This document shows positions 1-30,706 of a DNA stretch of 30,706 nt, in pieces. The stretch is from IMG/VR virus record IMGVR_UViG_3300027733_000151, positions 1-30,706 of that record; one strand, given 5' to 3'. How positions within the stretch are numbered: position 1 is the first letter of the stretch; each line of letters starts with the position of its first letter. Both the position numbers and the translations under genes were made by a program. The stretch is from a virus. The notes under the pieces are model-generated. The model was not told the origin of the DNA. It searched no databases and saw nothing but the letters and a program-made list of their open reading frames with translations.

Positions 1-384
1 GCTTGAGTTAACATAACCAACCACCTCAAATATTGGACAACGATCAATGACTAATATGTATGTTTCATTTGCAGAACTATCTTGTCTTATGATTAAGAAG
101 TTTTCATTCTTAGGTGTCTGGCAACGAACCTGAACTCTTTGATTATTAAAATATAAATCAGCACCCCTAAAATTATTAACATGATAATTAAAATGTACTT
201 TTAAAACTTTTGCTACAGCAAGTTCAGCAAGTGTACCTGACATAGACTTTGCAACCTTATCGCCAAAGCTACCTTTGTAACCATGACCCCAATTAATATT
301 CTGTCTCATGCTTTCAGTAATGCGCAGCAATGCTGTGTAACCAGCCGCAAGTATTTCGTATTCGTCTAATTTAATTTGAATCAT
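1..384 (-). CDS. Conserved phage protein, possible PD-(D/E)XK-like fold (3' end outside window)
   Basis: The gene starts at the ATG whose first base is 384 and stays open for 128 codons to the window edge, so its C-terminus is missing. A helix GTLAELAVAKVL is followed by a beta segment with GADLYF and VQVRCQT, then FLIIRQD, YILVID and FEVVGYV. This layout (E in a helix, D in a first strand, Q/E-x-R/K in the next) resembles a common small phage protein family that looks like a PD-(D/E)XK nuclease relative. Here the usual E-x-K appears as QVR, so catalysis is doubtful. It is transcribed away from the recombination operon, from a promoter-like element ending only about 11 bases before the ATG. 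No Shine-Dalgarno sequence is visible. The family resemblance is from memory and the function is inferred. Confidence 0.8.
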   Translation of the reverse strand, partial: MIQIKLDEYEILAAGYTALLRITESMRQNINWGHGYKGSFGDKVAKSMSGTLAELAVAKVLKVHFNYHVNNFRGADLYFNNQRVQVRCQTPKNENFLIIRQDSSANETYILVIDRCPIFEVVGYVNSS

Positions 385-395
385 TGTGATTCGTT

Positions 396-424
396 TTATT
401 AATTCTATTTGTTTTGACTGTCAA
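396..424 (-). promoter_or_regulatory. Putative sigma70-type promoter for the left minus-strand gene
   Basis: On the minus strand a perfect -35 box TTGACA (419-424) lies 17 bases before TAATAA (396-401), a weak -10 match. The -10 ends only 11 bases before the ATG at 384. The transcript would therefore be nearly leaderless, which fits the lack of a Shine-Dalgarno sequence. Confidence 0.4.
414..424. repeat. Short dyad TTGAC-T-GTCAA overlapping the divergent -35 region
   Basis: A perfect 5-base inverted repeat with one central base. Its right half forms the -35 box of the minus-strand promoter. A protein bound here would cover that promoter. The LexA-like protein encoded at 2704-3000 is a candidate binder by context only. 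Confidence 0.4.
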
Positions 425-455
425 TAATTTATCAACACAAACAACTATAGGTTTT

Positions 456-486
456 ATATATAATTATATGCTATTGAATTATATAT
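456..486. repeat. Perfect 10-base AT inverted repeat
   Basis: ATATATAATT (456-465) and AATTATATAT (477-486) are perfect inverted repeats around an 11-base spacer. All bases in the arms are A or T, so chance pairing is easier than in mixed sequence. The position in the divergent control region makes an operator, or an easily melted origin element, possible. Confidence 0.45.
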
Positions 487-505
487 CTTATTTGTTGTGT
501 ATAAA
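474..505 (+). promoter_or_regulatory. Weak promoter candidate for the plus-strand early operon
   Basis: TTGAAT (474-479) and TATAAA (500-505) could serve as -35 and -10 boxes, but the spacer of 20 bases is longer than usual. A second possibility is TTGATT (510-515) with TGTAAA (533-538) at 17 bases. One plus-strand promoter must exist before 559. Which boxes are used cannot be decided by eye. Confidence 0.3.
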
Positions 506-558
506 TTAATTGATTATAGTATTGCAATGAAGTGTAAATAGTAATACTGATTCGGAAC

Positions 559-1452
559 ATGAACGATCTTAGAATTACTGATCCAGCTTATAAAGCATTT
601 GGTTTAGAATACGCTAGTGTCTCACAAAATAAATTACCAGAAGATAAAAGATTTTTTAACTATATAGTTCTTACTCCACAAGAAAGAATGAACATGCCTA
701 AGCGTTCTCACTTTACTATGGGAAACATTGTTCATAACGCAGTACAAAAAATTCTTTGCAAAAAGGAAACATTAAAAGATGTTATCTTTAATAAAGAGAA
801 ATCATTATTCAAATCATTAAAAGCAGAAAAACCAATAGACGAAAAAGATAAAGCCAAAAGATATTACATGGCTAAGAATTTTAAATTAACATTAAAGCAA
901 TTTCAAACAGCAATAGAGAGTCTGCCAAAACAAGATTGGAATTTTGAAACTGAGTATGCAACTTGGATAGATGGAATAGGAACTTACTTTAAAATGTTTA
1001 TAGATTTAGAGGGGCAAGATTACATTGTAGATTTAAAAAATATATTTGGTTCAGTCATTAAAACTAAAAAAGGTTATTCATATACTAAGAGAGCAGTACC
1101 ACAACAACCCTTCCATAGCGATTGTATGCAAATGGCAGCTTACTCATACGCAACAGGTGGTAAGAAACCTGTTCTTATTTATTCTAATCACTTTGAACAT
1201 AAAGTATTTAGCGAAAATAATTGTGATGATTTAAAACCTGAAAACTTAAAACATTATTTAGATGAGTTGGTTATGTATCAACAAATATGGGAACAGAAAT
1301 TAAAGTTAGCCAATGGAGATCCTTATGCTTTAGCTAGACTTATTAAACCAGATTTTTCAGACATAAGAAAAAAGCAAGACTTCTTTTGGAATGATGTACC
1401 TGAAGAATATATAACTAGATTTTTAAATTATTATAAAAATGAGAAACGATAG
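559..1452 (+). CDS. PD-(D/E)XK exonuclease, RecB/Cas4-like
   Basis: A 297-residue protein with the landmarks of RecB-type nucleases in the right order: GNIVH with the histidine at residue 59, E130/E132 in a FETEY strand, D149 in FIDLEG, the core IVDLK motif (D158-x-K160), and Q191 followed by Y195 in a helix QMAAYSYATG. In this family the histidine, aspartates and lysine bind metal and cleave DNA, and the Q..Y helix is the RecB motif IV. It likely resects DNA ends 5'-3' to make single strands for the annealing protein encoded just downstream. Length is normal for a phage exonuclease. It is the first gene of the plus operon. The start ATG at 559 has only a weak GGA before it. Stop is TAG. Confidence 0.85.
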   Translation: MNDLRITDPAYKAFGLEYASVSQNKLPEDKRFFNYIVLTPQERMNMPKRSHFTMGNIVHNAVQKILCKKETLKDVIFNKEKSLFKSLKAEKPIDEKDKAKRYYMAKNFKLTLKQFQTAIESLPKQDWNFETEYATWIDGIGTYFKMFIDLEGQDYIVDLKNIFGSVIKTKKGYSYTKRAVPQQPFHSDCMQMAAYSYATGGKKPVLIYSNHFEHKVFSENNCDDLKPENLKHYLDELVMYQQIWEQKLKLANGDPYALARLIKPDFSDIRKKQDFFWNDVPEEYITRFLNYYKNEKR

Positions 1453-1525
1453 ATTTGAAATGTTTATTATAGCTATGCTTGCATTGGTTGCAGTTGAAAC
1501 TATTAGACACTTATTTGGGATATGA
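1439..1525 (+). CDS. 28-residue membrane microprotein (candidate)
   Basis: This short frame begins inside the last codons of the exonuclease gene and ends with TGA overlapping an ATG at 1522. The product has a charged start (MRNDRFE) and a continuous hydrophobic stretch FIIAMLALVAV, enough for one membrane helix, then TIRHLFGI. Without it, the 70 bases between the exonuclease stop and the annealing gene's strong ribosome site would be empty, unlike the rest of this operon. No good Shine-Dalgarno sequence is present, so translation would be coupled to the exonuclease. Function unknown. Confidence 0.4.
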   Translation: MRNDRFEMFIIAMLALVAVETIRHLFGI

Positions 1526-1542
1526 AAACGAATAACAATAAC

Positions 1543-1549
1543 AAAGGAG
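1543..1549 (+). promoter_or_regulatory. Strong ribosome binding site that sets the annealing-protein start
   Basis: AAAGGAG lies five bases before the ATG at 1555. This favours 1555 over the in-frame ATG at 1522, which would add 11 mostly N/K residues and would put this site inside the gene. Confidence 0.75.
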
Positions 1550-1554
1550 AAAAG

Positions 1555-2193
1555 ATGGAGAACATAAACCTGATAGACGCTATCAAGGAATTTACTGAAA
1601 ACACTAAAGACAGTTTCATTAATATTCAAGGTAGGAAATATCTTAAAGTAGTTGATAGACTAAACTTTGTAAGACAGAAGTTTGGTGAAAGACTATGCGT
1701 TAAAACAACAACGTCATACCCTGATGGTCTGGCAATGTTTCAAACAGAAATATTTATAGATGGAAAGTTAATTGGAACTGGACACTCTAAACAAACAGTA
1801 AAAAAAGATAAAGAATTTGAGAAGATAGAATCAGTATCTATTGGTAGAGCTTTAGGTATATCAGGATTTGCTGGATCAGAACTAGCAACATTTGAAGAGA
1901 TGAATGATTTTGTTAAATCAAATCCAATACAAAATTTTAGTAACACTTATGTCCAATCTAAGTCTCAATCTACAGATGAATCAAGAGACGACATAATTAC
2001 TAAGATACAAGATGCAGAAAAATTTTCAACAACACCTGGAATATTAGAAAAAAACTTGCAACAAATTTGGTCGCAGTATTCTGAGAAGCTAGGTTTTATG
2101 CAAGTTGAAGATCAAGACTTCTACAATGCAATACTACAAGCTAGAAAAAAAGCAGAACAAACAGTTAGAACAAGGAGTAACAATGGCAGATAA
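1555..2193 (+). CDS. Rad52/ERF-like single-strand annealing protein (putative)
   Basis: The 212-residue product has a core of about 120 residues resembling phage annealing proteins: GRKYLKVVDRLNFVRQKFG (26-44), a beta segment MFQTEIFIDGKLIGTGHS (61-78), and the helix EKIESVSIGRALGISGFAG (89-107), where IGRAL matches the A-IGRALA signature of ERF/Rad52-like phage proteins. The C-terminal 90 residues are polar and variable, as is common in these proteins. It would coat single strands made by the exonuclease and anneal them during phage recombination. The exonuclease-annealase pairing in one operon supports this. The stop overlaps the next gene's start by 11 bases. Fold assignment is inferred from motifs. 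Confidence 0.7.
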   Translation: MENINLIDAIKEFTENTKDSFINIQGRKYLKVVDRLNFVRQKFGERLCVKTTTSYPDGLAMFQTEIFIDGKLIGTGHSKQTVKKDKEFEKIESVSIGRALGISGFAGSELATFEEMNDFVKSNPIQNFSNTYVQSKSQSTDESRDDIITKIQDAEKFSTTPGILEKNLQQIWSQYSEKLGFMQVEDQDFYNAILQARKKAEQTVRTRSNNGR

Positions 2194-2404
2194 CAAATAT
2201 GATAATACACTTTCTCTATGGAAAAATGCAAAGCGTAGAGAAGGTAAGCAAGACCCTCAATACACAGGCAGCGGAATGATTGAAGGAAAAAAATGGTCTA
2301 TCTCTGGTTGGATTAATACAGCTAAGAAGAATGAGAAAGCACCGGACATTTCTATTAAAGTGAATCCGTTTAAAGAGTCAACAAAAGATAAGATGCCGTT
2401 TTAA
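2183..2404 (+). CDS. Small conserved phage protein near recombination genes
   Basis: A 73-residue product starting at ATG 2183 with AGGAG five bases upstream (2173-2177). An in-frame ATG at 2105 lies deep in the preceding gene and has no ribosome site, so it was not used. The sequence SLWKNAKRREGKQDPQYTGS, then MIEGKKWSISGWIN and ISIKVNPFK, matches a frequent small phage family with the pattern LWKN-DPxYTG-IxGxxWxISGW. It looks like a compact beta barrel or sheet. Such proteins sit beside recombination or ssDNA-handling genes, so a nucleic-acid role is possible, but the function is not known. Confidence 0.75.
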   Translation: MADNKYDNTLSLWKNAKRREGKQDPQYTGSGMIEGKKWSISGWINTAKKNEKAPDISIKVNPFKESTKDKMPF

Positions 2405-2407
2405 TTT

Positions 2408-2707
2408 ATGAGCGATAATATTAATCCAGAACATTATAAGAATAAATCTATAGAGACTATTCATGCTATCTGCTCTCAGTTAACTGAGGTAGAAATGATT
2501 GGTTATCTTAGAGCTTCTATAATGAAATACATTATGCGTTTCGGTACAAAGAATGGACTTACATTAGAGAAGTCAATTGAAGATGCCAAGAAATGCAAAT
2601 GGTTTATGGATCAATTATTATTAGAATTAGAGTCTATTAAGAAATCAGGTAATGATTCTTATAAACATTCTAACGTTCATAGTTTATTTCCAAAGGATAA
2701 AAAATGA
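2408..2707 (+). CDS. DUF3310 (SaV-like) family protein
   Basis: A 99-residue protein with the hallmark start INPEHYK (5-11), the SIETIHAI helix, and MKYIMRFGTKNG (39-50) followed by a helix with KCKWFMDQLL. This is the DUF3310 pattern (PEHY, then KYxxRxxxKNG, then a K-A-xWY-like helix). To my memory the family has been linked to the phage T7 nucleotide kinase gp1.7, but that link is not visible here and no P-loop is present. The gene starts three bases after the previous stop and overlaps the next gene by four bases (ATGA). A nucleotide-metabolism role is plausible but unproven. Confidence 0.8.
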   Translation: MSDNINPEHYKNKSIETIHAICSQLTEVEMIGYLRASIMKYIMRFGTKNGLTLEKSIEDAKKCKWFMDQLLLELESIKKSGNDSYKHSNVHSLFPKDKK

Positions 2708-3000
2708 ATAAAAAGAATGGCAAAGACTATATCTTCTTAAGTAAAGTCAAGGCGGATGTATTAAACTACATAGCTAACTTTGTTAAAGAGAAAAATTATT
2801 CTCCCACTTTAATAGAGATTGGCAATCGCTTTGGCTTTACTAGAAGTAGATCCAATGCAATCGTAAATGATTTGGCTAGAGCTAATCTATTATCTAAGGA
2901 TGTAAGATACCCTCAAAGAAAGATTAAGTTAAGTCATCAACAACTAACAAAGATAACTTCTTTGAAGGTTAATGAAATATATCCGGTAAATGAAATTTGA
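2704..3000 (+). CDS. LexA-like winged-helix DNA-binding protein
   Basis: A 98-residue protein. Residues 13-66 follow the LexA N-terminal winged-helix pattern: a first helix KADVLNYIANFVKEK, then YSPTLIEIGNRFGF and a recognition-type helix SRSNAIVNDLARANLL, ending in a basic wing region RYPQRKIKL. It has no LexA protease domain, so it cannot self-cleave. It is the only evident DNA-binding regulator in the window and could act on the promoter region at 385-558 or on dyads at 3526-3538. It could also be a replication or packaging accessory wing protein. Its start overlaps the DUF3310 gene by four bases, so the two are probably translationally coupled. Confidence 0.65.
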   Translation: MNKKNGKDYIFLSKVKADVLNYIANFVKEKNYSPTLIEIGNRFGFTRSRSNAIVNDLARANLLSKDVRYPQRKIKLSHQQLTKITSLKVNEIYPVNEI

Positions 3001-3169
3001 AAAAACATATTTTTACGAATTCAATGCAAAGTTTAAAGAGATTTTTGATGATGTGGAAAAAGCTGCAAAGTCAGAAAAACCTAGTGAATTAAAAAGCATG
3101 GACATTACGAACATACGCTTTTTAAGATCTAGTATTAAACAAGTAAAAGAAAAAGAAAAGAATGGATAG
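2990..3169 (+). CDS. Small helical protein of unknown function
   Basis: 59 residues, charged and mostly helical, starting with MKFEKTYFYEF and ending in a lysine/glutamate-rich tail. Its ATG lies inside the last codons of the winged-helix gene (11-base overlap) and its TAG stop overlaps the next ATG by eight bases. Such dense overlap is typical of genuine small phage genes in this operon. No family recognised. Confidence 0.6.
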   Translation: MKFEKTYFYEFNAKFKEIFDDVEKAAKSEKPSELKSMDITNIRFLRSSIKQVKEKEKNG

Positions 3170-3335
3170 AGAAAACGATCCTAAACAACAAGTTAAGATA
3201 GAGAAGCGTTATTATACTCTACTTGAAAAAGAAAAAAAGTTAGAGGAAGAAGCGCTGAAAGTTGCAGAGAAGAAAAGGAAAGCTGCATACGAACTTGGTA
3301 TGAAGGGTCTTGAGTTTGAAGATATAGCTAGTTAA
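3162..3335 (+). CDS. Small coiled-coil protein of unknown function
   Basis: 57 residues. After a short polar start (MDRENDPKQQ) the protein is one long charged helix, with heptad-like spacing from YYTLLEKEKKLEEEALKVAE onward, ending in YELGMKGLEFEDIAS. It may be an oligomerising or partner-binding adaptor. It begins within the previous gene's last codons, which supports coupled translation. No family recognised. Confidence 0.55.
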   Translation: MDRENDPKQQVKIEKRYYTLLEKEKKLEEEALKVAEKKRKAAYELGMKGLEFEDIAS

Positions 3336-3363
3336 CATCTAGCAATTTGTATGCGTACTGTAG

Positions 3364-3376
3364 GTTGTAAAACAAC
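3364..3376 (+). other. Small RNA hairpin before the last early gene
   Basis: GTTGT-AAA-ACAAC forms a five-base stem with a three-base loop directly before the ribosome site of the next gene. It could tune translation or be chance. Confidence 0.25.
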
Positions 3377-3389
3377 TAAGGAGAGAGAC

Positions 3390-3482
3390 ATGACTAAAAA
3401 GAAAGAGATAACAGGTTACTATGGATATTACGATAGTAAGAAGAAACGCAGAGTGCTAAAAGTATTGTATAAAAAAATTTAA
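3390..3482 (+). CDS. 30-residue basic microprotein
   Basis: A short frame with a clear ribosome site (AAGGAG at 3378-3382 region, seven bases before the ATG). The product MTKKKEITGYYGYYDSKKKR and following basic residues is rich in lysine and tyrosine, so it would bind nucleic acid or acidic proteins. It is the last gene of the plus operon, before the junction with the late operon. No family recognised. Confidence 0.5.
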   Translation: MTKKKEITGYYGYYDSKKKRRVLKVLYKKI

Positions 3483-3506
3483 TTATTAATGAATTCAATT
3501 GGAGAA

Positions 3507-3554
3507 ATAGACTGCCAAATGAATATTGACTATGTCAATTTTGAAAGTGTCTAT
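3507..3554. repeat. Nested inverted repeats in the convergent junction
   Basis: ATAGAC (3507-3512) pairs with GTCTAT (3549-3554), and inside it TTGAC (3526-3530) pairs with GTCAA (3534-3538) over a three-base loop. The inner arms are the same five bases as the dyad at 414-424. It may be an RNA structure ending early transcripts or a protein-binding site. The stems are short. Confidence 0.35.
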
Positions 3555-3578
3555 ATTTGTTTTTATCTAGCGTAGAAG

Positions 3579-3609
3579 TATAGGGAGTTTTTCGTTGAGA
3601 CTCCCTATA
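3579..3609 (+). terminator. Hairpin terminator at the convergent junction
   Basis: TATAGGGAGT (3579-3588) pairs perfectly with ACTCCCTATA (3600-3609) around an 11-base loop. On the plus strand it is followed after nine bases by a run of six T (3618-3623). It lies between the end of the early plus operon and the end of the late minus operon, so it can stop transcripts from both sides. The T-run favours the plus direction. Confidence 0.75.
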
Positions 3610-3614
3610 TTAAA

Positions 3615-3740
3615 TTATTTTTTAACGCCTTTAATTATTCCTTTATTAAACGAAGCATAGAATATTGACTTGCCTTTCTTAGCGCCATATTCTTTTTTCA
3701 TTGCCTTCATTATCTTTTCACCTTTTTTACTTAGTGGCAT
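3615..3740 (-). CDS. MPLSKKG-type small phage protein
   Basis: 41 residues: MPLSKKGEKIMKAMKKEYG, then KKGKSIFYASFNKGIIKGV and two lysines. This pattern (LSKKGEKI-MKKxYG-KKGxxxFYASxNKGxIKGV) is a very common small phage protein of marine and other phages with no settled function, and the sequence is complete. It is the last gene of the late operon, and its stop codon lies in the A/T tract next to the terminator. The protein is strongly basic. A virion or DNA-binding role is possible. Confidence 0.8.
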   Translation of the reverse strand: MPLSKKGEKIMKAMKKEYGAKKGKSIFYASFNKGIIKGVKK

Positions 3741-3742
3741 AG

Positions 3743-4393
3743 TTACTCCTTTGTTTTATAAAATTGACTATCATCATTACTTGTTTTCCAACTGTCAGTC
3801 TCAACACTTGGATAATCCAAATTAACTTTGTAATCTGGTATTCCATCCTTAACAGTAAAGTTAGGTAAATTAAATAGTATTCTGTTGTTAGGCATTAACG
3901 CATAATTACCTTGCCATTCATCAGTATTATTAATCTCTAATATATGGTGGTGTTTATGTTCTTGAGATACTTCTGAATATGTAACATTTAATAATGTCAT
4001 ATCAGGTTGAGCATAATCAATACTGAATTGATAATTAGCTTTGTGCATTTTATTATCTCTATCTATAAACTTACATTGAGAAGTGGCTAGTGCATTGTAT
4101 TCAATGATACCAGCATAATAAGATAAGCAATCCCAATAAGCCAAATCTTTTAACTGCAAATCTTTTACTTCACTTCTATTATACTTGTCTGAAAAGAAAG
4201 CATGTATAGGAAGTCTTGCATAGTTAGCGCCATTAGGCAGCAAGATATTAAATAAAGGAGTTCTACCTTCTAATGTAGTAATAGAATGGATTAAACAATC
4301 CTCTTCTTCTCCTATATGTTTTTCTTTATTATATAGAAACTCTAGTCTGATCTTTGCTTTCCAAACTGGGATGTTGTGGTTTAGAAACGCCAT
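3743..4393 (-). CDS. Conserved hypothetical protein (216 residues)
   Basis: A 216-residue soluble protein without signal peptide or membrane helix. It is rich in aromatic and beta-favouring residues, with segments such as RTPLFNILLPNGANYARLPI, LKDLAYWDCLSYYAGIIEY, HKANYQFSIDYAQPD, HHHILEINNTDEWQGNYALM and PDYKVNLDYPS. These look like a conserved beta-rich phage protein I have no function for. It starts inside the preceding small gene (65-base overlap in another frame) and stops three bases before the next gene, at the tail end of the late operon. Confidence 0.8.
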   Translation of the reverse strand: MAFLNHNIPVWKAKIRLEFLYNKEKHIGEEEDCLIHSITTLEGRTPLFNILLPNGANYARLPIHAFFSDKYNRSEVKDLQLKDLAYWDCLSYYAGIIEYNALATSQCKFIDRDNKMHKANYQFSIDYAQPDMTLLNVTYSEVSQEHKHHHILEINNTDEWQGNYALMPNNRILFNLPNFTVKDGIPDYKVNLDYPSVETDSWKTSNDDSQFYKTKE

Positions 4394-4532
4394 CGTTATA
4401 TTCTTTCTCCATACAGCTTACATGCTGACAGTTTCTATCTGCGTAGATAACAAATGAATCTGTATTAATAATTTCAACAGCGCAAGATTTACAAAACCCT
4501 ACATGCTGAAGTCTAAATTTTTTCTTAGCCAT
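4329..4532 (-). CDS. Small putative zinc-binding protein
   Basis: 67 residues with two metal-ligand pairs: CKSC at 14-17 and HVSC at 37-40, about 20 residues apart, in a zinc-finger-like layout (C-x2-C ... H-x2-C). The N-terminus MAKKKFRLQ is basic. The C-terminal third overlaps the start of the next gene in another frame, so only about the first 46 residues have independent space. It could bind nucleic acid or a protein partner. No family recognised. Confidence 0.6.
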   Translation of the reverse strand: MAKKKFRLQHVGFCKSCAVEIINTDSFVIYADRNCQHVSCMEKEYNDGVSKPQHPSLESKDQTRVSI

Positions 4533-4778
4533 TTACCAATTTTTGCAAGACCAATATCTAGCTGTAAATTTATCTTTAGCAGTATCGCAATTATGTCTAG
4601 CTCTAAAAGACTTACGTCTTGCAGCTATAAATTTTTTAATCTTCATCTCAGGATCACCATATCTAACTATCTTAACTTGGTTACCCTTCTTTGCTAGAAC
4701 AGCAAACTTCTTTCTTTCGCCTGGAGTTCTCTTCTGTTTGTTATATCCGGAGAATCTTTCTCCTCTATAGACAACCAT
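4533..4778 (-). CDS. RGERFSGYNK-type conserved phage protein
   Basis: 81 residues, strongly basic. The start VYRGERFSGYNKQKRTPG, the middle KFAVLAKKGNQVKIVRYGDP and the end SFRARHNCDTAKDKFTARYW with SCKNW match a small family seen in many marine phages, where no function is known to me. Conserved cysteines occur near the C-terminus. Start and stop signals overlap the preceding gene by one base (TAATG). Possible nucleic-acid-binding virion component. Confidence 0.8.
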   Translation of the reverse strand: MVVYRGERFSGYNKQKRTPGERKKFAVLAKKGNQVKIVRYGDPEMKIKKFIAARRKSFRARHNCDTAKDKFTARYWSCKNW

Positions 4779-5014
4779 TATCTTGCTAATGGATTAGATG
4801 AACTTGCTCTAAGTTCTTTCATTTGAACTTTTAATAATTCAATTTCTTTTTGTGCAATGGCTAAGTCTTGTTTAATCTGACCAGCTTTAGCAGGATCAAT
4901 GCTATCAATCTTTGACATGATTTCTCCATACTTAATAAAGCCACCACCAATAGCACCAATGATTGCTACAGTTGCTATAATCTCTTTTAAATTATCTTTA
5001 ATTTTTCCTATCAT
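4778..5014 (-). CDS. Small membrane protein with coiled coil; spanin- or holin-like candidate
   Basis: 78 residues: a short basic N-terminus, one hydrophobic helix at about 12-27 (IIATVAIIGAIGGGFI), then a charged helix at about 40-72 with coiled-coil spacing (GQIKQDLAIAQKEIELLKVQ). This topology (N-terminal anchor, periplasmic coiled coil) is that of inner-membrane spanins. A partner lipoprotein spanin with a lipobox was not found, so the call is tentative. It lies a few genes after holin and lysozyme in the same operon. Confidence 0.65.
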   Translation of the reverse strand: MIGKIKDNLKEIIATVAIIGAIGGGFIKYGEIMSKIDSIDPAKAGQIKQDLAIAQKEIELLKVQMKELRASSSNPLAR

Positions 5015-5015
5015 A

Positions 5016-6314
5016 TTAACCTTTTGTTTTTCTTAATTGTTCTAATTGGATAATAATATCATCCTGTTCATCTTGTATTTGTTTTAACATATTTTGTCTA
5101 GCAACCAATGGATCTTTGTTTATGTAATCGTTTAGATTAACATTAACATATATAGGTTTTTGTTCTAATTGTAATTGCATAAAGAAATTAGGATTAGGAA
5201 CACCTACCATTTGTCTTTGCTGATAAAAAGGTTTAGATTCATACGCACTTAAACTAGGTTGATTAACTTTTAATGCGTCAATTTTTATCTCTTGTACTGA
5301 TTTCACTTTTACTTCTGCTATTTTTACTTCCGTTCCTATTTTATTGTCTGTTAATTTTGTTTTTACTTCCTGTTGTGTACTTGTTACAGAAGGTTTTTCT
5401 TCGCTTACTGAAGTCTTAACAGACTTATCTTCTGAAGTAGAAACAGTAGTATTTTCTTTAGCTGTGGGTAACTCTTCTTTTGTAGATTTTTGTTCTTGTA
5501 TTGTTCCTTCTTTAGTTACGCCTTGTTCTTTATTAACTTCTTTAGGTTGTTCTGTGGATTGTTTTGGTTGTTCTTGTAATGGTTGCGTTAACTGAATTGT
5601 TTCATTTACCTTTGTTGGTTCAGAAGATTGCTGAACGATAATAGGAGATTCTATTACTGGAGCTTCAATAATTGCAACAACGACAGGTTCTGTAATTTTA
5701 ACTTGTTCTATAATTGGTGTTACAATTTCAATTGGAGCAATAACAATAGGTGGAGTTGGATTAGTTATATAAGTAATAGATAAAGTTGGATTCTTTAAAT
5801 CAGCAGCATAATGATATGGAGAATTGGTAGATTCGTAAAAAGAAAACTTACTTGTTATATTATAATTTGCTTGTGTATTTTTATCTACGATAGCTGTGTT
5901 TGTATATGTATTAAAATAACTTGAAGTATAAGGTATAATTTTATTCTGTGTTGTTACTCCGCCATTATCATCTGTTATTATTTGCGTCATAGTAACATTT
6001 TGATTTTGATTGCCAGACCAATACCAAACATCAACACCTTGATTAGAAGTAAATCCTTCATTAATTTGTGCTTTAGATAAACCTACGTTTGTTAATGAGA
6101 TTGTATTTTGAATAGACTTTCCACTAACACCGGCAATAGTTTCGTTACCATGAGTAGAATATAAGTTAGTTCCACTCCAACCATTAGTTGTTGTAAATAC
6201 TTTAGGTGTTAAGTTTGTAGTTGTTGTTGTTTGAGAGAATGAAACTACAGAAGTAATAAGCCAAATAATAAAGGTATAAAATATAACCATGAATTTTCTT
6301 TTGCTTCGTACCAA
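5016..6314 (-). CDS. Exported protein with P/E/K-rich linker, function unknown
   Basis: The product has a signal peptide (basic RSKRK then a hydrophobic stretch FIIWLITSVVSF, likely cut near SFSQ). A Thr/Asn-rich beta domain of about 160 residues follows, then a long low-complexity region rich in Pro, Ile and Val (about 185-230) turning into Glu/Lys/Gln/Thr (about 230-340). A conserved-looking C-terminus contains YESKPFYQQRQMVGVPNPNF and a helical tail. The frame opens with TTG at 6314; an ATG at 6290 is the alternative (424 residues), but it loses the basic n-region. Its start overlaps the frameshift extension of the upstream gene. The elongated form suggests a protein spanning or decorating the envelope, or a virion appendage. 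No family recognised. Confidence 0.7.
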   Translation of the reverse strand: MVRSKRKFMVIFYTFIIWLITSVVSFSQTTTTTNLTPKVFTTTNGWSGTNLYSTHGNETIAGVSGKSIQNTISLTNVGLSKAQINEGFTSNQGVDVWYWSGNQNQNVTMTQIITDDNGGVTTQNKIIPYTSSYFNTYTNTAIVDKNTQANYNITSKFSFYESTNSPYHYAADLKNPTLSITYITNPTPPIVIAPIEIVTPIIEQVKITEPVVVAIIEAPVIESPIIVQQSSEPTKVNETIQLTQPLQEQPKQSTEQPKEVNKEQGVTKEGTIQEQKSTKEELPTAKENTTVSTSEDKSVKTSVSEEKPSVTSTQQEVKTKLTDNKIGTEVKIAEVKVKSVQEIKIDALKVNQPSLSAYESKPFYQQRQMVGVPNPNFFMQLQLEQKPIYVNVNLNDYINKDPLVARQNMLKQIQDEQDDIIIQLEQLRKTKG

Positions 6315-6330
6315 GCGTCTATATCTTCAA

Positions 6331-6942
6331 TTACTTTTTTTCAGGTAAAGACTCCTGCTTTTTTGTTTCTTCAATAATTCTTAATTTTTCAACATATAAA
6401 TTATAATCTGGTCTTAACTTATCATACTTCAACCATTGCGCTGTTGCTTCGCTTCCAATCTTACCTTCAAATGGACATGGTGTTCCTGAGTTCTCCATTG
6501 CATGGAATACTCTTGCGTCTTGGCAAAGAATAGAAACAGAAGCTACTTTCATTCCAAGATCATTTAATACTTTTGCTAGTTTAATTCTTTCGCAGTTCTC
6601 ATCTCTAGTATAACTTCCACCAGATATTCCTACTCCGAATGTTGACACTCCACCACTATATCCGACAACGCATAAGTCTTGTGAGAAGGCAGACATTGCT
6701 GGTGCAGATGCAGTTGCTGCAACTCTAGTGTCTCCTGAATAGGCGTTAGAGGTAGAATTAGTTGTTGTAGTAGAATTAGATGAAGAACCTGATTGAAACG
6801 TTGAATTAGAGGTACTAGTATAGCCACCAGTAATAGAAGTATTACTACCAGAAGCATTGTTCTGAGTCGTTGTTTGAGATGATGCACTAATGATTAAGCA
6901 TAGTATTAAAACTATAGTTGTTGGTATAATGTTCTTTCTCAT
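6331..6942 (-). CDS. Exported Ser/Thr-rich protein with conserved Cys domain
   Basis: 203 residues. Signal peptide MRKNIIPTTIVLILCLIISA, then about 50 residues of Ser/Thr/Asn-rich linker, then a compact domain with CVVGYSGGVSTFGVGISGGS, DENCERIKLAKVLNDLGMKV, SILCQDARVFHAMENSGTPC and FEGKIG. Four cysteines (apart from one in the signal peptide) could form disulfides outside the cytoplasm. The DENCERIKLA-LCQDxRVF-GTPCP pattern recurs in marine phages, to my memory, as a protein of unknown function. The gene ends in a GAA AAA AAG TAA context that is a strong -1 frameshift site, see the separate entry. It follows the lysis genes and is paired with another exported protein gene. Confidence 0.8.
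   Translation of the reverse strand: MRKNIIPTTIVLILCLIISASSQTTTQNNASGSNTSITGGYTSTSNSTFQSGSSSNSTTTTNSTSNAYSGDTRVAATASAPAMSAFSQDLCVVGYSGGVSTFGVGISGGSYTRDENCERIKLAKVLNDLGMKVASVSILCQDARVFHAMENSGTPCPFEGKIGSEATAQWLKYDKLRPDYNLYVEKLRIIEETKKQESLPEKK
6334..6356 (-). promoter_or_regulatory. Programmed frameshift signal: slippery heptamer plus internal Shine-Dalgarno
   Basis: The heptamer A AAA AAG occupies 6334-6340 in the correct phase, directly before the TAA stop. AGGAG (6352-6356 on the minus strand) lies 11 bases upstream. The same two elements, at similar spacing, drive -1 slippage in Escherichia coli dnaX. A weak stem GCTT/AAGC with a six-base loop lies about 17 bases downstream. Confidence 0.55.
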
Positions 6943-6943
6943 T

Positions 6944-7072
6944 TTATTTTTTATAACCTTTTTTCTTAATTACTTTTTTAAATCTTATAACTCTTTTGTA
7001 TCTTAGGGGTTCATGTGGGAATGTGATATATTCTTTTAAAAAGTTATTTATCTTTTTAAATATATTTATCAT
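6944..7072 (-). CDS. Small basic protein of unknown function
   Basis: 42 residues: MINIFKKINNFLKEYITFPH, then a strongly basic end with LRYKRVIRFKKVIKKKGYKK. The ATG overlaps the holin stop (ATGA, four bases), so it is probably translated together with the holin. An amphipathic basic peptide beside lysis genes could touch the membrane, but no function is known. Confidence 0.6.
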   Translation of the reverse strand: MINIFKKINNFLKEYITFPHEPLRYKRVIRFKKVIKKKGYKK

Positions 7073-7485
7073 TCTTTGCTTTGTGGTCTGTTAGCTATAC
7101 TTTTAGCAATACTTTCTCCGCTGCGCCCCACTACATATCCGCCAAGACCAATCTGTAATAATGTCCAAACATCGCCTGGTAAATCAAAACCTACAACAGC
7201 TCCTGTTAACATCTTAATTATTGGTGCAAAGATATAATTGAATACTAAAACAAATATAAGAACATACATAAGCAATGGTCTCCAACTTGCTGTGAACCAA
7301 CCTGCTTTAGCTTCTGCTTCAACAATAGACGCAGCTGCTTTTAATTCTTCAGTAGAAGATTTAAGTAACTGTTCGTTTAATTGAGCTTTTAATTTTTCTT
7401 GTAAATCTTTATCCGGTACAGATTTTTCAATCGTATTGAATAGTATTTTTGCTAATGGCGCTATTGCACCTAACATGGGTAACAT
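7069..7485 (-). CDS. Holin, GTA-type three-TM family
   Basis: 138 residues. A helical N-terminal part (1-60) with a weakly hydrophobic start is followed by the family signature region AEAKAGWFTASWRPLLMYVL (57-76), with WRP at 68-70. A long hydrophobic stretch follows at 71-92, then a second hydrophobic segment at about 106-120 (WTLLQIGLGGYVVGR). This is the layout of the Holin_3TMs family of gene transfer agents and marine phages. It would assemble in the inner membrane and release the lysozyme encoded immediately upstream (15-base gap). Confidence 0.85.
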   Translation of the reverse strand: MLPMLGAIAPLAKILFNTIEKSVPDKDLQEKLKAQLNEQLLKSSTEELKAAASIVEAEAKAGWFTASWRPLLMYVLIFVLVFNYIFAPIIKMLTGAVVGFDLPGDVWTLLQIGLGGYVVGRSGESIAKSIANRPQSKE

Positions 7486-7500
7486 ATTTTTATCTAGTGG

Positions 7501-7932
7501 TTATGCGCAAGAACGCATGAGATCTGATAATTCCTCACATCGCTTTGGCGTTTGAACTCTCCATTGAGAGTCTAACATTTGTTTTGCTGCTTCATTATAG
7601 TCTTTTTTTCTTAATGCTTCAAACATTTTTTTAAACTTAGAAACACCACCAATACCTAATTGGAATACCATTTCTACTATGATTTCTCTTGCAGTATCAC
7701 AAATATCAATGCCTTCTAATAATTGTTCTGCATTATAAGCAGATCTATTAAAGTCTTTGTCAAATAAATTTTCTAATAAAGATTTATCGTATTGAATACC
7801 TTCTTCAAAATCATCATCTTCAGTTAATAAATGACCATAACCTATTGTGGATTTACCTAATGAATCTGAATAAACAGTATTTCTAAAACCCTCATGTTTT
7901 TTAATTCTATCTTTGACTGCTTGGTAATCCAT
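7501..7932 (-). CDS. Endolysin, T4-type lysozyme (GH24)
   Basis: 143 residues from the ATG at 7932. The catalytic triad of T4 lysozyme is present with exact spacing: E14 in KKHEGFR, D23 in VYSDSLG and T29 in STIGYGH (9 and 6 residues apart, as E11-D20-T26 in T4). The rest fits the helical lobe, with IIVEMVFQLGIGGVSKFKKM and the end QTPKRCEELSDLMRS. It cleaves the glycan strands of peptidoglycan. The open frame extends upstream to an ATG at 8037, but those 35 residues overlap the nuclease gene and do not look like a lysozyme N-terminus, so 7932 was chosen. No signal peptide, so it depends on the holin. Confidence 0.9.
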   Translation of the reverse strand: MDYQAVKDRIKKHEGFRNTVYSDSLGKSTIGYGHLLTEDDDFEEGIQYDKSLLENLFDKDFNRSAYNAEQLLEGIDICDTAREIIVEMVFQLGIGGVSKFKKMFEALRKKDYNEAAKQMLDSQWRVQTPKRCEELSDLMRSCA

Positions 7933-7993
7933 TTTACATTTACAATTGTTTAATAAGACACAACGAATATCGTTGTATAGATAATTAATACAC

Positions 7994-8479
7994 TTACTTG
8001 ACGCTATCCATCTTCTCTTTGTTGTTAAAAACATCAACTAAATCTTTGAATGATTTGTAACATTTTTGTTCTTTTCTATTTTTCTTATATTTGTTTTGTT
8101 CAACTGTAAGTTTATTTTCTTTTACTAAATTTTTATTATGTTCTAAATCTTTTAAAATATTTTTTTGATCCATAACCATTAGTTCAACGCCAAGTTGTTT
8201 CTGCTTTTCATTTGGGGATCTGTGAATATTGTGATTGTTTTTTTTGCGGTATGATTTTGTTTTAACATCTATGAGTCTTACTGTACCATTTGGTTTAATT
8301 GCAACCAAGTCAAAGATACATTGTGGGTCAATTGACTTTGCAACCATATATCCTTGTTTGACAAGAGAACAAATAGCTTCATATTCTGATATAGCACCTA
8401 TTGCACTTTTACTTAATTGCTTAACACTCTTACTATGAGATCGGCTAATGCCCCTATACTTAGTGTTACTACTAACCAT
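7994..8479 (-). CDS. PD-(D/E)XK nuclease, Holliday-junction-resolvase-like
   Basis: 161 residues. The order G-AISEYEAICSLVKQGYMVAK, then IFDLVAIKPNGTVRLIDVKT, fits a PD-(D/E)XK nuclease: a glutamate (E32 or E34) in the first helix, D57 in the first strand and D71-x-K73 in the second. The closest known types are archaeal-Hjc-like resolvases and related endonucleases. The C-terminal 80 residues are lysine-rich and may bind DNA. It could resolve branched DNA before packaging. It lies between XhlA-like and lysozyme genes and overlaps the XhlA-like gene by 67 bases. Confidence 0.75.
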   Translation of the reverse strand: MVSSNTKYRGISRSHSKSVKQLSKSAIGAISEYEAICSLVKQGYMVAKSIDPQCIFDLVAIKPNGTVRLIDVKTKSYRKKNNHNIHRSPNEKQKQLGVELMVMDQKNILKDLEHNKNLVKENKLTVEQNKYKKNRKEQKCYKSFKDLVDVFNNKEKMDSVK

Positions 8480-8622
8480 AACACCTTATATATAGTATTA
8501 ATCTTATCTTCAATATGTTTTAGGTGGTTATTCATTAATAAGTCAATCTTTTGATCTACTAGCTTAATCTTTCCGTTTAATATTAGGATCTGTTCGTTGT
8601 TTCTTTGAGACTGGGACTTCAT
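8413..8622 (-). CDS. XhlA-like membrane protein, coiled coil plus C-terminal TM
   Basis: 69 residues. A charged, heptad-like helix (about 8-45: NEQILILNGKIKLVDQKIDL and HIEDKINTIYK) precedes one hydrophobic segment VLWLVVTLSIGALADLIV at the C-terminus. This is the layout of haemolysin XhlA-type proteins of phages, which help holins in lysis. It overlaps the preceding giant gene by four bases and the following nuclease gene by 67 bases. Lysis role inferred from topology and neighbours. Confidence 0.65.
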   Translation of the reverse strand: MKSQSQRNNEQILILNGKIKLVDQKIDLLMNNHLKHIEDKINTIYKVLWLVVTLSIGALADLIVRVLSN

Positions 8623-11600
8623 TTTATTTGTTGTCTTTTTATTTCTTTAAAAACAGAGTCCATTTTATCTTTTCCATACCATTCATTTATAACTTTAATT
8701 GTGTCTTTATCAAAATTGTTATAATCATATAATGCCCAATAAGGAGCAAGATTAGATTCTTTTTGTAATTCTGATTTAATATTTTCTCTCATAGATTGCA
8801 TAACTTGTTTTATTATTAAAGATTTTTGAGCATCAGTAAAATTTTTATATTCTGGGCTTTCAACAAAAGTTGACAAACCAAAACCAATTCCTACAGATAA
8901 TTTATTTTTAATAGCAGTATCTAATTCTGGAATTTTAGTTGTAGTAAATATATCTTTTGGTTGGAAACCTAATCTATCTAATTCTTTTTCAGCTGGGTTT
9001 TTTGGATTAACAAATTTTAAACCTGATAATTGTGTAGCTATTGGGTATTCATTTTTTATAGGAGCTGCACCAATAGGATTTCCAGATACATCAGTAATAT
9101 ATGAAGTTGGAGATGTAACATTAGGTAATCCTTTTGGATAAAACCTTTTTAAAAGTGGATCAATAAATGGACTTCCTGTTTCTTTACCAGAAACATCTTT
9201 TACATTTTTAAATTGTAATCCTGTTACTTCATCAAATGAAGCCATAATGTCAGTTATATTTTTAAATGGAGTTGCAAATGCTCCAATGCTTTCTGCAATA
9301 ACTCTTTTAAGAGGATCTAGTAACGCTTCTTTTGGAGTTTTTGGATCAATATCTGTAAAAAATTTAATTATATTATCAACTATATAAACTCCTGTTGTTC
9401 CTCTAATACCTAAAAATACAGAAGCAAATCCAGTTAAATCTAAATCTCTTAAAGTTCCTTCTTTTGATCTTTTAATTATATCAGCAACAAAAAAATATGC
9501 CGCAAAAGGATTAAGTGGTCTTATATCAAAATTGTATTTTCCAATTTTTGCTTCATACCATTTCTCTCCTGCATTTTGTGAACTACGAAATTGATATGCA
9601 CCATAAAGTAATGCAGAACCAATGATAGCTTTGCTTGCTACAGAAGTATCTCCTCTTAAAAATTCTTTTCTTGCAGTCTTACTAAAAAGATATGTTGCTG
9701 CTCCAAATGGACTTAATTCATATTGCGCTCTTAAAGCGTTCATCATAAATCTTGGAAAAGGAAAAATTGCAGTTAATAAAAAAGGTAATGAATTTACAGC
9801 TTTTATAAATCCTAAAGAAATATTATCAAATTTACTTTTATTGTTTATAAATTCTTTAGCAAAGTTAAGATCTAATGCTTTATCAACTGCTGATTTAATA
9901 TCAGATAATCTTAAAGTATTAAGTTGATTATCAGTAATTAATTGTTCTATTGTTTTATTGTTATAATATTTTTTATTTGCATCAACCAACTCAGATAATT
10001 TTGAATCAAATATAGCTCTTCTAATTATAACTTCTTGAAGTCTATTTATTGTATTTGTCCAAAGAGCAAAGTTCTCAGATTTAGTTGCAATTTTATCTAA
10101 AATGTTTATTGGTTTTTTTAAATTCTTTGCATTAGACAAATCAGAAGCATAACTTAAAATTAATCTTGTTCTTTCTTCAGGGAATAAATCTAAAATTTTA
10201 TTTACCCTTTCTTTCATTTTAGCAAATTGTGGTGGATATAATTGTTTAAATGAATTAATCATTCCTTCAAGTCTTCTTACTGGGCTTACTTTATTTAACT
10301 GTAATTGTATTGGATCAACAAAAGGGGTAATAGCTTTTTGCAATCCCAATTCCAAAACAGAAGATATAACATCTAACCCTTGTCTTCCTGGAACTGTACT
10401 GATGTAGTTACGAACAGATGTTGCAAGTTGAGTTGTCATTTCAGCTCTTTGAACATTTGACATTCTTCTTATAAATCCTAATTCCTCTGGTGGCAAATAA
10501 TCTATTTTATTTTTAGGATCTATTATTTCATTAAATAAATTTTTTACAGCATTTAAATCTTTATAAGATCTTAATTCTTTTGCTGTTTCGCTTGCGCTTT
10601 TTTTAATATTTGGAAAAATATAAGTATTTAAATCCTCTCCTTTTATTCCATTATCTTCTGCAATTTTTCTTACTAAATCTGTTGTATCATATTTTCTTGA
10701 TACAAATAAATCTTGTAACCATTCTGAATTTAATTTATCTTTTGGAATTCTAATATTATTTTCTTTAGCAAATTCAATAGATGACTGAACAATGTTTTTA
10801 ACAACATGAACAGGTAAAGCAGGTTTTCTATTAAACTCTTTTTCTGTAAAACTATCTATAGTTTTTTGACTGTAATCACCTGTTGTTGTTTTTTGTAATT
10901 CAATTTTTTGTTCTAAAAGATTATTATTAATTTTTTCATTATTGGATTTTATTTCATTTAATATTTCTGTTCTTTTAGCAACATTTCCTGGTTCAAAAGC
11001 ATCTCCAAAAACTACATCATTATTTTGTTTGATATTATTTACTTGATCTTCAATTGTTTTAGAAAAATTTTGTAATACTTCTTGTCTTTGTTGTGGATTT
11101 TCTTTTGCGTATTCTATAATATTATTAATTTCTTTTCCTGTTCTTTCACTTTTTAAAACATTTGGTTTGCCTTTTATGCTATTAAACGCAGGAGAAAATC
11201 TACCAAGAGTTTCCATCATTATAAGGTTTAGTTCTCTAGATAAACTTTCCCCAGAAAATTGGCTTGACACTTCTCCTATTGCAGGTTCTGTAATTTTATA
11301 TAATAAATTAAGAGTGTCTCCGGCAACTCCTGATGCAAGCATACCTGCAGATGATGTTGTTCTTACAATGGTATCTAAACTAATAGCTCCTATATCTAGT
11401 AAATAATTATTGAATTTTGCAATTAATGATTGTTCTGGATTTCCAAGTAACCATTTTAGAGAATCTCTATTTTCTTGACTAATACCAAGCTCTTCTTTCC
11501 AAACTTCTTTTAATTGATTTGTTGTTATAGCAAAAGCTGTAGTATCTTTTTTTTCTGGACTATTATCAATGCTTTTATAAATATTAGCCATTGAGCTAAT

Positions 11601-11873
11601 AAGACCCATACCAGTTTTATTTAAATCTTCAAACTCAGTAGGATCAATAATTTTTGGTTCAATTATTTCCTGTTCATTTGATCCAGGAATAATAGCTTTA
11701 TTTTTTTCTAAAGTAGATTTAGATTCTTTGGGATTAACCATTTCTTGATAAAGATTACTAACTCCACCAATTAAACCATAAGCAGGTTTTAATTGATTTT
11801 TTTCATCAAATGGATCTATTATTTTTATTGATTCATTATTTTTTTCAAATGGATCAATTATTTCTAAAGGCAT
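8619..11873 (-). CDS. Large virion protein, probable internal/DNA-ejection protein
   Basis: 1084 residues, the largest gene in the window. The N-terminus carries a duplicated unit (18-47 and 75-104: IIDP...GLI...N-Y). A mostly helical, polar region follows, then a part with ENFALWTNTINRLQEVIIRR, a pattern I associate with large virion proteins of marine phages. Hydrophobic stretches follow (NSLPFLLTAIFPFPRFMM and SKAIIGSALLYGAYQF). Size, position after the tail genes and membrane-type segments fit an internal virion protein that enters the host envelope with the DNA, as T7 gp14-gp16 do, but no transglycosylase motif was seen. Ejection role is inferred from context. Confidence 0.7.
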   Translation of the reverse strand: MPLEIIDPFEKNNESIKIIDPFDEKNQLKPAYGLIGGVSNLYQEMVNPKESKSTLEKNKAIIPGSNEQEIIEPKIIDPTEFEDLNKTGMGLISSMANIYKSIDNSPEKKDTTAFAITTNQLKEVWKEELGISQENRDSLKWLLGNPEQSLIAKFNNYLLDIGAISLDTIVRTTSSAGMLASGVAGDTLNLLYKITEPAIGEVSSQFSGESLSRELNLIMMETLGRFSPAFNSIKGKPNVLKSERTGKEINNIIEYAKENPQQRQEVLQNFSKTIEDQVNNIKQNNDVVFGDAFEPGNVAKRTEILNEIKSNNEKINNNLLEQKIELQKTTTGDYSQKTIDSFTEKEFNRKPALPVHVVKNIVQSSIEFAKENNIRIPKDKLNSEWLQDLFVSRKYDTTDLVRKIAEDNGIKGEDLNTYIFPNIKKSASETAKELRSYKDLNAVKNLFNEIIDPKNKIDYLPPEELGFIRRMSNVQRAEMTTQLATSVRNYISTVPGRQGLDVISSVLELGLQKAITPFVDPIQLQLNKVSPVRRLEGMINSFKQLYPPQFAKMKERVNKILDLFPEERTRLILSYASDLSNAKNLKKPINILDKIATKSENFALWTNTINRLQEVIIRRAIFDSKLSELVDANKKYYNNKTIEQLITDNQLNTLRLSDIKSAVDKALDLNFAKEFINNKSKFDNISLGFIKAVNSLPFLLTAIFPFPRFMMNALRAQYELSPFGAATYLFSKTARKEFLRGDTSVASKAIIGSALLYGAYQFRSSQNAGEKWYEAKIGKYNFDIRPLNPFAAYFFVADIIKRSKEGTLRDLDLTGFASVFLGIRGTTGVYIVDNIIKFFTDIDPKTPKEALLDPLKRVIAESIGAFATPFKNITDIMASFDEVTGLQFKNVKDVSGKETGSPFIDPLLKRFYPKGLPNVTSPTSYITDVSGNPIGAAPIKNEYPIATQLSGLKFVNPKNPAEKELDRLGFQPKDIFTTTKIPELDTAIKNKLSVGIGFGLSTFVESPEYKNFTDAQKSLIIKQVMQSMRENIKSELQKESNLAPYWALYDYNNFDKDTIKVINEWYGKDKMDSVFKEIKRQQIK

Positions 11874-11875
11874 AA

Positions 11876-12658
11876 TTAACCCTTAAATAGTTCTGGTTTC
11901 TTTTTTTTAATTGCTTCTAGTAATCTGTCATCACTTTCAGATGGGTTTGCTTTTCTATAAGCATTAAGAACTTTTTCTAATTCAACTTTTTCTTTACTAG
12001 CTGCAGGAGCTGGTGTTCCTTTTGCTGTTCCGGCAGAATAGTCAACTGCTGATTTATCTCCAGAATATGCTTTTTGAAGAAGCATATCAATTGGTTTTAA
12101 ACTTCCAATTTCTCTGCTATATATATCTCTTTCAACTCTAGATAAATTATTAAAAGCTATATCATAATCTTTGCCAGTTAAACCTTGTAATTTACCTGCA
12201 ATTTTTAATGCTTCCCCACTAAGAGTTGGTGTTTTAGGTGTTAATAATAATTTCATTGTTTCTTTTGGAAACGCTTTAAATAATGGTTTATATTGTTCAG
12301 GAACTTTATCAGCAAACTCATTAATTGCTTTTTGTTGTTCTTGTTCTTTAGTCATTGCTGTTACAGCAGAAGATACTTTTAATCCTTCAGTAAAAGCTGG
12401 TAATATAGATTCACCAATTCTTTTACCTTGAGAACCAGCTGATATTAAACCTAATCCTGTTAATGCTTCTGGGCTACCAAGTAATCCCATTAAACTTAAA
12501 GTGTTGTTTGTTCTTCTATCAGAACCTAATAATGATTGATTTTGTACTCCCATGTCTAAACCTAATCCACCATCTGAAGATGTTGATTCAGTTAAACCAA
12601 GTTCATCATTCGCACCATAACCGTAATATTTTTTTAATAATTCTGTTAGACTGTCCAT
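11876..12658 (-). CDS. Probable virion/ejection-associated protein
   Basis: 260 residues. An N-terminal Gly/Leu/Ser-rich part (LGLTESTSSDGGLGLDMGVQ) leads to LMGLLGSPEALTGLGLISAG, an amphipathic segment found in marine podovirus structural proteins. A helical middle (SSAVTAMTKEQEQQKAINEF) and a polar C-terminus ending in DDRLLEAIKKKKPELFKG follow. It sits between the 1084-residue protein and two Gly/Ala-rich proteins, so it probably belongs to the same ejection or core set. Start ATG shares one base with the preceding stop. Confidence 0.65.
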   Translation of the reverse strand: MDSLTELLKKYYGYGANDELGLTESTSSDGGLGLDMGVQNQSLLGSDRRTNNTLSLMGLLGSPEALTGLGLISAGSQGKRIGESILPAFTEGLKVSSAVTAMTKEQEQQKAINEFADKVPEQYKPLFKAFPKETMKLLLTPKTPTLSGEALKIAGKLQGLTGKDYDIAFNNLSRVERDIYSREIGSLKPIDMLLQKAYSGDKSAVDYSAGTAKGTPAPAASKEKVELEKVLNAYRKANPSESDDRLLEAIKKKKPELFKG

Positions 12659-13347
12659 TATATTAATCCTTGTTGTTGTAAGTAGTTTGAGTAAATGCCT
12701 GCTGTTCTTGGTTGAGTTGTTAATAATCCTTGTGGATATAAAATATCATTAACACTTTGTTTAGCAGAATTATAAGCATTAAAAATAGTTTGACCTGTAC
12801 CATACTGAGGAATATTACTTTGTGGAATATTCATATTAACTCCTGCTACTGCTGGCTTAGGAATTAAAGCATTAGCTGCTGTGCTTAATAAAGCTGATGT
12901 TCCTAAAGTCTTTGCAATATCTCCAGGTGTTTTTGGAATAAATGAAGTTAAAAAATCTGTTGGTGTAGATGGAATTATGTTTCCTAAATATCCTGCCAAA
13001 GGATTAAATGAACCACCTGCTCCTAATATTCCTTGTGTTGCAACAGGGACTGCGCCTTCTGCTATTGCTGCTGGAGTTAATACTGGTGTAGATCCAAATA
13101 ATGTTTGAGATAAACCAGTTCCGCCTGTATATTGTGCAGCGCTTGCTGCTTCTGCTGCTGCTATTTCTGCCGCTGTTGAAGATCCAAATGTTGCTGCCGC
13201 TGCTTCTCCTGCAAGAGCTTCTCCTGCTAATAATTCTCCTGCTAAATATGGTGCTGCAATTAAAACTGCAGTTTCTAAAGGATGATCTGTAACTGTATCA
13301 ATAACGCTACTAATTGTATCTCCTACAAAATTTGCAACACCACCCAT
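12658..13347 (-). CDS. Ala-rich probable virion/ejection protein
   Basis: 229 residues, unusually rich in Ala, Gly, Pro, Thr. The N-terminal region GGVANFVGDTISSVIDTVTD is followed by an alanine-rich, weakly hydrophobic helix region (AGELLAGEALAGEAAAATFG), then beta/turn-rich sequence with many proline and asparagine residues and LYPQGLLTTQPRTAGIYSNY near the end. Such proteins in podoviruses are small internal proteins with membrane-active helices. No enzyme motif. Role inferred from composition and neighbours. Confidence 0.65.
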   Translation of the reverse strand: MGGVANFVGDTISSVIDTVTDHPLETAVLIAAPYLAGELLAGEALAGEAAAATFGSSTAAEIAAAEAASAAQYTGGTGLSQTLFGSTPVLTPAAIAEGAVPVATQGILGAGGSFNPLAGYLGNIIPSTPTDFLTSFIPKTPGDIAKTLGTSALLSTAANALIPKPAVAGVNMNIPQSNIPQYGTGQTIFNAYNSAKQSVNDILYPQGLLTTQPRTAGIYSNYLQQQGLI

Positions 13348-13348
13348 A

Positions 13349-14089
13349 TTATATTAATCCTAATAATCCTAAACCTGCTGCACCAAGTCCACCATAAGCA
13401 GCACCAGCTCCTGGTGATAATCCACTAAATATACTTGGTAAAAATTGTGATCCTAATAATGCTCCACCTAATCCTAATGTTAATGGATTAGATTGAGATT
13501 GTGTATCTCTAATTTGTGTAGGCAATCCTGAAGCTATTGGAGAAACAAGACCAGCATATTGTTGTAATGCTTGAAATGGTGCTTGTTGATATTGTCTTTG
13601 TAATTGTTCTAATTGCTGACCAGTAGTAAATAAACTTGGAACTGCTTGAGCAACTCCTAATTGATTTTGTCTTTCTTGACCATAAGATTGGAAAGCATAA
13701 GGCAGAGCTTTTTGTGCTACAATATCTGCAACTTGTTGTTGAGACATAGGAGAACCTGGAGTTCTTCCTGCTCCAGAAAATTGTTGAGCAACTGTTCCAT
13801 ACGCTTCTTGTCCAGCTTGCTGAATTATTGGAGATAAAAATGGATTAAGATAATTACCAGCTAATGTACTTGCTAGTTGTTGTGCGCCAGCAGTACCTAA
13901 TGATTCTTGAATTCCTAAACCAGTTAATGTTTGTTCACTTGGAGCAACATAAGGAGATGTTGCACCTTGCTGATATAATGTTGATGCGTTTGCTAAAATT
14001 TGATTTAATGCTGGTTGAGCTGGAGCATAAGGATTTACTGATGTAACTGTAGTTCCTGATCCACCGCCACCGCCGCCTAAAAATGACAT
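13349..14089 (-). CDS. Gly/Gln-rich probable virion/ejection protein
   Basis: 246 residues. It opens with a polyglycine run (SFLGGGGGGSGTTVTSVNPY), continues through a Gln/Ala-rich helical body (GTAGAQQLASTLAGNYLNPF, QQLEQLQRQYQQAPFQALQQ) and ends in a hydrophobic Gly/Ala/Leu tail (GAGAAYGGLGAAGLGLLGLI). This layout matches proteins found next to large internal proteins in many podoviruses, probably a DNA-ejection or inner-core component with a membrane-inserting C-terminus. Function inferred. Confidence 0.7.
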   Translation of the reverse strand: MSFLGGGGGGSGTTVTSVNPYAPAQPALNQILANASTLYQQGATSPYVAPSEQTLTGLGIQESLGTAGAQQLASTLAGNYLNPFLSPIIQQAGQEAYGTVAQQFSGAGRTPGSPMSQQQVADIVAQKALPYAFQSYGQERQNQLGVAQAVPSLFTTGQQLEQLQRQYQQAPFQALQQYAGLVSPIASGLPTQIRDTQSQSNPLTLGLGGALLGSQFLPSIFSGLSPGAGAAYGGLGAAGLGLLGLI

Positions 14090-14090
14090 A

Positions 14091-14531
14091 TTATTTTTCC
14101 TCTGTTTTTAAGTTTTTTTCTAATACTACATGGGTTCTATAGTACTTATGTTTATCAAGAATCTTTTGCCAACCTGGTCTTGCAATTAATTCCATGCAAT
14201 CGCATCCTTGATCTATAGCAAAATTTTCTATCTTTACAATTAAATCTTGCCATTGTTGTCTATTCTTACCTGTAACCATAGGCAAATGTAAGACTTTTTT
14301 AATGCTTCTTTGTATGATTTGTGAGAGAACAAGTCCATTAAATTGTTCATCTACATTAGGTTTTTTATCATCCCAAATAATCCAAAGTTGTAACTTACCG
14401 TCTTTTATTAAATCTTTATAGTGGTCAGTATGGTGATGACTGCCAGAATATATTAAAGCATTTCTAATATACTCTTTAACTAAAATCCAAACTGATTCTG
14501 TTTTCTCTTTTGGTATTCTAATAACATCCAT
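14091..14531 (-). CDS. GNAT-like acetyltransferase-fold protein
   Basis: 146 residues. The order LWIIWDDKKP..NGLVLSQI (central strands), a long helix WQDLIVKIENFAIDQGCDCM, then ELIARPGWQKIL and YYRTHVVLEK matches the small GNAT-like proteins found near fibre and internal protein genes of podoviruses (T7 gp13 neighbourhood analogues). The acetyl-CoA loop (R/Q-x2-G-x-G/A) is not clearly present, so enzymatic activity is uncertain. It may be an assembly factor. Shares one base with the preceding gene's stop. Confidence 0.65.
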   Translation of the reverse strand: MDVIRIPKEKTESVWILVKEYIRNALIYSGSHHHTDHYKDLIKDGKLQLWIIWDDKKPNVDEQFNGLVLSQIIQRSIKKVLHLPMVTGKNRQQWQDLIVKIENFAIDQGCDCMELIARPGWQKILDKHKYYRTHVVLEKNLKTEEK

Positions 14532-14854
14532 TAATACTGAACATGTAAAACTGATATTACTCCAGTAACTCTATCAGCAGTTGCTGCCTGAATCTTTATT
14601 AAATCACCAGCTTCTAAAACTATAGTACCAAATGCAAAGTTATCAGTAGATCTAGCTGCCATTGTTATATGAGCTATTTCATACTCAACACTTGCTGATG
14701 TATCAGTAACATAAACTTGAACGTTAACGCTACCAGATTCATTTGTTAATTGAATTGTTTTAACTAGTGCAGTTGTATTAGCAGGTACAGTATAAATAAG
14801 AGTTTTGTTTGTAGTAGCTAAATCTACAAAATAACTTTTATATGTATTAGCCAT
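14531..14854 (-). CDS. Small beta-rich structural-type protein (paralogue of 18781-19104)
   Basis: 107 residues, nearly all alternating beta strand and turn: YKSYFVDLATTNKTLIYTVP, VKTIQLTNESGSVNVQVYVT, FGTIVLEAGDLIKIQAAT, VTGVISVLHVQ. It has the same length and the same motif order as the protein at 18781-19104 (…YxxxLxxT.. / V.VTD or INDGT / GDxxKxxxxTA / VxSxVxx). Such small beta-sandwich proteins in marine phages are likely decoration or tail/fibre accessory proteins. No enzyme motif. Confidence 0.75.
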   Translation of the reverse strand: MANTYKSYFVDLATTNKTLIYTVPANTTALVKTIQLTNESGSVNVQVYVTDTSASVEYEIAHITMAARSTDNFAFGTIVLEAGDLIKIQAATADRVTGVISVLHVQY

Positions 14855-14989
14855 TTACTTTTTATTGAAATACTTCTTAACATCTTCAACCCATTCTTCA
14901 AAGAATTTAACAGAATCAGCATATAACTTCTCAGTTGATTCTTTAACTTCTTTATAAGAAGGAATTTTAAACGGATTAAAATTAAACAT
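14855..14989 (-). CDS. Small amphipathic helical protein
   Basis: 44 residues: MFNFNPFKIPSYKEVKESTE, then KLYADSVKFFEEWVEDVKKY and a short basic end. AAGGAG lies eight to nine bases before the ATG (within 14994-15000). The sequence is one amphipathic helix with aromatic residues, similar in feel to phasin- or peripheral membrane-type peptides. Its ribosome site overlaps the stop of the 16-codon frame upstream. No family recognised. Confidence 0.6.
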   Translation of the reverse strand: MFNFNPFKIPSYKEVKESTEKLYADSVKFFEEWVEDVKKYFNKK

Positions 14990-14999
14990 AGTGTTCTCC

Positions 15000-15050
15000 T
15001 TATATTGGTTTGTTAATAAATTCTAGTTCTTCGTTAGTGTAAGGTATCAT
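15000..15050 (-). CDS. 16-residue micro-ORF (candidate)
   Basis: MIPYTNEELEFINKPI, with AAGGAA six bases before the ATG. Its TAA stop is embedded in the AAGGAG ribosome site of the following 44-residue gene, which suggests coupling. It is very short, and it may be a leader that sets translation of the next gene rather than a functional peptide. Confidence 0.35.
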   Translation of the reverse strand: MIPYTNEELEFINKPI

Positions 15051-15065
15051 ATTATTCCTTAGGTA

Positions 15066-15389
15066 TTAATTCTTAGGATATTTAGCTTTTACTGCTAGAC
15101 AATCGTTAATGTACTTTTGTATTTGAGCATCATCACCTTTAACAATACCATCTAGGTATTCTTTAAAGTCAGGATATTCATTTGCTCTATTTGCTTTAAC
15201 TAAGTTTAGTCTTTCAATTTCATTAGCTTGTATTTCAAAAGCATCTAATTGTGCTAATGTAGGTTTAGGAATATCAAGATTCCATTCAGCTATAAATACT
15301 CCATTACCATCTGAGTTGTCTTGTAATTTTACATCTTTAGAAAAATCTACTTCTTTATTTGCGTATAGTTTTATTTTAGTTGTAATCAT
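15066..15389 (-). CDS. Probable fibre assembly chaperone (fibre unit 3)
   Basis: 107 residues. After a beta-rich start (MITTKIKLYANKEVDFSKDV and GVFIAEWNLDIPKPT) a long helix leads to ANRANEYPDFKEYLDGIVKG and the end CLAVKAKYPKN. The R-A-x-x-YP-x-x-x-E-x-L-D ... VKxKYPK pattern is shared with the protein at 17049-17366 and is the pattern of small proteins encoded after phage fibre genes. It lies directly after the 289-residue fibre gene with no gap, so it probably folds or trimerises that fibre. Confidence 0.65.
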   Translation of the reverse strand: MITTKIKLYANKEVDFSKDVKLQDNSDGNGVFIAEWNLDIPKPTLAQLDAFEIQANEIERLNLVKANRANEYPDFKEYLDGIVKGDDAQIQKYINDCLAVKAKYPKN

Positions 15390-16259
15390 TTATACTCCTA
15401 TTAATTTAAATGCTTCAAAATATGCACCATTTATAGTTACTGTTCCACCAGCATTTCTATAAACAAATACTTCAAAATAATCTGTAGAACCATTTGCTGT
15501 AATAGCACCAGAAACTACTTCTGTTGCATTATAACCTGTGCCTACTGTTCTACGATCTGTATCAGAAGTAATTGTATTTGTTCCATTTTTTCTAATAGCA
15601 ACAACAAACTGTAATAAATTAGCTGTATCACCACCCATAGAAACATTTGCTGTAAAAAAATATTTACCAGAAGTGGTTGGAGTAAAACGATAATTAGTTG
15701 TTGGATCGTAGTTACTATTAGTGTCCCAATCTTCAGTATTTAATTGTACTTTAGTATATGTAGTATCAGGTAATGACTGAGTTGTACTGCGACTTGCTCT
15801 AAAAGATGGAGTATTATCACCACCTACACCTGCAACAAAATTAGTTCTAGTCATTTTTCTTAATGCTGCAGCACTATCGTCATAAATTAAAACACTATCG
15901 CCACCAGCAATAGAAGTTTCTGCTGTAGCACCAGTTATTAAATTAGAAGTTACTTTTGCAAAACTTACTGTACCATCGCTAGGAGTACCTATTGCAAGTA
16001 CATCACCTAATACTAAAATGAAATCTATTGTGTCAGATGAAGTTAAAGCATCTGAGAATACTATTGTTGAACCTGATATTGTATAAGCTGAAGTTGGCGA
16101 TTGAATAACACCATTTAAAGATACGATACAGTTGTTTGCAGTTTGTGGAAAATACGCAACTCCACCATTTAATAAATTGTATGTAGCTGTAGCGGATGTA
16201 ACTATAGCATCTAGCTTTACAAAATTCCCAACAATAGGTGTGCGTCCAACGTAAGCCAA
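15390..16259 (-). CDS. Short tail fibre with C1q-like tip (fibre unit 3), TTG start
   Basis: 289 residues. The N-terminal MAYVGRTPIVG and the strand-turn segments to about residue 90 (NGVIQSPTSAYTISGSTIVF) are the marine-phage fibre head type. A short stalk follows (DGTVSFAKVTSNLITGATAE), then a C-terminal domain (about 150-289) with TKVQLNTEDWDTNSNYDPTT, YRFTPTTSGKYFFTANVSM, VVAIRKNG and TINGAYFEAFKLIGV, the pattern of C1q/TNF-like jelly-rolls. It probably binds a host surface receptor as a trimer. The gene lacks an ATG: it begins at TTG directly after the TAG of the homing endonuclease gene, in the same frame. AGGG about eight bases before could serve as ribosome site. Confidence 0.8.
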   Translation of the reverse strand: MAYVGRTPIVGNFVKLDAIVTSATATYNLLNGGVAYFPQTANNCIVSLNGVIQSPTSAYTISGSTIVFSDALTSSDTIDFILVLGDVLAIGTPSDGTVSFAKVTSNLITGATAETSIAGGDSVLIYDDSAAALRKMTRTNFVAGVGGDNTPSFRASRSTTQSLPDTTYTKVQLNTEDWDTNSNYDPTTNYRFTPTTSGKYFFTANVSMGGDTANLLQFVVAIRKNGTNTITSDTDRRTVGTGYNATEVVSGAITANGSTDYFEVFVYRNAGGTVTINGAYFEAFKLIGV

Positions 16260-17045
16260 CTATGCAACCCTCATTTCTTTATTCATGTGCGACATATCTC
16301 TACCAAGTTTATATCCATTATTCAAATACTCTTGTTTTAATTCTTTTTTAATTCTTTTAGAAGTATTATCTTTGTTAATCCAAATTAAATTTGAGTAAGT
16401 AATACTATAATTTTTTCTTTGTGCATCTGAGCAAACTTGAAACTGTCTAGCATATTTAATCTTTGCTTTAGTTTCGTTTGAAAGTTTTTTGCCAGTATGT
16501 GCAATAGATTGTTTTCTTTTAGTTTCTAATGATGCTTTTTTACCAAGATTATATTTATTACCTTTATTTAATATAACAAATATTGCTTTAGATTTTTCAC
16601 TCATCTTTCTACCCATATTTGCTAAGCTAATTTTTTTTCTAGTTGATTCTGGTAATTTAGTTCCTGTTAATGTTTTAGATATTTTTGCTTTCCACTCAGG
16701 AGTTAATCTTCTACCTTTTAATGATGCAGCAAATTCACTTCTTAATTTTTGATATACTCTTGAATGAATCTTATAATCTCTTTTGCAGAACCTAGACTTA
16801 GATGTCATAAATATAAAAGCATTTAGCATCTTATGCTTAGCATTACCTGAAGTACAATAAGGTAACAATAAATGAATTATATAATGTTCTCTTGCAGTAA
16901 GATTAACAATATTATCTTTATCATTTGAACCACCACAGCTTTTAGGAATGATATGGTGAACTTCTTTATATCCTTCTAATGTTCTGTTCTTAGCTTTAGC
17001 AATTATCTTATCATGCCAAACTTTATATTTGTTTTCAATAAACAT
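16260..17045 (-). CDS. HNH homing endonuclease with NUMOD3 repeats
   Basis: 261 residues. The HNH core EVHHIIPKSCGGSNDKDNIV (29-48: H30/H31, N45/N48) continues with NLTAREHYIIHLLLPY (H54, H58). DNA-binding NUMOD3-like repeats follow between about 107 and 200 (KGRRLTPEWKAKISKTLTG, ESTRKKISLANMGRKMSEKS, SLETKRKQSIAHTGKKLSNE). The C-terminus (NYSITYSNLIWINKDNTSK, LKQEYLNNGYKLGRD) matches the wing of phage homing enzymes. It is a free-standing mobile gene, not in an intron, lodged between two fibre units. It cuts related phage genomes lacking it and spreads by repair. Its frame is continuous with the following fibre gene except for one TAG. Confidence 0.9.
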   Translation of the reverse strand: MFIENKYKVWHDKIIAKAKNRTLEGYKEVHHIIPKSCGGSNDKDNIVNLTAREHYIIHLLLPYCTSGNAKHKMLNAFIFMTSKSRFCKRDYKIHSRVYQKLRSEFAASLKGRRLTPEWKAKISKTLTGTKLPESTRKKISLANMGRKMSEKSKAIFVILNKGNKYNLGKKASLETKRKQSIAHTGKKLSNETKAKIKYARQFQVCSDAQRKNYSITYSNLIWINKDNTSKRIKKELKQEYLNNGYKLGRDMSHMNKEMRVA

Positions 17046-17048
17046 AAA

Positions 17049-17366
17049 TTATTTTGGATATTTCTGTTTAACTGCGTTGATGGCTTGTTGCCATTTATTA
17101 GTTCCATTAATCTTATCCCAATACTGCATATCTAATTGCTCTTGTATTGATGGATAGTCTTTGGCTCTATCTCTTTGGTATTGTTTAGAATTATATTCTG
17201 TAATTAGTTCTTGATGTTCTTTTTTAAACTCATCTGAATAATCAAATGTACCATTTGATTTTTTAATCATGTCGGCAAATACATTATCATCTACTTCAAT
17301 ATATCCTTCTACTAATTGATAAGATATTTGAACAACTTTGTTATCTACTATTAATGCGTATTTCAT
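17049..17366 (-). CDS. Probable fibre assembly chaperone (fibre unit 2)
   Basis: 105 residues. The beta-rich start MKYALIVDNKVVQISYQLVE is followed by a helical region with RDRAKDYPSIQEQLDMQYWD and the end WQQAINAVKQKYPK. The YPSIQEQLDMxYxD motif is widespread in phage proteins encoded after tail fibre genes (tail-fibre-assembly-like). It follows the 189-residue fibre gene with one base between them. Its C-terminal half is homologous in pattern to 15066-15389. Confidence 0.75.
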   Translation of the reverse strand: MKYALIVDNKVVQISYQLVEGYIEVDDNVFADMIKKSNGTFDYSDEFKKEHQELITEYNSKQYQRDRAKDYPSIQEQLDMQYWDKINGTNKWQQAINAVKQKYPK

Positions 17367-17367
17367 A

Positions 17368-17937
17368 TTAAGTTACTTTCCATATTTTTACGTCTGCATA
17401 AACTTCTACAACTGAAAAACTGCAAGAAGCTCCAAAACCATTACCAGAAACAGTTGCACTACATCTATGTTGAAGTTCAAAAGTTTTTTGTGATGATATT
17501 GTAAATCTTCCTATTACTCTTGAATTACCTGCTACAAAACCAGAACCAGAAGAATAATTTGATGAACCAATTAAAACATCAGAACTATCTGTTATATTTC
17601 TTAATTTTAATTTATGATTTTCACCAGTATAAACTTCTGCAATAGCATCTATATAATAAGTTCCACTTGGTAATATAATTTGATTTGATGATAATGAAGC
17701 ACCAGATATTTCATTTGTTAAAGAAGTATTTAATGTTCTTGTCTGCCAAGCACCAGAAGTAAATGTTCCACCAGCTGTTCCACTAGCCTTTTCATCTCTT
17801 ACATGAAGTAATTCTTTACCAAATGGATTTGCCAAATCATCTAGTTTAGCAGATGTAATACCAGCACTAGCATTAATATCGGCATTAACTATTGTGCCAT
17901 CAGTTATTCCTAGTGATTGTATTTTTGTTAGTGGCAT
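17368..17937 (-). CDS. Short tail fibre (fibre unit 2)
   Basis: 189 residues. A short stalk-like N-terminus with DGTIVNADINASAGITSAKL (13-32) is followed by a beta-rich C-terminal domain (about 45-189) containing SGTYYIDAIAEVYTGENHKL, LRNITDSSDVLIGSSNY, VIGRFTISSQKTFELQHRC and SFSVVEVYADVKIWKV, of jelly-roll type. The N-terminal motif is shared almost letter for letter with the fibre at 18202-18768. Likely a trimeric receptor-binding tip. Confidence 0.75.
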   Translation of the reverse strand: MPLTKIQSLGITDGTIVNADINASAGITSAKLDDLANPFGKELLHVRDEKASGTAGGTFTSGAWQTRTLNTSLTNEISGASLSSNQIILPSGTYYIDAIAEVYTGENHKLKLRNITDSSDVLIGSSNYSSGSGFVAGNSRVIGRFTISSQKTFELQHRCSATVSGNGFGASCSFSVVEVYADVKIWKVT

Positions 17938-17938
17938 A

Positions 17939-18199
17939 TTATCCTATTATACTTTTAATCTCAGCATCATTCAAACCTAATGCTTTAAGTTTGTTTAGTG
18001 CTGATTGTTTGTTAGCTTTTTCTTGTTCAATTCTATTATCTTCTGCAGTTTGTAATTCTGTTTGTTTAGCTAGGATAATGTTGTTAGCAATTACTGGAGT
18101 GTTTTCTAACCACTCTATTCTATTAACATCATCATCTGATACAGATACTACTGCATTTGGATTAATTACTAGTATTGTATTTATAATATTTATTTTCAT
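17939..18199 (-). CDS. Small helical protein after a fibre gene (fibre unit 1 accessory)
   Basis: 86 residues: a short beta start (MKINIINTILVINPNAVVSV), an alpha-helical middle with LAKQTELQTAEDNRIEQEKA and an end LNKLKALGLNDAEIKSIIG that matches the K-L-x-x-LGLxxxEIxxxxG tail of common small fibre-accessory proteins. By position it is the partner of the 188-residue fibre, from which two bases separate it. Chaperone role inferred. Confidence 0.65.
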   Translation of the reverse strand: MKINIINTILVINPNAVVSVSDDDVNRIEWLENTPVIANNIILAKQTELQTAEDNRIEQEKANKQSALNKLKALGLNDAEIKSIIG

Positions 18200-18201
18200 A
18201 A

Positions 18202-18768
18202 TTAACCTTTAATTTCTAAACAAGTTATTGTATTCATTGAACCTTGACCAATAGTACCAGTTCCACCACCCATTCTAAAATATACTTGATAAGTTGTAGC
18301 CGAAGTAGTTGCAGGAGAATCTAAATATGCACCAGACATAAATGTAATTTCTCCATTATAGTCAGTACCAAAACCAGCATTTCCATTTCCTAAATTTGTT
18401 GAATCTTTATAAATTGTTAAAAAAATATTTCCAACAGCTGGAGCTCCTCTACCAACAACATTAGTTAATATTAAAATTTTATTTGATGCAGACGCAGGAG
18501 TTATTGTTACAGATAAAGTATTTGAAGCTGTTACAAAAGAAGTTGATGATGTTGATCTTGATGTTGTGTCAGTAGCACTTACAACTTGAATAACTTGTCC
18601 AGCAGTTGCACCAACACCAGATAACTTAGTAGATACAATAGCGGCACTTGCATTAATGTCAGCATTAACAATAGTACCATCTACAATCTTTGCAGATGTT
18701 ATAATGCTATCAGCTATATCCGCAGAAGTTAAAGGTACTGCAGAAGGTTTATTTCCTATGAAAGGCAT
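18202..18768 (-). CDS. Short tail fibre (fibre unit 1)
   Basis: 188 residues. N-terminal MPFIGNKPSAVPLTSADIAD, then stalk-type DGTIVNADINASAAIVSTKL, both typical of marine-phage short fibres. A C-terminal beta domain (about 55-188) with TASNTLSVTITPASASNKIL, ILTNVVGRGAPAVGNIFLTI, YNGEITFMSGAYLDSPATTS and YQVYFRMGGGTGTIGQGSMN, a jelly-roll-like tip. Shares the stalk motif with 17368-17937. Confidence 0.75.
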   Translation of the reverse strand: MPFIGNKPSAVPLTSADIADSIITSAKIVDGTIVNADINASAAIVSTKLSGVGATAGQVIQVVSATDTTSRSTSSTSFVTASNTLSVTITPASASNKILILTNVVGRGAPAVGNIFLTIYKDSTNLGNGNAGFGTDYNGEITFMSGAYLDSPATTSATTYQVYFRMGGGTGTIGQGSMNTITCLEIKG

Positions 18769-18780
18769 AATTACTTTCTG

Positions 18781-19104
18781 TTATGATATTGCATCAACAG
18801 TTGAAACCCAAGTATCTAAAGATGAAGCTGTATCTGATACAACTTTTAAAATATCTCCAGACTGAACTACAACTTTAGCACCACCATCAAGAACTTGTAA
18901 TGCTGAACCTGAAGGGATAGGTGCATTTTTTACTAAATAAAAATCGTTAGTACCATCATTAATAAATACTGAAGCATTAACTGCAGAACCAGTTACATTG
19001 GCAACTGATATACCAACTATTGTATCGTTTGAATTTGCTGTAAATAAAGTAGCTGCTGATGTTCCAGTTAGTCTAGCTTTATATCTTGTGAAATCTTGTG
19101 CCAT
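18781..19104 (-). CDS. Small beta-rich structural-type protein (paralogue of 14531-14854)
   Basis: 107 residues: FTRYKARLTGTSAATLFTAN, VGISVANVTGSAVNASVFIN, DGTNDFYLVKNAPIPSGSAL, VVVQSGDILKVVSDTASSLD. The order of strands and the GDILKV-type element match the protein at 14531-14854. This type is common in marine phages, where it is thought to be a virion surface or tail accessory protein. It lies between the long fibre and the first short fibre unit. Confidence 0.75.
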   Translation of the reverse strand: MAQDFTRYKARLTGTSAATLFTANSNDTIVGISVANVTGSAVNASVFINDGTNDFYLVKNAPIPSGSALQVLDGGAKVVVQSGDILKVVSDTASSLDTWVSTVDAIS

Positions 19105-19144
19105 ATTATTTTCCTATATATTAATTTGTTTTATAAAGCAATAC

Positions 19145-20851
19145 CTACAGCGCTATTGACATGGCAATAACGAACCCTGCACTTGGTTTGCTTGTTAATT
19201 GTGTTTGAATACTAGATGTTACACCATCTAAATAACCAAACTCCGTATTACTTACAACACCTGTTCCAATCTTAGTTGCAGCTATTGAATTAACTGCAAG
19301 TGATATTGTACCAGAAGAAGTTATTGGACTTCCTGTTACTGTAAATTCTGAAGATCCTGAATCAGCTACTGCTACTGAAGTTACTGTACCACCTGAACTT
19401 GGGAATACTTGTGTATATGTAATTGCACTAGAACCAAGTGTAGCACTTGTGTCTGTAGTACATAAATACATTGTATCAGCATTTGTTGTACCTTCAGATA
19501 TTAAAATTAACTGTCCAGCTATTTCTGATATTATATCAAATTCTGTATCTCTTGAAGCTGTACCTGAAGCAACAACAGTATATAAACCATTTTGAGAAGT
19601 AGTAGTTTGATCTTTTAATAAAACTCTATTTCCTGTTGCTAAAGTAACACCATCTATAACATCACCATTTTCTAATCCTGAAGCAATAACAACATTTGCA
19701 GTAGATGCAACTCTTGCAATAACTCTTGTTCTAAGTCCAGTAACTAAATTATCAACATAGTTTTTAGTAGCAGCTTCAGAAGAAGATGAAGGATCACCTA
19801 ATCCTGTAATTGTTCCGCCAGTTAAAGCTACGTTGTTAGCATTTTGAGTTGCTATAGTTCCTAATCCTAATGTTGTTCTTTGAGCAGAAGCACTAGCATC
19901 ATCAATTAATGCTTTACCAGCAGTTGTTAAATCAAATACTGCAGCTGTTCCTGATCCTGTAAATTGAATACCTTTATCAGCAGCAGAAGTTAATCCTGCA
20001 ATCGCTGCAAGTTCAGCATCGTATGCTTGTACGTTTGTACCAATAGCTAAACCTAAATTAGTTCTAGCAGTAGATGCAGATGATACATCAGATAAATTAC
20101 TTGAAGCTGTAAGTTTAGTTCCAAGTTGCGTTTGAATAGCACTTGTTACTCCAGATACATAACCTAGTTCAGTATCTGTTACTGTTGATACAGCAATCTT
20201 TCCAGATGAATTGGATATAGCAGCTCTACTAGCAGTTAAATCAGATGTTACTACAGTTGTAGCAGCTCCTGTTATTGTAGCTTGTTTAGCATTTAATTGT
20301 GTTTGTATTGCAGATGTAACTCCGTCAAGAAATGCAAATTCTGAATTAGATACTAAACCACCGCCAATTTTAGTTGCGTCAATTGCAGCTGCTGTTGCGA
20401 CTTTAGCATTTGTAATTACTAGTTCTGGTATTGAATCATTTGTTTTAGATAAAACTGCGACATAAATACTTACTGCTTCATTAGCTAATGAACCGCTATC
20501 CCATGTTACTGTTACAGTTGTATTAGTTGAAAATGTAGTTGCACTTATTGTTCCATAAATAGTTCCTGGAGTTGTAGCTATTGCTTTTACTCTACGACCT
20601 ACATGATAAAAACTTGTAACATCTACACCTGATACTGTGAACGAAGTTGCTGAAGCATAAGTAATAGTAAATGAACCATCACCATCTCCATAAATAACCC
20701 ATTGAGAATCGTTATACCATTCTCTAATTTCTGCAGCTAATCCTCTAAAAGCATTATTAATATTAGAAGGTAACATTCCTTCTGCTGTACTAATACTTCC
20801 TATTGTAGTATTATTTGCCGCTGTTGTGCTGTAATCTTTTATTCCTGCCAT
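19145..20851 (-). CDS. Long tail fibre (stalk type), ends in a repeat
   Basis: 568 residues. The N-terminal MAGIKDYSTTAANNTTIGSI, SNINNAFRGLAAEIREWYND and WVIYGDGDGSFTITY is a typical attachment domain of podoviral fibres. The body consists of strand-turn repeats, with a TK-IG-G-VSN-EF-LDGVTS-IQTQL unit at about 159-189, a partial copy at about 222-246 (ELGYVSGVTSAIQTQLGTKL) and a final copy at about 524-554. Only about 14 residues follow the last copy, so a knob or tip domain is missing. It probably forms a trimeric fibre on which the short-fibre proteins may act as tips. Confidence 0.85.
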   Translation of the reverse strand: MAGIKDYSTTAANNTTIGSISTAEGMLPSNINNAFRGLAAEIREWYNDSQWVIYGDGDGSFTITYASATSFTVSGVDVTSFYHVGRRVKAIATTPGTIYGTISATTFSTNTTVTVTWDSGSLANEAVSIYVAVLSKTNDSIPELVITNAKVATAAAIDATKIGGGLVSNSEFAFLDGVTSAIQTQLNAKQATITGAATTVVTSDLTASRAAISNSSGKIAVSTVTDTELGYVSGVTSAIQTQLGTKLTASSNLSDVSSASTARTNLGLAIGTNVQAYDAELAAIAGLTSAADKGIQFTGSGTAAVFDLTTAGKALIDDASASAQRTTLGLGTIATQNANNVALTGGTITGLGDPSSSSEAATKNYVDNLVTGLRTRVIARVASTANVVIASGLENGDVIDGVTLATGNRVLLKDQTTTSQNGLYTVVASGTASRDTEFDIISEIAGQLILISEGTTNADTMYLCTTDTSATLGSSAITYTQVFPSSGGTVTSVAVADSGSSEFTVTGSPITSSGTISLAVNSIAATKIGTGVVSNTEFGYLDGVTSSIQTQLTSKPSAGFVIAMSIAL

Positions 20852-20852
20852 A

Positions 20853-21008
20853 TTAATCTCCTATGAACCATGAGAAAACTTTATCGTTTTCTGTATTGAA
20901 TTTGTTTATATATGTATTTACCGCTTCTTCAAGTTGTCTTTGAAAATATTCTTGCGTCTCAAATGAATATCTAACATTATCTATATCTTTTTCAACAACT
21001 TCTACCAT
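20853..21008 (-). CDS. Small helical protein of unknown function
   Basis: 51 residues: MVEVVEKDIDNVRYSFETQE, then YFQRQLEEAVNTYINKFNTE and NDKVFSWFIGD. Mostly helical and charged with an amphipathic pattern. Its ATG overlaps the preceding stop (TAATG) and its stop lies within the GGAG-containing leader of the long fibre gene, so it is probably co-translated with its neighbours. No family recognised. Confidence 0.65.
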   Translation of the reverse strand: MVEVVEKDIDNVRYSFETQEYFQRQLEEAVNTYINKFNTENDKVFSWFIGD

Positions 21009-22474
21009 TATCTATATCCTGCTCTACTTGCTACAAGATCTATACCTTGAGCATGATTCCAATTTGTTCCAGATGCTATCTTAACATTAGCTCTAATATA
21101 TCTTCCTGATTGTCTTACAGGATTAATACCACTATTTGTCATAGTAGAACTTGAAGATTCTGTTTCTGTATCTGCAAGACGTTCTCTTGTTTTAACTGTA
21201 ACTGTTGCTGTTGCATCTACAATGGGTCTTATTCCAGTAATGTTGGCTCTTACACCTGGAAATACTTCTTGCTCTGATGTTTCAATTTCTGCTTCTAATT
21301 GATTACCAGAAAATATTGCTGCTTTATAATCATTAGTGATACCGCCTAAATACAACTGTCCACCAGACCAGAAATCTGAGTCTAATGCAATATTAATATC
21401 TTCTAAGTTTTGAGATATAATATCCATTAATTCAACAGTATAAGCTCCAACAAATTGTGAAAATATTTGGCTAGCACTAGCTTCTGCTAAAGACCATTTT
21501 TGAGTTGCATAATTATAAATTAAAATTTTATCACAAATACCTGTTGTGTTTGAAGTGTTACTAGCTGATGGATATAACCACATTGCTAGTTGATTAAATG
21601 GATCAACAGCTGCAACTATTCTATCTGTAAATGCTTTATTTAAATTACCTTCAAAAAATCTATTAACTTTTTCAGCACCAATTGCTATTACGTTATCTCC
21701 ATCTATTTGATAAAATCCATCATCAGCATAAAAGAATACTCTTCTATTATCTTGACAAATAGTTTTTCCATAAACTGCACCTCTGTTTGGAGAGATAACT
21801 GATAATCTAAATACAGTTGCTCCACCTACATAGTCCATACGAATAATTTGGTTTTGTCTAAATACATAACCAATTTCTCCTGATGTAATTCCAACAACTC
21901 TTCCACCTGATCCTGGTAAATCTTGATAGTCTGCAGACTTTGAACCCTCTGTCCAAGTTGAAATATCATTTATTCCAGACCATTGAATTCTATTTGTTGC
22001 GCCAGATATATTTCCTGTAACTAAAAAATCTCTAATAACTCCTGATACTCTAAATAATGGTGGACTTCCATCTGTAGCAATAGCTGATAAATTTGCAAAG
22101 TTTGTAGATGTTCCCATTAAATAATATTGAGGAGCATCCACTCCGTTGCTTGCTATAATATAATTTCCAAATTGTGTGAATGTAAAAAAATCTGTACTAG
22201 TTCCAGTTAAAGAACTTTTTCTTGAAGTAAATGTTCCACCGTCTAATTGATAAATATTAGTGTTAGTTGCAACAAAATTATAAACAGTATTAGCATTATC
22301 TCTGAATGACCCAGCTCCCCTAGCATCCGCTGCCATTGCATTAGAACTGTAAGAGACCAAACTTTTAAATGGTTTATAACCTTGCAAAGCATAATAAACA
22401 TTCTTAGCAACGTTTGCTCCTGGATTCAAGTGTTCAGGTTGATCTGGTAACCATTCACCAAAAGGTAATTGCAT
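21008..22474 (-). CDS. Tail tube/hub protein, P22 gp10- or T7 gp12-like
   Basis: 488 residues, nearly all beta. It opens with MQLPFGEWLPDQPEHLNPGA and KNVYYALQGYKPFKSLVSYS, the standard start of podoviral tail nozzle proteins, and carries propeller-like blades with NRIQWSGINDISTWTEGSKS, SGEIGYVFRQNQIIRMDYVG, SPNRGAVYGKTICQDNRRVF and DKILIYNYATQKWSLAEASA. It follows the adaptor gene in the operon as expected and would form the nozzle of the short tail to which fibres attach. Confidence 0.8.
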   Translation of the reverse strand: MQLPFGEWLPDQPEHLNPGANVAKNVYYALQGYKPFKSLVSYSSNAMAADARGAGSFRDNANTVYNFVATNTNIYQLDGGTFTSRKSSLTGTSTDFFTFTQFGNYIIASNGVDAPQYYLMGTSTNFANLSAIATDGSPPLFRVSGVIRDFLVTGNISGATNRIQWSGINDISTWTEGSKSADYQDLPGSGGRVVGITSGEIGYVFRQNQIIRMDYVGGATVFRLSVISPNRGAVYGKTICQDNRRVFFYADDGFYQIDGDNVIAIGAEKVNRFFEGNLNKAFTDRIVAAVDPFNQLAMWLYPSASNTSNTTGICDKILIYNYATQKWSLAEASASQIFSQFVGAYTVELMDIISQNLEDINIALDSDFWSGGQLYLGGITNDYKAAIFSGNQLEAEIETSEQEVFPGVRANITGIRPIVDATATVTVKTRERLADTETESSSSTMTNSGINPVRQSGRYIRANVKIASGTNWNHAQGIDLVASRAGYR

Positions 22475-22479
22475 ATTAA

Positions 22480-23151
22480 TTATTCACTTACTGTTGTAAC
22501 AAATCTTCTATTAAATGGAGATGATACGGTTACATCAGATCTAATTTGTAATGGAGATCCTGAAAACTGATCTTCTCTATCATTTAATTCAGCTCTTTCT
22601 AAAGCGGCTTGATACATTTGCGACCATTGTTGAGATTGATTAGGGTCAATACCACCAAGAAAATTACTTGCATGAAATAAACTTCCATACAAATAAATAG
22701 ATGGATGATCTGTTAAAATATAATTTGAAGTATTAGTTGCTGATAAAGCATCAAACTTTTTATAAAAATTTAATATACCAGAATATGAATCTGCTGGTCT
22801 TGGTGCAAACCTAAATGTTGATCCTAGTATAGTATATGCTACCGGAAGCCCTGACATAGATGTTCCTTTTATAGAATCCATTTGAGCTGGACTCAGATAA
22901 TTCATTGCATACTTATCGTTGTTACTTAATATGTAAAAATCTCTTACTTGTAAAAATCCTGTTGGTGTGTTTTCTGTTTCTGAATCAATTGTAATTGTTG
23001 TTTGACTATGCATCTGACGTATTCTTAATTTAGAATTAAAGTCAGCTTCGGCAAGAACAATAAAATCCTCAGCTATTTCTGAAGTTAAATCTGATCTGTT
23101 TAACCAATTAGCAATTGTTGATTTTAATTCTGTGTATGTTGAGAGTGCCAT
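22480..23151 (-). CDS. Head-tail adaptor, T7 gp11/P22 gp4-like
   Basis: 223 residues. TYTELKSTIANWLNRSDLTS (helical start), then EDFIVLAEADFNSKLRIRQM, GFLQVRDFYILSNNDKYAMN and LNFYKKFDALSATNTSNYIL, ending in LIRSD-like VTVSSPFNRRFVTTVSE. This matches the phage adaptor family that joins portal to the tail tube in podoviruses. It is encoded between the portal/capsid block and the tail nozzle gene, sharing one base with the preceding gene's stop. Confidence 0.8.
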   Translation of the reverse strand: MALSTYTELKSTIANWLNRSDLTSEIAEDFIVLAEADFNSKLRIRQMHSQTTITIDSETENTPTGFLQVRDFYILSNNDKYAMNYLSPAQMDSIKGTSMSGLPVAYTILGSTFRFAPRPADSYSGILNFYKKFDALSATNTSNYILTDHPSIYLYGSLFHASNFLGGIDPNQSQQWSQMYQAALERAELNDREDQFSGSPLQIRSDVTVSSPFNRRFVTTVSE

Positions 23152-23477
23152 TATAATCTACCTGGTGCTGTTCTAAAAAGTAAAAATTCAGAACTGTTTA
23201 ATTTTTTTTTCATTATTTTATTTTGAACATCTTTTGGCAATGCAAACCAATTATTACTTCCATTGTATTCTTTTGCCCAAATTTCTAAAACAAGTGTTGG
23301 AACTGAAGCAATTCTTTTTAAATCTCTTGATTTAGAATAACCAGAGTTATGAGTATATAATTTTTTATTATGCTCTACTATTGGTTTATAATCTAAATTT
23401 TTTTCAATAACTATTCCCTTATCATCTGAGTGATAGGTAGTAGTTACTAATCCTTCCTTCTCAACTATCTTATTCAT
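23151..23477 (-). CDS. Conserved phage protein upstream of the adaptor
   Basis: 108 residues. The C-terminal two thirds (YTHNSGYSKSRDLKRIASVP, LEIWAKEYNGSNNWFALPKD, LLFRTAPGRL) match a small conserved family found beside the adaptor gene in many podoviruses. No known activity. By position it is probably a head-completion or tail-assembly factor. Its last base is shared with the adaptor start. Confidence 0.75.
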   Translation of the reverse strand: MNKIVEKEGLVTTTYHSDDKGIVIEKNLDYKPIVEHNKKLYTHNSGYSKSRDLKRIASVPTLVLEIWAKEYNGSNNWFALPKDVQNKIMKKKLNSSEFLLFRTAPGRL

Positions 23478-23505
23478 AGTCTAACTTGTTTAAATATTAT
23501 TTAAA

Positions 23506-23796
23506 CTATTTAGACATTTGACTAACAGAAGCAGTTCCATCAGTAGCACTTCTTATGAAAGAAATTTTCTGACCTGGATTTACTCTGATAATCTCAATTA
23601 CGTTAGCTGGCAAATATGTATCACTAGATGTTGCAACTGGTGTACCTGCTATTTTATAAAAACAAGCTGTTGTAGCTGATAATCTTATATGGTTTATTCC
23701 TGCACCAAATGCAGCGCTAGCAGCGGCGGTTGCTGTATATGCTACGTTTTCATTTGATACTACTGCAAAAGCTGGATCTGTGCTATTACCTGACAT
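23506..23796 (-). CDS. Small beta-rich protein, possible capsid decoration
   Basis: 96 residues with strand-turn pattern: FAVVSNENVAYTATAAASAA, INHIRLSATTACFYKIAGTP, VIEIIRVNPGQKISFIRSAT. Short length and beta layout resemble phage decoration or head accessory proteins. It shares TAATG coupling with the acidic protein gene before it and follows the capsid gene within two genes. No family certain. Confidence 0.65.
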   Translation of the reverse strand: MSGNSTDPAFAVVSNENVAYTATAAASAAFGAGINHIRLSATTACFYKIAGTPVATSSDTYLPANVIEIIRVNPGQKISFIRSATDGTASVSQMSK

Positions 23797-23960
23797 TATT
23801 CGTTCTCCTCATCTTCATCATTAATATTTGTGTCATCATCGTCATCGTCTTGACAATTTTCACACTCCTTGTTTGATTGTTCGTATCTTAAATCTTCTAA
23901 GAGATCAATGATACTATCAATTTTATCATCTAAACTTAATTGTTTTCTTTTTTTAACCAT
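23796..23960 (-). CDS. Small acidic protein
   Basis: 54 residues: MVKKRKQLSLDDKIDSIIDL, then LEDLRYEQSNKECENCQ and a tail made almost only of Asp, Glu and Asn. A clear GGAG ribosome site lies 5-8 bases before the ATG. The basic start and acidic tail suggest binding to a positively charged partner or metal (a CENC pair is present). Lies in the head-gene block. No family recognised. Confidence 0.7.
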   Translation of the reverse strand: MVKKRKQLSLDDKIDSIIDLLEDLRYEQSNKECENCQDDDDDDTNINDEDEENE

Positions 23961-23979
23961 TTGTTTCTCCGTAGTTAAA

Positions 23980-23999
23980 TGGGGATATTGCTACCCCCA
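23980..23999 (-). terminator. GC hairpin between beta-rich and acidic genes
   Basis: On the minus strand TGGGG/CCCCA arms (stem of five, loop of about nine) follow the stop of the 24006-24353 gene. The T-tract behind it is weak (TTTAA), so it may slow or partly stop transcription, or protect the 3' end of the capsid transcript, rather than be a full terminator. Confidence 0.4.
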
Positions 24000-24005
24000 C
24001 TATAA

Positions 24006-24353
24006 TTATCTTCTAATTACTAATGTAACAGTAATTGGTTGAGTTGTGCTAGATCCACCATCAGAAGTAATAGTGATATAATCACCTTCTTTGACAGAGT
24101 TTAAAGCTGTTGGTGTAGCTGTATCAATATCTCCTGCAGCTGAACTTGTATAAGCAACTGTAAATCCACCACCTGTAACAGTAGTTCCATTTATTTTTGT
24201 TATCACAGCAGAATCTGCAGTAGTTATTGCACCACCTAATACAGAAATAATTTTAATAATATTTCCATCATCAGGTACTGCAACGTTAACAGAACTAGCA
24301 GCTGAAACGTCTGTTAGTTGTACTGTTAAAAAGTAGTCATTTAGTGTTCGCAT
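24006..24353 (-). CDS. Small beta-rich protein, probable decoration/head accessory
   Basis: 115 residues: MRTLNDYFLTVQLTDVSAAS, VNVAVPDDGNIIKIISVLGG, ITTADSAVITKINGTTVTGG, VKEGDYITITSDGGSSTTQP, ITVTLVIRR. Alternating strands with a GDYIxI element like those of the other small beta proteins in this window. It is the first gene after the capsid gene, the classical place for a decoration protein. An A-rich leader (TAGGAAAAAAAATG) provides the ribosome site. Confidence 0.7.
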   Translation of the reverse strand: MRTLNDYFLTVQLTDVSAASSVNVAVPDDGNIIKIISVLGGAITTADSAVITKINGTTVTGGGFTVAYTSSAAGDIDTATPTALNSVKEGDYITITSDGGSSTTQPITVTLVIRR

Positions 24354-24399
24354 TTTTTTTCCTATGTTTGCTTCGTTCCGCCTTTAAGACTTCAAAGAC

Positions 24400-24442
24400 C
24401 AAACAAAATTGTTTGTTCATGGGGGAGACTATTCCCCCCCAT
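24400..24442 (-). terminator. Two consecutive hairpins behind the capsid gene
   Basis: Directly after the capsid stop, the minus strand can form ATGGGGG/CCCCCAT (24419-24442, loop of about 10, with unequal runs of five and seven G/C) and then CAAACAA-TT-TTGTTTG-type arms (24400-24415, two-base loop). This GC-rich stem in an AT-rich genome is the likely partial terminator or RNA-stabilising end of the capsid transcript. No long T-run follows. Confidence 0.5.
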
Positions 24443-24452
24443 AAGTATTATA

Positions 24453-25391
24453 TTATGATGTTGTTAAGTCTGCAACAATTCCTGAACCAGCTTCGTTTCT
24501 TGATTCAAGAGTATATTCAGCAACTAAGAATTGCTTCATAGCATCACCAGTTTTTGCAAGATCTTCTAAAGAGAAATCTCTTAGGTAAGATACAGCAAAA
24601 AGATCTGGAGTGATAATTAAAGCATCTCTAGTTCTTTGAAATCTGTTTGGTGTTACTTGTAAAGCACCAAAATCAGATTCATAAACATCAACTGCAGCAA
24701 CTAATCTTTTATTTTCAGCTGGGTCAAATCTTGTAGATCCACCTGTAAATCCAGAAAGTTTCTGTTTGTTGAAAGAACCAACCATAACCATTGAAGGGTC
24801 GCCACCATTATCCCACACTTGTTTGATAACAGATTTTAGTTGATCCTCTGTGAAAGCTCTTTGAGTTCCATCAGTTCTAGTAGCTGTACCAGAAGTTGAA
24901 GGAGCAGTTCCTGAAGTGCTTTCGTTTGTTTTTAACCAAGAAACAATCCCAGCTAAAGTTCTAGCTGTTGATGTATTTCCAGCTGCTACAGTTGTATTAG
25001 CTAGAAGTGATGTTTCCATATCTCTCTTAAGCTCTTTTGATGCTTTAGAGATTTGGTATGCAAGCTCAGAATTTCTTCCGGCTTTATTAACTGCTTCTAA
25101 TGTTCCAGAAATAACAACTGATTTAGTTGAAATTTGAGTAACGTTAGATTTTCTTGTAGTCGCAGTAGGAGTAGAAAATGTTACTTCATTTCCTTCTACT
25201 TGTGCGTTTGATCCACTAGCTGCTGCTAATGAGTCTAATTGCCATTCATGAGTTACAGCAGTCGCTTTACTTTGCGGTATGCTAGACATGAAAGGAGTGT
25301 CTGTAGGCGATATGTTATAGATAATATCTGAAAGATCTTCTCTAAGTCCAATCGCATCGTACTTTGTAAATGTGCCTGATACTATAGCCAT
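24453..25391 (-). CDS. Major capsid protein, SU10/DUF5309 family (HK97 fold)
   Basis: 312 residues. The N-terminus FTKYDAIGLREDLSDIIYNI, SPTDTPFMSSIPQSKATAVT and HEWQLDSLAAASGSNAQVEG, followed by the helix RNSELAYQISKASKELKRDM, the central WDNGGDPSMVMVGSFNKQKL, and the end TLESRNEAGSGIVADL, is the pattern of the SU10-type major capsid family (DUF5309), which has the HK97 fold. It forms the shell over the scaffold encoded just before it (11-base gap). Strong A-rich ribosome site AAAAGGAAAAAAAATG. Confidence 0.9.
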   Translation of the reverse strand: MAIVSGTFTKYDAIGLREDLSDIIYNISPTDTPFMSSIPQSKATAVTHEWQLDSLAAASGSNAQVEGNEVTFSTPTATTRKSNVTQISTKSVVISGTLEAVNKAGRNSELAYQISKASKELKRDMETSLLANTTVAAGNTSTARTLAGIVSWLKTNESTSGTAPSTSGTATRTDGTQRAFTEDQLKSVIKQVWDNGGDPSMVMVGSFNKQKLSGFTGGSTRFDPAENKRLVAAVDVYESDFGALQVTPNRFQRTRDALIITPDLFAVSYLRDFSLEDLAKTGDAMKQFLVAEYTLESRNEAGSGIVADLTTS

Positions 25392-25402
25392 TTTTTTTCC
25401 TT

Positions 25403-26488
25403 TTATTTTTTGTTAGTTATAATGTCATAAAAGATACTTGCGGCATCTTTGACATTGCCTGTCTTTTTGAGACGACCTAACTTTTCCTTACGTCTTTGGA
25501 AGTTCATATCATTACTGTCTTTTTTCACACCTGAAGATAAAAACTTACCTGGCTTAGATGCTTGCGCAGCTGAAACAGGTTTGACATTCTTAACATTACG
25601 ATACTTTAAAGCATCATTAACTAACATAACAATTCTATGGTCATAGATTTGTCCAATCTCAGCATCTTTAAATCCATAAGAATTTAAAAAATTTCTTAAA
25701 TTGTTTTTAGTTGTACTAGCTTTTTGAGCATCATTAAATTCTGGCATTTTTTCTGCCAAGATTCTTTGCTGCTCTTGTACATAACTGCTTAGTTGTCTTT
25801 GTTGTTCTTGTTGTAGCTTATTAGCAGCTTCCATCATCTTCTCTTTTTTAAGGCGAATTTGACGTTCTACTTTTGTAGCTTCAACAGGATCTTCTTCATA
25901 CAATTTATTCAGATCAACATTGTTGATTTCTGAATTTAATTGCTGTTGTGTAAAAGCAAGTATTTGATTTAATTCCGTAATACGTTTGGAATAGTCTTGC
26001 CTTTGTTGCTCCGTTTCAGACTGGAATTGCTTTTTTTCAAAAGATAATTCTTCTGTCTTTCTACGGTAGTCAGCATCTCTGGAATAACCTTTTTTTAATT
26101 CATCTAAGGTAACCTTTAATTCTTGACCTGCTACTTTTACAGTAAAGGTGGAATCAGGTTCTTTCTGAATATCTTCTGTTTGTTCTTGAGATACGTCAGT
26201 TTCAGAAACATCACTAGTCTCTTGTTCTGTTTCTGTTTGCGTTTCATCTGTAACCTCAGGTTGATCTGATTCAGATTCCTGGTTTATTGGTTCTTCAGAA
26301 ACGACTTGTTCTTGTTTTTGAACTGGAGCTTCTTGCTCAAATTCATTTCTAGCTTCTGGTTTTACAACCTCAGCTTTTTTTTCGTTAATCTTTCCAGTTT
26401 GCGGATTAAGCAATCCTGTAATTGATTTCGCAGCTATCTGCAAATCAGACGCAGCTCCCTTAACAGGGTTGGCTTTTAACTCTGACAT
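25403..26488 (-). CDS. Scaffold / capsid assembly protein
   Basis: 361 residues. A long Glu/Gln/Ser/Thr-rich acidic region (about 45-115) is followed by FTVKVAGQELKVTLDELKKG, then a long charged coiled-coil part (about 145-250: DYRRKTEELSFEKKQFQSET, QRQIRLKKEKMMEAANKLQQ-like) and a basic C-terminus (FLSSGVKKDSNDMNFQRRKE, KLGRLKKTG) of the kind that binds capsid subunits. Composition, size and place right before the capsid gene are those of a podoviral scaffold. No protease motif, so the scaffold is probably released, not cleaved. Confidence 0.8.
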   Translation of the reverse strand: MSELKANPVKGAASDLQIAAKSITGLLNPQTGKINEKKAEVVKPEARNEFEQEAPVQKQEQVVSEEPINQESESDQPEVTDETQTETEQETSDVSETDVSQEQTEDIQKEPDSTFTVKVAGQELKVTLDELKKGYSRDADYRRKTEELSFEKKQFQSETEQQRQDYSKRITELNQILAFTQQQLNSEINNVDLNKLYEEDPVEATKVERQIRLKKEKMMEAANKLQQEQQRQLSSYVQEQQRILAEKMPEFNDAQKASTTKNNLRNFLNSYGFKDAEIGQIYDHRIVMLVNDALKYRNVKNVKPVSAAQASKPGKFLSSGVKKDSNDMNFQRRKEKLGRLKKTGNVKDAASIFYDIITNKK

Positions 26489-26511
26489 ATTGTCTCCTTT
26501 TAGTTGAAGTT

Positions 26512-26525
26512 CCGCTATAAAGCGG
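26512..26525 (-). other. Small hairpin before the scaffold gene
   Basis: CCGCT-ATAA-AGCGG forms a five-base GC-rich stem with a four-base loop in the 60-base gap upstream of the scaffold gene, about 24 bases before the start codon. The gap also holds a weak CTAAT/ATTAG dyad (26536-26552). Possibly an mRNA processing or attenuation element. An AAAGGAG ribosome site precedes the ATG. Confidence 0.35.
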
Positions 26526-26548
26526 TTGACCTATCCTAATTTTTATTA

Positions 26549-26842
26549 TTAGAATTCTTTTTTCTCTATGGATGCTCTGAAATCTTCTAATTGTTTTTTA
26601 GCAAGTTTTCCAGTTTCCATAATCTCAATAAAATGATGTTCAACTTTTTGAACTATCTGAAATGCTAGCCATAATTTTTCTCTAGCATCTTGTTCATTAA
26701 CACCTGTGTTTAATAAACTTTGAGAATATAATTTCTTTAAAGTTTCAATTGCTTCTACAAATATTGGTTCTTGTAAAACCAACTTTGCTTTTTCCGATCT
26801 ACTAACTTCCGATTGGAGTTTCGCCTGATCCTGTTGTTGCAT
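26549..26842 (-). CDS. Small helical head-assembly protein
   Basis: 97 residues, all helical: VLQEPIFVEAIETLKKLYSQ, NEQDAREKLWLAFQIVQKVE and HHFIEIMETGKLAKKQLEDF. The pattern EKLWLAFxxxxxVExHxxExMETGKLAKKQLE matches a small family encoded between portal and scaffold in many podoviruses and other phages. Its N-terminal 13 codons overlap the portal gene in another frame. Function unknown, probably head morphogenesis. Confidence 0.75.
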   Translation of the reverse strand: MQQQDQAKLQSEVSRSEKAKLVLQEPIFVEAIETLKKLYSQSLLNTGVNEQDAREKLWLAFQIVQKVEHHFIEIMETGKLAKKQLEDFRASIEKKEF

Positions 26843-28970
26843 TTAATTCCTGTACCTGTTGTCCAAATTCTTGTGTTGCTTTTTGAGCTGCTGTTAAATT
26901 TTTAGAAGCATTATTTAATCTAGCTTTTGTTAAATTAACTTCTCCTTGTAATTTTGCAACGTCAATCTGTGTATTATACTTTAACTCTAATTCTTTCATT
27001 TTTGTTTGAAAGTCAAGCTGCATTTTTGAACTATCTAGTTGTAATTCTTTAAATTGTAATTCTAAGTCAGCTTGTTTTCTCTTGTTTTCACTATCTATTC
27101 TAGTGAATTCAATCTTTTCAATAGGCGTTAAAGCAGGTGGTTGCGGTGGTTGAACATACTGCATACCCACATCTGGGTTAACAAAGTAATTCTCTGTGTT
27201 TTTAAGACCAGCATTTTCAATCATTTTAGATAACGTATTATAAATATTCTTTAACGTTACCATTGGATATTCTTTATTACCTTGCAAAGTAAATGCTTGT
27301 AATTGTTTTTCAAGAATACTGTTTAAAATAACTAATTGTTGTTCTTTAGAACCAGAACCTAATCCAACTACAATATTAATATTATATTTATCTTTCCATT
27401 CAGTTGGTCTTACTGGAATAAATACATTATTTAATTGTACTAATCTTTCTACTTCTTGGTATTTAACTGTTAATTCAAAAATCTTTTCAAATAATTCTTT
27501 AACACCAGTCTCAGCAAATATTCTAGCAATCAACTCCATACGCATTTGTGTTTGCGTCATTAGAGTATTAATTCCTGTTGCAGTTTTATTTAAACTATCA
27601 GCGTCTAATCCTTGTGCGTATCTTGTAACACCAGTTCTTGTTTCTCTAACTGTGTCTAAGTATTCAAGTAATGGAAATGCTTGAGCAGAAATTGTTTGGT
27701 TCTGCATTGGCAACATAACTTGAGACGGCGGTTGTTTTGTTCTTACAACTCCACCTGGTCTGGCAGTTAATAAATCATCAAGATTTACCATTCCATCCAT
27801 AATCGCAATACGATTATTATTTGTTAGATACATGTTGTCTAACAACTGTCTTAAAACTGTAGATTTAATTAATTGAATATCTTGTACTAATTCTGAAACT
27901 GATCTGCCATAAAATCTGTGTGGCATTGGTATTGGAGTTAATGAACAAAAAGGAATTGAATCAACTTCAACGTTATCTAATATTGCATCAGAAGTATCTC
28001 CAACAACTGTAATCTTTCTTAATTCTGCAAGACCATCTCCATCAAAATCTAATCTTACATAACATTCAAAAACGTCAATTGCATCTGTTGAAGAATCTGG
28101 AGAAGATGTAAATGGATATTCGTCTATATCAGAATATCTAGTTAATTTTTCAGAGTTAAAAATAATTTCTTGTGAGTGTGGTAATGTAGCTATGATGTCT
28201 TTATCATAACCCATTTGAATTAATTCAGTTCTTGTCTTAGTAGTTCTATGCGCTACAAAATTTGAATCTTGTATTGTCTTAGCATTTCTTTGTATTAAAA
28301 ATTCTTCTGGTGGTACGTTTTCAATTTTAACTCTACCTTCGTCAGAACTTCTTCTTATTCTAAGGTTATGTTTCTTTGGTCTTGGTAAATTTAATATTTG
28401 ACCTTGTTGAGCTGCTATTGCTTCTAATGCTTTAATTTGTTCGTCTTGAGACTCATCTTCTTCTTCTGAGTGTTCTATAACCTCAACGTTTTCATCATTA
28501 ATAATAGATTGGTAAGAATCTTCATTTAGATCTTGATATGTTTCATGTTCATATTTTTTGCTTTCATCCCAATAAACTTTGACAATACCATTCTTTTCTA
28601 AAAGCGCATCTTTGAACCAACTATATAAAATTGTAAAACCTGGATTATCTTTATTAAAAATATAATTAATATAATTTGTAGCTTGGTCAGCAAGAGCAAC
28701 ATCTTCTGCTTTGACTGGTTCGCAAACAACAGTTCTATCTGATGCTGTAAAAATTCTAAGAAGATTTGGAAGTATAGTTTCAATAGTGTCAGCAACGTCA
28801 GTAGATACAACTTGAGAACGACCATCTATTTCAGTACCTAGTTTTTCTCCTAAATAATATTCAACAGATTTTTTTCTTTGTTCAGATAATTGTCCACCCA
28901 AATAACCTAATGATGAATTTATTTCTGTACTGATAATATTCTTTATTTCTGTATCTGTTAATTTTGCCAT
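26802..28970 (-). CDS. Portal protein (P22-like podoviral type)
   Basis: 722 residues. N-terminal helix, then GRSQVVSTDVADTIETILPN (50-69), a classic portal segment, WFKDALLEKNGIVKVYWDES (118-137), an acidic insert (about 150-180), and the well-conserved DFDGDGLAELRK (308-319) and CSLTPIPMPHRFYGRSVSEL (342-361). The C-terminal 110 residues are a charged coiled coil (for example QADLELQFKELQLDSSKMQL), resembling a barrel. The length fits the P22-like portals of marine podoviruses. It forms the ring at which TerL packages DNA. Confidence 0.9.
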   Translation of the reverse strand: MAKLTDTEIKNIISTEINSSLGYLGGQLSEQRKKSVEYYLGEKLGTEIDGRSQVVSTDVADTIETILPNLLRIFTASDRTVVCEPVKAEDVALADQATNYINYIFNKDNPGFTILYSWFKDALLEKNGIVKVYWDESKKYEHETYQDLNEDSYQSIINDENVEVIEHSEEEDESQDEQIKALEAIAAQQGQILNLPRPKKHNLRIRRSSDEGRVKIENVPPEEFLIQRNAKTIQDSNFVAHRTTKTRTELIQMGYDKDIIATLPHSQEIIFNSEKLTRYSDIDEYPFTSSPDSSTDAIDVFECYVRLDFDGDGLAELRKITVVGDTSDAILDNVEVDSIPFCSLTPIPMPHRFYGRSVSELVQDIQLIKSTVLRQLLDNMYLTNNNRIAIMDGMVNLDDLLTARPGGVVRTKQPPSQVMLPMQNQTISAQAFPLLEYLDTVRETRTGVTRYAQGLDADSLNKTATGINTLMTQTQMRMELIARIFAETGVKELFEKIFELTVKYQEVERLVQLNNVFIPVRPTEWKDKYNINIVVGLGSGSKEQQLVILNSILEKQLQAFTLQGNKEYPMVTLKNIYNTLSKMIENAGLKNTENYFVNPDVGMQYVQPPQPPALTPIEKIEFTRIDSENKRKQADLELQFKELQLDSSKMQLDFQTKMKELELKYNTQIDVAKLQGEVNLTKARLNNASKNLTAAQKATQEFGQQVQELNATTGSGETPIGS

Positions 28971-28971
28971 A

Positions 28972-29208
28972 TTAATTTATTGACTTAAAATATTTAGAAA
29001 AGAACTCTGATTTATTTTTATTATTTAAAACTAAATCTCCACCTTTTTCGCCTATAGGTATATCTCTAAAATATAATTCTTTAGGTTCAGGGTATAATCC
29101 TTCTTCAATTAATTTTTTTTCTCTCTCACTTAAGAAATCTTTTAGCTCATCTTGAACTTCAATATAAGAGCTTGGGTCTCTGTCTTTAGTTGATTTCATA
29201 TTAAACAA
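28972..29208 (-). CDS. Small conserved phage protein between TerL and portal
   Basis: 78 residues, charged and helical: SSYIEVQDELKDFLSEREKK, LIEEGLYPEPKELYFRDIPI, GEKGGDLVLNNKNKSEFFSK. It overlaps the TerL stop by eight bases. A second in-frame ATG three codons later is an alternative start. Likely a packaging or head-assembly accessory by position; no family recognised. Confidence 0.7.
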   Translation of the reverse strand: MFNMKSTKDRDPSSYIEVQDELKDFLSEREKKLIEEGLYPEPKELYFRDIPIGEKGGDLVLNNKNKSEFFSKYFKSIN

Positions 29209-30469
29209 TATAGTTCGTATTTACTTCTATCTTTTTTTTCCAATTTGTCATCTCAATTCCGTAGCCAACTATTCCTGTTCTTAAAGCATCGGCGGCATGA
29301 CTTGCAAAATTGTGTATGGGTCTATTCCTAAAACATTGGTTTAAGTCGTCCCATTTTTTCTGATATGACTTTAAACATTCCATACCATAATGGCATTTGT
29401 TTTTGTCAAACCAACAGTTAGGTAGAGCTTTTCTTACTGCTTCAATCCCATCTTCTAAAGATAGTTTAGGCGCAACCTCAAATGCTATACCTAATTCTAA
29501 TGCAGTTTCCAACCTTGATTTACCATAAGCTCCTAATTCTCTAACCTTAATATCATGTGGAGCAATATGTCTTGAATACTTATAACCTTTGTTATCAATA
29601 ATATTTGCGTAGTGGTCTAATCCTTCGCCTGCGTTTTCGTAAAAATCTATTAATCTTATTTCGCCTTTGTGTCTTTGGGCAAACCAAATAACAGTAGAAT
29701 CATTCATTCCTAAATCCCACCATGTTTCAACCGGTAATTCTTTGTCGTATAAATTATCTATAACCCTACCATTCTTTTCGGCATCCTCAATAATAGATCC
29801 GTAATAAGAACCTGTTATTGCTGCTTGAAAAGAACACTCAAACTCTTGGTCAAACAAGTCATCTGACATGATTGACTTTGCTGCCTTTAATTCATCATCG
29901 TCTAGTATCTTTGTTTCAGATGCTTTGTGTAATGATGAATACCAACCTTCTGTCTTTTGGGCGTATTGGTATAATTCAAAAAAATAATTTTTACCTTTTG
30001 GCGTTCCAATAAAAACGCACCATCCTTTCCTATCTGCCAAAGATGGTCTTATGATTTCAGGAAATAGATTTGGGGCAATACTTTGTGTTTCATCTAAAAT
30101 ACAACCGTCTAAAAATATACCTCTTAGAGCTTGGTCATTCTCAGCGCCAAGAATTGTAATCCTTGCTCCATTTGGAAAGTCAGCTCTTAATTCTGATTCG
30201 TTAAACTTTACTCCTGGAATTTTACCACCAAAGGTTTTGATGTAATCCCAAGCTGTTGCCTTACCTTGTTTAAAAGTTGGAGATATAAATGCGTACCTAG
30301 AATTTGGCTTCTTGGTGTACATCGCATCTCTAATCATGTGATTAATACACATCACAGTCTTACCAGCTCTTCGGTGCAAGACCAATACGGAGAATCGGTG
30401 CTTAGAGATTTTATCATGCAAAAATTTTTGCAATTCTCTTGGCTTGTATGGAATCTCAAATACTGGCAT
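29201..30469 (-). CDS. Terminase large subunit (TerL)
   Basis: 422 residues. ATPase: Walker A LHRRAGKT (31-38), Walker B GCILDE with the catalytic glutamate at 127, and GTPKG (155-159) as coupling motif. RNase-H-like nuclease: WWDLGMND (D252), APHDIKVRE (D306) and HAADALRTG (D394) give the metal-binding aspartates. It cuts concatemers and pumps DNA into the head through the portal. This is the first large gene of the late operon in the window. No small terminase was recognised here. Confidence 0.95.
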   Translation of the reverse strand: MPVFEIPYKPRELQKFLHDKISKHRFSVLVLHRRAGKTVMCINHMIRDAMYTKKPNSRYAFISPTFKQGKATAWDYIKTFGGKIPGVKFNESELRADFPNGARITILGAENDQALRGIFLDGCILDETQSIAPNLFPEIIRPSLADRKGWCVFIGTPKGKNYFFELYQYAQKTEGWYSSLHKASETKILDDDELKAAKSIMSDDLFDQEFECSFQAAITGSYYGSIIEDAEKNGRVIDNLYDKELPVETWWDLGMNDSTVIWFAQRHKGEIRLIDFYENAGEGLDHYANIIDNKGYKYSRHIAPHDIKVRELGAYGKSRLETALELGIAFEVAPKLSLEDGIEAVRKALPNCWFDKNKCHYGMECLKSYQKKWDDLNQCFRNRPIHNFASHAADALRTGIVGYGIEMTNWKKKIEVNTNYIV

Positions 30470-30492
30470 TTTTAAATAAAACCCCCCTATCC

Positions 30493-30666
30493 TTAATGGA
30501 CAGTCATGGGTTTAGCAACTGGTATCTTATCTAGTTCTAGTTCTTCTGTAATGTGTTGGCTAAAGCACCAAGCATCTTCGTAATCTTCAAATCCATTGAA
30601 CATAACTATTACTGAATTAGTCATATCATCAACCATTACTAGAGCTTTGTATTTAGGGTTTTTCAT
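30493..30666 (-). CDS. Small protein upstream of TerL
   Basis: 57 residues from the ATG at 30666: MKNPKYKALVMVDDMTNSVI, then VMFNGFEDYEDAWCFSQHIT and a short acidic-to-basic end. The alternation of strands and an acidic helix resembles a small family found upstream of TerL in marine podoviruses. The frame also continues to a TTG at 30702, four bases from the window edge, so a longer N-terminus cannot be excluded. Function unknown. Confidence 0.65.
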   Translation of the reverse strand: MKNPKYKALVMVDDMTNSVIVMFNGFEDYEDAWCFSQHITEELELDKIPVAKPMTVH

Positions 30667-30706
30667 TTGGGTTTTTGTAGTTTGTATGTGTGTACCTTCC
30701 AACGCA

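Follow-up and report, generated by a model that had tools for sequence, protein, structure and literature searches.

A conserved putative programmed −1 frame change predicted to add a hydrophobic tail to an exported protein of marine phages

Does the exported-protein gene at positions 6331–6942 (minus strand) of the virus record IMGVR_UViG_3300027733_000151, whose full 30,706-nt stretch is called the window here, end only at its own stop codon, or is it also decoded past this stop in another frame? The 203-aa product of the gene, a member of phrog_20531, consists of a Sec signal peptide followed by a Ser/Thr/Asn-rich low-complexity linker, a conserved domain with four invariant Cys residues, and a charged C-terminal helix. 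The 3′ end of the ORF reads GAA AAA AAG TAA, in which an in-phase slippery heptamer A AAA AAG (6334–6340, minus strand) covers the last two sense codons and abuts the 0-frame TAA stop (6331–6333, minus strand), replaced by TAG in most close relatives. A Shine-Dalgarno-like (SD-like) AGGAG element is located at 6352–6356 (minus strand) with an 11-nt spacer to the heptamer, and a TGA in the −1 frame directly 5′ of the slip site (6341–6343, minus strand) bounds the slip zone. The −1 frame (6245–6334, minus strand) encodes a tail of 29 codons, VIEDIDAWYEAKENSWLYFIPLLFGLLLL, closed by a TAG that ends at 6245; ATG, GTG and TTG are absent from all 29 codons. A frameshift product of 232 aa is thus predicted, compared to 203 aa without the shift. 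A previous sequence-only reading of the window had described the gene and its in-phase heptamer exactly to the base, and its claims of the AGGAG at 6356–6352, of the open −1 frame without ATG and of the TGA before the slip site were equally correct. It overlooked the overlap of the −1 tail with the next gene at 5016–6290.

Relatives of the gene were drawn from viral contigs, annotated phages and genome contigs, and yielded 411 related loci with a readable 3′ end, corresponding to 238 distinct 3′ contexts. Another 25 loci came from the genome contigs, almost all of them in metagenome-assembled genomes, and included no clear cellular gene. The relatives showed three tail states. In state (i), represented after inspection by 84 distinct genes, a short hydrophobic C-terminus is encoded in the −1 frame past the stop; in state (ii) (74 contexts), an equivalent hydrophobic C-terminus is encoded in frame; and in state (iii) no such tail is present, some of the loci carrying a separate ATG-started small membrane ORF instead. 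The cultured pelagiphage Mosig EXVC030M belongs to state (i) and has the same architecture as the window, with A AAA AAG, TAA and the tail INKLWITIPLMLFFGVAF; of the other cultured phages, HTVC115P belongs to state (ii), and HTVC023P and HTVC202P to state (iii). The Mosig −1 tail ends with LWITIPLMLFFGVAF before its stop, compared to NIIPMVITALAFGVAF at the end of the HTVC115P in-frame tail. The tails have a median of 15 uncharged residues, which is short for a transmembrane helix, and no positive charges follow them. An FG pair was found within the last 12 residues of 71 of the 84 −1 tails vs only two of the 74 in-frame tails, the latter being more varied. Mosig EXVC030M also carries an unannotated conserved ORF of 37–42 aa with a hydrophobic N-terminus (MDYDTINVILWSCVLAYASIKFYNFMHGLNPYDF) at L081:2031–2150, similar to ORFs in L044, L055, L063 and L069. 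In Mosig-type loci this small ORF, read in the third frame, shares bases with the −1 tail, and the same DNA stretch appears to encode two hydrophobic peptides.

The sequence-only reading had proposed to check whether the slippery site and the hydrophobic −1 tail were conserved together. The two were kept together and lost together: all 84 state (i) genes had an in-phase X XXY YYZ heptamer in the interval from the last −1 stop to the 0-frame stop (81 A AAA AA[A/G], abbreviated A6R, and three C CCA AAG), and close relatives of the window (L024–L037 and L045) contained neither the tail nor an in-phase heptamer in the zone, their overlap zone being 3 nt long. Within the last 35 codons, A6R was present in 79/84 state (i) genes vs 6/78 genes without a tail. 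The in-frame-tail genes were scanned over 60 codons and contained A6R in 15/74 cases; a scan of their last 25 codons gave 0, a misleading value because the tail itself occupies those codons. As a control, the ends of 715 other ORFs from these loci were examined: 23 had an A6R heptamer in the zone, 18 had a hydrophobic −1 tail, and a single one had both. Because the gene ends are Lys-rich, heptamers are fairly likely by chance. The synonymous-codon null predicted 38 heptamers in the first 62 tail genes, where 57 were observed, and 8.6 in the no-tail genes, where 3 were observed. The tail state changed several times on the tree, which is based on a short alignment. By phylogenetically independent pairs, the heptamer-tail correlation was not significant, since such pairs were too few (5 well supported, of which 3–4 agreed and 0–1 opposed), with the trend in the right direction.

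The −1 frame appeared to be constrained at the protein level, with a pN/pS of 0.27–0.48 in most groups tested: 0.27 in the L051–L245 group, 0.28 in the L200 group, 0.39 in the part of the tail before the overlap in the window group, 0.43 and 0.42 in two groups with acidic tails, 0.45–0.48 in the Mosig group and 0.47 in the C CCA AAG group. The values in the other frames were mostly near or above 1, with exceptions in the 0 frame for the L051 (0.35) and L107 (0.76) groups. No purifying selection on the −1 frame was detected in the L063/L069/L178–L190 group (pN/pS 1.42), perhaps due to the overlapping small ORF. Together with the in-frame homologues, these values answered positively the question, also raised from the sequence alone, of whether the −1 frame was conserved. 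Judged by this comparison, the slip site is conserved jointly with the −1 tail, selection acts on the tail as protein, and homologues encode it in frame.

We consider it very probable that the 3′ end of the gene is decoded via a conserved programmed −1 frame change giving a soluble 203-aa and a tailed 232-aa form. Most ribosomes would terminate at the TAA to produce the 203-aa precursor, which would be exported to the periplasm in soluble form. Some of the ribosomes would slip by −1 on the A AAA AAG, aided by the pairing of the AGGAG located 11 nt upstream with the ribosome, and would add 29 residues with a hydrophobic C-terminal tail to generate the 232-aa form, probably held in the membrane. 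Slippage of RNA polymerase may instead generate this fusion in lineages that have A9–A10 runs and lack an SD. That a conserved programmed frame change extends an exported phage protein by a hydrophobic tail is a well-supported but experimentally unproven proposal: no proteomic, ribosome-profiling or reporter support exists for the −1 product, and the putative fusion rests on comparison alone. The sequence-only reading had inferred that a secreted and a tail-anchored form are made. The comparison supports the frame change and the tail, but anchoring in the membrane is only inferred from the tail, membrane insertion being untested and protein evidence lacking. That both forms are needed is likewise an inference.

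Slippage of RNA polymerase on the A run, where transcripts would gain one A residue or lose two and then yield the tail by normal translation, is an unlikely general explanation that nonetheless retains some weight. Most −1-tail lineages (58/84 genes) carry A9–A10 runs, usually without an SD-like element, and A9–A10 runs have been linked to transcriptional realignment in dnaX (PMC3711429). For these lineages without an SD, transcriptional slippage is equally likely. In the window lineage, however, the run consists of seven A residues, below the about nine expected for programmed transcriptional slippage; exactly seven were found in all 18 nearest contigs (L001–L018, from different samples) and in Mosig, and the SD-like element stands at a dnaX-like spacing. 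The C CCA AAG members cannot use A-run slippage at all. Across the family, an SD-like element at −16 to −5 was present at 20/22 A7 sites vs 7/59 A8–A10 sites (Fisher 3e-11, uncorrected for relatedness). AGGAG with the 11-nt spacer was found in three lineages (the window group, Mosig/L047 and L072/L211), its codons specifying different residues (Gln-Glu or Lys-Glu), and synonymous resampling assigned it a probability of about 4–8% in each of the three. The spacing from the window AGGAG to the next start codon is too great for this element to serve initiation of that gene. In E. coli, the dnaX signal consists of A_AAA_AAG and an SD; in Thermus dnaX, an A9 run leads to transcriptional slippage (PMC5009743, PMC3711429). 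The sequence-only reading had drawn the E. coli dnaX parallel, and the A7 run with AGGAG at 11 nt in the window matches it. A ribosomal, dnaX-like shift is accordingly what we infer for the window lineage, in the absence of reporter or ribosome-profiling data.

A downstream stem-loop was considered as a stimulator and rejected, with no signal of downstream RNA structure in the window (z about 0) or over the 84 sites (mean z −0.06). As a separate observation, a hairpin AACTACT...AGTAGTT holds the slippery heptamer in its loop at L023:3600–3640 (folding z-score −2.9 in L023) and also in the L200/L213/L216 group.

An improbable alternative is that the frame change is purely regulatory, the shifted ribosomes ending at +89, past the next start codon, and thereby tuning translational coupling of the downstream exported gene. 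In both the window and the acidic-tail group, the −1 stop does fall within the next gene, past its start codon, but the amino acids of the tail are conserved, some relatives encode it in frame, and several lineages have a tail that terminates ahead of the next start codon. An effect on translational coupling could be an addition to the tail product. The downstream gene in question encodes a 424-aa exported protein (5016–6290, minus strand; ATG at 6290) with the signal peptide MVIFYTFIIWLITSVVSFSQ and is conserved in related loci; in the window its start codon and signal peptide fall within the −1 tail (6247–6290). In the acidic-tail group, too, the −1 tail and the next gene overlap, but there the next gene is in the 0 frame.

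This overlap, in which the second half of the window −1 tail shares its bases in another frame with the start and signal peptide of gene 5016–6290, raises the very improbable reading that the tail is an accident, the −1 frame merely mirroring the next gene's signal peptide in the window or the small membrane ORF in the Mosig group. T-rich DNA encoding signal peptides is hydrophobic in more than one frame. Because its bases are shared with the overlapping signal peptide, the hydrophobicity of the window tail is not independent evidence; its second half overlaps MVIFYTFIIWLITSVVSF of gene 5016–6290, and the Mosig-group tail overlaps the 37–42-aa ORF. The comparison has nonetheless largely refuted the accident: in L048, L051–L053, L057 and L077 the −1 tail ends before the next gene starts, and overlap therefore cannot explain it there. 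In addition, the same kind of tail is found in the in-frame homologues, the pN/pS of the −1 frame is the lowest in nearly all groups, the overlapping ones included, and the non-overlapping VIEDIDAWYEAKEN part of the window tail is conserved in its own right.

That the A run was misread or misassembled, or that the gene is broken, can be practically discounted: homopolymer sites are error-prone, and the sequence-only reading had kept a homopolymer error open, but the same arrangement with its constant seven A residues recurs in the 18 contigs of different samples and in a cultured phage, with synonymous changes around the heptamer. The other alternative left open by that reading, a small gene with a non-ATG start, was rejected for the window type, where the tail contains no start codon and begins at the stop-codon overlap, ruling out separate initiation. 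No relative with a tail of the window type has a clean ATG-started tail gene; separate ATG-started small membrane ORFs do occur in other lineages, which lack the frameshift.

The programmed frame change proposed here represents recoding of a known kind in a new form, by which an exported phage protein gains a hydrophobic tail. Most known examples of programmed frameshifts in tailed phages concern tail chaperones and capsid extensions. The T3/T7 capsid protein 10B, phage Ig-like domains and lambda gpG-T resemble the present case in that one phage gene gives two products differing by a C-terminal extension, which some relatives carry in frame; they differ in being cytoplasmic virion or assembly proteins extended by domains, whereas here an exported protein receives a short hydrophobic tail. 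The A AAA AAG heptamer with an upstream SD-like stimulator is shared with E. coli dnaX, where, unlike here, the shift truncates the product rather than extending it, the protein is different, and a stem-loop is present, none having been found downstream of the phage slip site. Extension by the shift, with the 0-frame stop directly after the slip site, has been reported for a few bacterial dnaX genes. The occurrence of A7 + SD and A9–A10 versions in the phage family also resembles the ribosomal (E. coli) and transcriptional (Thermus) versions of dnaX, making this one gene family a natural comparison of the two slippage solutions. L019–L022 are closely related to the window, and a net loss of 2 nt 5′ of an A10 run has placed their tail, which ends with WYEAKDNSSSGLPFILLLLGLLVL, in frame. 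This run is followed by TTGAG, and a −1 slip would hit a stop one codon on, the reverse of the window layout; as a single lineage, it may be due to chance. A broader scenario, which remains speculative, is that the soluble and membrane-tailed forms are kept by interchangeable recoding solutions (ribosomal A7 + SD, probable transcriptional A9–A10, C CCA AAG, and the reversed layout of L019–L022), with the ratio of the forms under selection and perhaps timing or localising envelope disruption late in infection of SAR11-type hosts.

The function of the protein remains obscure. Its window version and 45 of 46 family representatives matched phrog_20531, the sole family match of the protein, and it matched no solved structure. 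A function has not been described for phrog_20531, nor did we find a structure or an annotated frameshift for this family. No consistent Pfam family was detected in the protein or in its large exported neighbours. AlphaFold modelled the window protein poorly (pLDDT 51.6). For an in-frame relative the pLDDT was 71, and that model had no PDB match at E ≤ 0.001 and matched only uncharacterised viral proteins in BFVD. The u-spanins (phage T1 gp11) are likewise exported phage envelope proteins with a C-terminal hydrophobic segment, and the family gene lies near a lysozyme or holin gene in several phages. However, u-spanins are defined by an N-terminal lipoprotein signal and the absence of periplasmic Cys (PMC6139136). 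Among 179 scanned relatives, a lipobox-like motif in the N-terminal region was found in none, an AxA-like cleavage motif in 170 and the four core Cys in all 179, so both defining features are unmet and the u-spanin identity was rejected.

In the window, the neighbours of the gene are a holin-like gene (GTA_holin_3TM, PF11351; 7069–7485, minus strand) and a lysozyme gene (Phage_lysozyme, PF00959; 7501–8037, minus strand), and a lysozyme or M15 peptidase gene is also found near the family gene in HTVC033P, HTVC023P, CRP-207 and CRP-810. The inferred site of action of the protein is the cell envelope, its gene being near the lysis genes. A lysis role for the family is only a lead, because in HTVC115P the gene directly upstream of the family member matches a tail-associated family.

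A description of frameshifting in the phrog_20531 family was not found in the open-access literature. Two forms of the exported protein appear to be produced by many marine phages of SAR11-like bacteria. The genes of this family, widespread among abundant marine phages, are annotated as hypothetical proteins that terminate at the first stop, and appear to rely on recoding to alternate their exported product between a soluble and a membrane-tailed state. The annotations of cultured pelagiphages such as Mosig EXVC030M are predicted to miss the tailed product. Elsewhere in the window, and judged by eye only, an ORF at 16260–17045 resembles an HNH-type homing endonuclease (MFIENKYKVWHDKIIAKAKN...EVHHIIPKSCGG) amid tail-fibre-like genes, and neighbouring ORFs at 17368–20851 share the repeated tail-fibre-like motifs DGTIVNADINASA and TKIGTGVVSNTEFGYLDGVTSSIQTQL.
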